This document shows, one piece after another, positions 1 through 64,000 of a stretch of DNA of 64,000 bases (positions are counted from its first letter, which is position 1; the number at the start of each line of letters is the position of its first letter). Source of the stretch: Singulisphaera sp. GP187 (GTDB taxonomy: Bacteria > Planctomycetota > Planctomycetia > Gemmatales > Gemmataceae); the NCBI GenBank assembly GCA_945905925.1, contig CAMDQN010000002.1, forward strand, positions 1 to 64,000, in the 5' to 3' direction. The translations under genes and the position numbers were made by a program. The notes below the pieces were generated by a model. That model saw only the letters and a program-made list of their open reading frames with translations, made no database searches and was not told the DNA's origin.

Positions 1-72
1 ACTCCGCTTGGGTCATCGGTTGCCCTCTAGAACTGCCATCTGCATGACCGATGCGCCGCCGAGTGCAAGCCC

Positions 73-100
73 GCACCGGCTCAGAGTTCTGAGCCGGTGC
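73..100. terminator. Hairpin downstream of the PfpI-family gene
   Basis: This is a near-perfect inverted repeat with arms of about 12-13 bases (gcaccggctcag and its complement) and a very short loop. It lies just beyond the stop codon of the minus-strand PfpI-family gene. There is no clear T run, so it is either a weak intrinsic terminator or one of the many intergenic palindromes of this genome. Confidence 0.5.
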
Positions 101-106
101 GCGGCT

Positions 107-661
107 TCACCCCTTGCGCATCTGTTCCATCAACGCGACAACGAACGCCGGAAGATCATCGGGTGTGCGGCTCGTGATGATGTTACCATCGATGACCACC
201 TCTTGATCGGTGTAGGTTCCGCCCGCGTTCATCACGTCATCCTTGATGGAGTGAAAACACGTTACCTTGCGGCCCTTCAGCGGGGACTCACCTTGCGGTA
301 GTATTCTTGAACAAAGTACCCACGGACCGTGACAGATCGCCGCGACCGGCTTGCCCTGCGCGAGCGCGTCACGCACGAGTTTCATCATCGCTTCGCTACG
401 GCGGATGTAGTCGGGCGAGAAGCCGCCGGGGATCACGACCGCCGCGAAGTCGGTGGCGATCGCGTCCTTCGCGGCAAGTGTGGCCTTCGCGGGGTAGCCG
501 AGTTTGCTCGCGTAGGTCTTGCCGGCTTCCGGGCCGACCAGCTCGACCACGCACCCAGCCTCGCGCAGCCGGTACACCGGATACCACACTTCCATTTCTT
601 GGTATTGCTGCTCGACCAACACCGCGACGCGCTTACCGGTGAGGCTCATCGTGTTGCTCAT
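107..661 (-). CDS. DJ-1/PfpI family protein (type 1 glutamine amidotransferase-like)
   Basis: This 184-residue protein has the DJ-1/PfpI fold: the first strand RVAVLVEQQY, acidic residues near 22-24 (QEMEVWYP), and the nucleophile elbow AAICHGPW with Cys110-His111. The family includes intracellular peptidases, deglycase or chaperone-like enzymes and glyoxalase III, so the substrate cannot be told from sequence. I chose the ATG at 661 because it overlaps the TGA of the upstream methyltransferase gene (ATGA), which suggests translational coupling. A longer reading from 703 adds 14 residues with no family similarity. No signal peptide is visible, so the protein is probably cytoplasmic, unlike its exported partner. 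Confidence 0.88.
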   Translation of the reverse strand: MSNTMSLTGKRVAVLVEQQYQEMEVWYPVYRLREAGCVVELVGPEAGKTYASKLGYPAKATLAAKDAIATDFAAVVIPGGFSPDYIRRSEAMMKLVRDALAQGKPVAAICHGPWVLCSRILPQGESPLKGRKVTCFHSIKDDVMNAGGTYTDQEVVIDGNIITSRTPDDLPAFVVALMEQMRKG

Positions 662-1401
662 TTCTTCAGTTCCTTTTTGGTGAAGATGACGACGTGTTGC
701 CACGGCAGCGTGCCCACGGTCTTCGTGTGTGTCATCTCGGTGAACGCCGTCATCTCTTTCAACACCTGCCGCTCCGACATCTTGTGAACCAGTTTGATCA
801 GTACCTTGTCGTCTTCCAACTTGAACTCGACGAACACGAGCTTCCCGCCCGGCTTCAGCGCGTCCACCATCTTCTCCGTCATCTCGAACGGATACTTGAA
901 CTCGTGGTACACATCCACCAACAGAATGAGATCGACTTTGCCCGCGGGCAACTTTGGGTCAGTCTCGGTACCCTTCACCGTTTCGACGTTCGTCACCTTC
1001 TTGTCTTTCGCCTTCTTCGTCACCAAGTCGAGCATCTCTTGCTGAATGTCCGACGCGATCACTTTTCCCTTTGCGCCCACGAGAGGCGCGATCATGAACG
1101 TGTGGTAGCCGCTACCGGCGCCGACGTCCGCGACCACCATTCCCTCTTTCAGATCGAGTGACTTGATGAGCTTCTCGGGGTCTTCTTCCTTGATGCGCTC
1201 CTTGCGTTCGAGCCACCCCGCGGCGCCGAACCCCATCACGTGCGCGATCTCGCGACCCATGTAGACCTTGCCGATGCCATCGGGATCGTACTTCTCGGGG
1301 AACTCGTATTTCGGCTTCTCGCGCTTTTTCGGCGGCTCCTCCGCGATGCAAATGCCGCACGCGAGCGCCACCACGACCCCAATTGCTAACACGCGATTCA
1401 C
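658..1401 (-). CDS. Secreted class I SAM-dependent methyltransferase
   Basis: This 247-residue protein has an N-terminal signal peptide (residues 1-20, MNRVLAIGVVVALACGICIA) followed by a charged linker and a Rossmann-fold methyltransferase domain. Motif I is at about 91-100 (ADVGAGSGYH), followed by an acidic end of strand two (IASDIQQ) and the motif IV region LILLVDVYHE. Exported proteins of this type are common in planctomycetes and their substrate is unknown. The gene is the first of a two-gene unit; its stop overlaps the start of the PfpI-family gene. Methyltransferase fold is well supported; activity in the periplasm is an inference. Confidence 0.85.
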   Translation of the reverse strand: MNRVLAIGVVVALACGICIAEEPPKKREKPKYEFPEKYDPDGIGKVYMGREIAHVMGFGAAGWLERKERIKEEDPEKLIKSLDLKEGMVVADVGAGSGYHTFMIAPLVGAKGKVIASDIQQEMLDLVTKKAKDKKVTNVETVKGTETDPKLPAGKVDLILLVDVYHEFKYPFEMTEKMVDALKPGGKLVFVEFKLEDDKVLIKLVHKMSERQVLKEMTAFTEMTHTKTVGTLPWQHVVIFTKKELKK

Positions 1402-1479
1402 GTCGGACCTCCGGTGAAGTTCACGGACCTGCTCGCCCGCATCATACCCGCTGGTGCGAGAAAAATTCGCGCGGCCGTG

Positions 1480-1507
1480 TTGACAATTCGAGTAGTTAAC
1501 CCATTAT
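1480..1507 (+). promoter_or_regulatory. Candidate sigma-70-type promoter before the phage head module
   Basis: A perfect TTGACA is followed after 16 bases by CATTAT (4 of 6 against TATAAT). The surrounding 1480-1535 stretch is markedly AT-rich (gttaacccattatcag, tacattatatcag) in an otherwise GC-rich region. It lies about 140 bases before the first gene of the head cluster and points toward it. This is read by eye only; no start site is known. Confidence 0.45.
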
Positions 1508-1645
1508 CAGTAGTGTACATTATATCAGTAAATGCGAAGCCGGCCCGGAACCACTCCCCCACGCCGGGCGGGGAAGTCGAACTCGGCGCCCGACTTCCCC
1601 GCCCGGTCCCGTCCCGCTTCGGGCGGCGCCTCGGAGTGAAACGCC

Positions 1646-1921
1646 ATGCCCCACTGGTTGAGTTACACCTCGTACTCGTTGTACTTCGATGGGGCCGACA
1701 TGACCGAAGACGACACCGAGTTCCTGCTCGCGATCGCCGCCTACCAGAAGCGGCACGCCCGCCGCTATCCGACGATGCTCGAACTCCTCCACATCGCGCG
1801 CTGCCTGGGCTACCGCAAGGTCGCGGACGCGGTGCCGATCAATCAACCGATGCCGCCCGCGTCGGAGAAATCCGAAACTCGAAAATCGAAATCCGAAAGT
1901 GAAACCGAAGAGCCGGTGTGA
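1646..1921 (+). CDS. Small protein at the head of the phage module, possible winged-helix
   Basis: This 91-residue protein is not recognised with certainty. The middle (about 25-60: FLLAIAAYQKRHARRYPTML and the next 15 residues) has a pattern reminiscent of the LexA-type N-terminal winged helix, where a helix is followed by a YP turn and a second helix. The tail (residues 72-91) is rich in Lys, Ser and Glu and low in complexity. It begins about 80 bases before the portal gene on the same strand, the position where phages often carry a small terminase or a regulator, but no terminase signature is visible. The function is open. Confidence 0.55.
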   Translation: MPHWLSYTSYSLYFDGADMTEDDTEFLLAIAAYQKRHARRYPTMLELLHIARCLGYRKVADAVPINQPMPPASEKSETRKSKSESETEEPV

Positions 1922-2003
1922 CAGCCCGCGTCGGTGCCGCCCCCGTCTCCATTTCGGATTTCGTGCTTTCCACTTCCTGCTTATTCCCTCCGAAGGAGGC
2001 GTT

Positions 2004-3257
2004 ATGCCTTTCCTGTCGCGCCTACTCAAGGCGATCCGGCCGCCTGCGCCAAAGGTTCCGCCGCCGAAGATCGCGTCTGTGTTCGCGCCCGCGTACCCCG
2101 CGGCTGGGTGGTGGCACGACGACCCCGCCGAGCAGCTCCGCAACTACCGGTCGTGGGTGTACGCGGCCGTCAACGCGATCGCGCAAGAAGCCGCCCGGCA
2201 CAAGCCGTTCCTGTACCTGAACACCGGTCAGGCAGAACACGAGCAGACCGCGCTGCCACATACACACCCGCTGTGCAGGTTGCTCGATCGGCCAAACCCG
2301 TGGCTCACACCGTGGGAACTCTGGTACCTCACGACTGTGTACCTCGAACTGACGGGTAACGCTTTCTGGTACGTCGCTCCGCAGAGCATCGGTGATACGC
2401 GACTGAATACGCCAGGCGAAATCTGGATCATCCCGACGCCGTGGGTGAAGATCGTGCCGGATCGAACGCAGTACGTGAAGTCGTATCAGGTCGCGGCGCC
2501 CGGCGTGCCCGCGGAGACGTTCAGTTCCGACGAGATCATTCACCTGAAGTACCCGAACCCGCTCGACCCGCACTACGGGCTTTCGCCGCTTCAGGCCAAC
2601 GCACTCACGGTCGATGCGAACACCGAACTGCTAAAGTCGCGGTATCAGACGTTCCTCGCGGGCCAGCGCCCAGGCGTCGTGCTTCACACCGAGCAAACAC
2701 TCACCGATCAAACGGTGTCCAGGCTCGAAGAGAAGATCGCGTCCAAGTTCAGCGGGCGCGACAACTGGCACCGGCCGCTCGTACTCGAACAGGGATTGAA
2801 GGCGAGTCCGTGGACGCTCACGCCCGCGGAAATGGACTTCATGAACTCGTCGAAGATGACGCGTGACGAAATCCTCGCGGTGTTCCGCGTGCCGCCGCCG
2901 ATCACCGGCATCGTCGAGAACATGGGCCTCGGTGCGGACATCTGGTTCGGTGCGCGAGTGATGTTCTGCGAAGGAACAATTCAACCGAAACTTGATCTGA
3001 TCGGGCAAGCGCTGACACGCGACCTCGCCCGCCGCTACGGGCCGGACGCGGTGGTGAGTTTCCCGGACTGCTCGCCGCGCAACCTCGACCAGCGCCGCAA
3101 GGACGACGAACTCGACGCGCGGCTCGGACTGCGGACGTTCAACGAGATTCGGAAGAGTCGCGGTCTCGACCCGTTCCCGGACCCGCGGTTCGACAAGCCG
3201 ATCCTGCCGGCTTCGCTGGAAGAGAAGGGGAGAAGGGGAGAGGGGGAGAAAGGGTGA
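2004..3257 (+). CDS. Phage portal protein, HK97 type
   Basis: This 417-residue protein matches HK97-family portal proteins, which form the dodecameric ring at the capsid vertex. Features are the early RSWVYAAVNAIAQEAA helix, the EIWIIPTPWVKIVPD strand pair, the HLKYPNPLDPHYGLSPLQA segment, and the MTRDEILAVFRVPPPITGIV motif around residue 295. The start at 2004 has a strong ribosome binding site (gaaggaggcgtt). The C-terminus (LEEKGRRGEGEKG) is encoded by the left arm of a purine-rich intergenic repeat, so the repeat has replaced or extended the original tail. It precedes the protease and capsid genes in canonical head-gene order. Confidence 0.93.
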   Translation: MPFLSRLLKAIRPPAPKVPPPKIASVFAPAYPAAGWWHDDPAEQLRNYRSWVYAAVNAIAQEAARHKPFLYLNTGQAEHEQTALPHTHPLCRLLDRPNPWLTPWELWYLTTVYLELTGNAFWYVAPQSIGDTRLNTPGEIWIIPTPWVKIVPDRTQYVKSYQVAAPGVPAETFSSDEIIHLKYPNPLDPHYGLSPLQANALTVDANTELLKSRYQTFLAGQRPGVVLHTEQTLTDQTVSRLEEKIASKFSGRDNWHRPLVLEQGLKASPWTLTPAEMDFMNSSKMTRDEILAVFRVPPPITGIVENMGLGADIWFGARVMFCEGTIQPKLDLIGQALTRDLARRYGPDAVVSFPDCSPRNLDQRRKDDELDARLGLRTFNEIRKSRGLDPFPDPRFDKPILPASLEEKGRRGEGEKG

Positions 3258-3324
3258 ACAAACCCCAACCTTTCTTCTCACCCTTCATCCCTTCACCCTT
3301 GTCTCCCCCTTCTCCCCTTCTCTT
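3229..3324. repeat. Purine-rich GGGGAGAAG inverted repeat across the portal stop codon
   Basis: The left arm (about 3229-3256, repeats of gaaggggagaaggggag) reads in reverse complement at about 3294-3324 (tctcccccttctccccttct). The portal stop codon lies in the left arm. The same 9-base unit forms a longer tandem array at 19108-19250. Confidence 0.8.
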
Positions 3325-3338
3325 AAAAGAGGTGCCTC

Positions 3339-3947
3339 ATGTCTCCGTCCATTCGGGCCGATCCCGCCGCGCGCACGCTCAACATCGATGCCGCGAAGAT
3401 GCGAATTCGCAGCGTCATCACCACCATCGACCCCGACCGCGCCGGCGATGTGGTCGTGCCCACCGGGCTGAAAAACCTCGACGACTTCATGACGAACCCG
3501 GTCGTGCTCTGGGCGCACGATCGCGTTCGCGTGCCGCCGATCGGGTCGTGCGAGTGGATCGACATTCAGCCGCGGCGCATCGTCGCGGAGACGCGATTCG
3601 CGCAGCGCGTGCCCTTTGCCGAAAACCTGTTCAGTCTGTACGAGCAGAACGTGCTTCGCGGGTGGTCGATCGGGTTCGTGCCGCGGAAGGCGCGCCGCGT
3701 TCCCAGACCCGATGGCTCCACGTCGCTGTACGTCAGCGAGTGGGACTTGCTCGAATACTCCGCGGTTCCCATTCCCGAGAATCCCGGCGCGCTGACGGTC
3801 GCGATTCAAAAGGGGCTGATTCGCGATGTCACGCTCCGCGACTGGTTGCGGCTCGTGCCGGATGACCATGGCGGAGCGTGGTTCCGCGCGTTCGACGTGA
3901 TGAACGAGTTGGTCGAGACCGACGAGTCGCCGGTTCACAGCGAGTGA
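3339..3947 (+). CDS. HK97-family prohead protease
   Basis: This 202-residue protein resembles phage HK97 gp4-type prohead proteases (serine peptidase family S78), which cleave the scaffold or delta domain of the capsid during maturation. The N-terminal strand is followed by SVITTIDPDRAGDVVVPTGL, the catalytic-histidine region VVLWAHDR (residues 55-62) and the serine region VLRGWSIGF (about 107-115). The later SEWDLLEYSAVPIPENPGAL segment is also typical. It lies between portal and capsid genes, as in HK97. The catalytic His and Ser appear intact, so this is not obviously a dead copy. The start has a GAGGTG ribosome binding site. Confidence 0.92.
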   Translation: MSPSIRADPAARTLNIDAAKMRIRSVITTIDPDRAGDVVVPTGLKNLDDFMTNPVVLWAHDRVRVPPIGSCEWIDIQPRRIVAETRFAQRVPFAENLFSLYEQNVLRGWSIGFVPRKARRVPRPDGSTSLYVSEWDLLEYSAVPIPENPGALTVAIQKGLIRDVTLRDWLRLVPDDHGGAWFRAFDVMNELVETDESPVHSE

Positions 3948-3950
3948 TTC

Positions 3951-4005
3951 GTGGGGCAGGCCGCTGGCCTGCCAAAGTTTTCGGCAGGCCAGCGGCCTGC
4001 CCCAC
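3951..4005. repeat. Perfect 23-base inverted repeat between protease and capsid genes
   Basis: The arms 3951-3973 and 3983-4005 (gtggggcaggccgctggcct and 3 more bases, with the exact complement) enclose a 9-base loop. It starts 3 bases after the protease stop. Palindromes with a similar GTGGGGTGGG-type outer part occur elsewhere in the window, so it looks like a chromosomal repeat rather than a phage element. Confidence 0.85.
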
Positions 4006-4034
4006 ACCAGAACCCATTTCCCGAGAGGCTTTCC

Positions 4035-5411
4035 ATGTCCACCACTGCGTTACCGACCGACAAGTTCCAGTCTCGCGACGAGCTGGTGACGTTCATCGAG
4101 CAACAGGCCACGACCGCCGTCGAGAAGGCGACCCGCGTGGAGCGCCGCGTGCCGTGGGTCACGTCAGGGCCGGTGTGCGCCGACTCCGCCGGGTACAGCG
4201 TGCTGAAGGCTGCCGCGTTCGCGCTCGGGTTCGTCGGCGCGGACCAGGCGAAGGAAGAGATTCACGCGCACCAGCAACTCCGCGACCTCTACGCCGGATA
4301 CGGCTTCGCCCCGCACCACGGGCAGCAGTCGTTCCTGGTTCCGCTTGCGTCAGCGCACCTGCCGGTGTTCGAGCCGCAGGGCCGCCGGTTGCGAGACGAA
4401 CTTCACCAGAAGATGACCGCCCACGCGGAGAAGTACGACCCGGACGAAGCCGACTGGATCGGGCGCCGTCTCAACCCGCTCCGCAAGGCGCTCGGCACGA
4501 TTACCGACACCGCGGGCGGCTCGATGGTGCCGCTCCCGATGCTCGGCGAACTCATCGACCTTCAGCGCAGTCTCGAAGTGTTCGCGACCGCCGGGGCGCG
4601 CGAAGTGGCGCTGCCACCGAACGGCCGCGTGCAGTTCCCCAAACTCACCGCCGCGAGCAGCGCGTACTGGGTCGGCGAGGGGACCGCGATCACCGAGAGC
4701 CAGCCGACAACCGGGAACCTCGACCTTCAGGCGAAGAAGCTCGGTGTCTTGGTGAAGCTCAACAACGAACTGCTCCGGTTCGCGTCTCCGAGTGCGGAAG
4801 GTTTGGTCAGGCTGGATATGGCCCGTGCCGCGGCGCTGAAGGCCGATCTCGCGATGCTCGAAGGGACCGGTGGCACGCAGATCAAGGGTGTCACCACCTA
4901 CAGCGGCATCGCGACACACACCGCGAGCACCACCGGCGCGAACGGCGACACGTTCACCCCGGCCGACATCGCGACGATGGAGAGCAAGTTGCCGGACGCG
5001 GTGGAAGCGCCGACCGCGTGGGTGCTGCGGAAAGCGATGTACGCGGCGCTCATGAACCGGCGCGCCGATGCCGTGAGCGCCGCCGACGGTAAGGGGCCGT
5101 TCCTGTTCCGCGACATGCGGTCGGTCGGGTCCGGCCCGCCGGCCGAACTGTACGGCACGCGTGTGGTGCGGTCGGCGCAGGTGTCGGCGGCGCGCGTGAA
5201 GGGCAGCGGCACAAACCTCACGTACATGCTGTTGGGATACTTCCCAGACTGGATCGTCGCCCGGATGGGCGTGATGGAGTTCCTCGCGAGCGGCCTCGGC
5301 GACACCGCGCTCCAGAACGACATGACGTACCTTCGCGGTATTCAGCACATCGACGCCGGCCCGCGCCACGCGGCGAGCTTCGTGCTCTGCGACCAGTTGC
5401 TCGTCGCGTGA
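4035..5411 (+). CDS. Major capsid protein, HK97 fold
   Basis: This 458-residue protein carries the HK97-type capsid domain from about residue 150: the GGSMVPLPMLGELIDLQRSL entry, the AYWVGEGTAITESQPTTGNL E-loop/strand region, the KKLGVLVKLNNELLRFASPS segment, the LEGTGGTQIKGV helix turn and the LYGTRVVRSAQV strand. The roughly 150 residues before it are helical and charged, as expected for a delta (scaffold) domain removed by the adjacent protease. I chose the ATG at 4035, after an agaggct ribosome binding site; the upstream extension would translate the palindrome. The length is normal for a capsid gene with a delta domain. Confidence 0.94.
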   Translation: MSTTALPTDKFQSRDELVTFIEQQATTAVEKATRVERRVPWVTSGPVCADSAGYSVLKAAAFALGFVGADQAKEEIHAHQQLRDLYAGYGFAPHHGQQSFLVPLASAHLPVFEPQGRRLRDELHQKMTAHAEKYDPDEADWIGRRLNPLRKALGTITDTAGGSMVPLPMLGELIDLQRSLEVFATAGAREVALPPNGRVQFPKLTAASSAYWVGEGTAITESQPTTGNLDLQAKKLGVLVKLNNELLRFASPSAEGLVRLDMARAAALKADLAMLEGTGGTQIKGVTTYSGIATHTASTTGANGDTFTPADIATMESKLPDAVEAPTAWVLRKAMYAALMNRRADAVSAADGKGPFLFRDMRSVGSGPPAELYGTRVVRSAQVSAARVKGSGTNLTYMLLGYFPDWIVARMGVMEFLASGLGDTALQNDMTYLRGIQHIDAGPRHAASFVLCDQLLVA

Positions 5412-5418
5412 TTCGCAG

Positions 5419-5466
5419 AGACCCACCCCCGGCCCCTCCCTGCAGGGAGGGGCCGGGGGTAGGTCT
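5419..5466. repeat. Inverted repeat after the capsid gene (ACCCACCCCCGGCCCCTCCC family)
   Basis: A nearly perfect palindrome centred on ctgcag at 5440-5445, with arms of about 20 bases. The same sequence in open form flanks a spacer at 27527-27639. It may act as a terminator or stability hairpin inside the head operon. Confidence 0.8.
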
Positions 5467-5502
5467 TCTTCCCCACCTTCCCTCATCTTAAGGAACCTTC
5501 CC

Positions 5503-5877
5503 ATGTCCACACACGTGAACGATCTTACTTCCGGTGTCGCGGTGTACGGCGCGCTGGTGCCGGCCGTGCGCACCGCGAGCGTGAACGGGTCCGCGATCGA
5601 CCTCATCGCCGCCGATGGGTCGTGCTTCGCGATCCAACAGATCGGCGCGATTTCCGAAGACGTCTCCTGGGCCGGTCACATCGAGGAGTCCTCCGATAGC
5701 TCGTCTTGGTCCGCGATCGACGACGCCGAGTTCGTCGCGGTGGACGCGATCAACAACGTCCAGACGATCACCTTTCGGCGCACCAAGCGCTACGTGCGGT
5801 ACGTCGGCACCGTGAGCGGGGTCGATCCCTCCGTGCCCGTGTCGGCCCTCATCGGCGAACAGTTCAAGACGTTTTAA
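5503..5877 (+). CDS. Small phage structural protein, possible decoration or neck protein
   Basis: This 124-residue protein lies between the capsid and connector genes. Residues 45-115 are beta-rich, with the pattern FAIQQIGAISEDVSW, SSWSAIDDAEFV and ITFRRTKRYVRYVGTVSG. Many phage cassettes have a small protein in this position with the same SSDSSSW and KRYVR type strands. I cannot assign a specific role; a capsid decoration or head-completion protein fits the place. It has its own start at 5503 after a short leader (aaggaacc). Confidence 0.7.
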   Translation: MSTHVNDLTSGVAVYGALVPAVRTASVNGSAIDLIAADGSCFAIQQIGAISEDVSWAGHIEESSDSSSWSAIDDAEFVAVDAINNVQTITFRRTKRYVRYVGTVSGVDPSVPVSALIGEQFKTF

Positions 5878-5881
5878 CCCC

Positions 5882-5953
5882 GTCTCAAGTCTGCAAGTCT
5901 CAAGTCCCAAGTCAAAGACAGCCTTCTGGACTTGAGACTTGCAGACTTGAGAC
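5882..5953. repeat. GACTTGAGACTT-family inverted repeat, copy 1
   Basis: Arms 5882-5907 and 5928-5953 are complementary over 26 bases and are built from the unit gacttgagactt. Related copies lie at 13094-13177 and 25598-25677. It sits between two head-module genes. Confidence 0.85.
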
Positions 5954-5978
5954 TTGAGACTTCTCCGAAGGAGAAGCC

Positions 5979-6578
5979 ATGATCGATACCCTCGCCGACG
6001 TGAAGACCGCTCTGATGATAAGCGGCAGCGACGACGACGCGATCCTGACGCGACTGCTGGACGGTGCGGACGTTTTCATCACGGAACACACCGGGCGCAA
6101 CTTCGCGGGCGGAACGTTCACCGAAACGCACGCGGCCAGCGCCGAAACGCTGTTCCTGCGCAACTTCCCGGTGGAGAGCGTCACCAGCGTGAAGGTGGAC
6201 CCAGCGCGAGCGTTCGGGTCCGACACCGTGCGCGCCGCGGACACCTACATTCTTCACGCGGATCGCGGGCTGATCACGTCGCTGACGGGACCGTTTCTCT
6301 CGCCTCGCGGGCGGCGCGACGACTGGCCCGGTTGCGTGCAGGTCGTGTACGCCACCACGACCGACGCCGTGCCCGCACCGGTGAAGGAAGCGTTCACCCA
6401 ACTCATCGGGCACTGGTATCGGCAGGCGAAGACGTTCGCGGACCAAGAGCACCAGATGCTGTTGGAGCGGACCGACGGCACCGACGCGAAGGTGTGGTCG
6501 TGGAGCCTCGCGAGCGGGCTGAAACTCCCGATCAGCGCGCTGGAGTTGCTCAAGCCGTACCGCGTTCCGCCGGTGTGA
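5979..6578 (+). CDS. Phage gp6-like head-tail connector protein
   Basis: This 199-residue protein resembles the gp6-like head-tail connector family. The N-terminus (VKTALMISGSDDDAILTRLL, then ADVFITEHTGRNF) is the typical helical start, and the FLRNFPVESVTSVKVD strand and the late helix VPAPVKEAFTQLIGHWYRQA complete the family pattern. It follows the capsid gene as in HK97-like phages and has an aaggag ribosome binding site at 5966-5971. No head-closure, tail-completion, tail-tube or tape-measure gene follows; the next gene is a host-type secreted protein. Confidence 0.85.
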   Translation: MIDTLADVKTALMISGSDDDAILTRLLDGADVFITEHTGRNFAGGTFTETHAASAETLFLRNFPVESVTSVKVDPARAFGSDTVRAADTYILHADRGLITSLTGPFLSPRGRRDDWPGCVQVVYATTTDAVPAPVKEAFTQLIGHWYRQAKTFADQEHQMLLERTDGTDAKVWSWSLASGLKLPISALELLKPYRVPPV

Positions 6579-6687
6579 TCCTCCGTTCCGCACGTCGAAT
6601 TTCCCCACTTTGAAAATGCGTTGGGAACTTCTGGCGTCTCTGGGCGACTGCCGTAGAATGCCGTGTACCTCACACCCGATACAACCC

Positions 6688-7269
6688 ATGCGGTTGCCCC
6701 AACTACTCCCACCGCGACTCTTGCGCCACGCCGTGGCGGTCGCGGCGCTACTGGCGCAGTTGGTCGCGGCCACCGGCGCGCCGGTCCCTTCGCAAACTCC
6801 CTCGGCGAACAGCAAGAATCGCGGCGTCCCGTTTCCATGCCAGGACCACCCGTGCGGGTGCGCGACCAGCGACCAGGGCTGGGCCGGCGACTGCTGTTGC
6901 TTCACCCTCGAACAGAAGCTCGCGTGGGCCGACGCCCGCGGCATCACCCCCCCCGCCCACGTCCGCCCGACGATTGCGGCACGCGCGAAAGTAGACAAGT
7001 CGTGCTGCGCGAAGGCGGCAACCGCGTCGTGTTGCGAACAAGAACCGAACACCGAGAAGTCGGGCGTCCGGTGGGTCGTCGGGGTGTTCGCCCAGAAGTG
7101 CCGCGGCGAGGGTTTGGGCGGGCTGCTCAAGCTCGAATTAATCGCCGCGCCAGAACGAGACGCGACCCCGCGCCCGACCTTCGATCCAACCGACTCGGTT
7201 CGCGAACCGGACTCGCGCCTGACCTTCACTTCACTCTGCCCGCCGACACCACCTCCGCGACTCGTGTAG
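6688..7269 (+). CDS. Cys-rich secreted planctomycete protein
   Basis: This 193-residue protein has a hydrophobic N-terminal signal or anchor (about 10-28). A cysteine-rich block follows at about 50-75: FPCQDHPCGCATS, GWAGDCCCFTLEQKLAWADA. A second block (KSCCAKAATASCCEQ) lies about 40 residues later. From general knowledge the CxxxxCGC...CCC...LAWA pattern recurs in planctomycete exported proteins of unknown role; metal binding is a guess from the cysteines. I chose the ATG at 6688 because it starts just before the signal segment. A tagaat at 6654-6659 may be its -10 box. Confidence 0.72.
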   Translation: MRLPQLLPPRLLRHAVAVAALLAQLVAATGAPVPSQTPSANSKNRGVPFPCQDHPCGCATSDQGWAGDCCCFTLEQKLAWADARGITPPAHVRPTIAARAKVDKSCCAKAATASCCEQEPNTEKSGVRWVVGVFAQKCRGEGLGGLLKLELIAAPERDATPRPTFDPTDSVREPDSRLTFTSLCPPTPPPRLV

Positions 7270-7392
7270 CACTTCCGGTAACGCCGACCGTAGCTCCGAC
7301 CACGGGAGCAACGGGTTCGTGCCCACCCAACCACCGCATTCGCGCCGGCCGAAGCCCGCGCCGATACGTCACGCTATCTACACGAGACACCA

Positions 7393-8331
7393 ATGACGAA
7401 GCGCCACGCCTTTACTTTGATCGAACTCCTTGTCGTGATCGCCATCATCGCGATCTTGATCGGCCTGCTGTTGCCCGCGGTGCAGAAGGTGCGCGAAGCG
7501 GCGGCTCGAATGAAGTGCCAGAACAACATGAAACAACTCGGCCTCGCGCTCCACAATCACGAAACCGCGCTGGGCGTGTTCCCGCAGGCCCGCAACCCGT
7601 TCCCGCTCGTTCACTCCGGCCTCTCGCGGTTGCTCCCCTACGTCGAACAGGAGAGCTTGCAGAAACTGGTCGATTACACCACCGCGCCGACCAGCGCGCA
7701 AAACACGACCGCGTCGCAGACCCGCGTAAGCCTGTTCATCTGCCCGAGCGACCCCGCGAACGGGCAGGTGCCGGGGATGATCGACTTCGGCTCGAACTAC
7801 GTCGCGAACAACGGGAGCGGCACCATCGGCTTCGGCCTCATCGCGTCCGGCGACGGCTTGTTTAATCAGACGCCGGTGCGCCACGGCGACATCACCGACG
7901 GCCTCTCGAACACGGCCGCGTTCAGCGAGAGCACGTTGGGCATCGGCGGTACAGCGCCCACAAGCGCCGCAACAGCCGATCCGCGCCTGGTGGTCTTCGA
8001 GATTCCCAGCGGTGGCGACACCACGCCGACGGACTGCGACGCTGCGACGAACGGCGCGTTCTCCGCGCGGCGCGGCGGGAAGTGGATCGACGGGCACTAC
8101 GGCAACACGCTCTACAACCACTACTACACGCCCAACCAGACCGGGAAATGGGACTGTGGGAACGGGAGCCACAACAAGGGACTTTCGACCGCCCGGAGTT
8201 ACCACAGCGGCGGCGTGAACGTGTTGCTCGCCGACGGGTCCGTGCGGTTCGTGAGCAACTCCGTGCCGATCAACGTGTGGCGAGCGATCAGCACCCGGAG
8301 CACCGGCGAGGTCGTTCCGGGCAACTTCTAA
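7393..8331 (+). CDS. DUF1559 protein with type IV pilin-like N-terminus
   Basis: This 312-residue protein has a prepilin-type leader: a short basic start, then [20 protein letters not shown] with cleavage expected before FTLIELL, followed by [20 protein letters not shown]. The body is the DUF1559 (SBP_bac_10) domain typical of planctomycetes, which have dozens of copies, and it ends with [14 protein letters not shown] near the C-terminus. It is expected to be a membrane-anchored or cell-surface pseudopilin; its precise role is unknown. It follows the Cys-rich gene by 123 bases and is followed by a hairpin terminator. Confidence 0.95.
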
Positions 8332-8358
8332 CGATTAACCGACGCAATAAGAAATTCC

Positions 8359-8386
8359 GCCCGGCGCCCGCCAACGGGTGCCGGGC
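8359..8386 (+). terminator. Hairpin terminator after the DUF1559 gene
   Basis: The arms 8359-8370 and 8375-8386 (gcccggcgcccg / cgggtgccgggc) pair with one mismatch around a 4-base loop, followed by a T-containing tail (gttctcgttat). It starts 27 bases past the stop codon. Confidence 0.6.
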
Positions 8387-8454
8387 GTTCTCGTTATACC
8401 TTCCGAACGGAGTGGCTGTAACGTGCTCCTGGTGCTGGACAACCGGTCGCACGG

Positions 8455-9111
8455 GTGACTAAGGTGGATTCACCAAGTTGCAACAACCACCCCGAGCACA
8501 GCCGGACGAGCCGCGTGACCCGTGAACCAGAGCCAACCCTCCCCAACGAGGAGGCCGAATGGATACGGGCCGCCCAGAACGGCGACCGGGCCGCGTTCGC
8601 GCGACTCATCGACAGCTACTGGGGCCGCCTGTACCGCTGGCTCTACCACCTGACGCGCGACCGACACGCGGCCGAAGACCTGACCCAAGAAACCTTCCTC
8701 CGGGCGCTCGCGGCGCTGAAGTCGTTTAGGCCCGGCAGTAACTTCCGGGCGTGGGTGTTCCGCATCGGGCACAACAACTTTGTGAATCAGAAGCGAGCCG
8801 AACGGCGCACGAAACACCAACTCCCTGACGATGCCGCGGCACCCGGGGAAGGAAACGTCGAGAGCAGCGCCGAGAACCGCGAGGCACTCGAAGTGGTGAT
8901 GCGGGCCGTGGCCGATCTTCCGGCTGACTTCCAAGCGGCGCTCTTGTTGAACAGCGTCGAGGGGATGTCCCACCGCGAAGTCGCGAAGGTGCTCGGCACT
9001 ACGGAAGAAACCGCCCGGTGGCGGGTGTTCAAGGCCCGCCAGAAGTTAATGAAAGTGCTCTCGCCGGAGTTGTTACCGCCGGGAGCAGTTTCGGAAGAGG
9101 CGAAAGAGTAA
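8455..9111 (+). CDS. ECF-type RNA polymerase sigma factor
   Basis: This 218-residue protein has sigma-70 region 2 at about 48-116 (FARLIDSYWGRLYRWLYHL, AAEDLTQETFLRAL, NFRAWVFRIGHNNFVN) and region 4 at about 148-200 (LPADFQAALLLNSVEGMSHR, EVAKVLGTTEETARWRVFKA). It lacks regions 1 and 3, as in extracytoplasmic-function factors. The assigned start is GTG at 8455; a second GTG at 8464 is possible, since the first 30 residues are low in similarity to the family. The zinc-type anti-sigma gene downstream is its likely regulator. Confidence 0.93.
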   Translation: MTKVDSPSCNNHPEHSRTSRVTREPEPTLPNEEAEWIRAAQNGDRAAFARLIDSYWGRLYRWLYHLTRDRHAAEDLTQETFLRALAALKSFRPGSNFRAWVFRIGHNNFVNQKRAERRTKHQLPDDAAAPGEGNVESSAENREALEVVMRAVADLPADFQAALLLNSVEGMSHREVAKVLGTTEETARWRVFKARQKLMKVLSPELLPPGAVSEEAKE

Positions 9112-9123
9112 GAGTCGAATGGC

Positions 9124-9226
9124 TTTTGTAGGGTGGGCACTGCCCACCACGCTTTGCGCGAGTGGGCTGTTCCGCGGAGCAGCAAGGCGCGTGTGCGAAG
9201 AGGTGGGCAGTGCCCACCCTACAAAA
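9124..9226. repeat. TTTTGTAGGGTGGGC inverted repeat, copy 1
   Basis: Arms of 25 bases, 9124-9148 and 9202-9226, are exact complements and each contains the small palindrome gtgggcactgcccac. The 53-base interior is not repeated. It lies between the sigma and anti-sigma genes. Related copies are at 37427-37539 and 56629-56656. Confidence 0.85.
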
Positions 9227-9239
9227 TCAAGGTGAAGCA

Positions 9240-10040
9240 ATGAACTGTCAGGCTGTTCAGAACCAGATCATCGCTCTGCCGGACCCGCGACAACTGTCGC
9301 CGGCGCTGCTCGCGCACGTCACGGAGTGCGGTGCGTGTCAGGCGTGGGCGCGGCAAGCGGCACGGCTGGAACTGCTGCTCGAACAACTCCCGGTTCCGCC
9401 CGCACCGGCCGAGAAGAAAGAGACGATGATCGGCGACCTGATGCAGGCCGACCCGGTCATTCAGCCGACGGCGGTGCCCGCGACGCGACCGAGTTTCGCG
9501 AGCGTCGCCGGGCGATTCGTTCAGCGGAACGCGAGTTACGTCGGCGGGTTGGCCGCGGCGGTGTTAGTCGTCGTTGGTATCGCGTGGTACGCGAGCAAGC
9601 CGACCCAGGTGACGCCGCCGCTTGCGGAGATTCACAAACACCCCCTCTTAGAGAAGATGGTCAAGCGCGATATCGCGCTGGCCCGCGCCGAGACACCCGC
9701 GAAGCGGCTCGAAGAGTTGGGCGGCATGGCCGAAGAACTCGCCGGCGAGACCCGCGGCATGGCCCGTGTTGCGTCGCCCGCGGAACTGAACGACCTCGCC
9801 CGCTGGTACGAAAAAGTGGTGACGAAGGGGATGGTGCCGCAGGCGAAGAACCTGCCCGTTCACCTGACCCAAGCCGAGAAACGGAAGGTGTTGGAACCGC
9901 TCGCGGCCAAACTGGAAACGGATGCGGTCGAAGCTGATAAGCTGTCGCGCGAGGCTCCGCAGGACGCTCAACCCACACTCAAGCGGATCGCGGACACGGC
10001 CCGCGACGGCGCGCGGGAACTCTCCCGCCAGGGGAACTGA
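9240..10040 (+). CDS. Membrane-anchored anti-sigma factor with zinc-binding domain
   Basis: This 266-residue protein starts with a ZAS-type zinc domain: Cys3, then His26-x3-Cys30-x2-Cys33 (HVTECGAC). One transmembrane segment follows at about 101-117 (VGGLAAAVLVVVGIAWYA). The C-terminal half is outside the cytoplasm and mostly helical. This is the standard layout of an anti-sigma factor that holds its ECF sigma at the membrane until a signal frees it. It is 128 bases downstream of the sigma gene, separated by an inverted repeat. The ATG at 9240 is preferred; the frame upstream of it only translates the repeat. Confidence 0.85.
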   Translation: MNCQAVQNQIIALPDPRQLSPALLAHVTECGACQAWARQAARLELLLEQLPVPPAPAEKKETMIGDLMQADPVIQPTAVPATRPSFASVAGRFVQRNASYVGGLAAAVLVVVGIAWYASKPTQVTPPLAEIHKHPLLEKMVKRDIALARAETPAKRLEELGGMAEELAGETRGMARVASPAELNDLARWYEKVVTKGMVPQAKNLPVHLTQAEKRKVLEPLAAKLETDAVEADKLSREAPQDAQPTLKRIADTARDGARELSRQGN

Positions 10041-10041
10041 C

Positions 10042-10542
10042 ATGGCCCGCTGGGCGTACATCCTGACGACGTTCTTCGCACTCGCCGCCTGGGCAGGCGC
10101 GCAGGGACCGGTTCCCGCACCGACGCTGACCCCCGCCGACCAACTCAGGCTGCTCAAGGCGAACGGCACGCTGATCGACAACCTTGTGGATCACGGTGTC
10201 GCGCTGTCCGGTAAAGACCGCATCGAGGAACGGGCGGAGCAGTGCCGCAACGCCGCGAAGGCGCTCGCGAACGCAATTCACGACGCCGCCGGCAAGCAAG
10301 ACGCCGAACGCGTGGCCGAACTGACCAACTTGTTCAGCAACGTGGTGCGCGACGGGCTGTTGCCGACACTCGAAGATGGGAAGCGGACCGTGACGCCCGA
10401 ATCACCAGCGGGGAAAAAGTTACGCGAGGTGCGCGGCACGGCCACGGACGACGTGACCGCACTGAAGGCCACGATTCCCGCGACCGCCAAGACGAAGGAC
10501 TCGCTCAAGCAACTCGACGAACTGGCCGAGAAACTGAAGTAG
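10042..10542 (+). CDS. Secreted helical protein of the sigma/anti-sigma locus
   Basis: This 166-residue protein has a signal peptide (MARWAYILTTFFALAAWAGA) and a helical, charged mature part. It starts one base after the anti-sigma stop, so the two are almost certainly co-transcribed. The mature part (DQLRLLKANGTLIDNLVDHG and following) has a layout like the extracytoplasmic half of the anti-sigma factor, so the pair may share ancestry or contact each other; this is an inference. No known domain was recognised. Confidence 0.75.
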   Translation: MARWAYILTTFFALAAWAGAQGPVPAPTLTPADQLRLLKANGTLIDNLVDHGVALSGKDRIEERAEQCRNAAKALANAIHDAAGKQDAERVAELTNLFSNVVRDGLLPTLEDGKRTVTPESPAGKKLREVRGTATDDVTALKATIPATAKTKDSLKQLDELAEKLK

Positions 10543-10560
10543 GTCGAGGCAGAGCAGGCA

Positions 10561-10636
10561 GTTTAGCGTTCGCCCCGCAGGGGCGATGCTCGCCGAGAGA
10601 GAGCAGAAACGCGGACCCTGGGGGTCCGACGCTAAA
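10561..10636. repeat. TTTAGCGT...ACGCTAAA intergenic repeat
   Basis: The stretch begins with tttagcgttcgccccgcagg and ends with ggtccgacgctaaac, the reverse orientation of the same motif. This short GC-rich motif with a TTTAGCGT edge recurs at many intergenic sites in the window. It separates the convergent 10042 and secA-like genes. Confidence 0.75.
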
Positions 10637-10655
10637 CGATTACCGCTCGCGCCAC

Positions 10656-12656
10656 TCAATCCACATACGGGTCCGCGCCCAAGTCCTGAAGCATCTCCTG
10701 ACGCTGCTTGTCGTAGTTCATCAGGTCGAGCCGCTGCCGGTAGTGTCTCGCTTCGACACGCCGCTGCGCCGTGCGGAACAGCGGTGCGAATGAGTCCCAG
10801 TCGCGGCTACCGCCGGCCTTGCCCAGCGCGCCCAACTCGTCCTGTTTCGAGCGCCCCAACCCTTCGAGTAACTGGTCTTCCAGCGAGAGCATGAACTGCG
10901 CGCTGCCGGGATCGCCCTGTCGTCCGGCGCGGCCAATGAGCTGGCGGTCGATGCGCTCGGCCTCGTGGCGCTCCGTGCCGATCACGTGCAGCCCGCCGTT
11001 TTCCGCAACGCCCGCACCCAACTTGATGTCGGTGCCGCGCCCGGCCATGTTCGTTGCGACCGTCACCGTGCCCGGTTGCCCGGCCCCCGCGACCACTTCC
11101 GCTTCGTTCTGGTTCTGCTCGGCGTTCAGCACGCGGTGCGGCACGCCGACAGCCGTCAGCTTCGCGCTGATCTTCTTTGAGGCTTCCACGGTACGCGTGC
11201 CGATCAGAACCGGGCGCCCGGCCGCGAGCATCTGTTGGGTCGCGTTCACCACCGCGTCGAACTTCGCGTTCTCGGTCGGGAACACGCGGTCCGGCATCAC
11301 GTTTCGGCGGTTCGGTTTGTTCGTCGGCACCTTCGTCGTCCACCGCCGGTACACCTTCCGCATCTCCCAGAAGTTCGGCAGCAGCGTTCCGGACATCCCC
11401 GCGAGCTTCTCGTACAAGCGGTAGAAGTTCTGGAACGTGACCTGCGCCGCGTGCGAACTCGGCATGTTGATCTGCACCCGCTCCTTCGCCTCGACCGCCT
11501 GGTGTAAGCCGTCGCGCCAGTGCCGGTCGGGCATGGGCCGCCCAGTGCCTTCGTCAATGATGACGATCTTGTTCTCGCTGCTCACCATGTAGTGCTGGTC
11601 ACGGGCGAAGCGGTAGTGCCCTTGCAGCGCGCGCTCAACCGCTTCAAGCAACTTGTCCATCGCCTTCGCGTGCTTGCCGGTCGGCGGGCTGGAGTACCGA
11701 ACGAGGTGCTTGCCCTCGTCGGACAGTTCGATCTTGTCCTTCTTCGCGTTCATGTTGAAGTGCTCGTCGCGTTTCATCTCGCGTGCGAGCGCGTCGGCCC
11801 ACTTGAACACGACCTGTTCTTCCGGCTCGGCCGCGCGTGTGGGGTTCGCGATGATGAGCGGTGTTTTCGCTTCGTCCACGAAGATGCTGTCGGCCTCGTC
11901 CACGATGGCGTAGTGCAGCCCGCGTTGCACGCGCGGGTCGAGCCGACCTCCACCCCCGGTCCATGCGGACCAAAACGGGGCCGCGTTCGCCTGCCCGCCA
12001 CGCAGTTTGAGCCGGTCGCGGAGGAAATCGAACCCGAACTCGGCCGCGGTGCCGTAAGTGATGTCGGCCTTGTACGCGGCGATCCGGTCGGATTCTTCCA
12101 TCTTCTGTTGGAGTACGCCAACCGTCATTCCGAGCTTCTGGTACACGGGTCCGATCCACTCCGCGTCGCGCTTGGCGAGGTAGTCGTTGACCGTCGTGAC
12201 GTGAACGCCTTTGCCGGAAAGAGCGTTGAGATACGCCGGCGACGACGCGCTAACGGTCTTGCCTTCGCCGGTCGCGAGTTCGACCAGACCGCCGTAGTGC
12301 ATCACCGCGCCGGCCGCGAGTTGCACATCGAAGGGCCGGATGTTGAGCGTTCGTTGAATGGCGACCGACACGAGGCCGAACGCTTCCGGGAGCAGTTTCT
12401 CAAGATCCCACTTCCCGCGAGCTTTGCCGCGCAGCGCCATGCTCAGTTCGATCAACTTCTCATCGGGCACTTCGGAGTAGACCTTCTCGAAGTACCGCAC
12501 ACGCGGCACGAGCAGTGCGGCACGCGACAGGCGGCGGTTCCACGGCAGCCCGACGCGCGCGACGGTGGTGTTGATGGGCCACGTCCCGAGCCGACCCGGT
12601 GTATTCTCGATCTTCCGCGACGGCTCGGCGTGTGTGGGTGCTTCGGCGGTACTCAT
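10656..12656 (-). CDS. Shortened SecA paralogue (SecA-like translocase ATPase)
   Basis: This 666-residue protein has the SecA motor: Walker A ATGEGKT at 128-134, VTTVNDYLAKRDAEWIGPVY, YGTAAEFGFDFLRDRLK at 201-217, DEADSIFVDEAKTPLII from 253, a KLAGMSGTL segment, and the NBD2 block ATNMAGRGTDIKLG ... ERHEAERIDRQLIGRAGRQG. Canonical SecA is about 850-1000 residues; this one ends about 70 residues after NBD2. It lacks most of the helical scaffold and wing and the zinc-binding tail, and its substrate cross-linking domain is reduced. It is thus a SecA2-like accessory motor or an unrelated-use paralogue, not the housekeeping secA. No secYEG gene is nearby. Confidence 0.88.
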   Translation of the reverse strand: MSTAEAPTHAEPSRKIENTPGRLGTWPINTTVARVGLPWNRRLSRAALLVPRVRYFEKVYSEVPDEKLIELSMALRGKARGKWDLEKLLPEAFGLVSVAIQRTLNIRPFDVQLAAGAVMHYGGLVELATGEGKTVSASSPAYLNALSGKGVHVTTVNDYLAKRDAEWIGPVYQKLGMTVGVLQQKMEESDRIAAYKADITYGTAAEFGFDFLRDRLKLRGGQANAAPFWSAWTGGGGRLDPRVQRGLHYAIVDEADSIFVDEAKTPLIIANPTRAAEPEEQVVFKWADALAREMKRDEHFNMNAKKDKIELSDEGKHLVRYSSPPTGKHAKAMDKLLEAVERALQGHYRFARDQHYMVSSENKIVIIDEGTGRPMPDRHWRDGLHQAVEAKERVQINMPSSHAAQVTFQNFYRLYEKLAGMSGTLLPNFWEMRKVYRRWTTKVPTNKPNRRNVMPDRVFPTENAKFDAVVNATQQMLAAGRPVLIGTRTVEASKKISAKLTAVGVPHRVLNAEQNQNEAEVVAGAGQPGTVTVATNMAGRGTDIKLGAGVAENGGLHVIGTERHEAERIDRQLIGRAGRQGDPGSAQFMLSLEDQLLEGLGRSKQDELGALGKAGGSRDWDSFAPLFRTAQRRVEARHYRQRLDLMNYDKQRQEMLQDLGADPYVD

Positions 12657-12698
12657 CTCGGCCTCCTTGCGGTTCCTTGCTCCAACATCTTACGCAAA

Positions 12699-12729
12699 GG
12701 CGAGCGGGGGGCGGAAGCCCCCGCTCGCC
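12699..12729. repeat. GGCGAGCGGGGGGC hairpin, copy 1
   Basis: A palindrome, ggcgagcgggggg...cccccgctcgcc, upstream of the secA-like gene start. Further copies of this family lie at 30204-30286 and 50021-50052. Confidence 0.8.
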
Positions 12730-12750
12730 AAATGACAAGACGAAAATAAC

Positions 12751-12776
12751 GCGGGGCGAGCCGAAGCTCGCCCCGC
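12751..12776. repeat. Hairpin GCGGGGCGAG...CTCGCCCCGC
   Basis: Two exact 10-base arms with a 6-base loop, 21 bases after the previous hairpin. Its function is unknown; it may be a variant of the same repeat class. Confidence 0.7.
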
Positions 12777-13093
12777 GTACCAAGCACACTTACGGGTCCC
12801 GTCCATCCCTTAGGCAGCCTGGCAGCCTAAACCGTTCCCCCCTCGGAACGGTAAAAGCCCACATTTAACAAGCCCCGACCACGCACAAAAACTGCATCGT
12901 CGGTTGTCCCTCTCGCTCTGCCGTTGGGGCAGAATTTGGGGGACAACAACTTAATAGTACACGGGAGCGTCGCACGCAAACGACTGAAGGTAAAAAATAC
13001 AAAATGTCAGTTCTTCGAGGCGCACCTGACAAGGACAACCGGTCTCGCGTGAAACTGGCGAAAGTGTGCCGCCGGAGCAACCGCTACATTCAG

Positions 13094-13177
13094 AGTCTCA
13101 AGTCTGAAAGTCTCAAGTCGAAGACCTTCACTGTTGTGGTCTTCGACTTGAGACTTGCGACTTTCAGACTTGAGACT
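13094..13177. repeat. GACTTGAGACTT-family inverted repeat, copy 2
   Basis: The left arm from 13094 (agtctcaagtctgaaagtct and onward to 13126) pairs with 13138-13177. Its end lies next to the stop codon of the DUF2203 gene. Confidence 0.85.
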
Positions 13178-13179
13178 GA

Positions 13180-13671
13180 TTACGGCTGGCCGCCACGGTA
13201 GCGGGTCGCGCTACCGGACTTGTCCCAGTCGGCCGGGATCGGACGGCGAGACTCCTCATCGGAGTAGTGCCAGTGGCGGAGGGCGTCTTCGCCCAGCAGC
13301 CACGAGAACGCAGCCGTCCGACCGTTGACCTTCGTCGGGAAATCGACCTCGCCGGAGTCGTCATCCACGAGCGTGACGCCCAGACCGTTCAACTCGGCGA
13401 CGGCCGTGGACCAGGCTTTTTCCGCCGACGCGATCTCATCGACCACCTGGTAACGCCGCTGGCGTTCCTGCCACACGAGGTCGCGGCGCTGCCGGTCAAG
13501 GCGTTCCTGCTCGGGCACGAGGCGGTTAATCGCTCGGCGTGCGTTCAGGGCGTCCGTGACGATGCTCCGAACGAGCGGAAGCATTTGGCGCGCGGTCGTG
13601 AGGTCGAGTGAGACCTCTTTCTTGCGAGGCTTTCCCGCTGAGTTGCTCGCGCGGTTGGGCGTGTTGCTCAT
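13180..13671 (-). CDS. DUF2203 domain protein
   Basis: This 163-residue protein carries the DUF2203 pattern: the LDLTTARQMLPLVRSIVTDA opening, a long helix rich in Arg, Glu and Gln, then ELNGLGVTLVDDDSGEVDFP and the WLLGEDALRHWHYSDEESRR end. The family is widespread in bacteria and has no firm function. I chose the ATG at 13671; the first 28 residues (Asn, Ser, Lys and Arg rich) are probably disordered. It has no clear operon partner. Confidence 0.85.
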   Translation of the reverse strand: MSNTPNRASNSAGKPRKKEVSLDLTTARQMLPLVRSIVTDALNARRAINRLVPEQERLDRQRRDLVWQERQRRYQVVDEIASAEKAWSTAVAELNGLGVTLVDDDSGEVDFPTKVNGRTAAFSWLLGEDALRHWHYSDEESRRPIPADWDKSGSATRYRGGQP

Positions 13672-14114
13672 GGTGGCTCCCGGAGTGTGTGAGGGAGAGC
13701 GGTCGCCCCTCTGTCCCCATTCTAGGAGCGCCCGCCACGCTTGCACGTCGGACGGACGCGGAATTGCGACAGAAGGTTCGGCCCTACTCCCCTAATAATA
13801 AGTTCGAATACACTGGCCACAAATTCGATGCGGAGTGAGAAGATTTCTAAGTGATACCGTCCACCGCCCTTCAAAAGAAGGTCAGTCGCGCCAAGAGTTG
13901 CGCCGAATTTGGCCCGATGCGGCGAACTTCGACGATTGGGCAACCCAGATCGCATTGCTACCGCCGATGCTCGGCGACGGTTCCGCCGATCAGTCGCGCG
14001 GTATTTAGGGAAGTGTCCACCAACCGCGCTGGAGAACACCGGAGTTGCCGTCTGCCCCGGCTCGCCTCGTAGAATCACATTCCGACCCACCGTTCTCCCT
14101 TACCAGCCACAACC
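13672..14114. other. Intergenic stretch, no gene seen
   Basis: No supported gene was found in these 440 bases. The part 13790-13850 is AT-richer (cccctaataataagttcgaa). A tagaat at 14070-14075 with ttgccg at 14045-14050 could be an old promoter for the leucine-rich-repeat relic that follows, but the 19-base spacing is long. Confidence 0.5.
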
Positions 14115-14503
14115 ATGCCTCAAACCGTCCGCCGGTTCCACCGCGCGGACAAAGCCGAAGACGATGCCGCGAAGCTCATCGAAGCAGCCGGCGGCTAGGC
14201 GGTGCGCGAACCCACGCGGCCCGGTAAACCGGTCGTCGGCGTGATCCTCCCGCAGAAAACAACCGGCGCGGAACTGAAGGCGCTCGCGAGCTTCAAGACG
14301 CTCCTCGCGATCTCCGCGCCGGGACCGTTCTCCGACGCGACCGCGAAGGAGATTGCGGCGCGGAAGACACTGCTGCAACTCATCGTGTCCGACGCGAAGG
14401 TGCTGACCGATGCCGGCCTGAAGGAACTGGTCGCGCTCACGAACCCGAAGCAACTCGGAAGGAACTCGCGACGACGATTCCGAAGTGCAAGATCGTGAAG
14501 TGA
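14115..14503 (+). pseudogene. Leucine-rich-repeat protein relic
   Basis: The reading starts at ATG 14115 (MPQTVRRFHRADKAEDDAAK...), stops at TAG 14196, then continues in the same frame with GKPVVGVIL and leucine-rich-repeat-like units (KVLTDAGLKELVALTNPKQL). Near 14455 the frame shifts and the last part, KELATTIPKCKIVK, ends at 14503. From general knowledge, Gemmata leucine-rich-repeat proteins often have this start (LIEAAGG), the VTDAGLKEL units and a PKCK-type end. The nonsense codon, the lost repeats and the frame change mark it as decayed. Confidence 0.75.
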
Positions 14504-14506
14504 TTC

Positions 14507-14557
14507 TTGTGGGGTGGGACTCGGCTCCGCTTTGCGAACTGAAGGCCCACCCCACAA
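14507..14557. repeat. Short inverted repeat TTGTGGGGTGGG
   Basis: Arms 14507-14518 and 14546-14557 are complementary. It resembles the outer part of the TTTTGTAGGGTGGG family and lies between the leucine-rich-repeat relic and the PQQ propeller gene. Confidence 0.65.
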
Positions 14558-14599
14558 CAAGGCTGGCAAACGCTGATAAAATAGGGCGAGGCGCACCGT

Positions 14600-15853
14600 C
14601 TACTTCGCGATCACGTCGTGGCACCAGAGGGTGTCAAGTTCGCGAACGTAGAACTTGCCGCCGACTACCACCGGGTGTGCCCACGTGTTGTTCTTCCCGT
14701 TGGGCACCTTGAACGAACTGATCTCGGTGTACTTGTCTGCGGTCGCATCCACAAGCGCCACCCAACCGTCGGCGTAGCGGATGTACAGTTTCCCTTCAGC
14801 GTAGGTGAGCGACGCCGACCCGCGACCCTCGCCGGACTTGCCGCGGCTCCACAACACCTTGCCCGTCTTGAAGTCCGCGCACCACGGGTTGCCACCGTCG
14901 TCGCGGTCACCGAACAGTTTGTCGCCCACCAGAATCACACCGCCGTGCTTGTTCGTCAGCGACTTGTTCCAGTAGATCTCTTCGACCGCGAACTTGTCAC
15001 CGTCCTTGGTGATCTTCAGCAGCGCGGCCCCGCGCCCGTACCCGGCCGCCGCGAACACGTGATCACCGCTGATAATCGGCGTCGGGATGTTCGCGGTATT
15101 CCCACCGAACCGGTCGTTCTTCGTGCCGTACCGCCACAGCATCTTGCCGGTCTTCGCGTCGAACGACACCAGGCCGTTCGCCATCAGTTGGACGTATTGC
15201 TTGACACCGCCGAAATTCGCGATCACCACGGACGCGTAACCGGCTTTACCGCCGTCCTCGACGGCACCTGCCCACACTTGCTTGCCGGTCTTCTTCTCTA
15301 GCGCCACCATCGTGGCTGTCGAACCGCCCGGCGTGACAATGAGGTTGTCACCGTCGAGCAGGGGCGATTCGGTGAAGTTCCACCCGCCGGACGAACCGCC
15401 GAAGTCTTTCGTCATACTCTTTCGCCACACCTCTTTGCCGTCCTTCGCGGCGGCGCACACGAGGTCGCCGTGCTGCCCGAGCGCGAAGACCAGTTCGCCG
15501 TCGGTCGAGGGCGTGCAGCGCGGACCCTGGTAGTTCCCGCCGGTCTTGCCGACCTTCAGTTCCCACAGCTTCTCGCCCTTCGCGCGGTCGATCCCAAACA
15601 GGACACAGTCCGTCTTGGTGTCACCCATCGTGAACACCTTGTCGCCGACGACGGACACGCTGGAGAAGCCGACGCCGAGGCCGGTCGCCTTCCACGCGAG
15701 CGGCGGGCCGTCCGCCGGCCACTGTTTCAGCAGTCCCTTATCGGTGGAAACGCCGGTGCGGTCGGCGCCGCGGAACGTCGGCCAGTCGGCGCCGGCCGCG
15801 GTCGTGGCGAACACGAGACTGGCGAGGAGAAACGCAACCAGAACACGAGGCAT
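14600..15853 (-). CDS. Secreted PQQ-like beta-propeller protein
   Basis: This 417-residue protein has a signal peptide (MPRVLVAFLLASLVFATTAA, cleavage near residue 22) and starts its mature part with ADWPTFRGADRTGVS, the usual opening of planctomycete PQQ-propeller proteins. Blade motifs recur: LFGIDRAKGEKLWELKVGKT, MVALEKKTGKQVWAGAVEDG, LVSFDAKTGKMLWRYGTKND. Proteins of this type are propellers related to BamB or quinoprotein dehydrogenases. No dehydrogenase active site was recognised, so I infer a binding or scaffold role. I chose the ATG at 15853; an earlier start would add 41 residues before the signal peptide. Confidence 0.9.
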   Translation of the reverse strand: MPRVLVAFLLASLVFATTAAGADWPTFRGADRTGVSTDKGLLKQWPADGPPLAWKATGLGVGFSSVSVVGDKVFTMGDTKTDCVLFGIDRAKGEKLWELKVGKTGGNYQGPRCTPSTDGELVFALGQHGDLVCAAAKDGKEVWRKSMTKDFGGSSGGWNFTESPLLDGDNLIVTPGGSTATMVALEKKTGKQVWAGAVEDGGKAGYASVVIANFGGVKQYVQLMANGLVSFDAKTGKMLWRYGTKNDRFGGNTANIPTPIISGDHVFAAAGYGRGAALLKITKDGDKFAVEEIYWNKSLTNKHGGVILVGDKLFGDRDDGGNPWCADFKTGKVLWSRGKSGEGRGSASLTYAEGKLYIRYADGWVALVDATADKYTEISSFKVPNGKNNTWAHPVVVGGKFYVRELDTLWCHDVIAK

Positions 15854-15959
15854 AACGGACTCCGGGTTGAAGAGAGACAGGGCAGGAAAAACGCAGGCGG
15901 GTAGGTCTCTAGATGTGCTACTCGCGGCCAATGGAAACGGACAGACGAAGCCCGCGGAG

Positions 15960-16772
15960 TTACTCGCGGCGGTCACCGTCCGTGTTCTCCGCGTCCATGT
16001 GAACGGTGGTGTTCTTCAGGGCGCGCCGCAGTGTCGCTGCGCCGTTCGGGGTCACTGCGTTGTCGTTCAGCCACAACTCGCGCAGCGTGCGGAACGCCGG
16101 CGCCGCGCCGAGGAGCGTGACGGCAACATCGTGAAGGTCGGCATCACCCAAGTGAAGCACGTGCAGCGCCGGCGGGAGCTGTTTCACCGCAGCGAGCGCG
16201 GTCGCGCCCTCGGACCCGATGCGGTTGCCGGACAGGTCGATTTCGTTCACTCGCGGGAGCGCGCTGGACGCGAGCACAGCGGCGACCCCCGCCGGACCGA
16301 TCTCGCAATATGAGAGGTCGAGTGTGGTCAGGTTCTTGACGTGTCGCGACGCGGCCAGCGCCCGCGCGCCGGCCGTTCCCCACGGACCTTTCAGCGCTAA
16401 CGCTTCGAGGGAAGCCAACACCGGCAGCGCGAAGACCTCCGCCGCGAGTCCCGGCACGAGGGTGTCGAGATCGAGCGTCAGATAGCGAACTTCGGGCGCA
16501 ACCTTCGGCAGCACCGCGGCGCCTTCGGGGAATTTGGCCGCGTCGAACGATAGGTGATGCGGCTCGCCGTTGTTGAAGAACACGTGCGTGAGGCCGGGGA
16601 GCGCGTCCCGCAACGGGCGTTCCCATTCCGTTCCGTGTTCGCGGAGCAACTCGCGCTCCTCCGCGAGCAACCCTGCGAGGCAGTCGTCGGTCTCAGCCAT
16701 GTTCTCGTTCACCACCGCGAGTTGGCGCTGAACGACGGTAAAGCGATCGCGCGCGGCCGCATCATTAGCCAT
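15960..16772 (-). CDS. Leucine-rich-repeat (RNI-like) protein
   Basis: This 270-residue protein has a charged helical first part (1-60) and then ribonuclease-inhibitor-like repeats: VRYLTLDLDTLVPGLAAEVF, KNLTTLDLSYCEIGPAGVAA, VNEIDLSGNRIGSEGATALA, LHVLHLGDADLHDVAVTLLG, LRELWLNDNAVTPNGAATLR. No signal peptide or transmembrane segment is seen, so it is probably cytoplasmic. Gemmata-type genomes have many such proteins, often linked to TIGR02996-type domains. The N-terminal part here does not show that domain clearly. Its role is presumably protein-protein interaction. Confidence 0.8.
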   Translation of the reverse strand: MANDAAARDRFTVVQRQLAVVNENMAETDDCLAGLLAEERELLREHGTEWERPLRDALPGLTHVFFNNGEPHHLSFDAAKFPEGAAVLPKVAPEVRYLTLDLDTLVPGLAAEVFALPVLASLEALALKGPWGTAGARALAASRHVKNLTTLDLSYCEIGPAGVAAVLASSALPRVNEIDLSGNRIGSEGATALAAVKQLPPALHVLHLGDADLHDVAVTLLGAAPAFRTLRELWLNDNAVTPNGAATLRRALKNTTVHMDAENTDGDRRE

Positions 16773-16904
16773 CGCTGCACCCTCCCGGTTACGACGAAAC
16801 GGATGCCCGCGGGAACGCGGTACGGTTTCATTCTATGACGGGAACCCTCGGAACGCGACGAACGTGGCCCGGCGCTCGTTTGGGTGCTTCAGGATGCGCT
16901 TCCC

Positions 16905-18113
16905 TCACACGGGTTCATCCGCGGGTTCGTCGGCTTTCGCGGGCAGGTCGAACGACGGGAGCGGATCCAGTTTCAGGTGCGTGCGAGCGGCGCTCACGAG
17001 GTTCATCAGGTGGGTGCGCGCCACGAGGTGGTCTTCGAGAACTTCCGGCGGCACCACGACCGCCGCCGACATCCCCACACCAATGGGCCGGCGAAAATCC
17101 GGCTTCTTGTTCTTCGTCGGTGGACCCTTCGCGTGCGAGGTGTAACTTCCCCACACGCCCTCGATCCACGCGGCGAACACCGGGGTGTCGGGCCGCGCCT
17201 TCAGGATTTGCCACACGCCTTGCCCGAACCGCCGCAGCGCCCGGTCTTCGGAGCGCCGCAAGTAACCCTCGGGGAAAATCACCACGCACTCGCCGCGGTC
17301 CAGCGCCGCGATGGCTTCCTGAATCTCGGGCGCGTCCTTTTTGAGCACCTTGTCCGGTACGCGGATGGTTCCGAACGCGACCACTAACCGGTGGACAATC
17401 GGGAGGTCGTAAAACGTTCCATTCATCATCGCCGTGATGGGCCTGGGCAGCACCTTGACCAAAAAAAACGGGTCGATCCAGCACCCGTGGTTCGCGATCA
17501 CGAGGCACGGCCCGGTTCGCGGAAAGTCCGTGAAGCCCGGACCGGCGCGCCGCACCTTGTACATCACCCACAGAACCGGTTCCAACACCAGTTCGAACAC
17601 CGGGCGGAACAGCCTGGCCCACGACCACCCAACAAGGACGACGGCCGCGAAGAGCGCGAACCACGGGGGCACGTCATAGGGTCGCCCCCGCGACACGACC
17701 GCCGCCACGAGAACCGCGCCCACGAGAACCGCGCCGAAGAGCGCTGCGGTTTCCGCCCACGGGTCTTCGCCACGCCGCCCGCGTGCGAGCGCGCCAACGA
17801 CGAAACCGAGAGGAATGCCGTGCGCCCAACCGTGCCACTCGGCCCAATATGCGCCATGACCGACTGCGGCGAGCCACGCCAGCGCCACGAGCGGCACGAA
17901 CCCGAGCGCCCGGTACGGCGACCAGTAGACGAAAGGCAACAGCGCCGAACCAATCGCGGTCCCGACGAACCACAGCACGTTCGCGCCGCGCGTTTCGGGC
18001 GGCAAATCGGCCACGAGAACCGCCAGCGTGGGCAGCGCGAGGCACACGATCCCGGCGGCGCCGAGCGCGCTGTGCCGGTCGCGTCGGACCTGGGGCGATT
18101 CGGATTCGGGCAT
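16905..18113 (-). CDS. Membrane lysophospholipid acyltransferase-family protein
   Basis: This 402-residue protein has about five or six transmembrane segments in the first 175 residues and a PlsC-type acyltransferase domain after them. The catalytic block is NHGCWIDPFF (an NHxxxxD variant of HxxxxD), followed by FPEG and the TPVFAAWIEGVWGS segment. Such enzymes acylate lysophosphatidate or other lysolipids at the membrane. The extra membrane region before the enzyme domain is longer than in ordinary PlsC (about 240 residues total). I chose ATG at 18113; an earlier start at 18173 is possible but would lie over the rpmB promoter. It is divergent from rpmB. Confidence 0.85.
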   Translation of the reverse strand: MPESESPQVRRDRHSALGAAGIVCLALPTLAVLVADLPPETRGANVLWFVGTAIGSALLPFVYWSPYRALGFVPLVALAWLAAVGHGAYWAEWHGWAHGIPLGFVVGALARGRRGEDPWAETAALFGAVLVGAVLVAAVVSRGRPYDVPPWFALFAAVVLVGWSWARLFRPVFELVLEPVLWVMYKVRRAGPGFTDFPRTGPCLVIANHGCWIDPFFLVKVLPRPITAMMNGTFYDLPIVHRLVVAFGTIRVPDKVLKKDAPEIQEAIAALDRGECVVIFPEGYLRRSEDRALRRFGQGVWQILKARPDTPVFAAWIEGVWGSYTSHAKGPPTKNKKPDFRRPIGVGMSAAVVVPPEVLEDHLVARTHLMNLVSAARTHLKLDPLPSFDLPAKADEPADEPV

Positions 18114-18166
18114 AACGGCTCCGCGGACCTCGGGGTGCGAGCAGATATACAGCGGCAGCGCAATCC

Positions 18167-18194
18167 TTGCCACCGCACCGGCGCTCGCTATAGT
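18167..18194 (+). promoter_or_regulatory. Candidate promoter of rpmB
   Basis: TTGCCA at 18167-18172 and TATAGT at 18189-18194 are 16 bases apart; each matches the sigma-70 consensus at 5 of 6 positions. It is 60 bases before the rpmB start. It also lies between the divergent acyltransferase gene and rpmB. Confidence 0.6.
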
Positions 18195-18254
18195 AAGATT
18201 TTCGATATTGCGTCTGCCCCGGACTACCGGGGTTATGTCACGAGATTCACGGTC

Positions 18255-18515
18255 ATGGCCAAGACGTGCGTATTTACTGGCAAGAAAGCGGTCTACGGGA
18301 ACCGCAAGAAGTACCGCGGTAAGGCGAAGTACCTCGGCGGCGTCGGCAAGAAGATCCTCGGCACCAGCCGCCGGAAGTTCAAGCCGAACCTGCAGAAAGT
18401 GCTCTGCATTGTGGACGGCGTGGCAAAGCGTGTGTGGGTGTCGGCCTCCGCGATCCGCGGTGGATTGGTGGTCAAGCCCGTGAAGGTGAAGCCGTTCGAG
18501 AAGGTCAACGTGTAG
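18255..18515 (+). CDS. rpmB: 50S ribosomal protein L28
   Basis: This 86-residue protein has the L28 pattern: MAKTCVFTGKKAVYGNRKKY at the start, SRRKFKPNLQKVLCIVDGVA in the middle, and VWVSASAIRGGLV near the end. It is a component of the large ribosomal subunit. Only the first zinc-type Cys is obvious, so this may be a zinc-independent form; I could not check this further. It stands alone, with a good promoter before it and a hairpin after it. The long open frame that extends 860 bases upstream is not coding. Confidence 0.95.
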   Translation: MAKTCVFTGKKAVYGNRKKYRGKAKYLGGVGKKILGTSRRKFKPNLQKVLCIVDGVAKRVWVSASAIRGGLVVKPVKVKPFEKVNV

Positions 18516-18554
18516 TCGCTCGTGGTGAAGACGTTAGACCTTGCGCCCTCTTTT

Positions 18555-18582
18555 TAGCGTAGGCCCCGGAGGGGCCTACGCT
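18555..18582. terminator. Hairpin after rpmB (AGCGTAGGCCCC family)
   Basis: A perfect palindrome, agcgtaggcccc...ggggcctacgct, between the convergent rpmB and 18598 genes. The preceding tttt suits termination in the minus direction, so it can serve both genes. It belongs to the TTTAGCGT motif group. Confidence 0.65.
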
Positions 18583-18597
18583 ACGCGCGGTGCCGAA

Positions 18598-19005
18598 TCA
18601 CTTCTTCTTGTACTCGCCTTCGACGATGTCCTTGGCCTCATCCGCGCCATCGCCCTTGAATTCGGAGAGGGTGGCGGTGGTGCCTTTCTCGACCCACTTA
18701 AAGCTAATCTTGTCGCCCTTCTTCAGCTTGTTGGGGAAGTCGCCCTTCTCCACGATCTCCGTGAACTCGGCCGTCACCACGTCCTTCTCCTTCGTCAACT
18801 TGGCCTTGATGACAACGCCGTTGCCGCCGGCGGTGACGTGGAACGTGACGGTGTCCTTGCCAAACTCGAATTTGAGATCGACTCCGTTGGACTCGCGGAC
18901 CCACGCGGTCGCCTTGTCCTTTTCCTTCGGGTCTTTTTTGTCTTGGGCACCAGCGCCGAGGGTGACGAGGGTCAGAGCGAAACTGCCCGCGAGCAGTCGG
19001 AACAT
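18598..19005 (-). CDS. Small secreted protein, unknown function
   Basis: This 135-residue protein has a signal peptide (MFRLLAGSFALTLVTLGAGA) and a mature part rich in Lys, Asp and Thr with alternating beta strands (VDLKFEFGKDTVTFHVTAGG, GDKISFKWVEKGTTATLSEF). It probably folds as a small beta barrel or sandwich in the periplasm. No family was recognised. I chose the ATG at 19005, which begins the signal peptide; the frame upstream translates the GGGGAGAAG repeat. Confidence 0.75.
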   Translation of the reverse strand: MFRLLAGSFALTLVTLGAGAQDKKDPKEKDKATAWVRESNGVDLKFEFGKDTVTFHVTAGGNGVVIKAKLTKEKDVVTAEFTEIVEKGDFPNKLKKGDKISFKWVEKGTTATLSEFKGDGADEAKDIVEGEYKKK

Positions 19006-19332
19006 GGGGAACTCCTTCGAGAGTTGGGAGGCGCAACGGTGGAACCCGTCGCGGGCAGAGTAGCGGAAGGACGGGTCGCCGCCCACCGGTTCACGCCAAG
19101 AAGAAGAAGGGGAGAAGGGGAGAAGGGGAGAAGGGGAGAAGGGGAGAAGGGGAGAAGGGGAGCAAGGGGAGAAGGGGAGAAGGGGAGACAAGGTGTCAAG
19201 CCCGGAAGCCACGCGTTGTCTTGTCTCCCCTTCTCCCCTTCTCCCCTTCTTCAAACGGGTTGGCCTTCCGTCACCCGTCCCCGTGGGGTATACGCATCGG
19301 CCCGTGTTCCGTACCGATTAGGGTCGCTCCAA
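19006..19332. other. Intergenic stretch with GGGGAGAAG repeats, no gene
   Basis: About 330 bases between two divergent genes, largely occupied by the GGGGAGAAG tandem array and its complementary arm. Either promoter would have to lie beside the repeat. Nothing else was recognised. Confidence 0.6.
19108..19250. repeat. GGGGAGAAG tandem array with complementary arm
   Basis: About nine copies of the 9-base unit aggggagaa run from 19108 to about 19188. The complementary strand (cttgtctccccttctcccct) lies at about 19220-19250. A smaller version overlaps the portal gene end. Homopurine/homopyrimidine DNA with this mirror symmetry can form triplex structures. Confidence 0.85.
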
Positions 19333-22314
19333 ATGCCGAAGCCGACGCGCCGATACGCGATCATGGTCGCCGTGCTGGTCGTTCTTGGCGGCGCGTTCGC
19401 CCTCGTACCGGTCCGCGGCGATACGATCCACCGGTTTGGCTTCGGCGGCAAGAACACGGTTCTCCTCCGTGGCGACGCGAACGTGAAGGTCGAGGAGAAG
19501 GAACACGACATCTCCGACCAGTCGTTCAAGAGCCAGCCGACCAGCGAACACTTCAAACTGACTTCCGACCTCGCGGCCGGCGACGCCGCGTTCATCCACT
19601 ACCACTACGACACACCACCGGCGCCGATCACGCCGGCACTCTCGGCCGGCGTGTGGGTGAAGGCGACGAAGACCGGCGTGCAGTTGCGGGCTCGCGTCGT
19701 GTTCCCGAAGGAACCCGACCCGGCGCGGCCCGAATCGCCGCTCACGATGCTCGTCGTCGGCGACACCTACGGCAAGGCGCGGACGTGGCAGAAACTCACA
19801 CTCACCGACATGCCGGGACTCGTCGGCAAGCACCTGCCGGCGCTGCAAACCAAGATCGGTCGCGCCGTGAACAGCACCGGCGCTTACGTCGACCGGCTCG
19901 TGCTGAACCTGTACACCGGGCCGGGCACCGCGGACGTCTGGATCGACGACCTCGACATCGGGCCGGTGAAGGTGCCCGACGACGCGAAGGGTCCGGGCGT
20001 GCCGGTCAAGAACCCGAAACTGGGCGACCCGGCCAGCGGGCCGCGAGGGCGCCTCGCCAAGCAAGAGGGCGGGCAACTGTTCGTGGACGGGAAGCCGTTC
20101 TTCTTCCGCGCCGTGCGGCACACGGGCGCGCCGCTGCACGTGCTGCGTCAGGCCGGGTTCGACACGCTCTGGGTGCCCGCGGACGTGGACGCCGAGGTAC
20201 TCGCCGAGGCCAACCGCGACGGCATGTTGGTGGTGCCGTCGGCGCCGCTCGCGCCGCCGCCGACCATCACGGACCCGACCGCGACCCGCGCCGCCGAGGT
20301 CGCGCTCGACGGTTACTACCGCAAGTTCTCCAGCGCTGATGTGCTGTTCTGGGACATGGGCGGCGGGCGCCTCGCGGAGCAGACCGATGCGGTCGAGCGC
20401 ACCACGCGATACATCCGCAAGTTCGACGCGAAACGCCCGTTCAGCGCCGACGTGTGGGACGGGTTCCAGGGGTACTCGTCATTCCTCGACGCGGTCGGCG
20501 CGCACCGCTGGCCGCTGTTCTCCAGCCTCGAACTCACCAGTTACCGCGACTGGATGACCCAGCGTAAGGCGCTCAGTTCGGAACGCGCCGTGTTCTGGAC
20601 GTGGGTGCAGAACCACGCGCCGGACTGGTACGTCGCGAGTGTGGCCGGCACGAAGGACGCGGGCAAGTTCGCGGACCCCATTGGTCCGCACCCGGAACAG
20701 GTCAGACTGCTCGCCTACATCAGCGTCGCGTGTGGGTGTCGCGGGCTGGGGTTCTGGTCGGACCAGTTCCTCGCGGACAGCCACCACGGGCGCGACCGGC
20801 TTCAGGGTATGGCGATTCTGAACTCCGAACTGGAGATGCTCGCGCCGGTGCTGCTCGCCCCGCAGCGCGAGCGCCCGCAATGGCTCAACACGAGCCACCC
20901 GAACGTGAAGGCCGCGCTGTTGCGCGGGAGCCGCGGATCGCTGCTGCTCCCCATCTGGCTCGGCAGCGGCACCCAGTACGTTCCCGATCAGGGCGCGGTT
21001 TCGTCGCTCGTCGTGACCGTGCCGTTGGTGGCCGATGGCGCGGACCCATGGCGAATCTCCCCAGCCGGCGTCGAGTGCCTGCGCAACGACGCCCGCAAGG
21101 TGACCGGCGGGACCGAACTCACGATTCGCGAGTTCGACCTCGTCACCCCGATCGTGTTCACCAACGACCTGTCCCAGAACGGGCTTTTAGTGTGGTGGCA
21201 AGACTACAACCGCAAGTACGGGCGCGTTGCGGCGCGGTGGGCGATGGACTTGGCCGCGGAAGAGTACGAGAAGACGTACACCGTGCATGCGCGGCTCGCG
21301 CAACAGGGTGTGCAAGTGCGCGACGCGGACAACCTGTTCAAGCAGGCGGTGAAGTTCCACGAGGACGCCCGGCGCAATTTCGCCGCGGAACTCTACGACA
21401 AGGCGTTCGCCGACGCGCACCGCGCGCTACGGCCCCTTCGCGTGGTAATGCGGGATCACTGGAACCAGGCAGTGGCGACCCTTGACACGCCGAGCGCCAG
21501 CCCGTTCGCGGTGAGCTACTTCAGCCTGCCGAAGCACTGGGAGTTGTTCCGCGAAATTCAGTCGTGCGAGCCGTCGAACACGGTACTGCCGGGCGGATCG
21601 TTCGAGCCGGCGGGCGGCGCGGAGATTCCCACACAGGGGTATCCCGTGAGTGCGATCCCCGGCTGGAGTGCCCGGTTCGGCACGCTCGACCGCGTGAACG
21701 TGGCCGCCGGTGTCGTCCCGTCGGACAAGTTGGAAGACAAGACCGTGCCAAAGAAAGAGCCGTTCCTGGGGCCGAAGATTTTTCGTCCGAGTCGGCCGAT
21801 CGCGTACCCCGACGACGGGTACATCCCGCCGGCGCCGGAAATGGGGCGCGGGGTGCTGAAACTCGAAGTGCGGCGGCGCGGCGATGTCGCGGCCGACGGC
21901 AAGCCGGTAGAGCAGAGTACGCGCCCGTTAGAGCGCACCTTTCTTGCGGTGGAAAGCCCGCCGGTGAAGTTGCCGCCGGGCACGCTGGTTCGCGTCAGCG
22001 GGTGGATCAAGATTCCTGGCGCCGTCACACTGACTTCCGACGGGGTGCTGTTCTACGACGACGTGTGCGGCGAACCGCTCGCGGTGCGGCTCACGAACAC
22101 GGCGGGCACGTGGAAGCAGTTCCATCTGTACCGGCGCGTACCGCAGAGCGGTCAGATCGCGCTGACGATGGCGCTCACCGGCGAGGGGATCGCGTACTTC
22201 GACGATGTTCGCATCGAGCCGCTCGTTCCGACGGTGCCGGGTGTCGCCGGGTACGCGCCCGCTCCGCGCGTGTCGCAGACCGTGCAGCCCGCCGGCGGGG
22301 TGCGCCCGCGGTAG
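19333..22314 (+). CDS. Large membrane-anchored or secreted glycosidase-like protein
   Basis: This 993-residue protein has an N-terminal signal or anchor (about 8-26). The first part (about 40-230) looks like a carbohydrate-binding beta sandwich. Next comes a segment that resembles a glycoside-hydrolase TIM barrel: GGQLFVDGKPFFFRAVRHTG, LHVLRQAGFDTLWVPADVDA, ADVLFWDMGGGRLAEQTDAV, YIRKFDAKRPFSADVWDGFQ. In GH2/GH5-like enzymes the strand after LFW usually carries Asn-Glu; here it reads DMGGG, so the acid/base may be missing. The last 250 residues contain another beta-sandwich domain (LPPGTLVRVSGWIKIPGAVT). I chose ATG 19333; earlier codons in frame have no support. It stands alone. Confidence 0.75.
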   Translation: MPKPTRRYAIMVAVLVVLGGAFALVPVRGDTIHRFGFGGKNTVLLRGDANVKVEEKEHDISDQSFKSQPTSEHFKLTSDLAAGDAAFIHYHYDTPPAPITPALSAGVWVKATKTGVQLRARVVFPKEPDPARPESPLTMLVVGDTYGKARTWQKLTLTDMPGLVGKHLPALQTKIGRAVNSTGAYVDRLVLNLYTGPGTADVWIDDLDIGPVKVPDDAKGPGVPVKNPKLGDPASGPRGRLAKQEGGQLFVDGKPFFFRAVRHTGAPLHVLRQAGFDTLWVPADVDAEVLAEANRDGMLVVPSAPLAPPPTITDPTATRAAEVALDGYYRKFSSADVLFWDMGGGRLAEQTDAVERTTRYIRKFDAKRPFSADVWDGFQGYSSFLDAVGAHRWPLFSSLELTSYRDWMTQRKALSSERAVFWTWVQNHAPDWYVASVAGTKDAGKFADPIGPHPEQVRLLAYISVACGCRGLGFWSDQFLADSHHGRDRLQGMAILNSELEMLAPVLLAPQRERPQWLNTSHPNVKAALLRGSRGSLLLPIWLGSGTQYVPDQGAVSSLVVTVPLVADGADPWRISPAGVECLRNDARKVTGGTELTIREFDLVTPIVFTNDLSQNGLLVWWQDYNRKYGRVAARWAMDLAAEEYEKTYTVHARLAQQGVQVRDADNLFKQAVKFHEDARRNFAAELYDKAFADAHRALRPLRVVMRDHWNQAVATLDTPSASPFAVSYFSLPKHWELFREIQSCEPSNTVLPGGSFEPAGGAEIPTQGYPVSAIPGWSARFGTLDRVNVAAGVVPSDKLEDKTVPKKEPFLGPKIFRPSRPIAYPDDGYIPPAPEMGRGVLKLEVRRRGDVAADGKPVEQSTRPLERTFLAVESPPVKLPPGTLVRVSGWIKIPGAVTLTSDGVLFYDDVCGEPLAVRLTNTAGTWKQFHLYRRVPQSGQIALTMALTGEGIAYFDDVRIEPLVPTVPGVAGYAPAPRVSQTVQPAGGVRPR

Positions 22315-22334
22315 GACAGCGGCTTTGTTTTTGG

Positions 22335-22408
22335 CGTTCGGCAGGTGTAAGGATCCCTGTAGCCGGGCTCACTGACCCCCCTACAGGGATCCTTACACCT
22401 GCCGAACG
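22335..22408. terminator. 28-base inverted repeat between convergent genes
   Basis: The arms 22335-22362 and 22381-22408 (cgttcggcaggtgtaaggat... and its exact complement) enclose an 18-base loop. It sits between the ends of the 993-residue protein gene and the SGNH hydrolase gene, so it may act as a bidirectional terminator. Confidence 0.7.
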
Positions 22409-22410
22409 TT

Positions 22411-23241
22411 TTATTTCGCGGTCAGCACAAGGCGCACCACATCGGCGTAAGCGTGCAGCGTCAGCACGCTGCGTAACTGGTAGCCGTTGCTCTTGAGCGC
22501 GTCGGCGGAGTAGTCCGACAACTTCGCCGGGTAGCTCGGGTGAACGCCATCGCCCGCGATCAGCGTCGGTACCTGATACACGTCCTTCGCGAACTCCTTG
22601 AACTTTGCATCCGCGCCGTTCCAGTCGGTAGGCCGCCGCTTCAGAACCTCCGCGTGATAGTCGATGAGCGGCACCTTCAGGTCGGTCGCGATCTTCCGCG
22701 TTGCCTCCGCGAACGCTTCGCACTTCTTCTCCTGACCAGCCCGCGGCGGAATCGTGGTGAGAATCACGACCGTGCCGTTCTTCAGACACTTCTCAACCAC
22801 CGCGCGCATCTGTTTCGTGTAGGTCTCCGTGTCGGTGCGGGTCACATCGTTGGTGCCGAACATGATCACCGCGCACTCCGGGTTGAGCTTCGTGAGCCAC
22901 GCGTCGATGTTCTTCTCGGCCCACTGTGCGGTCTGCCCGCTCTCGCTGCCGTAGTCGCCGCCGCGCCACTTGCTCCAACAGTCGTCGAGCATGTGCTTCT
23001 TGACAGGGCCGAGCGACTTCGCAATTTCGGGCGGCAGGTCTTTGGGTGCGAACGCGAGCGGAGCCCAGAACGCCTTCGACACCGTGATGGAATCGCCGAA
23101 CAGCGAGAGCGTGCCCGACTTCCCGTTGAACTTGCCTCGCACCTCCTTCATGGGCTTCACCCACGCCGGCGGTTCGTCCGCGGCGCGCGAAGGCGCGACA
23201 ATCGCGAAGATGGCGAGAGCCGTGAGCAGTAGATTGCGCAT
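22411..23241 (-). CDS. Secreted SGNH/GDSL-family hydrolase
   Basis: This 276-residue protein has a signal peptide (cleavage after PSRA, near residue 20). SGNH blocks are present: GTLSLFGDSITVSKAF with Ser51, AVIMFGTNDVTRTDTETY (block III Asn) and GDGVHPSYPAKL (block V Asp-x-x-His). The family covers esterases and carbohydrate deacetylases. The middle part (AQWAEKNIDAWLTKLNPECA) is typical for GDSL lipases. Periplasmic or outer location is inferred from the signal. The stop lies next to the 28-base inverted repeat. Confidence 0.9.
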   Translation of the reverse strand: MRNLLLTALAIFAIVAPSRAADEPPAWVKPMKEVRGKFNGKSGTLSLFGDSITVSKAFWAPLAFAPKDLPPEIAKSLGPVKKHMLDDCWSKWRGGDYGSESGQTAQWAEKNIDAWLTKLNPECAVIMFGTNDVTRTDTETYTKQMRAVVEKCLKNGTVVILTTIPPRAGQEKKCEAFAEATRKIATDLKVPLIDYHAEVLKRRPTDWNGADAKFKEFAKDVYQVPTLIAGDGVHPSYPAKLSDYSADALKSNGYQLRSVLTLHAYADVVRLVLTAK

Positions 23242-23290
23242 GAATAAACTCCGTCGGGATGCGAACCTAAAGGGAGAGTGAGGAAGCCCA

Positions 23291-23323
23291 ATTGTACCCG
23301 TCGCGCCGCGGGTAGGGTACAAT
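23291..23323. promoter_or_regulatory. Operator-like palindrome ATTGTACCC...GGGTACAAT
   Basis: Two exact 9-base arms (23291-23299 and 23315-23323) are separated by 15 bases in the divergent region between the SGNH gene and the 23373 gene. The right arm contains TACAAT, which could be a -10 box for the rightward gene. It is a candidate regulatory site; no regulator is known. Confidence 0.45.
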
Positions 23324-23372
23324 TCGGCTACGCGAACGCTCCTCTTCGAGTCGCGGCTAAACGGAGAACGTC

Positions 23373-23819
23373 ATGTCCAGCCCCGCGCCCGATCTGCCGC
23401 CGATCAAAGGATTCAAGTCCGAGCAGTATGAGTTCAGCGACGAACACAACCGCGAGATTTCCGCGCTCGCGGACGCGATGCGGGTCACATCGAGCCTCAT
23501 GCTGTTGGTGGGATTGGGGTTCGCGGTGCTGGCTGCGCTGACCACCGCGCAGGTCACGAACTCGGGCGGCAACTACGGCGCGGCGATCGGCCTGGGGGCC
23601 GCGGCGCTGTTGTGTCTGTGCATCGGGTTCTGGACCAGCGGCGCGGCCACGTCGTTCCGCAAGGTCGTCGAAACGAAGAACGAAGACATCTGGCACATGA
23701 TGAACGCGCTCGGTTCGCTGCGGGCGATGTACGGTTTGTTGCGCACGTTGATCTTCGGCGCGCTCGTGCTGACGATGGTCGGGATGGGGTTGGTCGCCTT
23801 CGCGATGATGGGCAAATAG
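23373..23819 (+). CDS. Small multi-pass membrane protein
   Basis: This 148-residue protein has a charged N-terminus (1-40), then transmembrane segments at about 41-60 (SSLMLLVGLGFAVLAALTTA), 70-91 (AAIGLGAAALLCLCIGFWTS) and 119-146 (LLRTLIFGALVLTMVGMGLV). No domain was recognised. It is followed after 72 bases by the Kelch-type gene on the same strand, so they may share a transcript. Confidence 0.7.
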   Translation: MSSPAPDLPPIKGFKSEQYEFSDEHNREISALADAMRVTSSLMLLVGLGFAVLAALTTAQVTNSGGNYGAAIGLGAAALLCLCIGFWTSGAATSFRKVVETKNEDIWHMMNALGSLRAMYGLLRTLIFGALVLTMVGMGLVAFAMMGK

Positions 23820-23891
23820 TGTTCTTGTGGCGAGCCGGGAGCGTGAGCGACCGGAGGATCATCCGTTGATCGCGAAACAAGGGGAAGGATC

Positions 23892-25040
23892 ATGAGGCAG
23901 TGCAGTTTGCTCGTGCTTCTCGGCTTCGCGACAGCGACCCACGCGGCGGATCTCAAAGACCTTCCCGCGAACACGTTCGTGGAGATCAAGTACACCACCG
24001 AACAACCGCCCGGCGCGAAGGATGACAAGGGACAGTTCGCGCGCCAGGGGTGGAACAAACTCGTCTACGACCCCGACGGCAAACGCGTTCTCCTCTACGA
24101 CCGGTGGCTGGACAAGAAGCACGGCGGGCAAACCATCTACGGCAACTGTCTGTTCGGTCTCGACCCCGCGACCGGGAAACTCACCCCGATCAAGATCGAC
24201 AACTGGACGAAGATGGAACCGAAGGGCGGCGGTTACCGCACACTCGCACTGCCGGAAAACGATACCGAACCGACCCCGTGCCCGCGACACGTCTACCACA
24301 CCTTCGAGTACGTGCCCGAACTAAAAGCCGTCTTCATCTGCAACGGCGCGAACCAGACCGTTATCGACAAGAACGGTAAGCTCGTCGGTCACGACGAATG
24401 CGACGGCGCGTGGAAGCTCGACCTCAAGACGAACAAATGGACGCGCATCAAGGCCGACGGCTGCCCGCCCAACCGCCTCGACGACGGCATGGCGTACTGC
24501 CCCGATATCAAGTGTTTGGTGTACACCGGCACGAACGGGCAACTGTGGCTGCTCGACGTGGAAAAGAACACGTGGCGGAAGGCGAAGAACAGCCCGCCGG
24601 TGCGCACCGCGATGGGCCGGACGATCTTCTACGACGCACCGCGCAACCGGATGCTGATCGCTGGCGGCGGCCGGCTCGATGCATGGCAGCAGGGCAAGGC
24701 GCTGGAGTTTCGCGAAGTGTTCGCGTTCGACCCAAAGACGGAGACCGTGAAGCGCCTCGCCGATGCGCCTACCGCCCTGTACACCACACACCTCGCGCAC
24801 GACACGAATCGCGATCTCTTCTTCACGGTGGCGGTGTTCAACAAGAACGAACAACCGTCGGGGATGTTCGCGTATGACCCGAAGAAGGATGTTTGGAGCG
24901 AGGTGAAGCCGGCGAACGAGATTCCGCCGCACAAGAGCTGGATGGGGTGGATGCAACTCTGCTACGACTCACACCACGACTGCCTTGTCGGGAAGGTGAG
25001 CGACAAGTTCTTCGCGTTCCGCTACGACCCGGCGAAATGA
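23892..25040 (+). CDS. Secreted Kelch-like beta-propeller protein
   Basis: This 382-residue protein has a signal peptide (cleavage near 18, THA-ADL). Repeated blades carry the Kelch-type order of strand, aromatic and W: KLVYDPDGKRVLLYDRWLDK, GAWKLDLKTNKWTRI, GQLWLLDVEKNTWRKA, MFAYDPKKDVWSEV. Six blades are likely. The ligand is unknown. It ends with FFAFRYDPAK. Confidence 0.78.
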   Translation: MRQCSLLVLLGFATATHAADLKDLPANTFVEIKYTTEQPPGAKDDKGQFARQGWNKLVYDPDGKRVLLYDRWLDKKHGGQTIYGNCLFGLDPATGKLTPIKIDNWTKMEPKGGGYRTLALPENDTEPTPCPRHVYHTFEYVPELKAVFICNGANQTVIDKNGKLVGHDECDGAWKLDLKTNKWTRIKADGCPPNRLDDGMAYCPDIKCLVYTGTNGQLWLLDVEKNTWRKAKNSPPVRTAMGRTIFYDAPRNRMLIAGGGRLDAWQQGKALEFREVFAFDPKTETVKRLADAPTALYTTHLAHDTNRDLFFTVAVFNKNEQPSGMFAYDPKKDVWSEVKPANEIPPHKSWMGWMQLCYDSHHDCLVGKVSDKFFAFRYDPAK

Positions 25041-25120
25041 CCAGATGTCGCGAGACTTGTGGCGTGCTTGGGTGTGGTCCGCGCGCGGTTCAGGCAAGAT
25101 CGCTCGCGGACCACACTGAT

Positions 25121-25537
25121 TCACTCTTTCGGCTTCTCGTCAGCCTTCTTCTCTTCTTCTTTCGGCTTCGCGGTGCCGAGAGCCTTGTTCACGGTGTCGA
25201 GCAGGCGCTCCATCGCGAACGGCTTGCGGATGTAATCGATGACGCCGAGGTATTCCGCGTAGACCTTGTGCCGGCTCCCCTCGTTGGCGGTCACCATGAT
25301 GATCGGCGGCGCGTCGCCCTTGTCCTTGAAGTGTTCGAGGACCGGGTAGCCGCCCATGCGCGGCATCATCATGTCGAGGATCACGAGATCGGGGCGCGCG
25401 TTATAGATTGCCTGCTTGCCCTGGTGCCCGTCGTGCGCCTGAATCACCTTGAACCCCTGGCGCTCCAGAACCGCGCGCATGGCGTCCACCAGTTCGCGGT
25501 CGTCGTCCACCACCAGGATCAGTTTTTGCTCGGCCAT
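25121..25537 (-). CDS. Single-domain response regulator
   Basis: This 138-residue protein is a CheY-like receiver. It shows the acidic pair at 11-12 in VVDDD, the phospho-acceptor Asp55 in LVILDMMMPRMGG, Thr83 in IIMVTANEG and Lys105 in YIRKPF. After the receiver there are only about 20 charged residues (KPKEEEKKADEKPKE), so it has no output domain. It probably acts by contact with other proteins, as CheY or Spo0F does. No histidine kinase is adjacent. I chose ATG 25537; the upstream extension translates the repeat. Confidence 0.93.
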   Translation of the reverse strand: MAEQKLILVVDDDRELVDAMRAVLERQGFKVIQAHDGHQGKQAIYNARPDLVILDMMMPRMGGYPVLEHFKDKGDAPPIIMVTANEGSRHKVYAEYLGVIDYIRKPFAMERLLDTVNKALGTAKPKEEEKKADEKPKE

Positions 25538-25597
25538 TGTGGGCCTCGTCGGTCGCGGTTTGGGGCATCTCTCACAATACCAACTGCTTTCTTCCGT

Positions 25598-25677
25598 CCC
25601 AAGTCGTAAAGTCGCAAGTCTCAAGTCGAAGACATCCGCGATCGAAAGTCTTCGACTTGAGACTTTACGACTTGGGG
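25598..25677. repeat. GACTTGAGACTT-family inverted repeat, copy 3
   Basis: The left arm (25598 onward, cccaagtcgtaaagtcgcaa) pairs with the right arm, which ends at 25677 (gactttacgacttggg). It sits in the divergent region between the response regulator and the metallo-hydrolase. Confidence 0.85.
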
Positions 25678-25798
25678 CTGCCCCGGCTACCGCCCTTCCA
25701 ACGCGGTCCGGTCGCGGGTACAACTTACCTTCACAAGCGATTTAACTTACGTCATGCCTCGCGTGACGAGGGAAGTTTACCGTGGGGAACACCACCCG

Positions 25799-26737
25799 AT
25801 GACGGCCCGGTTTACAGTGCTCGCCAGCGGCAGCGGCGGGAACGCAAGCCTGCTTGAACTCGACGGCTTCGGCCTGCTCATCGACTGCGGGTTGCACCCG
25901 CGACTGCTTACCGCACGGTTCCAATCGATTGGCGCGACGTGGGAGCGCATCTCGGCCGTCGTCCTCACGCACACGCACACGGACCACTGGAAAGACGCCA
26001 CGCTTGCGGAACTCCGCGCACGGCGCATCCCGATGTACGCACACCCGAAACACTACGCGTACATGGAACGTGCCGCGTCGTTCGCCACGTTCAACGCCGC
26101 CGGGCTGACGCGCGAGTACGCCGACGGGCGCGAGATCGAACTCACGAAGAACCTCACCTGCCGGCCAATTCGCGTGTCGCACGACTCGGTTCCCACCTAC
26201 GCGTTCCGCATCGATGGTCTCGACGAACTGCAACCGGCGCCCGCTTGGTCAATCGGGTACGCGGCCGACCTCGGGTGCAGTTCGCCGGAACTGATCACCG
26301 CGTTCGCGGGCGTGGACGTGCTCGCGCTGGAATACAACCACGACGAACTGATGGAGCGTGCGAGTCCGCGTCCGCGGTTCCTCGTCGATCGCGTCCTCGG
26401 CGACATGGGTCACCTCTCGAACAAGCAGGCCGCGGAACTGACCGCGACCATCGCGGGCCGGTCTGGCGAAGGGTTCCCCAGCCACCTCGTTCAACTACAC
26501 CTGAGCAAGGAGTGCAACAAGCCGGAACTGGCGGCCGTGGCCGGACGGGAGGCGTTGGTCGCGCTGAACCCGGCCACTGAGGTAATCACCGCGAAACAGG
26601 ACGTGTCCGCAAAGACGATTTACCTTTCGCGCCGGCCGAACGCTGAGAACCGCACCGCGGCGCGCGTCAAGCGTGCCGCGCCGAAGCGCGTCACCACTCA
26701 GCCCTCGCTCCCAGGCTTCGACAGCTCCGATTGGTAA
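25799..26737 (+). CDS. Metallo-beta-lactamase-fold hydrolase (YycJ/WalJ-like)
   Basis: This 312-residue protein starts with FTVLASGSGGNASLLELDGF, the usual opening of YycJ-type proteins. The metal motif HTHTDHW is at 58-64, followed by later ligands in the VSHDSVPTYAF and MGHLSNKQAAEL parts. YycJ relatives are exonuclease-like or of unknown substrate. The C-terminal 45 residues are basic (RVKRAAPKRVTTQ), which might bind nucleic acid. The start at 25799 follows a GGGGA-type site; a start at 25754 would add 15 residues. Confidence 0.88.
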   Translation: MTARFTVLASGSGGNASLLELDGFGLLIDCGLHPRLLTARFQSIGATWERISAVVLTHTHTDHWKDATLAELRARRIPMYAHPKHYAYMERAASFATFNAAGLTREYADGREIELTKNLTCRPIRVSHDSVPTYAFRIDGLDELQPAPAWSIGYAADLGCSSPELITAFAGVDVLALEYNHDELMERASPRPRFLVDRVLGDMGHLSNKQAAELTATIAGRSGEGFPSHLVQLHLSKECNKPELAAVAGREALVALNPATEVITAKQDVSAKTIYLSRRPNAENRTAARVKRAAPKRVTTQPSLPGFDSSDW

Positions 26738-26867
26738 GCTGTGCCGGTTGCGCCGGGCGCGCATCTCCTCTTCCGTTCCGCGCAACCCTTCAACTCTACA
26801 CAACCCGCCATCCCCCGGTCGAACCTCCGAGGTGTCGAATCACGTTCGTCCGCACGGAGGCGGGACA

Positions 26868-27518
26868 ATGAAGCGGTTTTACATCGCGGCGGTGGTGGGG
26901 TTGTGTGCGGTTGCACCAGGGCTTGCCCAGGAAGGTGCTCTCGCGCCGACCGTGCCGGTCGTCCCGTCCCCGATGTTGCAGAACGGGAACCTGGTCGCGC
27001 CGGCGGGCGGCTCGTGGGGCACGAGCGGATCGCGAGTGTTCTCGCACACCACGTGGTCGCCGGTGCGCAGCCCGGTCGTCGCAAGCGAGACGAGCTACGC
27101 GACGACCGGCTACGCGGTGCCGCCACTGCCGACCGGTGTGGGCAGCGTGAACGGTCAGTGCGGGCCAACCACATGCGGAACCGTTCGCAGCGGTGTGAAC
27201 TGGGACCGGCTGAAGGCCTGGCTGTGCTACCACCCGTCGAAGACCGAACTGCCGCGGTTGCAACCGGCCCCGTACGTCACCTCAATTCGGGGGATGTTCA
27301 GTTGCGCGTCGGGTTCGGGCTGTGCGCCCGGCTCCTCCGCGCAACCGGCGTTCATCCCGCCAGCGCCATCGATGATGACGCCACCAGCCGGCGCCGGCGC
27401 GGTGATGATGCCACCACGCGGCACGCAAGGCGCGGCGGTCCAGCCGACGTGGCAAGGACGCACGCTCCCCGCTCCGGCGCCGATCGTAAACGCGGGCTAC
27501 CGGCCGGGCCAGAAGTAA
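26868..27518 (+). CDS. Secreted Pro/Gly/Ser-rich protein
   Basis: This 216-residue protein has a signal peptide (MKRFYIAAVVGLCAVAPGLA). The mature part is rich in Pro, Ala, Gly, Ser and Val and low in charge. It contains cysteine pairs (NGQCGPTTCGTV, FSCASGSGCAPG) and the segment VNWDRLKAWLCYHPSKTELP, which resembles a motif in planctomycete secreted proteins with a CCxxTPLP-like element. It is probably extracytoplasmic and partly disordered. No function can be assigned. A GGAGGCGG site precedes the start. Confidence 0.75.
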   Translation: MKRFYIAAVVGLCAVAPGLAQEGALAPTVPVVPSPMLQNGNLVAPAGGSWGTSGSRVFSHTTWSPVRSPVVASETSYATTGYAVPPLPTGVGSVNGQCGPTTCGTVRSGVNWDRLKAWLCYHPSKTELPRLQPAPYVTSIRGMFSCASGSGCAPGSSAQPAFIPPAPSMMTPPAGAGAVMMPPRGTQGAAVQPTWQGRTLPAPAPIVNAGYRPGQK

Positions 27519-27526
27519 GGTGAAGA

Positions 27527-27639
27527 AACCCACCCCCGACCCCTCCCTACAGGTAAGGGGAGCAAAACACTCGACGAACCGCGAACATCGTGCGCAAATT
27601 CTTTCTCCCCTCCCTGCAGGGAGGGGTCGGGGGTGGGTT
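27527..27639. repeat. ACCCACCCCCGACCCCTCCC inverted repeat, open copy
   Basis: The left arm 27527-27552 and right arm 27614-27639 are complementary except for one mismatch and enclose about 60 unrelated bases. The same sequence forms a closed palindrome at 5419-5466. It lies between the secreted protein and the MFS transporter gene. Confidence 0.8.
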
Positions 27640-27699
27640 GTCTTTTCGCGCGCCCTATGTTGAACTCCCCGCGCCCGATGGCGAGGGGAGTTCGCATTT

Positions 27700-29238
27700 G
27701 TGGAGCCGTCGATGCACATCGGAAGCGCGACCGATTCAAGCGGACCGAGCAAAGCGGTGCCTGGCGTGCGGTCGGCGCTCATGGTGCTACTCGCGATTAA
27801 CCTGTTCAACTACATCGACCGGCAAGTACTCTCGGCAGTTCTCGCTCTCCTTGAGGACGACGGAACGATCATCCAACCTGGCGATCTGGACGGCAAGTTC
27901 AAGCTCGGTCTACTGACCAGCGCGTTCATGGTCACCTACATGCTGTTCTCGCCCGTGTTCGGGTGGCTGGACGGGCGAGGCACGCGGCGGTGGGTGATTC
28001 TCGGCGTCGGGGTAACCGTGTGGAGCCTCGCGAGCGGTGCGTCCGGTCTCGCCACCGGGTACTGGATGCTGTTCGCGACACGCTGTTTGGTTGGAGTCGG
28101 CGAAGCGGCATACGCCCCGGTCGCCTCGGCCATGCTCTCGGACGCGTACCCACCCCAACAGCGGGGACCGGTGTTGGCCGCGTTCAACGTCGCGATCCCC
28201 ATTGGGAGTGCCTTGGGGTTCGGCATCGGTGGGTTGATCTCGATGCTCACCGGCGACTGGCGCCCTGCGTTTTGGTTCACCTTCTCCGGTCTGATTCTCG
28301 GCGCGGTGTGCTTCACGCGAAAAGAGCTTCCGCGACCGACGAACACAACGGGTGAATCGCACCCGTCGTACTTGACCGTGCTGAAATCGCTCGCGCGTAA
28401 CCGGTCGTTCGCGCTGTGCTGCACCGGGATGACCGCGATCACCTTCGTGATGGGCGGCGTGGCCGCGTGGGTGCCCGCGTACTTCTTCCAACGTGAAGCA
28501 CGGTTCGAGATAACACCCGCGGCGATCACAAAACTCGAAGGGAAGTTACCGGCCGACGAGGTACACAAGTTGCGCCCGCTCGCCGACGGCACCGAGCGCA
28601 CCTACCCTGAGATGAAGAGTGCGTTGACCGAGGCACTGGGAGCGAGTGCCAAACACTACGCGGACAAGGTTTTCAACGCAGCCGTAACGCCGACCTCGCC
28701 GAGTGCGGGCGGCCTCAGCATCATTTTCGGCGGGATCCTGGTGATCGGCGGAATCGCCGCGACGGTTGCCGGCGCGTGGCTTGGGGAGAAGCTCCGAAAA
28801 AGCGGTGTGCGCGGGGCGTATTTCCTGGTCAGCGCCGGCGGAGCCGTGTTCGCGATCCCGTGCTTTCTCGGCATTCTCTTCACGCCGCTCCCATTCTCGT
28901 GGGTGTTCGCCTTCCTGGCGATCTTCGGCTTGTTCCTGTACACGGGGCCGGGGAACACGATCCTCGCAAATGTGGTGAAGTCCGACATCCGTGGCACCGC
29001 GTTCGCCATCAACGTGCTCGTTATCCACGCGCTCGGCGACGTTATCTCGCCGCCCCTAATTGGGACCGTTGCCGATTCGACCAGCCTCCAGTTCGCGTTC
29101 ACCATCACGACGACGATGATCGCGGTCGGGGCCGTGCTATGGCTCTTAGGCGTGAAACATCTCGACGAAGACACCGCGAAGGCAGAAGAGCCGGTTACCT
29201 CCCCGGCGGTGCTACCCGCGTCACCTGCCACGCGATGA
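27700..29238 (+). CDS. MFS transporter, spinster-like
   Basis: This 512-residue protein has 12 predicted transmembrane segments. The first carries LFNYIDRQVLSAVLALLEDD, the sequence usual in spinster-type MFS proteins, then GWLDGRGTRRWVILGV as motif A. A long loop at about 260-330 (KLEGKLPADEVHKLRPLADG) is an insertion compared with the usual fold. Substrate is unknown; relatives carry organic anions, sugars or lipids. The start may be GTG 27700 or ATG 27712; both have a ribosome binding site. The last 44 bases overlap the convergent antiporter gene. Confidence 0.88.
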   Translation: MEPSMHIGSATDSSGPSKAVPGVRSALMVLLAINLFNYIDRQVLSAVLALLEDDGTIIQPGDLDGKFKLGLLTSAFMVTYMLFSPVFGWLDGRGTRRWVILGVGVTVWSLASGASGLATGYWMLFATRCLVGVGEAAYAPVASAMLSDAYPPQQRGPVLAAFNVAIPIGSALGFGIGGLISMLTGDWRPAFWFTFSGLILGAVCFTRKELPRPTNTTGESHPSYLTVLKSLARNRSFALCCTGMTAITFVMGGVAAWVPAYFFQREARFEITPAAITKLEGKLPADEVHKLRPLADGTERTYPEMKSALTEALGASAKHYADKVFNAAVTPTSPSAGGLSIIFGGILVIGGIAATVAGAWLGEKLRKSGVRGAYFLVSAGGAVFAIPCFLGILFTPLPFSWVFAFLAIFGLFLYTGPGNTILANVVKSDIRGTAFAINVLVIHALGDVISPPLIGTVADSTSLQFAFTITTTMIAVGAVLWLLGVKHLDEDTAKAEEPVTSPAVLPASPATR

Positions 29239-30178
29239 AGCCCGCGTAGGCCACGACGAGCAGGGCACCTTCCCAGCGCGGCACCTTCCCGTTCAGGAGT
29301 GCGGGCAGCAGCAGGAGCGAACACACGGCCATCGCCGGGATCTCGTTCAGGATCGCGTGTTCCGTGATCGTGATTGGCTGCACCGTCGCGACCGCACCGG
29401 CGACCAGCAGCAAGTTAACGAGCGCTGGTCCGACCGCAAGCCCGAGAACGAGGTCCGAGCGCCCGCGGCGCGCCGCGACGAGCGCCGCGACCAGCGCGGG
29501 GAGCGTTGTTCCGAACGCGACGACGGTAATACTCATCACCTGCACGCGTAATCGCAGCGCGGTTCGCGCGCCGAGCAGTTCCCCGGCGGCGAGCCACGCA
29601 CCCACGACAATCGCACACAGACCCGCGAGCGCGAGCAGACCCGCGACCCACAGTGACGTTTGCTCGGGAACCCACGCCGCGAATTCCGCCTTCCCCGCGT
29701 CCGATTCTCGGCGCGCGTCGCGCACCAACAGCACCAGCACGCCAACGAACGCCGCGAGGAGTACGCCCGCGTCGATGCGCGAAATGGTGGTGTCGGCCGC
29801 GAGGAACCAGAACAGTATCGTCGCCACGAACGTCAGCGGAATCGCGGTGCTGAAGAGTCGCGCCGACGACGCGACCGGGCGCACGAGTGCCGCCGCACCG
29901 AGGACGAGCAAGACGCTCGCGATGTTACTCCCGACCACGGTTCCGAGGGCGGTCGCGACCATCAGTTCCGCCTCCCGTGGCGGAGCCGGACGGAGTACGC
30001 AGGTCAAATCGAACGCGAGGCCCGCGACGCACGGCCCGAACCCGACCGCGACGATCCCGACCGCGAACGCACTGCGCCCGGTGGCCCGGTCGAGCCGCGC
30101 CGCGCCGGTCACCAGGCACCCCGCGCCGGCCGCGAGCACCAGCAACCCGGCCGCGAACAGCGCAACGTGTTCCGACAT
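29195..30178 (-). CDS. Sodium/calcium exchanger-family antiporter (CaCA)
   Basis: This 327-residue protein has about ten transmembrane segments and the two inverted alpha repeats of the CaCA family: LGTVVGSNIASVLLVLGAAA in the first half, and FGTTLPALVAALVAARRG followed by GLAVGPALVNLLLVAGAV in the second. The alpha-1 repeat keeps the GSN motif; the alpha-2 repeat lacks the usual GSNxxN (it reads GPALVN), so its ion preference may differ. Its 3' end overlaps the convergent MFS gene by 44 bases. Confidence 0.82.
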   Translation of the reverse strand: MSEHVALFAAGLLVLAAGAGCLVTGAARLDRATGRSAFAVGIVAVGFGPCVAGLAFDLTCVLRPAPPREAELMVATALGTVVGSNIASVLLVLGAAALVRPVASSARLFSTAIPLTFVATILFWFLAADTTISRIDAGVLLAAFVGVLVLLVRDARRESDAGKAEFAAWVPEQTSLWVAGLLALAGLCAIVVGAWLAAGELLGARTALRLRVQVMSITVVAFGTTLPALVAALVAARRGRSDLVLGLAVGPALVNLLLVAGAVATVQPITITEHAILNEIPAMAVCSLLLLPALLNGKVPRWEGALLVVAYAGFIAWQVTRVAPPGR

Positions 30179-30203
30179 GAGTTACCCTTCAGCAAGGCAG
30201 CGC

Positions 30204-30286
30204 GGCGAGCGGGGGGCGTCAGCCCCTGATGGGTTCCAGCGCGGCTCGCATCGCAAAGCATCAGGGGCTGACGCCCCCCGCTCGCC
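30204..30286. repeat. GGCGAGCGGGGGGC inverted repeat, copy 2
   Basis: Perfect 28-base arms, 30204-30231 and 30259-30286, enclose 27 bases. The outer half is the same as the hairpin at 12699-12729. It lies in the divergent region between the antiporter and the WD40 gene. Confidence 0.85.
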
Positions 30287-30401
30287 AATATCCAGCACCA
30301 GAGGTGAGAGTACACGCGGGCACTTTCAGTTCCACCGAGCGCGGCGAATCGCGCCACCATCGGTTATCATTGCGAAGCGCATCAAGACGGAAGGAGTTCA
30401 C

Positions 30402-31874
30402 ATGGCGATCTTTGACGCGCGCCTGATCGGCCCCAACGAGGGCGAACTGGCGGGCACGCTCGGTAAGGCGATGAAGGCCGCGAACCGCGAGAACCGGGAT
30501 CAACCGAACCAGATGGCGCGCGACGCGGCCTTTTGGGGGCGGTTTGCCCAAGACGTATTGGGGAAAGAACGCGAAGGCCGCCGCCGGTCGTGCAACGGTG
30601 GGCGCACGATACCCGAGGTGATCGCGGCGTGGTGGACCGACCCGGCCGGGCGCAAACATGTCCGCATCATCGGCCGCACCCGCAGATCCAGGCGCGGCTA
30701 CGGGCGCGGTGAGTTACGCGGCGAGGTGGAACTGCGTGGGCTACCCCCGTGGTGGCACGTCTACCCGGAGGCGGTACTCGGCGTGCGCGGCGCGAAAGAC
30801 GACGAGCGGTTCATCGCGGTGTGCCGGTGTGGGGCAATCGGCTCACCGGAATCGCTCGGGTGGATGGGCAACACGTGCGGACCGTGCTTCGACCGGAACG
30901 CCGACGGCGGCGCCGTGGCCGGCGGGTTCGGGCAGTTCGGCGAGTGGTCCGCGTACCTCGCACGGTTCTGCTTCACCCCAGACGGCCGGCTGATCGGGCC
31001 GGACCTGTCCGGGACGGTCCGCACGGTGGACCGCGCCGACGGCTCTGCCGCGACCGGGAAACGGAAACTCGGCACCCACATCGTCGCGATGGTGACGGGC
31101 GCGGACGGCACGCTGCTCGCAATGAGCGACGGCGCGGTGTACCGGTGGCGCGACACAGAGGGCGACGTCGAACGGGTACTCAACGCGCGGCAACCGTGGG
31201 GCCGGGTCGCGCTCGCGCCGGACGGGTCGCGCCTCACGCTGCTGTCGTACCAGCAGACGTTCACCGCCGACCTCACCGCCAACCGGCCTCAGTACGCGCG
31301 ACACAGCGGACTGGAAGGATTCCAAATCTTGCGGTACGCGCCCGACGGGCGCCTGCTGGGGGCCGCGTTCAACGGCGACGTGAAAGTGGTGGACGTGGTG
31401 CGAGGCACCTCGGAAATGGTTCGCGGCGATACCTTCGCTGATTTGCCGAGCGGGTACGCCGCGCCCACCGAATTCGTACTGTCGCCCGACGGATCGGCGG
31501 CGCTGGTCCGGCGTCAATCGTATCACCCGTCCCGCACTGTGTTCCGACACATTCCGCTCGCGGGCGGCCCGACGGTCGACCTGAAAGTTCCCGACTGGCA
31601 CCAGCCAACAACCTTTGTGTACACCCCGGACGGGCGGCACGCGGTCACCGCCGAAACGCAAAGCGGGTGGGTCGGATTCTGGGACGTGTCAAATGGGAAG
31701 TCGTTGGGGTTCGTGCGCGCTGTCCTGGAAGATCAGGCGTGGCGCGGCGGTCAGGTCGAGTTCGCGCCCGACGGCCGTGCGGTGGCTGTCGGGTACAGTA
31801 CCGGCCACCACGAGCACGGTTCGACGATCGCGGTGTGGTCGTGGCCGGAAGTAATGAATGCCGCAGGCGCGTGA
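30402..31874 (+). CDS. WD40/beta-propeller protein, cytoplasmic
   Basis: This 490-residue protein has a helical, charged N-terminus and a Cys-containing loop with CRCGAIG and GNTCGPCFDR (possible zinc ribbon, about 148-170). WD40-like blades follow: FCFTPDGRLIGPDLSGTVRT, ALAPDGSRLTLLSYQQTFTA, LRYAPDGRLLGAAFNGDVKV, VLSPDGSAALVRRQ, FVYTPDGRHAVTAETQSGWV, EFAPDGRAVAVGYSTGH. It has no signal peptide. Gemmata genomes hold many such proteins; function unknown. The ATG at 30402 is preceded by AAGGAG. The open frame reaches far upstream, but that part is antisense to the antiporter gene. Confidence 0.82.
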   Translation: MAIFDARLIGPNEGELAGTLGKAMKAANRENRDQPNQMARDAAFWGRFAQDVLGKEREGRRRSCNGGRTIPEVIAAWWTDPAGRKHVRIIGRTRRSRRGYGRGELRGEVELRGLPPWWHVYPEAVLGVRGAKDDERFIAVCRCGAIGSPESLGWMGNTCGPCFDRNADGGAVAGGFGQFGEWSAYLARFCFTPDGRLIGPDLSGTVRTVDRADGSAATGKRKLGTHIVAMVTGADGTLLAMSDGAVYRWRDTEGDVERVLNARQPWGRVALAPDGSRLTLLSYQQTFTADLTANRPQYARHSGLEGFQILRYAPDGRLLGAAFNGDVKVVDVVRGTSEMVRGDTFADLPSGYAAPTEFVLSPDGSAALVRRQSYHPSRTVFRHIPLAGGPTVDLKVPDWHQPTTFVYTPDGRHAVTAETQSGWVGFWDVSNGKSLGFVRAVLEDQAWRGGQVEFAPDGRAVAVGYSTGHHEHGSTIAVWSWPEVMNAAGA

Positions 31875-31883
31875 CAGACCGAA

Positions 31884-32903
31884 TTAGCTCTTCACCGGCG
31901 GAAGGCCCAGCACTTCCACGGCATGCTTTCCCTCGGGCGTCTCGGCTTCCATTTGCGTGCCCGGCTCCTGGTGCTTCCACTTGAGGTACGCGAGCGCCAC
32001 CGGCGCGCCGAGCCGCGGCGAGTGACAGCTCGATGTCACAACACCCACCTCCTGCCCGTCGCGGAACACCTTCGCCCCAACCGTCAGCGGCCCGCCGTGC
32101 AGTACCTTCAGCCCGAGAAATGCGCGGTTCACGTGCCCGGCGCGGTCGCGGGCCATCACGATCGGCTCTTGCCCCAAGTAGCACCCCTTCGCGTAACTCA
32201 CCGCGCGCGGCGCAAAGCCCACTTCCATCACGAACCGGTTGTCGTCGATGTCCTTCCCGAACACCGGCGTTCCGGCTTCGATGCGGAGCGTCTCGAACGT
32301 GTCCGCGCCGGCAGACACCGCACCGGCGGCGGTCAGCATGCGCCGCACGCCGGCGGCGACATCGGTTCGGCACACGATGTCGAAACCGGTTACGCCGAGT
32401 TGATCGCGGCGCCGAAGAGAACACGTCCCATCGCGCGCGAAAGTCCGTTCCATGTGCGCGAACTCGTGCAACTCCGGGACCGCTTCGCCAAGGGCGGCGC
32501 CGAGTACCGTTGCCGCGTTCGGCCCGGCGAGATGGAACTGCGCGAAGTCGCTCGTGCGGTCGGCGATTTCGACCTGCTCCGAGATGAGGTAGCGGTCGAG
32601 GTACTGCACAAGTTCCGTGTTGCGGCCGGGCGTGGTTTCGACCCACATCGCGTGGCGCGCGTCGCTCAGGCGGATGTGGTAAATCCAGCTCTGGAACTTC
32701 ACCTTCGCGCGGGCGTCGCAGAAGTACGCTTCGCACCCGCCGCCGAGCGGAAGCGCCTTCGTATCGTTGGTGCTGAGGTTACCGAGAAACATCGGAGCGT
32801 CCGGTCCGGTCAGCACGAGCTTCGCGACCGCCGACGTGTCGAAGAGCGCCGCGCCGGTAAGCGCGGCCTGGTATTCCGCAGCAGTCGAAGGTGATACTTG
32901 CAT
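31884..32903 (-). CDS. ygfZ: YgfZ/GcvT-family folate-binding protein
   Basis: This 339-residue protein matches the YgfZ family, which supports iron-sulfur cluster assembly or repair with tetrahydrofolate. The N-terminus (GAALFDTSAVAKLVLTGPDA) and the signature KGCYLGQEPIVMARDRAGHV, with the conserved Cys, at about 232-251 are clear. The end region (PVALAYLKWKHQEPGTQMEA) is also typical. It stands alone, convergent to the WD40 gene (9-base gap) and divergent from the 33039 gene. Confidence 0.9.
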   Translation of the reverse strand: MQVSPSTAAEYQAALTGAALFDTSAVAKLVLTGPDAPMFLGNLSTNDTKALPLGGGCEAYFCDARAKVKFQSWIYHIRLSDARHAMWVETTPGRNTELVQYLDRYLISEQVEIADRTSDFAQFHLAGPNAATVLGAALGEAVPELHEFAHMERTFARDGTCSLRRRDQLGVTGFDIVCRTDVAAGVRRMLTAAGAVSAGADTFETLRIEAGTPVFGKDIDDNRFVMEVGFAPRAVSYAKGCYLGQEPIVMARDRAGHVNRAFLGLKVLHGGPLTVGAKVFRDGQEVGVVTSSCHSPRLGAPVALAYLKWKHQEPGTQMEAETPEGKHAVEVLGLPPVKS

Positions 32904-33038
32904 CGAGATCGTCCGTGGGTGGGCGAGGTCTTGTACTTACAGTTTACGCCCCTGCGAGTCGAACGCTAAACGGAGTTGAGCGCCGCCATCGGCGCGAAGC
33001 TGTGCTAACCTTCAGAAAAGTGCCTGGATTGACTGCCA

Positions 33039-33821
33039 ATGAGCGAACACAACCCACCGCCGTCACGTGCCCAGCGCGGCCTTGCCGTGCTGGTGGGTTT
33101 GTTTGCCACGTGGCAACTCGTTTTCCTCCCAGCCGCGAACCTTGTCGTTTTCGTGCCACTGCGCCCAGCCTGGCCTCCACTCGAACCGCCAGTTAACGCG
33201 TACCAGAAGAAAGGCACATTCACCACGTTCGAGCCGCTTCAGCGGACCGCGGACCGCGCCGGCCGAGCACTCGAATTCTGGGGAGAAACATCCGGGCAGG
33301 AACAGGGGTGGTCCCTGTTCGCGCCGGGCACGCCGCCGTACTCGGTGTTCGTCGCAACCGAATTCCAGTGGGTCGATGACACCAGTGACACCATGCTGTC
33401 ACAATACGAGCCGCGCGACTACGCGAACCCGCCGTTCCGCACACCGCTCTTTTACAACCGGCACTTTCACTTTGAATCGCAGTTCGTCGCGGCGGTGTGG
33501 CACGCAGCGCCGGAAGCGGTCGCGGAGCACCCGGAACACTGGGCCAATCTCCCCGACATCGTGCGCGCTTCGCAGAACGAGATTCGCGCGTGGCTCGGCT
33601 GGCGGTTGAAGGAGTATCTCGCGGCGAACTCGCACCGCGACCGGTCGCGCGCAGTAATCCTCAAGCACCGCTATATCAGCACGCCGAAGCCAGGTGAGCA
33701 CCTCGACGCGCCGCGTGCTGTGGCCGAACGACCGTTCGCGCGATGGTGGCCCGATACGGACGCGCTGGATGCGTTCGACGTGACGACGATGCGGTACGTT
33801 CCCGTGGGGGCGAAGCCGTGA
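33039..33821 (+). CDS. Single-pass membrane protein paired with the HTTM gene
   Basis: This 260-residue protein has one transmembrane segment near the N-terminus (about 15-40: LAVLVGLFATWQLVFLPAAN) and a large extracytoplasmic part with many aromatic and charged residues (EFQWVDDTSDTMLSQYEPRD, FYNRHFHFESQFVAAVWHAA). It is not a known enzyme. Its TGA overlaps the GTG start of the HTTM gene by 4 bases, so the two are translationally coupled and probably act together. Confidence 0.78.
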   Translation: MSEHNPPPSRAQRGLAVLVGLFATWQLVFLPAANLVVFVPLRPAWPPLEPPVNAYQKKGTFTTFEPLQRTADRAGRALEFWGETSGQEQGWSLFAPGTPPYSVFVATEFQWVDDTSDTMLSQYEPRDYANPPFRTPLFYNRHFHFESQFVAAVWHAAPEAVAEHPEHWANLPDIVRASQNEIRAWLGWRLKEYLAANSHRDRSRAVILKHRYISTPKPGEHLDAPRAVAERPFARWWPDTDALDAFDVTTMRYVPVGAKP

Positions 33822-34726
33822 GCGATGCGCGACTCGTCGGCGTGCAACCGTGGTTCCCGTGGCCGCTGTCGCGGTGGACTTGGTGGACTGAACCCATCCC
33901 GGCGGAACGCGTCGCGGCGCTCCGCATCGCGACCGCGCTCGTGCTGCTCGTCGATATCTTCGTCGAACACCTGCCGCACTTCACCGCGTTCTTCGCGCCC
34001 GATGTCGCGAGCCTGCGCCTCTACGACGGCCGGTTCCGCGGCGATCACGGGTACTGGTCCGTGCTGCGGTGGCTTCCCGTGGAATGGGGCACCCGGGCGC
34101 TGTTCGGTGTGTGGATCGCGTCTGCGGTCGCGCTGCTGGTCGGCTGGCGCCCGCTTGTCAGCGGGTTGCTCGCGTGGGCGTGCGCGGTCTCCGTGTGGAA
34201 CTTCTCTCCGGGTCTTCACAACGGCGGGGACCGGTTGCGGCACACGCTGTTCCTGATGGTCGCGGTGAGTTGTTCGGGCGCGGTGTGGAGCGTCTCGTCG
34301 GTGCGGAGCAAAACCGACCCGCGACCGGTGCTCGTTCCAGGCTGGCCGGTGAAGGTGCTCTTCGTGCAGCTCGCGGTGCTGTATTTCTTCAGCGGGTACT
34401 ACAAGGTTCTCAGCCCGCAGTGGCGGAGCGGGTTTGCGATGTACTGGGCATCGCGCGATCTCGCGTGGTCGCTGTGCCCCGGTGCCGCGGACCTGCTCCC
34501 GGTGTGGGCACACCGGCTTTCGGCGCTGGTCACGCTCGTGTGGGAACTCGGCTTCCCCGTCCTCGCGGTGGTAAATCGCACACGAACCGTCACGCTCGTG
34601 CTGGGCGTTGTGTTCCACCTAGGCACACTATTCACGCTCGAAGTCGGCCACTTCGCGCTGTACGCGATCGCGTGCTACGCGGCGTTCGTCCCGTGGGAAC
34701 ACGTGCGTCTCCGGGTCCGACGCTAA
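33818..34726 (+). CDS. HTTM-domain membrane protein
   Basis: This 302-residue protein has about seven or eight transmembrane segments and HTTM-like features (HTTM is the membrane domain related to vitamin-K-dependent gamma-carboxylase): PAERVAALRIATALVLLVDI at the start, NFSPGLHNGGDRLRHTLFLM, VQLAVLYFFSGYYKVLSPQW, and GVVFHLGTLFTLEVGHFALY. The start is GTG 33818, overlapping the previous stop (GTGA). The TAA stop is inside a ggtccgacgctaaac repeat motif, and the last 4 bases overlap the convergent selA gene. The catalytic role is unknown. Confidence 0.82.
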   Translation: MSDARLVGVQPWFPWPLSRWTWWTEPIPAERVAALRIATALVLLVDIFVEHLPHFTAFFAPDVASLRLYDGRFRGDHGYWSVLRWLPVEWGTRALFGVWIASAVALLVGWRPLVSGLLAWACAVSVWNFSPGLHNGGDRLRHTLFLMVAVSCSGAVWSVSSVRSKTDPRPVLVPGWPVKVLFVQLAVLYFFSGYYKVLSPQWRSGFAMYWASRDLAWSLCPGAADLLPVWAHRLSALVTLVWELGFPVLAVVNRTRTVTLVLGVVFHLGTLFTLEVGHFALYAIACYAAFVPWEHVRLRVRR

Positions 34727-36111
34727 ACGGAACTGACGGCCTGAGTGAGGGCACCCAATAGCTCTGCTTCTTGCCGCTCGAATACGCATCGCAGATCGAG
34801 GAGAACGCGCCCGTCTTGCACGCGCGTGACCACCGCGGGCGTGCCGGTGCGCAGCCGCGCGGCGAGTTCCGTTTCGCTCAACCCTTCGGCGCTCAGCCCG
34901 AGCACCATCGTCGGAACGCTCACATCGGGAAGCGACCCGCCGCCGACGAACGACTCGTCTTCCCACACGCCGACCGTCACACCGGGAATCGCCCGCACCC
35001 ACGCCGCAAACGCGTCGCTCCGCTGCTTCAACACCGCGAGCGGCGTCGTCAACATGCGCAGCGTGGGCACTTCGCGAACCGCCTTCGCTGGGTCGCGGTA
35101 AAGCAGCAACGTCGCTTCGAGCGCGGCGAGTGTCATCTTGTCCAAACGGAACGCGCGCATCAGTGGGTCTTTCTCGATCTTCTCGATGATCGCTGCCTTT
35201 CCCGCGATCACGCCGCACTGTGGACCGCCGAGGAGTTTGTCGCCGCTGAAGAGGACGAGGTCCGCGCCGGCCGCGATGCTCGCGGAGATTAATGGTTCGC
35301 CCGGCAAGCCGAACGGCGTGAGATCAATCAACTGCCCGCTGCCGGCGTCGTCGATCACGAGCAGGTTGTGCTTGCGGCTGAGTCCCACCAGCTCCGCGAG
35401 TTCAACGGAACGCGTGTACCCGCGAACGCGATAGTTACTGCAGTGAACCCGCATCAGCACCGCGGTGTTCGACGTGATTGCGCGCTCGTAATCGCTGAGG
35501 CGCGTGATGTTGGTGGTGCCGACTTCGCGGAGCGTCGCGCCGCTCACGGCCATCACGTCGGGGATGCGGAAACTGCCGCCGATCTCGACCAACTGCCCGC
35601 GCGAAACGATCACCTCTTTACCTTGCGCGACGGTGCGAAGCGCGATCACGGTCGCGGCGGCGCAGTTGTTCACGGCGGTTGCGCTCTCGGCGCCGGTCAG
35701 CAATTTCAAACTCGCGCGCAGGTTCCCCTGCCGGCTCGCGCGCTTTCCGGTTTTGAGGTCGAGTTCAAGGTTCAGATACCCGCGAGCGGCTTCATACGCG
35801 GCGCGGGCGGCGTCTTCGTGAAGGGGTGATCGCCCGAGGTTGGTGTGAAGCACGACACCGGTCGCGTTGATCACCGGGCGGATCGCGGGCGCGGCTTGCG
35901 TCTCGAGCGCCGCAAGCACTTCCGCCGCGAGCGCATCGACGTTCACGGCAAACACTTCACCGGCGGCGAGCCGCGTACGAATGGCACCGAGTGCTGTGCG
36001 CGCTGTGGCAGTGATCGCGTCGGGCGGGTGTCGGTCGCGCGCCGCGGCGAGAGCGGGCGCCGCGAGCACCTTCGTTACAGAGGGCAATTCACGGAACGGG
36101 TTGTCGCTCAT
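34723..36111 (-). CDS. selA: L-seryl-tRNA(Sec) selenium transferase
   Basis: This 462-residue protein matches SelA, the PLP enzyme that converts Ser-tRNA(Sec) to Sec-tRNA(Sec) with selenophosphate. It shows NPFRELPSVTKVLAAPAL at the start, PVINATGVVLHTNLGRSPL, the segment SRGQLVEIGGSFRIPDVMAV, LLVIDDAGSGQLIDL and the PLP lysine in LVLFSGDKLLGGPQCGVIAG. It implies a selenoprotein-coding genome, but selB, selC and selD are not in this window. It shares 4 bases with the convergent HTTM gene. A GCG-rich start region gives no clear ribosome binding site. Confidence 0.93.
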   Translation of the reverse strand: MSDNPFRELPSVTKVLAAPALAAARDRHPPDAITATARTALGAIRTRLAAGEVFAVNVDALAAEVLAALETQAAPAIRPVINATGVVLHTNLGRSPLHEDAARAAYEAARGYLNLELDLKTGKRASRQGNLRASLKLLTGAESATAVNNCAAATVIALRTVAQGKEVIVSRGQLVEIGGSFRIPDVMAVSGATLREVGTTNITRLSDYERAITSNTAVLMRVHCSNYRVRGYTRSVELAELVGLSRKHNLLVIDDAGSGQLIDLTPFGLPGEPLISASIAAGADLVLFSGDKLLGGPQCGVIAGKAAIIEKIEKDPLMRAFRLDKMTLAALEATLLLYRDPAKAVREVPTLRMLTTPLAVLKQRSDAFAAWVRAIPGVTVGVWEDESFVGGGSLPDVSVPTMVLGLSAEGLSETELAARLRTGTPAVVTRVQDGRVLLDLRCVFERQEAELLGALTQAVSSV

Positions 36112-36136
36112 GCGAACAGTCTACGCGGGCGGGGCG

Positions 36137-36364
36137 TCACGGCCCGTCGTTGCTGGCCACGTTCAGCACGCGAACGATCTCGTCCGCCCGGTAGCCGCGT
36201 TCGACCATGGACTGCTTGAGGGCCGCGTTGCGGTCGGCCACGCGGAGTTTCCGCCACTGCTCCGTAACGGTTGCCACGATGAGCCACAGCGCTAGGCCGC
36301 CGAAGAGGAACGTGACGAACAGCACCGCGACCAGATCCTTCGCGACGGCTTCTTCGATCGACAT
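36137..36364 (-). CDS. Small membrane protein with C-terminal helix
   Basis: This 75-residue protein has one transmembrane segment (about 11-32: LVAVLFVTFLFGGLALWLIV) and a helical cytoplasmic tail (KQSMVERGYRADEIVRVLNV). The tail motif, with its ERGYxADEIV pattern, is seen in several small planctomycete membrane proteins, and the layout is like PspB. It ends 25 bases upstream of the selA start on the same strand, so it may share its transcript. Confidence 0.65.
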   Translation of the reverse strand: MSIEEAVAKDLVAVLFVTFLFGGLALWLIVATVTEQWRKLRVADRNAALKQSMVERGYRADEIVRVLNVASNDGP

Positions 36365-36547
36365 GGGCCACCCCCGGAGGTGAGTTCATCCTGCGCTTCG
36401 CTGGTCGGGAGCGCGGATTGAGGCTATTTCCGATTCTCTCCACTTCACGGACCGTCCGCAACACCGGGACGACTACTTTCCCGCGAGCGGCCCGTCTGAT
36501 AGAACTGGTACAGGCGATTCAAATTCGATTGCTCATCGGAAGTGGCT

Positions 36548-37423
36548 ATGGAAATTCACCAGCTCAGGTACTTTGTTGCGGTGGCCGAAATGGGCAGTTT
36601 CACGCGCGCCGCCGAGCGAGAAGGCGTAACCCAGCCGACGCTCAGCGAGCAGATCATGCGGCTGGAGAGCAAACCGCACGGACTGAACCGCCGGCTCTTC
36701 GACCGGTTGGGGCGGAAGGTCGTACTCACGGACGCGGGCCAGGAACTACTCGGTCACGCGCAGGCGATCCTCGCGGCGGTGAAGAACGCCGAGCGCGCGG
36801 TCCGCGACTCTGCCGAAGGCGGTTCGCTTCGCGTCGGCGCGATTCCCACCGTCGCACCATTCCTGCTGCCCGGCACGGTCACCAAGTTCCGCAAGGACCA
36901 CCTGAACGTACAACTGCAACTCAAAGAAGACCTCACCGAGCGGCTCCTCGCGGACCTGCTCGCGGGCGAACTCGACGTCGCGCTCATGGCGATGCCAATT
37001 CGCGACGAACGGTTACACGTCGAGAAGTTGTTCACTGAACCGCTCGTGATGGCGCTGCCTCTGAAGCACCGGCTCGCGACCAAGACCGAAGTGAAATTGG
37101 CCGATGTGCTCGAAGAACCGTTCATCCTGCTCGACGACATGCACTGCTTCGGCGATCAGGTGTTGAGCTTCTGTCACCGCGGCGGCGTGGAACCGCGTGT
37201 GGTGTGTCGCGGGGAACAGATCGTCACGCTGTTGGCGATGGTCGCGGCGAATCAGGGCGTGTCGATCGTGCCGGAGATGGCTGCGACCGCAGATACGGGC
37301 AAGCAGTGCGTGTACCGGCCGCTCGGCAAACCGGCCCCGACGCGTACGCTGTGCGCCGTGTGGCACAAGCAGCGGTTCCGCCCGCCGTCGCTGCGGGCGT
37401 TCGTGGACGTGGCGAAGAGGTAG
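36548..37423 (+). CDS. OxyR-like LysR-family regulator
   Basis: This 291-residue protein has a LysR-type winged helix at 1-60 (MEIHQLRYFVAVAEMGSFTR, VTQPTLSEQIMRLESK) and a substrate-binding domain. In the second half it has Cys200 and Cys209 (DMHCFGDQVLSFCHRGG), nine residues apart. E. coli OxyR uses Cys199 and Cys208 as a peroxide-sensing disulfide, with similar sequence around them. I infer a peroxide-responsive regulator. The start at 36548 follows ggaag; a GTG at 36542 is possible. No antioxidant gene is adjacent. Confidence 0.87.
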   Translation: MEIHQLRYFVAVAEMGSFTRAAEREGVTQPTLSEQIMRLESKPHGLNRRLFDRLGRKVVLTDAGQELLGHAQAILAAVKNAERAVRDSAEGGSLRVGAIPTVAPFLLPGTVTKFRKDHLNVQLQLKEDLTERLLADLLAGELDVALMAMPIRDERLHVEKLFTEPLVMALPLKHRLATKTEVKLADVLEEPFILLDDMHCFGDQVLSFCHRGGVEPRVVCRGEQIVTLLAMVAANQGVSIVPEMAATADTGKQCVYRPLGKPAPTRTLCAVWHKQRFRPPSLRAFVDVAKR

Positions 37424-37426
37424 GGT

Positions 37427-37539
37427 TTGTAGGGTGGGTCAAGACTTTGCGCAGGCCCACCACAGCGATACCAGAACGATGGACCTCGTAACTTCAACTC
37501 ACGCTGGTGGGCCTGCGCAAAGCCTTGACCCACCCTACA
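37427..37539. repeat. TTTTGTAGGGTGGGC-family inverted repeat, copy 2
   Basis: Arms of about 35 bases, 37427-37460 and 37505-37539 (tgtagggtgggtcaagactt and its complement, with one extra base), enclose 44 bases. It lies between the convergent oxyR-like and TIM-barrel isomerase genes. Confidence 0.85.
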
Positions 37540-37543
37540 TTTG

Positions 37544-38338
37544 TCATGTGGGCAGCGCGAATCGCTTGAGGAACTTCACCCCCGCAGTCACGTCGGCGAG
37601 TTTGTTCTCGCCCTGCTCGCGCTCGACCGCGAGGAACCCGTCGAACTCCAAGACTTGCAGCGTCGCGGTCAGCGCCATCCAGTCGATGTCGCCGGCCCCG
37701 AGCGGCACTTCCTGCAGCCCGCGACTCACACCCGCCGAGCGCGCGTCGCGGGCGTGGACATGCGCCACCAACCCTTCGAGCGGCATCAGGTTCGCGAGCG
37801 GATCGTGCCCATGAAGGAGAAAGTTCGCGGGGTCGAACGTCACTTTCAAACTGCCCACGTCGAACGTCGCGAGATACTCCTTCACCTTCTCGGCGGGGTC
37901 GAAGCCGACCTCCAGCGCGACGACACACCCGATGCGATCGCCGTAGCTACCGAGCGAGAGCAGTGACTCGCGCATCAGAAGTGCGCGGGGCGTCGCTTCG
38001 TCGTCGGGCAGTTTCGGGCACGCGACCACCACGCGGCGCGCGCCGAGGTCGAACGCGAGTTGCATCGCCTTCCGCACGCGTTCGAGGCGCTGTTGCAGGT
38101 CGGCGGCCACGTCCAGCCCGCGGCGCACCGGCACGTTCAGGGCAGCGAGTTCGAGGTCGAATGAGCGGAGCAGGTTACGGAACTCGCGCCGACCGGTTTC
38201 GCCGAGCGCGTCCGGTGCGAGGTCGCGGACCGCGTCCACCTGAATGCCGCGTGCGCCCATTCGTGCCGCGGCTTCGACCGCCGACCGCAGCGGTAACTGC
38301 GTGGACTCGACAACGATCCCGATGCGAAGAGGTTTCAT
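37544..38338 (-). CDS. Sugar phosphate isomerase/epimerase-like TIM barrel
   Basis: This 264-residue protein has the xylose-isomerase-like TIM-barrel fold: MKPLRIGIVVESTQLPL, AAARMGARGIQVDAVRDLAP, LGARRVVVACPKLPDDEATP, VVALEVGFDPAEKVKEYLAT, VTFDPANFLLHGHDPLANLM, LVAHVHARDARSAGVSRGLQ and FLAVEREQGENKLADV. Metal-binding Glu, Asp, His and Glu residues appear present. The substrate is unknown. The ATG overlaps the TGA of the nuclease-like gene (ATGA), and the same transcript should begin with hisS. Confidence 0.85.
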   Translation of the reverse strand: MKPLRIGIVVESTQLPLRSAVEAAARMGARGIQVDAVRDLAPDALGETGRREFRNLLRSFDLELAALNVPVRRGLDVAADLQQRLERVRKAMQLAFDLGARRVVVACPKLPDDEATPRALLMRESLLSLGSYGDRIGCVVALEVGFDPAEKVKEYLATFDVGSLKVTFDPANFLLHGHDPLANLMPLEGLVAHVHARDARSAGVSRGLQEVPLGAGDIDWMALTATLQVLEFDGFLAVEREQGENKLADVTAGVKFLKRFALPT

Positions 38339-38883
38339 GAAAGAGATTCTACCACGTCCGGCGCGGGCGCGAGGAAGTGCGTGATCGGCTTCACGAGTGC
38401 GCGGAAGTCCGCGGTCGCGAGATGCACGGTGCCCCAGCGCGGGCTTCGCGTGCGCATGTGCGCACGGTAGTCGGTGGCGAGCACACCGCGGAACAGGTAG
38501 TTGCGCCCGCGGAACGCGAACAGGTCGGGAACGCCGGCGGGCATCTGAACGGCAATCGCGAGGTGGTACACGAACGCGAGCACGCCGCGAAAGCCTTCGC
38601 CGAACTTGTCGGCCCAGCGGAGCAGGCTGTCCACGTCTTCGAGTTCGCACCAGTTGTGCCAGACGTTGCGCGGTCGGCCGCCCGCACTGGAACCGGGGAA
38701 CTTACGGCCCTTCACGTCCACGATGAGCTTCGCGTCGCTCGGCCCGACGACGATGAAGTCCGGCGACTTCACTTCGTCGGCATCGAGGTAACTGCGCCGC
38801 GATTCCATCACCGGCACGACCGCGGCGCCCCGCTCGCGCAGGTACGCATCGAACGCCGCCTCGTAGTGGTTGTCGGACTTCAT
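38335..38883 (-). CDS. PD-(D/E)XK nuclease-like protein with HYE motif
   Basis: This 182-residue protein starts MKSDNHYEAAFDAYLRERGA. A PD-(D/E)XK-type core follows: ADEVKSPDFIVV and, 10 residues on, LIVDVKGRKFPG, giving Asp, Asp and Lys in the expected spacing. The end (HLATADFRALVKPITHFLAP) is helical. Nuclease activity is an inference from the core motif. It begins 1 base after the hisS stop and its own stop overlaps the isomerase start, so it is the middle gene of a coupled operon. Why a nuclease sits behind hisS is unknown. Confidence 0.72.
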   Translation of the reverse strand: MKSDNHYEAAFDAYLRERGAAVVPVMESRRSYLDADEVKSPDFIVVGPSDAKLIVDVKGRKFPGSSAGGRPRNVWHNWCELEDVDSLLRWADKFGEGFRGVLAFVYHLAIAVQMPAGVPDLFAFRGRNYLFRGVLATDYRAHMRTRSPRWGTVHLATADFRALVKPITHFLAPAPDVVESLS

Positions 38884-38884
38884 G

Positions 38885-40237
38885 TCAGCGCACGTTGGGC
38901 AAAACGAGTTGCTTGATTCGTTCTACCAACTCCGCTTCCGGCACGGCGGCTTCCTCGCGCTTCGCGAGGTTCTTCACGTTCCACACGCCCGTGGCGAACT
39001 CGCGGTCGCCCGCGATCACCGCGAGCTTGAACCCGCGTTTCTCCGCGTACCCGAGCTGCACGCCGATCTTCTTCGCGTCCGGGTACACTTCCACGTTCAC
39101 GCCGGCGGCGCGGAGAGCGCGAGCGATGCGCTGGTAGTCGCCGAGACGGGTCGCGTCGAAGTTCACCACCAGCACCTGAGCCGGTGTGGTTTGTCCCGTG
39201 AGGAGCGGGTGTTTCAGTTCCTCCATCGCGGCGATCAGGCGATCCAGGCCGAGGGACGCGCCGACACCGGGGAGCACCTGTTTCGTGTACTTGCTCGCGA
39301 GGTTGTCGTACCGGCCGCCGCTGCACACGCTCCCGATCCCGGGCAGGTCGGTGAGGAAGGTTTCGTAAATCGTGCCGGTGTAGTAGTCGAGACCGCGCGC
39401 GATGCTCAGGTCGATCTTGATGCGACCGTCGGGAACGCCCGCGGTCTTCGCTACAAGGAGCAGTTCGCGCAACCGATGAATGCCTTCCGCGGCTTTCTCG
39501 TTCGGCGAACCGGCGAAGAACGCTTCCACCTTGTCGAGAACTTCCGCGTTCGTGCCGGTCGTCTCCGCGAGGTCGAGCACCGCGTCTGCCTGCGCCACGG
39601 TCACGCTCGCTTCCTTCACCATCTCCTCGGCCACTTTCTCGCGACCGATCTTCGGTAGCTTGTCGAGCGACCGCAGCAGCGGAACGGCCTTGTCCGCGAC
39701 ACCCTTCAGTTCGAGCAGCCCGTTCAGCACCATGCGGTTGTTGATGCGGATCTCGAACCCATCGAAGCCGATCGCGGTGAACAGGTCGTTGATGACGAGC
39801 GCCACCTCAACGTCGGCGGCGTTGGACGTGGTGCCGATGGTGTCGAAGTCGCACTGCCAGAACTCGCGGTAGCGGCCTTGACCCGGGCGCTCGCCGCGCC
39901 ACACCGGACCCATCGCGTACCGCTTGAACGGCGTTCCGAGTTCGTTGATGTACTGTGCGCTGAACCGCGCGAACGGAACCGTCAGGTCGAAGCGGAGGCC
40001 CATTTCCTCTTTCTTGCTCTCCACCATGCGGACAACGTAAATCCGCTTGTCGGATTCCTCGCCGCCGTTGCCGAGCAACACGTCGAGCGATTCACACGCG
40101 GGCGTGTCGATCGGCGTAAACCCATAAGAGCGGTACACGTCGCGGGCACGGCGAAGCACCTCTTCGCGCGCGAGCATGACCGATGGCAGGTAGTCGCGGA
40201 ACCCAGACAGGGTTCGCGGGGTAATCAGATTGGACAC
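38885..40237 (-). CDS. hisS: Histidine--tRNA ligase
   Basis: This 450-residue protein is a class II synthetase. Motif 1 lies in the GFRDYLPSVMLAREEVLRRA and YGFTPIDTP region; motif 2 is KRYAMGPVWRGERPGQGRYR EFWQ; the histidine-specific patch is KIDLSIARGLDYYTGTIYE; motif 3 is GVGASLGLDRLIA. The C-terminal anticodon-binding domain (QVLVVNFDATRLGDYQRIAR onward) is present. Length is normal. It probably leads the operon hisS / nuclease-like / isomerase. Confidence 0.96.
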   Translation of the reverse strand: MSNLITPRTLSGFRDYLPSVMLAREEVLRRARDVYRSYGFTPIDTPACESLDVLLGNGGEESDKRIYVVRMVESKKEEMGLRFDLTVPFARFSAQYINELGTPFKRYAMGPVWRGERPGQGRYREFWQCDFDTIGTTSNAADVEVALVINDLFTAIGFDGFEIRINNRMVLNGLLELKGVADKAVPLLRSLDKLPKIGREKVAEEMVKEASVTVAQADAVLDLAETTGTNAEVLDKVEAFFAGSPNEKAAEGIHRLRELLLVAKTAGVPDGRIKIDLSIARGLDYYTGTIYETFLTDLPGIGSVCSGGRYDNLASKYTKQVLPGVGASLGLDRLIAAMEELKHPLLTGQTTPAQVLVVNFDATRLGDYQRIARALRAAGVNVEVYPDAKKIGVQLGYAEKRGFKLAVIAGDREFATGVWNVKNLAKREEAAVPEAELVERIKQLVLPNVR

Positions 40238-40293
40238 GGAAACCTCCAGGGCGCGCCGGCGCCCTTCGGGTCGCAGCGACGCGAATGCTTGTT

Positions 40294-41496
40294 TTACGAC
40301 GTGTTCCGCTTGCGGGCGCTGACGCGCTTCAGGAACTGGCGCTCCTCATCGGTCAGCGACGCCTGACCGCTGCGCGCGATCTTTTCGAGCAACTGGTCCA
40401 TGCGCTCGTCGTCTTGCTGCTTCTGCTCGGCTTCGAACGCGGCCTTGCGCGCCCGACGTGCCTCCCGCCACCGCGCGATCGGGCCGGGCCGTTTCGGTTG
40501 CGGGGCCGGCTCCTCGTCCTTCTCCAGACTCGTGTAGCCCGCCGAAAAGTCGTAGCCGAACGGACCCTCTTCCATCTCCAACTGCGCCAGTTTCATCGAG
40601 GCGGAGTACAGCATGAAAAGAGCAAGCCCGAGGAACAGCGCCTCGTTCCACGCGATGGACGCGATCAGGAACACCACCGCGAACGCGAACCCGGTGTACG
40701 CAGCAACGACAACCCCGCGCCGGTGGTCGGTTCGCGCCCAAACCAGCGATTGCAGCAACTGACCGCCGTCCAGCGGGTACGCCGGGATCATGTTGAACAG
40801 AAACAGGATCAAGTTGAGCCAGAAGATGCGGTACGCCCACACCAGCCACCCCGGCAGGACGGCCCGTTCGTAGCCCATCGCGGTCATCGCCTTGTCGTAC
40901 TCGGCCGTGTCCGTTGGTTTCGGGAACCGCGCGTTGTTCTGCTTCTCGTACTCGTCCCGCTTCTGCTGGAACTCCTTGAACGTCGGTTCCTCGTTGGTGC
41001 CGGGCTTGTAGACTTTCGGCGTGTAGACGCTCGTGTAGGTGCGGCCGTCGCGGAAGTTGCTCATCTGCGTGGCGTGCGGGTCGGCCGCCGGGTTGAGGCT
41101 CGGGGCGAACCCGGCGGCGATCATCGCGACCGCGCACACAAGGCAGATGAGCACGTTCACCGCGGGGCCAGCAGCCACCGTGATGAACAGCGCGCGCCAC
41201 CGGTGAGGAATCTCGGTGTACGCTAAACCGCCGAGCGGCCAGATCAAGATTTCGCGAGCGTCACCGCCTACGTACCGCGCCCCGAAGCAGTGACCGAACT
41301 CGTGCAGCAGCACGCTCACGAACAGCACCACCACGGTGAGCAGCAACTTGTCCAGCCACCACACGTTGTCGTACTGCGTCAGGCTCAGTTGCCGGAGGAA
41401 CAGCCCAATCGTGATAACGAAGAAGAAGATGTGGACCCGGACCTGAATCCCGAACACCCGGAACACCGGGATCGACCAACTCATCGGATCGCGCAT
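40294..41496 (-). CDS. Site-2 protease family (M50) membrane metalloprotease
   Basis: This 400-residue protein has transmembrane segments and the zinc site HEFGH at 65-69, with the third ligand in NMIPAYPLDGGQLL at 235-248. Family members cut membrane-bound anti-sigma factors or other substrates inside the membrane. There is a large loop at 131-215 rich in charged residues, longer than the usual S2P loop. The last 70 residues are cytoplasmic and helical, ending with IARSGQASLTDEERQFLKRV, a tail also seen on planctomycete rhomboids. The start may be 41496 or the Met at 41484. Confidence 0.88.
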   Translation of the reverse strand: MRDPMSWSIPVFRVFGIQVRVHIFFFVITIGLFLRQLSLTQYDNVWWLDKLLLTVVVLFVSVLLHEFGHCFGARYVGGDAREILIWPLGGLAYTEIPHRWRALFITVAAGPAVNVLICLVCAVAMIAAGFAPSLNPAADPHATQMSNFRDGRTYTSVYTPKVYKPGTNEEPTFKEFQQKRDEYEKQNNARFPKPTDTAEYDKAMTAMGYERAVLPGWLVWAYRIFWLNLILFLFNMIPAYPLDGGQLLQSLVWARTDHRRGVVVAAYTGFAFAVVFLIASIAWNEALFLGLALFMLYSASMKLAQLEMEEGPFGYDFSAGYTSLEKDEEPAPQPKRPGPIARWREARRARKAAFEAEQKQQDDERMDQLLEKIARSGQASLTDEERQFLKRVSARKRNTS

Positions 41497-41602
41497 CGGA
41501 CGAACTCACTCACGCGCCGCGAACGGGTTGTCGGCGGACCATTGTTAATCTACCATCGCGAAGGGGATGTCGCAATTCCGGCGCTCAACCAAGAGGGATC
41601 GC

Positions 41603-42118
41603 ATGGCAGTCGAAACCGTTCACGTTGGCCGGCGGATTCGCGTCGAGGTGAACACGCTCTCCACCGCCGATGGTCGAATCATCCGCCGCGACGCGATCCG
41701 CCACCCGGGTGCGGTCGTCATCCTGCCGGTGCTGGACGCGGAACGTGTGGTGTTGTTACGCAACTTCCGCTTCGTGATTGGCGAGACACTCTGGGAAGTG
41801 CCTGCAGGCACGGTGGAGCCGAACGAACCACTCGAAGCGTGCGCCCGACGCGAATTGCTCGAAGAGACCGGCTACTCCGCCGCGAAGTGGCGGAGCCTCG
41901 ACTTCATCTACGCGTCGCCCGGAGTGCTGGACGAAAAGTTGCACCTGTTCGTCGCGGAGGAACTGACACCTGGCGAAGCGAAGCCCGAACCCGACGAGCA
42001 ACTCGAACCGGTAATCGTGCGCCTCGACGACGCGATCCGCATGTGCCTCGACGGAACCATCCGCGACGCCAAAACCATCACGTCGCTGCTGTTGTGGGAG
42101 CGGATGAGCCGCGAATAA
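41603..42118 (+). CDS. NUDIX hydrolase, ADP-ribose pyrophosphatase-like
   Basis: This 171-residue protein has the Nudix box at 69-91 (GTVEPNEPLEACARRELLEE, then TGY), with all metal-binding glutamates. The upstream strand pair LLRNFRFVIGETLWEVPAG and the downstream FIYASPGVLDEKLHLFVA resemble ADP-ribose pyrophosphatases (NudF type). It likely hydrolyses ADP-ribose or a related nucleoside diphosphate sugar. I chose ATG 41603, after an AGAGGG site. It stands alone, divergent from the site-2 protease gene. Confidence 0.9.
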   Translation: MAVETVHVGRRIRVEVNTLSTADGRIIRRDAIRHPGAVVILPVLDAERVVLLRNFRFVIGETLWEVPAGTVEPNEPLEACARRELLEETGYSAAKWRSLDFIYASPGVLDEKLHLFVAEELTPGEAKPEPDEQLEPVIVRLDDAIRMCLDGTIRDAKTITSLLLWERMSRE

Positions 42119-42252
42119 TGCAAATCCAAGCAGAAGTCAGAGTAGTTACGCGAAAGCACAAAGGACACAACAGAAAACCAAGACTGAAGAGCTGTAGGAG
42201 TTACGCAGTTGATTGTTTTTCAGCCCTCAGAGGGGCGGCCGTCTCTGTCTTT

Positions 42253-42939
42253 TCACCCCTTCACATATTCCGTCGGGTCGGACACACCTGCTTCAACGAA
42301 ACCCTTCTTCCGCAGTGAACACGAGTCGCACCGGCCGCACGCACGACCGGTCGCGTCGGGGTCGTAGCAACTCAACGTCAGCGCGTAATCGACGCCGAGT
42401 TTCACCCCTTCGCGAATGATCTCCGCCTTTGTCATCTTCAACAGCGGCGAGTGAACGCGAAACGTTCCAAGTCCCTCGGTTCCGGCCTTCGTCGCGAGGT
42501 TCGCGAGGTTCGCGAACGCGCTCAGGAACTCCGGTCGGCAATCGGGATAGCCCGAGTAATCGAGAATATTTGCACCGATGAAGATGTCGAATGCGCCCAC
42601 CACTTCCGCATAGCCCAACGCCAGCCCCAGCAAGATCGTGTTGCGTGCCGGGACGTAAGTCACCGGAATACCGTGGCTCATGTCGTCTGCGGAGCGGTCC
42701 TTCGGCACCGCGATCTCCGCCGTCAGCGCGGACCCGCCGATCTGCCGCAAGTCGAGCTTCACCACGCGATGTTCGATCGCGCCCAGCGCCTTCGCAACGG
42801 TCGCGGCGCGATCGAGTTCGACGCGGTGCCGCTGCCCGTAATCGACCGACAGCGCGTAGCACTCGAAGCCATTGCTTCGCGCAAAGGCGAGCGCCGTGGT
42901 GCTATCGAGACCACCACTCAAAAGAACGACTGCTTTCAT
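42253..42939 (-). CDS. queC: 7-cyano-7-deazaguanine synthase
   Basis: This 228-residue protein is QueC, which makes preQ0 from 7-carboxy-7-deazaguanine with ATP and ammonia. The PP-loop [15 protein letters not shown] is at 6-20. Other family marks are [54 protein letters not shown] and a zinc site CYDPD...[15 protein letters not shown] at the end. The start at 42939 fits the family; the frame extends 5 codons earlier. It is divergent from queF, the later enzyme of the same route. Confidence 0.95.
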
Positions 42940-43044
42940 GGCAACGCTCCTCATTCCCCAACGCTCGCCTTCGGCTTGCGGCTAACGGAGTGGAACCTGA
43001 CTTCGTCTGCGCCTATCAAGATAGGTAACCACGAGAGTTACAGC

Positions 43045-43416
43045 ATGGAACCGACCGAAACGCCATCCGTCGAGCAGTTGGAGACGTTCCCGAACCCGCG
43101 ACCGGGCCGCGAGTTCTCTGTCGAAATCGTCTGCCCAGAGTTCACAAGCGTGTGCCCGAAGACCGGTCAGCCGGACTTCGGCGTCATTACTTTCACATAC
43201 ACGCCTGGCGAAACGTGCGTCGAACTGAAGTCACTGAAGCTCTACCTGCAGCGGTTCCGCGACCAGGGCATCTTCTACGAACAGGTGACGAACCAACTGC
43301 TCGACGACTTCGTGGCCGCGTGCAAGCCGGTGCGGTGCAAGGTGGTGTCGGTGTGGACGCCCCGCGGCGGCATCACGACCAAAGTGGTGTGCGAGTACGA
43401 AGCCGCGAGGAAGTGA
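43045..43416 (+). CDS. queF: NADPH-dependent 7-cyano-7-deazaguanine reductase
   Basis: This 123-residue protein is a short (unimodular) QueF, which reduces preQ0 to preQ1 for queuosine. The active-site Cys is in FTSVCPKTGQPDFGVITF, and the typical ELKSLKLYLQRFRDQGIFYE segment with its Glu follows. T-fold members of this length form decamers. It is divergent from queC with a short spacer; queD and queE are not in the window. Confidence 0.95.
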   Translation: MEPTETPSVEQLETFPNPRPGREFSVEIVCPEFTSVCPKTGQPDFGVITFTYTPGETCVELKSLKLYLQRFRDQGIFYEQVTNQLLDDFVAACKPVRCKVVSVWTPRGGITTKVVCEYEAARK

Positions 43417-43419
43417 CGC

Positions 43420-43481
43420 TTGCAGATTTGTGATTGACGACTTCGTGAAGGTCTTCTCGATCGTCGGTCACAAATCTGCAA
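43420..43481. terminator. Hairpin between convergent queF and BON genes
   Basis: Arms at 43420-43440 and 43461-43481 (ttgcagatttgtgattgacg and near complement) pair with one mismatch around a 20-base loop. It lies right after the queF stop and may end both convergent transcripts. Confidence 0.55.
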
Positions 43482-43491
43482 TCGAAAATGT

Positions 43492-43698
43492 CTACTCGAC
43501 GACGATGGCGTTTTCGAGACGGGCGTTCGGGAGCGCTTCACGCGCGCCCTGTTGAGCGAGTTGCTTGACGTGGTAGGAGTTGACCTGACCGCGGAGGACG
43601 ACGCGGTCCCCGCTGGTTGCAATTTCAACCTCGAGGTTCTTCACCCGGTGGTTGGTGCGGACGGCAACGCTTTGTGTAACAATCTCAAGGAGCGACAT
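43492..43698 (-). CDS. Small BON-domain protein
   Basis: This 68-residue protein is almost only a BON domain: NHRVKNLEVEIATSGDRVVL, RGQVNSYHVKQLAQQGAREA, LPNARLENAIVVE, with the central RGQV glycine. BON domains bind phospholipids or other proteins. There is no signal peptide, so it is cytoplasmic. A longer reading to 43800 adds 34 unrelated residues; the ATG at 43698 fits. Confidence 0.75.
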   Translation of the reverse strand: MSLLEIVTQSVAVRTNHRVKNLEVEIATSGDRVVLRGQVNSYHVKQLAQQGAREALPNARLENAIVVE

Positions 43699-43815
43699 AG
43701 CGGTTGTACTCTTCGGTCCTTCGTGCTTCGCGGTGTTGCGCGGACGCCAGACAAGAATTCCCGGTTTCCGGTCGTGTAAGTGGCGCCAGAAATATTCCAA
43801 AGCTTATTGAACCCG

Positions 43816-44205
43816 ATGCAAACAGCACTTCAAAATCAACGTTCTTCTTCGGAACTCCTCACGCTGCGCGGTTTCCGACCACTGTTCGCTGAGGAGTTGC
43901 GCACGCGGATCGCGGCTGGTGCCCGGTGTGTTCGTTTCGAGTTCTGCTTTTCCTTGTTCTTCGTGACCATACGACGACAGTCTGAAGTATACCTCACAAG
44001 TTCCTGGCACCAGCGCTATTTGTGGGGCTTGTGGTACAGTTTCCTCGCATTCCTGCTCGGGCCGTGGGGCGTTCCCTGGGGTCTGCTCTGGACGCCGTGG
44101 GCCATCTGGGTGAACACCAGTGGCGGCGTTGACTGTACCGCGGACGTACTCGCGGCGCTGGAAACGTTTAGAACGGGGTCCGCTCAGGGGCAAGGCGATT
44201 CCTGA
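43816..44205 (+). CDS. Tryptophan-rich small protein with membrane segment
   Basis: This 129-residue protein has a core of CVRFEFCFSLFFVTIRRQSE, VYLTSSWHQRYLWGLWYSFL and LGPWGVPWGLLWTPWAIWVN, with a transmembrane segment in the WYSFLAFLLGPWGVPWGLLW part. The same layout is known to me from uncharacterised proteins in planctomycetes and myxobacteria. I have no function to give. The start may be ATG 43816 or GTG 43780; neither has a strong ribosome binding site. Confidence 0.68.
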   Translation: MQTALQNQRSSSELLTLRGFRPLFAEELRTRIAAGARCVRFEFCFSLFFVTIRRQSEVYLTSSWHQRYLWGLWYSFLAFLLGPWGVPWGLLWTPWAIWVNTSGGVDCTADVLAALETFRTGSAQGQGDS

Positions 44206-44415
44206 CGCGCGAAAGTTTCAGGTGTGGCAAATTTTCCTGGCAGTGACGACCTCCAAGTCCGAGATTCGAGGAATGCCCAGAATCACCTTGTGTTTTCGCG
44301 GCTTATCGCGTGCCAGAAAGATTGTCCAGACCCGAAATTTCCCACCCATGCCCGGATTAAATTATTCTTTCGCGAGAATAACTCCGCGAGATTCAGTCGG
44401 CTGAGGAGAGCGAAC

Positions 44416-45489
44416 GTGGTTCGTCTCGGAATAGTCGCTCTCGGTGCCGTTGTCGCAGGGTTGCTCTCGCTCTCGGAGGGGCACGCGTCGCTGCACCACC
44501 CGGACGACCCGATGGCGATTCCGGTGAGCGTTGAGGGCGTGCCCGAACCGCTCCCGTTCGACGAGTTCAGCCGCCGCCGCGCGGTACTCACGAACGTGTT
44601 GGACCCAAACCGGCCATTGGTCAATCCCAACAACCCCACCGAGAAGAGCGATCGCGGGAAGGTCGCAGATCGGATCGATAAGGCCAAGAAGAACTTGAAG
44701 CGCACGCCGGAACAGAGCACCGCGCTGGCCGTCGATCTGCTCCGCTTCAACAAACCGGACGAGGCCGCGGGGGTGTTCCGACGACGGGAAGGGTTTCTCG
44801 CGAACATCACACTAGCCCACGTCGCCGCAGTGCAGGGTGACTGGGGGCAAGCATTCAATTACCTCAGTATCGCCAACGATCCCGAAGACTCGCCGCCGCC
44901 CGCGACCATACCGGGAATCACATCCGCACAACTCGCGTGGCAACTCAAACTGAACACGGAACCGCTGAAGAAACTGTTCGAGTCACGCCTGAAGGAATCA
45001 CGCGCGAAAGAAGCCCGGCGGAAGGAGGGACTGCCGGCGGAACTCCCGCCGGACGACGAACTCCCCGACCCGATCTTCCCCGTGAGTTTCGCGAACACGA
45101 TCGGGGGCGTTCTCGCGCCCGACGAGCAGGCGAAGCTCCCGCCCGACGCGCTCGCGATCGTTCAGCAGTTGGTTCTGTGGTTCCCCGGCGACCCGCGGTT
45201 GTACTGGCTACTCGCCGAGATGTACGCGGTGAAGGGTGAGTTCGTCACGGCTCAGCGGATCATGGATTCGTGTGTCGGGGGGTTCAAGTACAGCAACCGT
45301 AAGGTGCTGATGCAACACCGCGAAGCAGTGAAGAAAGCCGTACAGGACGCGATCGTGCCCGACCCGGTTCCACCGGAACCGCCGATCACGCTGCGCACCG
45401 TATGGATCTACTTCAGCGTGGTCGCCGCAATCGCGCTGTTCGCGTTGTTGCGCGCAGTCGTCAAGTGGAAGAGAGCGCCGTCACGATGA
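44416..45489 (+). CDS. Secreted or membrane protein with TPR-like region
   Basis: This 357-residue protein has an N-terminal signal segment (VRLGIVALGAVVAGLLSLSE) and a C-terminal transmembrane segment (ITLRTVWIYFSVVAAIALFA). The middle has helical pairs that resemble tetratricopeptides: ALAVDLLRFNKPDEAAGVFR, ANITLAHVAAVQGDWGQAFN, RLYWLLAEMYAVKGEFVTAQ. The start is a GTG at 44416, with gaggag 12 bases before. The topology, with the bulk of the protein outside the cytoplasm, is inferred. Confidence 0.75.
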   Translation: MVRLGIVALGAVVAGLLSLSEGHASLHHPDDPMAIPVSVEGVPEPLPFDEFSRRRAVLTNVLDPNRPLVNPNNPTEKSDRGKVADRIDKAKKNLKRTPEQSTALAVDLLRFNKPDEAAGVFRRREGFLANITLAHVAAVQGDWGQAFNYLSIANDPEDSPPPATIPGITSAQLAWQLKLNTEPLKKLFESRLKESRAKEARRKEGLPAELPPDDELPDPIFPVSFANTIGGVLAPDEQAKLPPDALAIVQQLVLWFPGDPRLYWLLAEMYAVKGEFVTAQRIMDSCVGGFKYSNRKVLMQHREAVKKAVQDAIVPDPVPPEPPITLRTVWIYFSVVAAIALFALLRAVVKWKRAPSR

Positions 45490-45521
45490 TCGAAAACGTG
45501 CGCTGACACCTCCAAGAAACA

Positions 45522-45550
45522 CGTTTAGCGGAAGCCCCGGAGAGGCTTTC
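45522..45550. repeat. TTTAGCGGAAGCCCCGG intergenic motif
   Basis: A copy of the TTTAGCGT-type motif (cgtttagcggaagccccgga, then gaggcttt) between the TPR-like gene and the alkA-like gene. The inner part gaagcccc...agaggcttt is a small hairpin. Confidence 0.5.
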
Positions 45551-45566
45551 CTGCTATACTATCCAC

Positions 45567-46193
45567 ATGTCCACACCACACTACAAGAAGGTGCGGAAAC
45601 ACCTCTCCGACAACTGCCCTATCCTGAAGCCGGTCATCGACCGCGTCGGGCCGTGCTTGCTCGCGCCGCGCGGCGAAGACCCGTTCACGCTGCTCGTGCG
45701 GTGCGTGATCGGGCAACAGATTTCCACGAAGGCCGCTGACTCGATCTACAACAAACTCATTGCTCAACTCGGCACCCCGACCGTGCCGCTCGCGAAGCTA
45801 TCGAAGTTCACGGAAGCGAAGTACAAAGCGTGCGGCATCTCGGGGCCGAAGCAGCGCACGCTCCGCGCGGTCATCGACCACCTGAAGGCCAACCCCAAGT
45901 TACTACCGAGCATACCCGACCTCGCAGACGACGCGGTCCGCGAACAACTCGTTGCGATCAAGGGCATCGGCCCGTGGACGGTGGACATGCTCCTGATCTT
46001 CGGACTCGGGCGCCCGGACGTACTCCCGGTGGGCGACTACGGCATCAAGGTCGCGCTGAAAAAGTTGTTCAACATGCGGAAACTGCCCGACGCGGAGCGC
46101 ATCACGAAAGTGGCGAAGCCGTGGGTGCCGCACCGTAGCGTCGCGATGTGGTATCTGTGGCGCAGTCTGGAACCGCAGAAGGTCGCGGAGTGA
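45567..46193 (+). CDS. DNA-3-methyladenine glycosylase, AlkA-like (HhH-GPD)
   Basis: This 208-residue protein belongs to the HhH-GPD superfamily. The early part has FTLLVRCVIGQQISTKAADS; the helix-hairpin-helix is LVAIKGIGPWTVDMLLIFGL at 129-147, and the catalytic Asp157 is in LPVGDYGIK. It lacks the N-terminal AlkA domain and the iron-sulfur cluster of Nth. It removes alkylated bases, as inferred from the family. The TATACT at 45555-45560 is too near the start to be a usual -10 box unless the leader is very short. Confidence 0.9.
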   Translation: MSTPHYKKVRKHLSDNCPILKPVIDRVGPCLLAPRGEDPFTLLVRCVIGQQISTKAADSIYNKLIAQLGTPTVPLAKLSKFTEAKYKACGISGPKQRTLRAVIDHLKANPKLLPSIPDLADDAVREQLVAIKGIGPWTVDMLLIFGLGRPDVLPVGDYGIKVALKKLFNMRKLPDAERITKVAKPWVPHRSVAMWYLWRSLEPQKVAE

Positions 46194-46289
46194 CGGCCAA
46201 ACACGGCGCGCAAATCTCCCGTCACGGAGTCGCAGCGGTGCTAGGCTTGCTCGCGGTTCTCTTTCCGCGCTGTTCCTGTGGGAAACGCC

Positions 46290-46460
46290 ATGTTGACGTC
46301 ACGTATTCGCTTCTGCGCGATGTGCTGCTTCTTCGCAACCGGTTGCTTGTTCCTGCTTGGCGCGGCCCAAAAGCCGGCACCCACAACGGCCCCCAAGCCC
46401 GACAACTCCGGAACCGCTCCCACCCAACCCGCATGGGTGACCGCAATTCATAACGGTTAG
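46290..46460 (+). CDS. Possible small secreted protein
   Basis: This 56-residue open frame starts with a hydrophobic segment (MLTSRIRFCAMCCFFATGCL, FLLGAA), followed by a Pro/Thr/Ala-rich tail. It could be a short exported or lipoprotein-like peptide. Codon use is plausible but there is no homology evidence, so it may be chance. It lies between the alkA-like gene and Sua5, about 100 bases after the first. Confidence 0.3.
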   Translation: MLTSRIRFCAMCCFFATGCLFLLGAAQKPAPTTAPKPDNSGTAPTQPAWVTAIHNG

Positions 46461-46470
46461 AGCGCGAACA

Positions 46471-47442
46471 TCAACGGGTCGCGGCCCGCGTGAGCCGGTC
46501 GCGCACCGCCGCCCACTCCGGTTCGTCCGGCGGCATCTCGATCACGATGCAGTCGTACTGCCCGTTATCGAGTTCGTGCAGAATCGCGTACAGGTCGGCC
46601 GCATATTCCTCGGGGTCGTCCGAGATGAACTTGTAGTCGTAAATCAAGTCGTAACCCAGCGAGATTACGCGCAGGCCCGCGGCCTTCAATCGCCCGTGTT
46701 CCGCGTCCGCGTCTTCTGCCAACACCAGCGGTGTTCGCGGGCTGTAGTGCTTCGCCATCTGCCCTGGAGATCGCGCGATCCCTTCTCCTATCGCGCCAAA
46801 CTCCACTTTCCCACACACCGCTTCGAGCATCGGCACCGTGATGAGACCTGGGCGGAGCACACGCGGCACCTCGCCGGTCACGTCAACAACGGTCGATTCG
46901 ATGCCGCCTAAACACGGGCCACCATCCAACACCAAATCGATTCGACCGTTCAGGCTCCTGAGGACGTGTTCGGCTCGCGTCGGTGAAAGCTCCGCGCTGC
47001 GGTTCGCACTCGGGCCCGCGAGCGGAACGCCCGACGCGCGAATCAGCGCCCGGGCGACGGGGTGGTTCGGACACCGCACCGCGACCGTGAGGCCACCTGC
47101 GGTGACAACGTCAGGGACGCCATCTCGCTTCGGAACCACAATCGTGAGCGGACCCGGCCAGAACTGTACCGCTAATTGCGCCGCGATCTTGGGCCAGTCG
47201 CTCGCGACGTTTAAGACTTCGGACACGTCAGCAACGTGAACGATCAGCGGGTTCGTGGCGGGGCGGCCCTTCGCCTCGAAGATGCGCGATACTGCTTCCG
47301 CGCTCAGCGCGCTCGCCGCGAGACCATAAACCGTTTCCGTCGGGAACGCGACCAACCCGCCGGCGAGAATGACTGCCGCCGCGGCGAGAATCACGGCCGG
47401 TTCGGGGTTCGCGGAATCGACTTTCAGAACGACGGTTGTCAA
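46471..47442 (-). CDS. Threonylcarbamoyl-AMP synthase, Sua5 type
   Basis: This 323-residue protein makes the threonylcarbamoyl-AMP used for t6A in tRNA. The TsaC/YrdC domain (1-200) shows GGLVAFPTETVYGLAASALS, KGRPATNPLIVHVADVSEVL, FWPGPLTIVVPKRDGVPDVV and PLAGPSANRSAELSPTRAEH. A Sua5 C-terminal domain follows the SPGQMAKHYSPRTPLVLAED linker. The end region is Tyr and Asp-rich (YDLIYDYKFISDDPEEYAAD). It is divergent from the TPR gene at 47538. Confidence 0.94.
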   Translation of the reverse strand: MTTVVLKVDSANPEPAVILAAAAVILAGGLVAFPTETVYGLAASALSAEAVSRIFEAKGRPATNPLIVHVADVSEVLNVASDWPKIAAQLAVQFWPGPLTIVVPKRDGVPDVVTAGGLTVAVRCPNHPVARALIRASGVPLAGPSANRSAELSPTRAEHVLRSLNGRIDLVLDGGPCLGGIESTVVDVTGEVPRVLRPGLITVPMLEAVCGKVEFGAIGEGIARSPGQMAKHYSPRTPLVLAEDADAEHGRLKAAGLRVISLGYDLIYDYKFISDDPEEYAADLYAILHELDNGQYDCIVIEMPPDEPEWAAVRDRLTRAATR

Positions 47443-47537
47443 GCGCAGTTTCCCCGTTCCCGTTGTGATACAACATCATGGTACGCACCAAGAACTGTGC
47501 GCGCACCGGCGCCGCCGCGAGAGGAGAGGCCACCGCC

Positions 47538-49007
47538 ATGCCCGATCACCCGCCCGCCGGCGCGGTCCCAGCGCCTACCGCCGAGTCGAAGCACATCGCG
47601 TTCCAGAGCTTTACCAAAGCTAAAGAGATGGCCACCAACGGCGGGTTCGACTACGCCATTCAACTTCTGCTCACGTGCTGCAAACTAGACCCCGCCAACC
47701 TCCACTACCGCAAGCAACTCCGCGACACGCAGAAAGCCAAGTACGGGAACAACCTGCACGGCAGCCGGTTCGCGTTCCTCACCACACCCAGGTGGAAGGC
47801 CAAGTTGCGCGCCGCCAAGCGCACCCGCGATTACCTGAAGGCACTCGAACACGGCGAACAAGTGCTGTGCCGCAACCCGTGGGACCAAGGCGCGCAACTC
47901 GACATGGCCGAATCGTTCGACGCGCTCGGGCTGTCGGACCTCGCAGTCTACACGCTCGACCAGGCGCGCCAGAAATATCCCAAGGACGCGACCCTGAACC
48001 GCGCGCTTGCTCGACTGTTCGAGAAGCGCGGCGACTTCCAGAAGGCGATGATCCTCTGGCAACTCGTTCGCGAAACCGTCCCGACTGACGTGGAGGCGCA
48101 GCACAAGGCGAAAGACCTCGCCGCGAGTTCCGTCATCCAGAAAGGCGGCTACGAGGAGGCAGTAGCCGGCACGAAGGAGTCGCCGATTATTGGTCGGATC
48201 GAGGCGCGCGCGACCGAGAAAGCCGACAAACTAACGCGCGAATCCGGGCCGCTGCTGACGCGCATCGCGGCCGACCCGACGGAGCCGTCGCTATACCTGC
48301 AACTCGCGACCGTGTACCGCCGGGGCGGACAAGACGACCGCGCCCGCGCCGTGCTTCAACAAGGGTTGGGGCCAACCGGCAACGCGTTCCAGCTCCAAAT
48401 GGAGTTAATGGAACTCGACCTCGCCCCAGTCCGCAAGGATCTCGAACACGCCGAAGCGCGACTCCGCAAGTTGAAGCAAAATGCACCGACCGATGACGAA
48501 CCCGCGACCGCCGCAACCGGCGAAGAAATGACCGAGCCAGAGCTAACTTCGCTCCGCGTGAAACTCATCAAGGAAGTGAACACTCGCGAGATCGAGTTGT
48601 ATCGCGTGAAGGCCGACCGGTCGCCCAACGAACTGAGCCACCGCATCGAACTCGGCACACGGCTCCTGAAAGCAGACCTCGTGGACGAGGCCATTGCCGA
48701 ACTGCAACTCGCCCGTCGCGACGACCGATTAAAGTGGCGTGCCTCGCTGCTGTTGGGCATGTGCTTCAAGAAGCGGAACAACTGGCGGCTCGCGCAGCGC
48801 AACTTTGAAGAGGGTTTAGCCGGCGTCCCCGAGAGCGAAGAAGGGGTGAAGAAGGAGTTGTTGTTCCAGTTAGCAAGCGGCGCGGCCGAGAACGGCGACC
48901 TCCCGCGAGCCATCGACCTCGGCCACGAACTCGCGAATCTCGACTTCTCGTTCAAGAGCATCGGTAAACTGCTCGACGAGTGGAACGACCGACTACAGTC
49001 CGCGTAA
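47538..49007 (+). CDS. TPR-repeat protein
   Basis: This 489-residue protein is helical, with TPR-like units: KAKEMATNGGFDYAIQLLLT, KALEHGEQVLCRNPWDQGAQ, ALGLSDLAVYTLDQARQKYP, ALARLFEKRGDFQKAMILWQ, LATVYRRGGQDDRARAVLQQ and LGMCFKKRNNWRLAQRNFEE. No signal peptide or transmembrane segment is seen, so it is cytoplasmic. It is likely a scaffold for protein contact; relatives in planctomycetes are common and unassigned. The ATG at 47538 has a strong gaggagagg site. Confidence 0.8.
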   Translation: MPDHPPAGAVPAPTAESKHIAFQSFTKAKEMATNGGFDYAIQLLLTCCKLDPANLHYRKQLRDTQKAKYGNNLHGSRFAFLTTPRWKAKLRAAKRTRDYLKALEHGEQVLCRNPWDQGAQLDMAESFDALGLSDLAVYTLDQARQKYPKDATLNRALARLFEKRGDFQKAMILWQLVRETVPTDVEAQHKAKDLAASSVIQKGGYEEAVAGTKESPIIGRIEARATEKADKLTRESGPLLTRIAADPTEPSLYLQLATVYRRGGQDDRARAVLQQGLGPTGNAFQLQMELMELDLAPVRKDLEHAEARLRKLKQNAPTDDEPATAATGEEMTEPELTSLRVKLIKEVNTREIELYRVKADRSPNELSHRIELGTRLLKADLVDEAIAELQLARRDDRLKWRASLLLGMCFKKRNNWRLAQRNFEEGLAGVPESEEGVKKELLFQLASGAAENGDLPRAIDLGHELANLDFSFKSIGKLLDEWNDRLQSA

Positions 49008-49031
49008 CCGCGGACAAATTCGAATTTACTC

Positions 49032-49337
49032 ATGCACAAGATTCGCCTCGGTCCGCCGTGGGATGTCGCCCCGCTCGCGGGTGGCACGCGCCACACGCGA
49101 AAGTTTGGGTGGCCACGCACGCTCGACGCGACCGAGCGTGTCTGGCTCGTGTGCGAACACGTCCCCGCGAGTGGCGAAGTTCAGGTGAACGCCACCGTTG
49201 TCGGAAAGATCGACGCCCCCGGTCCGTTCGCGGTCGATGTCACTTCTCTGCTCCGCCCTCGCAACGAGGCCTTTTTCTTCATCGAGTCGGAACTCCCGCT
49301 CGGAGCCATCGCGCTGGAAATTCGCCCCACGGCATGA
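49032..49337 (+). CDS. Small beta-sandwich protein, galactose-binding-like
   Basis: This 101-residue protein has a strand pattern of RVWLVCEHVPASGEVQVNAT, KIDAPGPFAVDVTSLLRPRN and EAFFFIESELPLGAIALEIR, which resembles the sugar-binding sandwich of GH2 enzymes (where a partner domain sits). It is too short for an enzyme and has no signal peptide. It follows the TPR gene by 24 bases on the same strand and may be co-transcribed. No known function. Confidence 0.65.
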   Translation: MHKIRLGPPWDVAPLAGGTRHTRKFGWPRTLDATERVWLVCEHVPASGEVQVNATVVGKIDAPGPFAVDVTSLLRPRNEAFFFIESELPLGAIALEIRPTA

Positions 49338-49601
49338 ACCAACGGCGCCCTGCCACCAACGCGTGAAGGTTTCGCGCCAACTCGCAAACCACCCGCGCGG
49401 AATCGCGCGCAGTCGCGGTTGACCACACGAATCGTGAGCTAGAGTGGCGAAAGCGAACACATCAGCCGTCCCGCGCCCGTCCGGCCAGAAGTTGTGATTC
49501 GATCTGAATAGTGGGGCGTAGCAATCTCAGTCTCCCGCACCACACGGACCGAACTTCGCCGGCCCGACCAGGTCGGCTCACCCGGACTCCCGGACCACGA
49601 G

Positions 49602-50015
49602 ATGAACGAAATCGACCTGGCTCCGGTCCACATGACGATACCGGCGACCGACCGCGCCGACCACGCGCCGACCGCACCTGTGAAACCGGCCATCAAGCCG
49701 AAGTTGGTCGTGCTGCGCGGAATGAAAATCGGCGCCGAGTACCCGCTCTATGAGGGCAAGAACGTCGTCGGCCGATTCGCGGACAAGCCGGTGGACATCG
49801 ACCTCGTGAGCCAGGAATCGCTCGAACAGATTTGGTGCTCGCGCCAGCACGCGACACTCACGTTTGAGAAAGAAACCGTGGTACTCGAAGACCTGAACAG
49901 TCTGAACGGGACGTGGCTCAACGGGGTTCGCGTTCACGCCGGTCGACCGTGCCAGGTGAAACCCGGCGACGTGGTGCAGATCGGCACCGTGCAGATGAAG
50001 CTCGTCATGGGGTGA
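49602..50015 (+). CDS. FHA-domain protein
   Basis: This 137-residue protein is mostly an FHA domain: KLVVLRGMKIGAEYPLYEGK, NVVGRF, CSRQHATLTFEKETVVLEDL, NSLNGTWLNGVRV and PGDVVQIGTVQMKLV. The GR, SRQH and NGTWLNG residues that bind phosphothreonine are present. The first 30 residues are probably disordered. It should read Ser/Thr kinase signals, but no kinase is adjacent. Confidence 0.88.
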   Translation: MNEIDLAPVHMTIPATDRADHAPTAPVKPAIKPKLVVLRGMKIGAEYPLYEGKNVVGRFADKPVDIDLVSQESLEQIWCSRQHATLTFEKETVVLEDLNSLNGTWLNGVRVHAGRPCQVKPGDVVQIGTVQMKLVMG

Positions 50016-50020
50016 CGGAA

Positions 50021-50052
50021 GGCGAGCGGGAGGCTCACGCCCCCCGCTCGCC
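50021..50052. repeat. GGCGAGCGGG...CCCGCTCGCC hairpin, copy 3
   Basis: Arms 50021-50030 and 50043-50052 are exact complements; the outer part matches the hairpins at 12699 and 30204. The last codons and stop of crcB lie inside it. It falls between the convergent FHA and crcB genes. Confidence 0.75.
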
Positions 50053-50448
50053 CAGTTTCATCGCGAGCCACACGCCGAACAGCCCGGCCGCGACCGAACC
50101 GAACACGTAGGCCGCGGCGGTTCCCGTTCGGCCTTCGCGCATCAATTCCAACGTTTCCAAACTGAACGTCGAGAACGTGGTAAACCCGCCGCAGAAGCCG
50201 GTTCCGAGCAACAGATACCAAACGCGTCGCGACTCATTCGGGTGATGCAGAAACGCGGACGCGACGAATCCCAGCACCACCGACCCGGCTACATTGATGG
50301 TGAACGTCGCCCACGGGAACGCGATCTCGCCATGCACTTCGCGTATCCACTTCCCGAGCCAGTAACGGGCGTTCGCGCCGATACCGCCGCCGACCATCAG
50401 CAGCGTGAACGGGTGCAAAACACACGCGGCGAACCACTCCGGCATCAC
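50035..50448 (-). CDS. crcB: Fluoride exporter CrcB (Fluc)
   Basis: This 137-residue protein has four transmembrane segments and the Fluc motifs LMVGGGIGANARYWLGKW at 17-34, TFTINVAGSVVLGFV and LLGTGFCGGFTTFSTFSLET. It is a dual-topology fluoride channel in the inner membrane. The ATG overlaps the stop of the 498-residue protein gene upstream (ATGA), so it is translationally coupled to it. I see no crcB-type riboswitch before it. The C-terminus (GERGA) is coded by the repeat at 50021-50052. Confidence 0.95.
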   Translation of the reverse strand: MMPEWFAACVLHPFTLLMVGGGIGANARYWLGKWIREVHGEIAFPWATFTINVAGSVVLGFVASAFLHHPNESRRVWYLLLGTGFCGGFTTFSTFSLETLELMREGRTGTAAAYVFGSVAAGLFGVWLAMKLGERGA

Positions 50449-51941
50449 TTCGACCCGCCGACGAGCGACACGTCCTTCAGCGTGAAAGGCACCCCAACCG
50501 GCTTCGCGTAACTGCCCCAGAACACGAGTTTCGTGGGCAGCGTCGGCCCGTCCTTCACCACGGGCAGTTCGAGCTTCATGCTCAGTACGATGCGTCCCTG
50601 ACGGGTGGGGTCGAAGTCGTTGGATGCGCGAATGAGTGCCGCGTCGAACGCGTTGCCGTCGGCGTCGGTGACGCGCAGCCCGTGAACGGTCTGGTTCCCG
50701 CCGGCCGCAGGCTTCACGTCCGCGAGATCATCGCCCGTGCGCGCCGGGTGAACCTTCAGCGGATCGTAACTCAACTTCACGATGACGAACCGCTTGCCGT
50801 CCGCGTCCGTGCGGAGCGACGCCTCCGTTGCCGTGTCCGCGTGGCCAGTTGCGGAAACCTCCTCCTTGGCGACGAGCGCGATCGTAACGAGCGGTTCCGG
50901 CGGAGAGCGCACCAGTCCGTAGACGGAACCGGTCAGTTCGCTCGCGGTCCCCGGACCGGTCTTGAGTTTGACGAGCGCCTGGCGCACGTTGGGCGTGAAC
51001 GGCGCACCTACCATCACCGGGTTCTTGGCATCCGGGTTCACGATGGTTATGGTGCCGTCCGCGTTCTGCACCACGACCACCTTGCCGCCCGGGACTGGTT
51101 TCACCTGCGGGCGGGCGCCGACGTGCGTGAGGTCCGGGAGCACCTTGCCGCCCTTGTTGTCGAGAGCGTTGGTCACCTTCACGTCAGCCGCGTATTGCCA
51201 GCCGAGTTTCGACTCCGGCCACACCTGGAGCACGGCTGACGCGAACAGGCGCGTACTCGACGCCTGGGGCACCTCGAACGCTTCGACCAACACGCCACCG
51301 TGAACGGACGCGGGCCGCTTCTTGCCCTCGCGGGCTTCGAGTATCACCGCGCTGTTGGGGTTCGCGGCCACGCGCCGAGCCACGCCATTCGCCGGGCGGA
51401 TCACGGTATACGGTGCGGAACCCGCCGAGTAGAACCCGCCGGCGCCCGCGATCTGAAGCCCGCCGGCGTCGCACACTTTCAGCACCGCTGCCCAGAACGT
51501 CACCTTGCCCGTCGTCGCGACGGTGATCTTCTTGGCCGCGAGTTCGTCCGCCTTCAAGCCGTCGAGAACGACCTCGCAACCGGCCTGCTTGGACAACTCC
51601 GCGAGCACAGCGTCGAGCGTCGCATCCTTCAGATTGAGTTCGACAATTGTCGGCGCGAGGGCGCGATCGTTCGACGCGCGGCGTTCGATCTTCCGCACGA
51701 GGTCTTTGGCGCGGTCGGCGATTTCGGCGTTGTCGGACTTGGTCGCAGCTCGGAGTTCGGCGAGCGCGAGAAGACCCAGATCGTCGAGGCGCTTCGAGGC
51801 GGCTTCGCGCTCGGCGTAGTCTTCGCTGCCGAGCTTTTCGATGAGTTGGGTCGCTTCGCGTGCGGTTGGTGGGGGTATTGGCGCACCGACTGCGGCGGCA
51901 ATGAGGAGAGTTGAAACACCGAGGAGAAGCGCGGACCGCAT
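50445..51941 (-). CDS. Secreted planctomycete protein, upstream partner of crcB
   Basis: This 498-residue protein has a signal peptide (MRSALLLGVSTLLIAAAVGA). A HEAT-like helical part follows at 27-88 (LIEKLGSEDYAEREAASKRL, DDLGLLALAELRAATKSDNA). The middle has a small STN/secretin-like segment (IVELNLKDATLDAVLAELSK, QAGCEVVLDG). The rest is beta-rich (FVIVKLSYDPLKVHPARTGD, IVLSMKLELPVVKDGPTLPT). Such proteins are common in planctomycetes with unknown function. It probably leads a two-gene transcript with crcB. Confidence 0.78.
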   Translation of the reverse strand: MRSALLLGVSTLLIAAAVGAPIPPPTAREATQLIEKLGSEDYAEREAASKRLDDLGLLALAELRAATKSDNAEIADRAKDLVRKIERRASNDRALAPTIVELNLKDATLDAVLAELSKQAGCEVVLDGLKADELAAKKITVATTGKVTFWAAVLKVCDAGGLQIAGAGGFYSAGSAPYTVIRPANGVARRVAANPNSAVILEAREGKKRPASVHGGVLVEAFEVPQASSTRLFASAVLQVWPESKLGWQYAADVKVTNALDNKGGKVLPDLTHVGARPQVKPVPGGKVVVVQNADGTITIVNPDAKNPVMVGAPFTPNVRQALVKLKTGPGTASELTGSVYGLVRSPPEPLVTIALVAKEEVSATGHADTATEASLRTDADGKRFVIVKLSYDPLKVHPARTGDDLADVKPAAGGNQTVHGLRVTDADGNAFDAALIRASNDFDPTRQGRIVLSMKLELPVVKDGPTLPTKLVFWGSYAKPVGVPFTLKDVSLVGGSK

Positions 51942-51977
51942 GACGAACCCACCGGGAGGAGCGCGGCGCCAACGCCT

Positions 51978-52199
51978 TCAGCCTACCGGATGCGGAACGT
52001 GTGGGGCAAGAGTGAGCGTGGATTCGGACGAACGCGACGGGGGCAACGACCGAACCGGGGGTAACGTGGACCGGCATTCTTCCTGCTCGCGCAGCCCGTC
52101 GCAACAGTGGAGTTCACCGATGCCCGCGCACTCCGGGCACGGTATCCACGACCCACCAACCAGAGCCACGTGTTTGCCGTAACAGAGTGGGCAGAGCAT
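51978..52199 (-). CDS. Small Cys-rich zinc-ribbon-like protein
   Basis: This 73-residue protein begins MLCPLCYGKHVALVGGSWIP and continues with CPECAGIGELHCCDG. The CPLC ... CPEC arrangement with a later CC resembles DnaJ-type zinc ribbons. From general knowledge, near-identical starts occur in many small Gemmata proteins. The second half is charged and low in complexity. A strong gGAGGGAAC site precedes ATG 52199. It may be a translation or assembly accessory, but this is unknown. Confidence 0.65.
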   Translation of the reverse strand: MLCPLCYGKHVALVGGSWIPCPECAGIGELHCCDGLREQEECRSTLPPVRSLPPSRSSESTLTLAPHVPHPVG

Positions 52200-52302
52200 C
52201 GGGTTCCCTCCTGAACAAATGAGTGGGCTGGGAGTGTTGTACCACGCCGCGGGGCGCGGTTGCGATGACCGTAGCGGTCGCGATTCCCGTCTGAAACTGA
52301 CC

Positions 52303-52323
52303 CCTCCAGGTCCGACGCTAAAC
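52303..52323. repeat. GGTCCGACGCTAAAC motif
   Basis: One copy of the intergenic motif (ccaggtccgacgctaaac) just past the stop codon of the 110-residue gene. It has no partner arm here. Confidence 0.45.
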
Positions 52324-52324
52324 A

Positions 52325-52657
52325 TCAACGCGCGGCGCGCCGAACGGCGGTGCGTTCGTTCCGGCGCGCCGCGTCGCGCACGTCCGAGGGGCACGTTTTC
52401 CGCAACACCACGTGACACATTATTGCGGTGCCGAGGTTCTGATCTGCCTCCGCTTCGCCTAACTGGTAAGCCGCGCGGCACTCCTCGGGTGTGAGTTGCT
52501 CTCGCTCCTCCGACCAGTCGCGGAACGCGGACCAGAGCCAGTGCCGCAGCGGGCGGTTCGGCGCACCGAGCGCCAGGCGCGCGAAGTCCACGGCGCTTTC
52601 GTCGGTCACAACACCGGCCGCGAACCACGCGGGCGGGAATAGCGGAGAAGCGTTCAT
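52325..52657 (-). CDS. Small protein behind the GNAT gene, unknown
   Basis: This 110-residue protein has many Ala, Glu, Arg and Trp residues in two or three helices (ARLALGAPNRPLRHWLWSAF, RDWSEEREQLTPEECRAAYQ). No family was recognised. Its ATG at 52657 overlaps the stop of the GNAT gene (ATGA), so it is co-translated with it. This context is the main support that it is real. Confidence 0.65.
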   Translation of the reverse strand: MNASPLFPPAWFAAGVVTDESAVDFARLALGAPNRPLRHWLWSAFRDWSEEREQLTPEECRAAYQLGEAEADQNLGTAIMCHVVLRKTCPSDVRDAARRNERTAVRRAAR

Positions 52658-53133
52658 CCGATGTGTGCGTCGCGGCCAGCGAGCGGGTACACTTCCATCA
52701 TGCCGTATTCGGTCTCACTCATGCCGAGCGCGTGATAGGTGGCCTGCGCGCGGGTGTTCTCCCGATCGAAGTACAATCGAATGCCGATTACAGCGGGATC
52801 ACTTGTCGCCTGCTGTTCGATTGCGCGATAGAGCGAGCGGAACACGCCACTGCGGCGAGCGTCTTCACGCACGTACACGCTCTGCACCCACCAGAACCAG
52901 CCGTTGCGCCAGTCGCTCCACTCGAACGTCACCATTATCTGCCCGACTACTTCGCCATCGCGTTCGACCACGGTGTAAAACCCACGAGCGGAGTCGGACA
53001 GCACCGCGCGCACGCCGGCGGTGAGCACGGCGGGATCGAGCCGCTTGTCCTCCGTCTCCCACGCGATCGCGGTGTTGAACGCCACCAATACTTTTTCGTC
53101 GGTTGCGGTCGCGCGGCGGATGGTCAGGTTCAT
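52654..53133 (-). CDS. GNAT-family N-acetyltransferase
   Basis: This 159-residue protein is a typical GNAT: NLTIRRATATDEKVLVAFNT at the start, GEVVGQIMVTFEWSDWRNG, the acetyl-CoA loop WVQSVYVREDARRSGVFRSL and IGIRLYFDRENTRAQATYHA, then LGMSETEYGMMEV. It is a cytoplasmic acyl transferase; the acceptor is unknown. It is coupled to the next minus-strand gene and divergent from apt. Confidence 0.9.
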   Translation of the reverse strand: MNLTIRRATATDEKVLVAFNTAIAWETEDKRLDPAVLTAGVRAVLSDSARGFYTVVERDGEVVGQIMVTFEWSDWRNGWFWWVQSVYVREDARRSGVFRSLYRAIEQQATSDPAVIGIRLYFDRENTRAQATYHALGMSETEYGMMEVYPLAGRDAHIG

Positions 53134-53211
53134 GCCGTTCTCCCCAAGTCGGTCCGGTGCTTCCCGTTTCGGCGCGGTACGCTAAGACAAGCAAAGCACC
53201 AGGAGCAACCG

Positions 53212-53724
53212 ATGGACCTCAGAGCGTACATCCGCGACGTGCCAGACTTCCCCAAACCCGGAATCACGTTCAAGGACATCATGCCGCTGCTCGGCACCCC
53301 GGCGGCGTTCGCGTTCGCAATAGCCGAACTCGCGGGGCACTACCCGGTGACGGGCATCGACGCGATCGCGGCGGCCGAGGCCCGTGGGTTCCTGTTCGCC
53401 GCGCCGATGGCGCTCACGATGAAGAAGCCACTGATCCCGTTCCGCAAGCCGGGGAAACTGCCGGGCGCGACCCACAGTTTCAAATACGACCTCGAATACG
53501 GTTCGGCCGAACTCCACGTCCACTCCGATGCGATCACGGCCGGGGCGCGTGTCCTCGTTGTTGACGACGTCCTCGCGACTGGTGGCACGATGGCCGCGGC
53601 GTGCCAACTCGTCGAGCGGGCCGGCGGCACCGTGGTCGGGTGCGCGTTCCTCATCGAACTCGCGTCCCTGAACGGCCGGCTTCCGCTCGCGGGGTACGAC
53701 ATCTTCAGTCTCCTGACGTACTGA
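53212..53724 (+). CDS. apt: Adenine phosphoribosyltransferase
   Basis: This 170-residue protein converts adenine and PRPP to AMP. It shows IRDVPDFPKPGITFKDIMPL at the start, IAAAEARGFLFAAPMALTM, IPFRKPGKLPGATHSFKYDL and the PRPP-binding motif RVLVVDDVLATGGTMAAA at 113-130. Length and order of motifs match the family. The ATG at 53212 follows an AGGAG site. It stands between the divergent GNAT gene and the membrane pair. Confidence 0.96.
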   Translation: MDLRAYIRDVPDFPKPGITFKDIMPLLGTPAAFAFAIAELAGHYPVTGIDAIAAAEARGFLFAAPMALTMKKPLIPFRKPGKLPGATHSFKYDLEYGSAELHVHSDAITAGARVLVVDDVLATGGTMAAACQLVERAGGTVVGCAFLIELASLNGRLPLAGYDIFSLLTY

Positions 53725-53738
53725 CCCCGAGGCGACCC

Positions 53739-54341
53739 GTGGCACGCGACCCCCACGACGACTACTACCACGACGACCCGGACCGCGCCGAGCGTGAGCG
53801 CCGCCCGGACGACAACCGTGGCGACCACACCGAGCGGATTGTGACGACGGCCCGCGGCGCGGTCGCGTTCCCGGCCTTGTTGCTCGTTCTCAACGGGTTC
53901 CTCGGCCTCGCGTTCGTTGCGATACTGTCGGTGCCGCTGCTCTTCCAACCGGAGATGATGGTCAAGGCGATGCGCGATATGGCCGCACAGCGACCGCCTG
54001 GCCCCGATCGCCAAGAAGCAGAACAAGAAGCGGATCAACTGGAACAGCAGATCCAACAGAACCCCGTGGCCCTGCGCACCGAGGCCGCGATCTACGTGGG
54101 CATCCTGGCCTTCGCGAACCTGCTCGCGATCGTGGGCGGGTTATCCATGCGGGCGCTGGGCAGTTACCAATTGAGCCTGGCCGGCGCGATCGTGTCCCTC
54201 GTCCCGATGCTAACCGGTTTTTCGTGCTGCTGCACGGGTGTGCCGCTCGGCCTGTGGGCGCTAATCGTGCTGCTCAACCCTGCCGTGAAGGCCGGGTTCA
54301 CCACGAGCCGCGGATTTGCGTACCCCTCGGACCGGTACTGA
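53739..54341 (+). CDS. Membrane protein with acidic/basic N-terminus (paralogue 1)
   Basis: This 200-residue protein has a hydrophilic N-terminus of Asp, Arg and His (ARDPHDDYYHDDPDRAERER), then transmembrane segments at about 46-70, 115-135, 140-165 and 166-185. It contains the ALGSYQLSLAGAIVSLVPML segment and GVPLGLWALIVLLNPAVKAG. It uses a GTG start at 53739. The next gene encodes a similar layout, so the two look like a diverged tandem pair. Confidence 0.72.
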   Translation: MARDPHDDYYHDDPDRAERERRPDDNRGDHTERIVTTARGAVAFPALLLVLNGFLGLAFVAILSVPLLFQPEMMVKAMRDMAAQRPPGPDRQEAEQEADQLEQQIQQNPVALRTEAAIYVGILAFANLLAIVGGLSMRALGSYQLSLAGAIVSLVPMLTGFSCCCTGVPLGLWALIVLLNPAVKAGFTTSRGFAYPSDRY

Positions 54342-54359
54342 CCCCAACAGGAACCTCGG

Positions 54360-55013
54360 ATGCCCACGGTTAGTTGCCCGTCGTGCGGCCGCCCACTGGA
54401 AGTGGACGACGCCTACCGCGACTGGACGGTGCGGTGTCCACACTGCGCGACCGAGTTCGTTCCGGCTGAGGTCGCCCCGGCGCCACTCCCGCGAGACCGG
54501 CGCGACGAACGTGACGACCGTGACGGGTACGAGGACGACTACGACCGTCCGCGCCGGCGCCGCCGGCGGGAGCCCGACCCGGAGCGCGACGAGCGGGAGC
54601 GCCACGAGGCGGTGCGTCTGGCTCACGGCCCGGGAACGTGGTTGGAGGTGTGCGGCTGGGTCGGCGGACTTGTCCTCTCCGGCTCCGCCTTGTTCTGGTT
54701 CATGGTGGCCGCGAACCAGGCGAACGGCAACGGAGCGGGCCAGGTGCTGTTCGGTCTCGTCTCCGGCTTCCTCGTGCTGCCGTACACCATCGTCATGGTC
54801 GTCGGCGGGCGGAAGTTGCGGGCGTTATCCAGTTACGGTTGGGCGATGACCGCGTCCATTGTGGGGGTCGCGTCCTTCGCTCTGATTTTCTGCGTCTGCG
54901 GTTGCTCCCTCGTCCCCGTCGGGTTCGGCATCTGGGGCATCGTGACGCTCAACAACCCCGTCGTGCAGCGAGCGTTGCGGCGCAACTACGAGCCTCGCAA
55001 CTGGGACGACTGA
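54360..55013 (+). CDS. Zinc-ribbon membrane protein (paralogue 2)
   Basis: This 217-residue protein begins with a zinc ribbon ([24 protein letters not shown]), then a charged Asp/Arg/Glu run (residues 46-82) and about four transmembrane segments. The C-terminal half, [40 protein letters not shown], resembles the end of the previous gene. It starts 18 bases after that gene. The N-terminal ribbon is missing from the first paralogue. Confidence 0.75.
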
Positions 55014-55048
55014 GCGAACCAAATTCTCCTTCTGGAACCAACGACCCC

Positions 55049-55447
55049 ATGAACACGACACTAGATTTCGACAAGGCTGGCGGGCTGGTGCCCGCCATCG
55101 CGCAAGACGCGGACACCGGCGAGGTACTCATGCTCGCGTGGATGAACCGCGAAGCGTTCGACGAAACCGTGCGCACCGGCCGCGCGGTGTACTTCAGCCG
55201 GAGCCGCAACAAGCTCTGGCGCAAAGGCGAAGAGAGCGGGCACTTCCAAGAAGTAAAGGGGGTGTTCATCGACTGCGACGCCGACACCGTGCTGCTCAAG
55301 GTGAAGCAGATCGGCGGGGCCGCGTGCCACGAAGGCTACAAGAGTTGTTTCTTCCGCCAACTCGACGAGGGCGAACTGAAGGTCATCGCGGAACGCATCT
55401 TCGATCCGAAAGCCGTTTACAAGAAAGCAGAAGAAGGTAAAAGGTAA
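55049..55447 (+). CDS. hisI: Phosphoribosyl-AMP cyclohydrolase
   Basis: This 132-residue protein opens the pyrimidine ring in histidine synthesis (third step). It has [39 protein letters not shown], the metal site [32 protein letters not shown] and the Cys residues that bind zinc. It lacks a HisE domain, so it is the single-domain form. No other his biosynthesis gene is near. The stop codon lies in the left arm of the 28-base inverted repeat, which also encodes the C-terminal EGKR. Confidence 0.95.
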
Positions 55448-55517
55448 AAGGAAAAGCGAAGACGAATACCGGGCACCCTTGCGCCTCGGGGTATTCGTCT
55501 TCGCTTTTCCTTTTACC
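55443..55517. repeat. 28-base perfect inverted repeat across the hisI stop
   Basis: Arms 55443-55470 and 55490-55517 (ggtaaaaggaaaagcgaaga... and its exact complement) enclose 19 bases. It contains the hisI stop codon. It may be a terminator: the right arm ends in a T-rich stretch (cttttccttttacc). Confidence 0.85.
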
Positions 55518-55610
55518 TCCCGCCGAAGACGGGTTCGGCTTGTCCTCGGACACGCGGTCGCGGTATCGTGCCGGGTGAAGGTCACCCTGATCCCGGCACG
55601 GACGCACACC

Positions 55611-56585
55611 ATGACCCGCTCCCTCGCGTTCTGTCTGCTCGCGCTTCTGCTCGCTGGCTGCAACCGCTATCACACGCGCGCACAGGGTCCGTTCGGGAAG
55701 CCCATCAAGGAGCCGCCCCCACCATACGGCGCGATGACGCCGCCCAAGCCCCCGCCAGAAGTCGATGCGGACCCGGACACGCGCCCGCCTTTCCTCAAGC
55801 CCCCCGAACCGAAACCGAAACTGCCGTCGCCGTTCGCGCCGAAAACGCCCGCGACACCGAACACGCCCGACGCGAAGAGCCTCACCGAACTGAAAGCGGT
55901 TCTTGCGACCGCAAGCGCCGCGTGGAAAGCCGTGGGCACGTTCGAGGGCACACTCACGCGGCGCGAGATCAACCCGCAAGGCGCGCCGACCAGCGAAGTC
56001 GTGCTGTTCCAGTTCCGCAAGGAACCGCTGGGCGTGTACACGCGGACGATCAGCGAGAACGGCAAGGGCCGCGAAGTCATCTACAGCCCCGGCAAGCACA
56101 GTGACAAGTTGTACCTCGCGCTCGGTCAAGGCGACGTCAAGTTGCTCCGCGCCGGGACCGTGTTGCCAGGCGTTTCGCCCGACGACCCGCGTGTGAAGGA
56201 AAAGACCCGCTACAGCATCCGCGACGCCGGGTTCGGGAAGAACCTCACGAAACTCACCGACCTGCTCGCGAAGATGGAAGCGGGGAAACTACCGCCTGAT
56301 TCGCTCACACTCCACGGACCGGTGAAGCGTGACGAGTACCCCTACACGCTCACGGGCGTGACGCACAACCTGCGCGCCGACGACGACCCGCTGTTCCCCA
56401 AGGGTGGGAGCCGTACGTTCTTCTTCGATCCGAACGAAAAGTCACCGTTTCACGGGCTACCGGTGCTGATTATTGCGACCGACGCGGCGGGCAAGGAAGC
56501 CGAGTACTACCTGTTTGAAAAGGTGAAGTCGCCGGCCAAACTCACCGATGCGGACTTCGACCCGGCCCGACTCGGAAAGAAATAG
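55611..56585 (+). CDS. DUF1571 lipoprotein
   Basis: This 324-residue protein has a lipoprotein signal (LLALLLAGCNRYH, with Cys near 17). A Pro-rich linker (about 30-85) follows. The DUF1571 domain spans the rest: FEGTLTRREINPQGAPTSEV, VVLFQFRKEPLGVYTRTISE, NGKGREVIYSPGKHSDKLYL, KEAEYYLFEKVKSPAKLTDA. The domain is related to outer-membrane lipoprotein-sorting folds of the LolA/LolB kind; the role in planctomycetes is not known. I chose ATG 55611, the start of the signal peptide. Confidence 0.87.
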   Translation: MTRSLAFCLLALLLAGCNRYHTRAQGPFGKPIKEPPPPYGAMTPPKPPPEVDADPDTRPPFLKPPEPKPKLPSPFAPKTPATPNTPDAKSLTELKAVLATASAAWKAVGTFEGTLTRREINPQGAPTSEVVLFQFRKEPLGVYTRTISENGKGREVIYSPGKHSDKLYLALGQGDVKLLRAGTVLPGVSPDDPRVKEKTRYSIRDAGFGKNLTKLTDLLAKMEAGKLPPDSLTLHGPVKRDEYPYTLTGVTHNLRADDDPLFPKGGSRTFFFDPNEKSPFHGLPVLIIATDAAGKEAEYYLFEKVKSPAKLTDADFDPARLGKK

Positions 56586-56628
56586 GTTTATTGTGAACTG
56601 CGTCCCTTGGGGTCGCTCGCTCAACGTG

Positions 56629-56656
56629 TTTTGTAGGGTGGGCACTGCCCACCTCT
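56629..56656. repeat. TTTTGTAGGGTGGGC single arm, copy 3
   Basis: One arm (ttttgtagggtgggcactgc, then ccacctctt) of the family found at 9124-9226, without its partner. It lies in the spacer between the convergent DUF1571 and 56660 genes. Confidence 0.7.
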
Positions 56657-56659
56657 TCG

Positions 56660-56950
56660 TCAGTTGTTGAACCAGACATAGTGGACCGCGACCGCGATCA
56701 GAGCGAGTGCCACGAAGATTGGATACGACGCGAATTTGATCGCGTTGGTGAGCTTCGACACTTCCGGGTCGCGAGCCATTCCCAACGGGCACGAGGCTAG
56801 GCCGAGACCGACACCGGCCACGGCGAGAATGATGTCGGTTGTCCGGTCGTGAACAACAAACATCGCGCCGATCGCCGCGAGCGCGAGGTAGACGAGCATG
56901 TCGGCCGGTGTCAGTCCGAGCCACTCTAACAGTTCGTTGTTCTTCGCCAT
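56660..56950 (-). CDS. Small three-pass membrane protein
   Basis: This 96-residue protein has three transmembrane segments (about 17-33, 38-56, 72-93: MLVYLALAAIGAMFVV, DIILAVAGVGLGLASCPLGM, YPIFVALALIAVAVHYVWF). No function can be assigned. It stands alone. Confidence 0.6.
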   Translation of the reverse strand: MAKNNELLEWLGLTPADMLVYLALAAIGAMFVVHDRTTDIILAVAGVGLGLASCPLGMARDPEVSKLTNAIKFASYPIFVALALIAVAVHYVWFNN

Positions 56951-57265
56951 GTCAAACCTATAGCGTGTGCGAGTGGTCCGGAGCGATCATGCTAAACCAC
57001 GTCGCCAGGTGGGTCAATTCCCTGCGGATGCCCTGTCATCGTGTCAGCGGGAATGAAAGTCGTGGCAGGTTCGCGGGCGAGGAAATGTGCGAACCGACTT
57101 GACACGGTGTCTGCATCTAACGTATTCTTCAGTGGTTATAGCCGTCCCGCTACTCTCCGTTCGGGCTTCGGCACTTCGTTTGCTACAACCCAATTTCCAG
57201 GCTCCTTCCACGCGGCGTTGCCAGTCGGGTTCTTCCCGCCTCGCGCACGTCCGGGGAGGTTAAAT
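56951..57265. other. Intergenic stretch with candidate promoter
   Basis: No gene was supported in this 315-base space before the response regulator. A perfect TTGACA at 57099-57104 is followed by a poor -10 (gtattc after 17 bases), so a promoter for the regulator-groES pair is possible but weak. Confidence 0.4.
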
Positions 57266-57772
57266 ATGACTTCCGCGACACCCCCTGACCTTCGCTCCGC
57301 TTGGGGCGAACCGACGAAGACCGGACCCGCGAACGACCCGTGGCGGTTCTCGATCCTCATTGCCGACGACGATCGCGGCACACGCGAAGCGCTGGGCGAG
57401 ATGCTCGCGGCTCGCGGGTTCCGCACGATGCTCGCCGCCGACGGGGGCGAAGCCGTTGAACTCGTTCAGGTGGACCTCGTTCACCTCGTTCTGTTCGACA
57501 TGCACATGCCCCGACTCACGGGTCTGGAAGCGTTCGCGGTGATTCGGCAGACGCTCGACCGCATCCTGCCGGCGGTGCTCATGACCGCGGACGCGACCAA
57601 CGACCTGATCCGCCAAGCGTTCGCGGCGCAGGTGTACAGCGTGATTCCAAAGCCGGTGAACGGGAACGTCGTATTACACACTCTGGAACGGGCGCTCGCG
57701 AAAGTGTACGGGCCACGCCCGGACCCGCAAGACAAGGTCGAAGGGCCACGCCCGCCGACCAGCGACGAATGA
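57266..57772 (+). CDS. Response regulator, receiver only
   Basis: This 168-residue protein is a receiver domain after 28 flexible residues. It shows the acidic DDD at 34-36, phospho-acceptor Asp78 in VLFDMHMPRLTGL, Thr107 in VLMTADATN and Lys129 in SVIPKPVNG. It has no output domain; the C-terminal 22 residues are Pro-rich and charged. The ATG at 57266 has a GGGGAGGT site. The groES gene starts 40 bases after its stop, so they may be co-transcribed, which is unusual. Confidence 0.92.
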   Translation: MTSATPPDLRSAWGEPTKTGPANDPWRFSILIADDDRGTREALGEMLAARGFRTMLAADGGEAVELVQVDLVHLVLFDMHMPRLTGLEAFAVIRQTLDRILPAVLMTADATNDLIRQAFAAQVYSVIPKPVNGNVVLHTLERALAKVYGPRPDPQDKVEGPRPPTSDE

Positions 57773-57812
57773 CGAACCGATTACGAGTGACAACCCAACA
57801 GGAGACTTCCCG

Positions 57813-58109
57813 ATGGCGGCGTTGAAGATCGTCCCACTGAACGACAAGATCGTGGTTGAACGGCTCGAAGCGGATGACAAGTCGGTGGGCGGCATCATCC
57901 TCCCGGACAGCGCGAAGGAAAAGCCGAAGCAGGGCAAGGTGCTCGCGGTCGGCGGAGGCAAGCCGCTCGACGACGGCAAGCGCGCCCCGTTCCAGGTGAA
58001 GGTGGGCGACCGCGTCCTCTTCACGAGCTACGCAGGCAGCGAAGTGACCATCGACGGCAAAGAGTACCTCATCGTGACCGAAGACGATCTGCTCGCCGTG
58101 GTTGACTAG
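57813..58109 (+). CDS. groES: Co-chaperonin GroES
   Basis: This 98-residue protein is a GroES: LKIVPLNDKIVVERLEADDK, the mobile loop KSVGGIILPDSAKEKPKQGK, VLAVGGGKPLDDGKRAPFQV, VKVGDRVLFTSYAGSEVTID and YLIVTEDDLLAVV at the end. It caps GroEL. No groEL follows; the next element is a long inverted repeat. It is thus an orphan groES linked to a response regulator. It may serve one of several GroELs in this genome. Confidence 0.96.
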   Translation: MAALKIVPLNDKIVVERLEADDKSVGGIILPDSAKEKPKQGKVLAVGGGKPLDDGKRAPFQVKVGDRVLFTSYAGSEVTIDGKEYLIVTEDDLLAVVD

Positions 58110-58111
58110 AA

Positions 58112-58195
58112 AAGTGCTGAGTGCTGAGTAAAAGGCAGAAGACCAGAGGCACGAACGCCCTTGGTCTTCTGCCTTTTACTCAGCACTCAGCACTT
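58112..58195. repeat. 34-base perfect inverted repeat after groES
   Basis: Arms 58112-58145 and 58162-58195 (aagtgctgagtgctgagtaa... and its exact complement) enclose 16 bases. It starts 3 bases past the groES stop and could terminate the transcript. The groEL expected here is replaced by this repeat and the RRM remnant. Confidence 0.85.
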
Positions 58196-58228
58196 GTCGG
58201 AAAACTTCTTGCGACCCCGTTCGCGCAG

Positions 58229-58450
58229 ATGATTAAGGGACCGCGAAACCGGGCGCGCGGGTTCGGGTTCGTCGAAATGGCCAACGACATCGAAGTCCAG
58301 GCGGCCATCGCCGTGCTCAACGACCAACCGATGAACGGACGCCCGCTAACGGTGAACGTCGCGAAACCGCGCGAAGCCGGTGGTGGCCGGCGCGCGGGCG
58401 GAAGAGGCGAAGAAGGCGAAGAAGGCGAAGGCTACGGCGGTGGGGGATAA
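58229..58450 (+). pseudogene. Truncated RRM RNA-binding protein
   Basis: The second half of an RNA recognition motif is clear: RGFGFVEMAND (RNP1, with the aromatic residues), then VQAAIAVLNDQPMNGRPLTV and NVAKPREA, and a Gly/Arg/Glu-rich tail. The first half, with RNP2 (typically LYVGNL), is missing; the sequence before it is the groES repeat. Reading from ATG 58229 gives MIKGPRNRARGFGFVEM, so a 5' deletion next to the repeat is likely. Alternatively it is an expressed fragment. Planctomycetes and cyanobacteria have whole proteins of this type (about 100-120 residues). Confidence 0.75.
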
Positions 58451-58722
58451 TCGCTACTGAGCCAGTTGTTGTCGCGTTTTAGCGTCGGACCCGCAGCGAT
58501 CACTCTCTTCAGAAGCACGGCCCCGACGGGTCCGACGCCAACAGGTGACTTCATCCAGATTTTCGCGCGGCGCATCGTCTGTTGTGGACTGGGACTTGAG
58601 GAAAACTTTACAGACCCCCACAGTTTTTCCTTGACCTTCGCGCCCCAAATCGTCAACCTACCCCCCACGTCGCTCGATGGATCAGCGACGCCCATCACTC
58701 AAAACCAGGGAGGGTCACACCA
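58451..58722. other. Intergenic stretch with TTTAGCGTCGGACC motif
   Basis: No gene was found. It carries ttttagcgtcggaccc at 58477-58492 and its partner-like gggtccgacgcc at about 58529. Then follows a T-rich stretch (aaaactttacagacccccac) before the 58723 gene. Confidence 0.5.
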
Positions 58723-58998
58723 ATGCTCGTTACCACCGAATCCAAGGCTCAGGGTTGGCGCGCGGTCGCGATCTTCGATGATCGCGGGGACGCACTCGTC
58801 TTCGTCGGCCGCTCGTCCACGCAGGTCCGCCAACAGTACATCGAAGCGTTCGCGGAAGTCCTCGATGAAGAAGAACGCGAACACGTCACCACAATCCAGC
58901 TTCAGCAATGGAGCGGTGCCCCGGACGCGGGCCGCTGGGTGCTCAAGAACACGCTGAAGGTGCCGGTACCGGTCGCGAAACTCCACGTCGCCGCGTAA
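58723..58998 (+). CDS. Small conserved hypothetical protein
   Basis: This 91-residue protein is a small alpha/beta protein: [72 protein letters not shown]. It has a good start (ggagggtcacacca before the ATG) and a charged middle helix. I recognise no family. It is followed by the damaged macrodomain gene. Confidence 0.65.
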
Positions 58999-59129
58999 CC
59001 ACTTCTGCGTCATTGCGAACATTCGGCCGTTCTTGTATCGTGGCACACGCTGCGGTGCGAAAGCGGCCGACCGCATTTCCGCCCCGCTACGATGGCACTA
59101 CCACGTCTACTCCAACGGGAGCCTTGATC

Positions 59130-59650
59130 ATGACGCCCGAAGTGATCGAGCGAATGGTTGTCGTCAAAGGGGACATTACGGAACTGCAAGTGGACGCGAT
59201 CGTGAACGCGGCCAACTCCACACTGCTCGGCGACGGCGGCGTGGACGACGCGATTCACGACGCGGCTGGCCCGCGACTCCGCACCGCGTGCGCCGCGCTC
59301 GACGGGTGCCCGACCGGCGGCGCGAAGATGACCGCGGGCTTCTCGCTTCCAGCGAAACACGTGATCCACACCGTCGGCCCGGTGTACAGCGACGGCACGA
59401 ACTGCGAAGCGGACCTGTTGCGATCCTGCTACCGCACGTCGCTACGGCTCGCGGCGGAAGCAAATGTAGAAACGATCGCGTTCCCGTGCATCTCCCCGGA
59501 GCGTTCAACTTCCCGCAGACCGAGGCGTGCGAAATCGCGATCGAAACCGTGGGCGAGTGGCTCGCCCAACACGCGCTGCCGCGCCAGGTCACGTTCTGCT
59601 GCTACCTGGATGCCGACGCCCGCCGCTACCGCACACGGTTGCGCGCTTGA
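59130..59650 (+). pseudogene. Macrodomain ADP-ribose hydrolase gene with frameshift
   Basis: From ATG 59130 the frame reads a macrodomain: [60 protein letters not shown]. At 59490-59505 (gtgcatctccccggagcg) the frame is lost, one base short; in the other frame it continues as [40 protein letters not shown] to the stop at 59650. One more C would restore it. The loss falls in the C run of the catalytic GAF/GVYGFP loop. It could be a real pseudogene or a base-calling error. Confidence 0.85.
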
Positions 59651-59683
59651 TAACGCTACTGGTTGCACAAATGGGAATCACCG

Positions 59684-59915
59684 ATGCGTACCCTCTCCGC
59701 ACTTCTTGTGCTGCTCCTCCCGGCGGTCGCCGTCACGGACGACGCGTTCGCGCTCAAGGACGGGCAGCGCGTCGTCTTCCTTGGCGACAGCATCACCTAC
59801 ACCGGGAAGTTCAACGCGATTCCCCGACAAGAAGTTTGAACTCGTCAACCTCGGGCCTCCGAGTGAGACCGCCACCGGTCTCTCGGAACCCGACCACCCG
59901 TTCTGGACCGATTGA
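59684..59915 (+). pseudogene. SGNH hydrolase remnant
   Basis: ATG 59684 starts a signal peptide ([20 protein letters not shown]) and SGNH block I ([18 protein letters not shown]), then the frame ends at TGA 59837. The next frame carries [20 protein letters not shown] and GLSEPDHPF, the part that follows block I in planctomycete SGNH hydrolases, and ends at 59915. About 20 residues between the parts are lost, and the rest of the enzyme (blocks III and V) is missing. It is decayed. Confidence 0.85.
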
Positions 59916-60110
59916 GCCGCGAACCACTCTCCCCTTTCGCGCGTCACTTCACCTTACCCCACCGGTCCGTTCGGAACAGTCCCGCTTGCTTACCGGGCTT
60001 GCAACCGGACAGCCCGCGTCGAACAATAGAGCAGTCCGCTTAAAGTCGGTCGCGCTGTTCCGTGACGAACGCCCTTCCGCGCGCCGACCCAGACGAGAGG
60101 AACACGCAAG

Positions 60111-60857
60111 ATGAACTCCTACGCTTCGCTGTGCGACGACTTCGGTGTCTCAACCTACATTCACGGCAAACTCGAAATGCCGACCGGGCGCGAAACCGTG
60201 CTGCACTTCTTCGAGGCCGTGCAGAAGGTTGCCCCGAAGATGACCGAGTTCGAGAAGCGCAGCGACACCGAATACATGCTCGAAGAGGACCGCGAGTCCG
60301 GCAGTTACCGCTGGGCCTCGCTCGACCACCGCCGGTTGAGCGCCGGGTTCGTCAACCCGCCCACCCTTGATGATGCCGACGTCCACAACGAGCGCGTCCT
60401 CGACATGGCCGCTGCGCACCTCGACCTCGGCGCACTCCAGACCGAGTCGATGGACGTGCTGTACTACTTCGACTTCCTGTACCAGGGGAACCACGACGAG
60501 GTAGTAGCCGAAGCGCTCACGAGCGGCACGCCACTGGAATCGTTGGTCACTGTGCCCGCGGCGCGCGTTCTGCACTACCAGCCGACCATGATGCTCGCGC
60601 TCGACGACGCGTGCCAGTTGCAGGCGCGGTTGAGCATCGAAACACGTACGAACGCGTACCAGGTGCGAACGAACACGTTCCCGGAGTCGCCGGTCACGGT
60701 GTACTTCACGGTTCGGCAGTTCTGGGGAAAGCAGCCGTACAAGTCATTCGCGGAGAGCTACCACAACCAGCGCCGCGTGCTCGACGAGTTGGTCAGCACC
60801 TACGTCGTGCCGCAGGTGATCAACCCGTTGGCGAAGGCGATCAGCGCGAAGCAGTGA
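60111..60857 (+). CDS. Conserved hypothetical protein
   Basis: This 248-residue protein is cytoplasmic, with an alpha/beta pattern: YASLCDDFGVSTYIHGKLEM, HFFEAVQKVAPKMTEFEKRS, YRWASLDHRRLSAGFVNPPT, SMDVLYYFDFLYQGNHDEVV, PTMMLALDDACQLQARLSIE, TYVVPQVINPLAKAIS. It looks like a full gene with a good start (gagaggaacacgcaag before ATG) and normal codon use. No domain was recognised. The layout is symmetric (two similar beta halves), as in TIGR04255-like proteins, but I cannot confirm this. Confidence 0.72.
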   Translation: MNSYASLCDDFGVSTYIHGKLEMPTGRETVLHFFEAVQKVAPKMTEFEKRSDTEYMLEEDRESGSYRWASLDHRRLSAGFVNPPTLDDADVHNERVLDMAAAHLDLGALQTESMDVLYYFDFLYQGNHDEVVAEALTSGTPLESLVTVPAARVLHYQPTMMLALDDACQLQARLSIETRTNAYQVRTNTFPESPVTVYFTVRQFWGKQPYKSFAESYHNQRRVLDELVSTYVVPQVINPLAKAISAKQ

Positions 60858-61217
60858 ACCAGAAGCGCGTTCGCGCGTCCCGGTCGCCCGCAATCGCGTG
60901 GCGGCCGGACGCGTTTCACGGTCTCCGAAAGTCGCGAGGCACGCAGTTCACCGATCGGACCGAGTATCACATCCAGAACATCGCGGCCGTCCTCGGCGTT
61001 CTTGTGGACATTGCCGGTTCCGCGCCGCTGGTGTGAACCGTTCTCCTCCCACCCACCGCTGCCCCCTTTCCCCGCAACCGCGCCACAGTTGTTCAAGCAC
61101 TTCAAATACGACGCGGCCCCTCCGGGACCAACGCTAACCTTGGTCGCAGTGGCCACGACGCGACGGCGTTCGTTTGATGAGTAAATCCCTTCTCTTACCC
61201 AACCCGAGCGACACACC
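60858..61217. other. Intergenic stretch, no gene seen
   Basis: Nothing clear was found in 360 bases. A variant of the intergenic motif (gggaccaacgctaac) is at 61122-61138, about 80 bases before the aminotransferase start. A short reading frame (60956-61036, ending VDIAGSAPLV) has no support. Confidence 0.5.
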
Positions 61218-62474
61218 ATGAGTACCAGCGTCCTCACCCTTTCCTCGTTTGCCAGCGGTCTAACGGCTGAGACCGCGTTCGACGTGCTCGCGGTCGCGCG
61301 CCAACTCATGGCCGGTGGGAAGGACGTGATCGCGCTCCAGATCGGCGACTCGCCGTTCCCGACCACTGCCAGCGCGATCAAGGCGGCGCACGCGGCCATC
61401 GACGCGGGCCTCACGCGATACTGTCCGTCGCAGGGCCTTCCAGAGTTTCGCGAGACGATCGCGAAGACCGTAAACGCAGAATTCAACATCCCCGCCACCG
61501 CCGACAACGTGGTAGTCGGTCCCGGCGCGAAGGTGTTCGAGACGTACTTCTGCGAAGCGTTTCTCGAACCCGGCGACGCGGTGTTAGTCTTCCAACCGGC
61601 GTTCCCGACGTTCGAGCCAAACATCCTGCGGCGCGGCGCGCGCCCGGTGTACGCTCCCCTAAAGCAAGAGAACCAGTTTCGGCCGGACATCGGCGCGATC
61701 GAGAAATTCGTGAAGACCGAACCGCGTGCCCGGGCGCTGTTCCTCAACTTCCCACACAACCCCACGGGCGGTGTCGCCACGCGCGAAGACATGAAGGCGA
61801 TCGCGAACATCGTCCGCGGCACGAACGTCGCGGTGTTCAGCGACGAACCGTATTGCCACATGGTTTGGGGTGGCAAACACCACAGCATCCTGGCCGAACC
61901 CGGAATGATCGAGCAGTGCGTGGGCGCGTACACGTTCTCGAAGAGCTACAGCATGAGTGGGTGGCGCTGTGGGTACATGGTCGCGTCACCCACAGTGGCG
62001 CAGATCGTGAGCAAGATGATCAACACGTCGCTCTCGTGCGTGCCACCGATCGTTCAAATGGCGGGTAAGGCCGCGCTCGAACACGACGCCGCCGAACGCG
62101 ATGCGGTGATGACGAAGTTCCACAAGAAGGTTGAGTTGCTGGTGAGCGAGTTGCGGAAAGTACCCGACGTGACCGTGCTGATGCCGGAGGGAACGTTCTA
62201 CGTGTTCCCGAACGTCGCGCCGATCTGCGCGCGACTCGGTATCACGTCGCACGGTCTCGCGATGTACCTCTTAGAAGGGGCGGATGACGAGCGGGGTGTC
62301 GCGTGTCTGGGTGGTGAGTGCTTCGGCGCTGCGGGTCAAGGGTTCTTGCGATTCAGTTGCGCCGAGCCAGACGAGAAGCTCGTATCCGCGGTCGCGTTCT
62401 TCGCGGATGCCGTGAACCGCACGGACCGCGTGAAATCGTACCTCGACGCGCACCCGAAGTACCGCGCGAAGTGA
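61218..62474 (+). CDS. Class I/II aminotransferase
   Basis: This 418-residue protein is a PLP fold type I aminotransferase. It shows VIALQIGDSPFPTTASAIKA, GLTRYCPSQGLPEFRETIAK, ALFLNFPHNPTGGVATREDM, VAVFSDEPYCHMVWGGKHHS and the PLP lysine in AYTFSKSYSMSGWRCGYMVA. The arginine that binds the carboxylate is in QGFLRFSCAEPD. Relatives include aspartate, alanine and aromatic aminotransferases, so the substrate is unknown. It starts with ATG 61218 and ends in the 46-base inverted repeat. Confidence 0.92.
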   Translation: MSTSVLTLSSFASGLTAETAFDVLAVARQLMAGGKDVIALQIGDSPFPTTASAIKAAHAAIDAGLTRYCPSQGLPEFRETIAKTVNAEFNIPATADNVVVGPGAKVFETYFCEAFLEPGDAVLVFQPAFPTFEPNILRRGARPVYAPLKQENQFRPDIGAIEKFVKTEPRARALFLNFPHNPTGGVATREDMKAIANIVRGTNVAVFSDEPYCHMVWGGKHHSILAEPGMIEQCVGAYTFSKSYSMSGWRCGYMVASPTVAQIVSKMINTSLSCVPPIVQMAGKAALEHDAAERDAVMTKFHKKVELLVSELRKVPDVTVLMPEGTFYVFPNVAPICARLGITSHGLAMYLLEGADDERGVACLGGECFGAAGQGFLRFSCAEPDEKLVSAVAFFADAVNRTDRVKSYLDAHPKYRAK

Positions 62475-62579
62475 ATCGGCTGCGCCCCTTCGGGTCGAAC
62501 GCTAAACAGACAACGACACATCCTCCCAGAGAGGTGTCGTTGTCTGTTTAGCGTACGACCCGAAGGGGCGCAGCCGATT
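62474..62579. repeat. 46-base inverted repeat between aminotransferase and polX
   Basis: Arms 62474-62519 and 62534-62579 are complementary with only a couple of mismatches and carry the cgctaaac / gtttagcg motif inside. The stop codons of both convergent genes lie at its ends. It may serve as a bidirectional terminator. Confidence 0.85.
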
Positions 62580-64000
62580 TACTTCGCGCTCGCCTTCTCT
62601 TTCCGCCGCGTGAGTTCCTTCGTCACGTCGGCCAAGCCGCGAGTGTTGAACACATCATCCTTCGTCAGCCACCCGCGGCGCGCCACCTGAACCCCGAATG
62701 TGTACAGCCCGAGTTCGCCGGTGCTGTGCGCATCCGGGTTGATCACGATCGGAATGCCCATCGCCTTCGCCTGCTTCACGTACTTCCAGTCGAGATCGAG
62801 ACGCGACGGTTGCGCGTTGATCTCGATCATCTTGCCGTGCTTCGCGGCGACTTTCAGAACTTCGTCGAGGTTGATCTTGTATCCTTCGCGCTTCAAGAGA
62901 AGACGCCCGGTTGCGTGGCCTAACATCGTCACCGTCGGGTGCGCAAGCGCCTTACACACGCGCGCCGTCATATCGGCTTCAGCCATTCCGAACAGCGAGT
63001 GAACGCTCGCCACCACATACTCGAAACCGGCGAGCAGTTCGTCGTTGTAGTCGAGCGATCCGTCTTCGAGGATATCCACCTCGCTACCCTTGATGATGCG
63101 GACGCCGGTTAGGTTGGCGTTCACGCGGTCGATCTCCGCCCACTGTTTCCGCACCGCGCCCGGCGGCATCCCGCGAGCGATGGTCAGAGACTGCGAGTGA
63201 TCCGCGACGCCGAAGTACTCGAAGCCGAGCCGCTTCGACGCGAGCGCCATCTCTTCCAACGACGCGGTGCCGTCGCTGTAGGTGGTGTGGTTGTGGAACA
63301 CGCCGCGAATGTCGGAATCGGCCACCAGCGCGGGCAACTTCTTCGCTTCGCCGGCTTCGATCTCGCCAGTGTCCTCGCGCATCTCCGGTGGAATGAAGGG
63401 AAGGTCAAGCGCCGCGAAGATGTCTTCTTCCGTCTTGCAGGGCACCGAGCGCGTGTCGTTCGCAAGCGCGTATTCGTTAAGCGTAAGGCCGCGGTCGATC
63501 GCGCGCTGCCGCATTCGGATGTTGTGTTCCTTGCTGCCGGTGAAGTAGTGCAGCGCGAACGGGTACTGTTCATCCGTCACGACGCGGAGGTCGGCTTGCA
63601 TTGTGACCTTCGCGCCGTGAACGTGCAGCGCCGCGATCACGCTCGACTTCGTTGGCCCCTGCCCCAACACCTGCACCACTTCCGGCAGTTTCACGAACGC
63701 GTCCATGATAGGCTGCGCGTTGGTACTGCTCACGAGGATGTCGAGGTCGCCGGTCGTTTCTTTGAGGCGACGAAGACTCCCGCACACCTCGGAGCGAATC
63801 ACGCCGGGAAAGCCGCGAATCTGTTCGAGGAGCGCCCAGCCCAGCGGCAACGCCATATCGATCCGCACGCGGTTCCCGATCTTGTCGATGTAGAGGATCC
63901 CTTCGAGGATCTTCGCCTGGGTCTTCGCACCGAAGCCTTTCTGCTTCGCCACTTCACCGGACTCACATGCGGCCTTCAGTTTCTCGATGGTGTCGATCTG
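62579..64000 (-). CDS. polX: DNA polymerase X / PHP-domain protein (PolX), 5' partial
   Basis: 473 residues of a PolX protein are in the window; the frame continues without a break to the right edge (QIDTIEKLKAACESGE), so about 100 residues are outside. Visible are an HhH region (GFGAKTQAKILEGILYIDKI), the polymerase X core with catalytic aspartates in KETTGDLDILVSS and MQADLRVV, then a PHP domain: DIRGVFHNHTTYSDGTASLE, FGVADHSQSL, IIKGSEVDIL, VVASVHSLFG, MLGHATGRLLL, INAQPSRLDLDW, NPDAHSTGEL. The family does gap repair and 3'-5' exonuclease. GTG 63952 is an internal codon, not the start. Confidence 0.95.
   Translation of the reverse strand, partial: QIDTIEKLKAACESGEVAKQKGFGAKTQAKILEGILYIDKIGNRVRIDMALPLGWALLEQIRGFPGVIRSEVCGSLRRLKETTGDLDILVSSTNAQPIMDAFVKLPEVVQVLGQGPTKSSVIAALHVHGAKVTMQADLRVVTDEQYPFALHYFTGSKEHNIRMRQRAIDRGLTLNEYALANDTRSVPCKTEEDIFAALDLPFIPPEMREDTGEIEAGEAKKLPALVADSDIRGVFHNHTTYSDGTASLEEMALASKRLGFEYFGVADHSQSLTIARGMPPGAVRKQWAEIDRVNANLTGVRIIKGSEVDILEDGSLDYNDELLAGFEYVVASVHSLFGMAEADMTARVCKALAHPTVTMLGHATGRLLLKREGYKINLDEVLKVAAKHGKMIEINAQPSRLDLDWKYVKQAKAMGIPIVINPDAHSTGELGLYTFGVQVARRGWLTKDDVFNTRGLADVTKELTRRKEKASAK

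Follow-up and report, generated by a model that had tools for sequence, protein, structure and literature searches.

The capsid-forming phage-inducible chromosomal islands (cfPICI) are mobile elements that encode an integrase and a terminase and have head genes of their own, with no tails of their own. RcGTA, the alphaproteobacterial gene transfer agent, is equipped with a large terminase as well as a head-tail cluster (PMC7947584); its domesticated, chromosomal tailed-phage genes are inherited vertically under purifying selection, and those for the portal, protease, major capsid protein (MCP), and connector follow in this order. Encapsulins form shells and load their cargo in a dedicated manner (PMC8346489); they are cell owned, have the HK97 fold, and are thought to be derived from phages. 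Domesticated capsids known so far fall into two groups, the bare shells of encapsulins and the gene transfer agents, which are near-complete particles for DNA transfer, and the Gemmataceae head module described here sits between the two. It resembles RcGTA in all of the shared traits just listed but has no terminase and no head-tail cluster, comes from another phylum, and has an MCP that is kin to those of planctomycete phages. Like the encapsulins, it would encode a cell-owned HK97-fold shell, whereas its MCP is a member of the Pfam Phage_capsid family and it keeps a portal, a maturation protease, a delta-type region, and a connector. With cfPICI it shares head genes in the absence of its own tails, and it differs from them in having neither an integrase nor a terminase and in its vertical descent. 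No report of a head module of this kind in Gemmataceae or other planctomycetes was found in the open-access literature. Among domesticated capsids, it may well merit a separate class.

The module was found in a window of 64,000 nucleotides, the whole stretch of DNA analyzed, which begins at the start of a 119.5-kb contig. All named genes between positions 1646 and 6578 are located on the plus strand and have open frames, and positions 2004 to 6578 contain an intact HK97-type head set. A preliminary description of this DNA listed a portal, a prohead protease, an MCP, a small protein, and a gp6-like connector in phage order, and all five could be located with Pfam and/or PHROG matches, whose E values are far outside the chance range. 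The HK97-type portal of 417 aa (positions 2004 to 3257; PF04860, E = 1e-53) has orthologues with 66 to 96% identity. It is followed by the prohead maturation protease of the S78 type (positions 3339 to 3947; PF04586, E = 8.7e-6; phrog_80, E = 3.5e-18) and, in the protease-MCP spacer, by an inverted repeat (positions 3951 to 4003) that was seen in the sequence and whose arms were confirmed. The MCP of 458 aa (positions 4035 to 5411) is assigned to the HK97-fold shell proteins by its sequence profile (PF05065, E = 7.7e-32); its start is most likely the ATG at 4035, and the query used in the searches began at 4029, so that residue numbering is shifted by +2. Next come a 124-aa protein, s124 (positions 5503 to 5877; phrog_5707, E = 2.9e-15), and the gp6-like head-tail connector, or adaptor, of 199 aa (positions 5979 to 6578; PF05135, E = 1.5e-8; phrog_442, E = 4.9e-23). 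As predicted from these matches, the module architecture is well supported. Because the portal, protease, and connector are present, which is not the case for a stand-alone shell, the module is not filed under encapsulins.

The portal, protease, MCP, and connector form a constant core, and the connector is kept in every unbroken locus that is long enough to show its gene. The protease His and Ser regions, which had looked intact in the window, are indeed preserved: His60 and Ser110, the presumed catalytic residues, are invariant in 31 of 31 copies, as are Asp37 and Glu139. In the alignment of the MCPs, the N-terminal part is strongly conserved, as would be expected of a functional scaffold and substrate of the protease; this part is likely the counterpart of the HK97 delta domain and would have the same role. 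By contrast with the core, s124 is absent in several carrier genera: there is no room for it in G052 and G053 (a gap of 75 to 77 bases), it is missing in G067, G072, and G073, and it was not recognized in G008. The phrog_5707 family has no known function. AlphaFold predicts a beta sandwich (pLDDT 87.6) with a jelly-roll fold, for which the matches in the PDB are weak and unspecific and the best structural matches are small phage proteins, including one of phage PPpW-3, whose capsid protein also matched by sequence. This predicted model suggests that s124 is a probable capsid decoration protein.

The sixth gene of the set as originally outlined encodes a 91-aa protein, p91 (positions 1646 to 1921), and here the earlier assignment has to be changed: the other five are head genes, and p91 is not a phage gene but a paralogue of a Gemmatales-wide host family, a member of which is found in 91 of 102 Gemmatales genomes. 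The carriers of the head set have a second copy from this family, placed before the portal gene. In at least five genus mates (G009 to G012 and G026), p91 is found beside the same methyltransferase gene with the head genes absent. The small terminase, considered as a possible identity of p91, was ruled out by this family distribution and by the genus mates that keep p91 without heads. The gene accompanies the head genes in almost every carrier; conversely, the complete genome G071 has the head genes and no p91. Thus, p91 is linked to the module, yet not strictly required for it. Its predicted model is a helical hairpin of two helices, and a regulator or an adaptor is a candidate role. When genes next to the shell were examined as possible dedicated cargo genes, p91, which is not a known cargo enzyme, was the only one linked across genera besides the host landmarks, and no extra conserved operon partner was found in this neighbor clustering, which is noisy owing to shadow open reading frames.

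The statement that host genes flank the head set directly also held up, with DJ-1/PfpI and methyltransferase genes upstream and DUF1559 and sigma-factor-like genes downstream. Two of these recur next to the module in several genera and serve as landmarks outside it: a signal-peptide (secreted) methyltransferase gene (positions 658 to 1401, minus strand), which is oriented divergently to the module at roughly half of the loci compared, and the downstream gene of a sigma-factor-like protein (positions 8455 to 9111, plus strand). Although the window starts at a contig end, the same upstream neighbors are found in relatives on longer contigs. No integrase or other mobility gene was found between the host flanks, and the locus has no integrase, lysis, or tail genes.

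The large terminase, previously noted as missing, is absent from the locus, and none was found genome-wide with four Pfam profiles. Each profile was run with positive controls: PF03354 and PF03237 against 12 carriers, PF17289 against 21, and PF04466 against 15. All four were negative in the source genome (G000) as well as in G013, G024, G052, G071, and G072. Another terminase family, for example GpA, or an unrecognized motor could be present. Where terminases are present (in G023, G016, G021, G053, G022, G054, and G067), they are scattered and belong to different families, and the one in G087 sits within an inserted element. The tape-measure profile PF10145 passed the cutoff in none of the 15 carriers searched, including G000 and G071, and host genes follow the connector. 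Since the four terminase profiles were negative in the source genome and in G071, which is a single contig and 99% complete, the head set appears to be kept without a recognizable packaging motor, and we consider it very likely to be a domesticated head set without a motor of its own. The locus also does not fit a prophage, as host genes flank it directly and the four terminase profiles were negative genome-wide. Of an intact terminase, tail, and integrase set of one prophage elsewhere, which had been named as grounds for abandoning domestication, neither a terminase nor a tape measure was found with these profiles.

These data bear on the gene-transfer-agent-like particle proposed in the preliminary description. 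An autonomous agent with its terminase and tail encoded at other loci would agree with the portal-protease-MCP-connector order, which is that of known agents and phages, and with the vertical inheritance and purifying selection that are typical of such agents. Set against this are the negative terminase profiles in G000, G013, G024, G071, and G072, where the positive controls were detected, the scattered terminases of different families in other carriers, and the uniformly subthreshold PF10145 scores, all of which make such an agent improbable. The proposal is unsupported as it stands, its defining terminase and tail not having been found, and for lack of both the module is not filed under gene transfer agents.

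Close orthologues of the module genes (66 to 97% identity) are found in about 35 of 95 Gemmataceae genomes from 13 genera. The portal search of these 95 genomes returned a close orthologue in 33 and a broken one in G051, and the MCP search returned the same genomes plus G091; the other portal matches in Gemmataceae show 24 to 35% identity and resemble those of ordinary prophages. A scan of 84,980 species yielded 28 loci, apparently all from Gemmataceae judging by record titles and matching contigs, and the best MCP match in the wider phylum is only 38% identical. The full set is also present in an isolate, Gemmataceae bacterium CJuql4 (LR594585.1, according to the record title). Gene order is constant in all carriers with long enough contigs, and the comparison suggested earlier, that of gene order in other Gemmataceae, thus shows the same set without a terminase in 13 genera, often between the same host genes. 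Most of these genomes are metagenome bins, and some absences may be assembly gaps; real absence of the head set is supported by G009 to G012, G026, and G074, which are complete or consist of few contigs.

In the rpoB phylogeny, which covers 60 genomes, the carriers are confined to one clade of 45 (support 99), and the 15 genomes outside this clade have no head set. Thirteen genomes inside the clade lack it, which requires about ten losses and indicates that some lineages can do without the set, a pattern that does not favor a host-owned capsid. Of the 27 splits in the tree of the module (portal, protease, and MCP; 30 taxa), 21 recur in the rpoB tree, compared with 0.26 on average and 4 at most in 1,000 label shuffles; no conflicting split has support of 90 or more, the patristic distances are correlated at 0.93, and the module evolves only 1.75 times as fast as RpoB (both are quick-mode trees). 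The congruence of the module and rpoB trees shows vertical descent of the module, and a cfPICI-type mode of life, with an integrase or mobility gene between the flanks, is not what is seen. Within-genus dN/dS values (Nei-Gojobori medians) are lowest for the portal (0.10) and the MCP (0.12), followed by the protease (0.24), and these resemble the values of the host neighbor genes (0.23, 0.135, and 0.13); s124 (0.32), p91 (0.33), and the connector (0.34) have higher values. The purifying selection expected of a domesticated locus, with dN/dS well below 1, is therefore evident for the portal and the MCP.

If the locus were what is left of a decaying prophage, or a recently acquired phage satellite, its lack of integrase, lysis, and tail genes and the broken copies in G051, G087, and G015 would be accounted for. 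However, these copies are a minority, most carriers have intact frames, dN/dS is near 0.1, the trees are congruent, the same neighbors recur in several genera, and there is no mobility gene, which contradicts this explanation and renders it highly improbable. Of the two further observations that had been said to count against domestication, broken copies in relatives do exist, whereas relaxed selection is contradicted by the dN/dS values. That the set is not simply decaying, as was surmised from its open frames, is borne out by selection and by tree congruence.

The phage relatives of the module come from IMG/VR. Seven phage contigs (L118, L119, L121, L122, L125, L127, and L132) encode MCPs that are 42 to 59% identical to that of the module, the values for L118, L119, L121, L122, and L127 being 50 to 59%. 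The closest, L118 (UViG 3300045107_000301; 59%), has a homologue of s124 and a phrog_442 connector that follow the MCP in the same order, along with a portal and a protease. Unlike the module, it is a real phage, with a terminase, a much longer portal open reading frame, head closure, tape measure, and tail fibre genes. In a quick tree in which the phage branches are long, all host MCPs form a single clade relative to ten MCPs from phages (support 88), which suggests a single domestication event. This clade includes 15 short IMG/VR contigs that resemble the same chromosomal locus; public virus catalogues list it as viral, which can distort planctomycete virus counts. The module portal is only about 24 to 30% identical to the portals of the same phages, so the donor portal is not represented among them.

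Taken with its presence in 13 genera, its shared flanks, purifying selection, and the lack of a complementary terminase or tape measure, the domestication suggested at the outset remains the best explanation, and it is reasonably likely that the module is a phage head operon that was domesticated, has been inherited vertically, and makes a host-owned, portal-bearing capsid. Judging from the genes, the cells probably make a phage-like protein shell for their own purpose. By analogy with the HK97 pathway, the MCP would assemble around the portal, its own delta-type N-terminal region acting as the internal scaffold; the protease would remove this region, upon which the shell would mature; s124, where present, would decorate the shell; and the connector would cap the portal vertex. 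In the absence of a recognizable motor, DNA would not enter the mature head in the usual way, and the simplest outcome would be a closed shell with a capped portal vertex. A portal-gated compartment of this kind seems the likeliest function, and it would be loaded with protein or nucleic acid as it assembles or via the portal. A shell packing something other than phage DNA, which was among the initial suggestions, is the reading we prefer. A portal and a connector are hard to explain for a compartment that never passes DNA.

The portal and the connector, the parts that contact terminases and tails, are kept in the carriers, as would be expected if the heads were filled and tailed with the help of a phage, infecting or resident, that supplies the terminase and tails, thereby moving host DNA or starving the phage of parts as a defense. 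Such helper-dependent heads would also be in line with the larger size of genomes without the module (median 10.1 versus 6.2 Mb), with the presence of at least 3 foreign portals in several of these (G094, G006, G009, and G012), expected if the module restrained mobile DNA, and with insertions of elements inside the head genes (in G087, G015, and one IMG/VR contig). However, the size link is suggestive only, may reflect kinship (8 of 10 sister pairs, P = 0.11), and is confounded by isolates versus metagenome bins, and the module portal is only 24 to 35% identical to phage and prophage portals from Gemmataceae and IMG/VR, so that the use of a foreign terminase is not obvious. We therefore regard helper dependence as rather unlikely and tentatively favor a closed compartment over it. 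It is quite possible that the module represents a third class of domesticated HK97 capsids, portal bearing, protease matured, terminase free, and vertically inherited, functioning as either a gated compartment or a head dependent on a foreign motor. In either form, a head set with a portal vertex and no recognizable motor has been retained, with dN/dS near 0.1, from the ancestor of at least 13 genera onward, and it would show that a portal capsid can be of use without packaging in the ordinary way.

A scan for promoters and terminators, together with Rfam, revealed no strong regulatory signal in the module. The AT-rich gap before the p91 gene contains a promoter-like site, TTGACA-16-CATTAT (positions 1480 to 1507, plus strand), that matches 10 of 12 consensus positions; it is a consensus match only, one of 3 such sites in the region versus 0.8 expected, and may possibly be the operon promoter. 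The MCP-s124 spacer contains a 16-bp hairpin (positions 5425 to 5460), which is probably a host-type intergenic repeat because its core recurs at positions 27607 to 27626.

In some copies of the HK97-type head module, a gene is interrupted by an inserted element. The major capsid protein gene is split by two such elements, one in the Gemmataceae genome G087 (loci L045 and L069) and the other in the IMG/VR contig 3300037479_000622 (L221 and L123). These insertions are approximately 14.3 kb and 24.5 kb in size, and their insertion points, within codons 240 to 245, are about 5 codons or less apart; the first element, in G087, also encodes a portal of its own, together with a fragment of a terminase. 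In the genome G015 (L159), the protease gene is interrupted, adjoining its His motif, by a 16-kb element with the 12-bp direct repeat AACCCGGTCGTC at each end, which suggests site-specific integration.

At least 15 “viral” contigs of the IMG/VR catalogue (4 to 10 kb; among L098 to L117) resemble the chromosomal host locus of the head module, and some of them include its host neighbors; thus, this virus collection counts the module as viral. A second, more divergent (74%) head set in the genome G047 (G047:C316:12051-13409) either is a genuine additional copy or stems from contamination of the bin.

Within the 45-genome crown clade of Gemmataceae, genomes are larger where the intact module is absent (median, ~10 Mb versus 6.2 Mb with it; P = 2e-5, uncorrected for kinship), and 8 of 10 sister pairs differ in the same direction (P = 0.11).

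A family of small host proteins found across Gemmatales (L160, 5061-5498, minus strand, and its homologues), with a motif like EFxxAxxxYxxxxRRxPTWxEVLxVLxxLGYRK, has no counterpart in Pfam. In the window, local G+C falls to 0.57 at 43001-44000, compared to ~0.64 in the surroundings.
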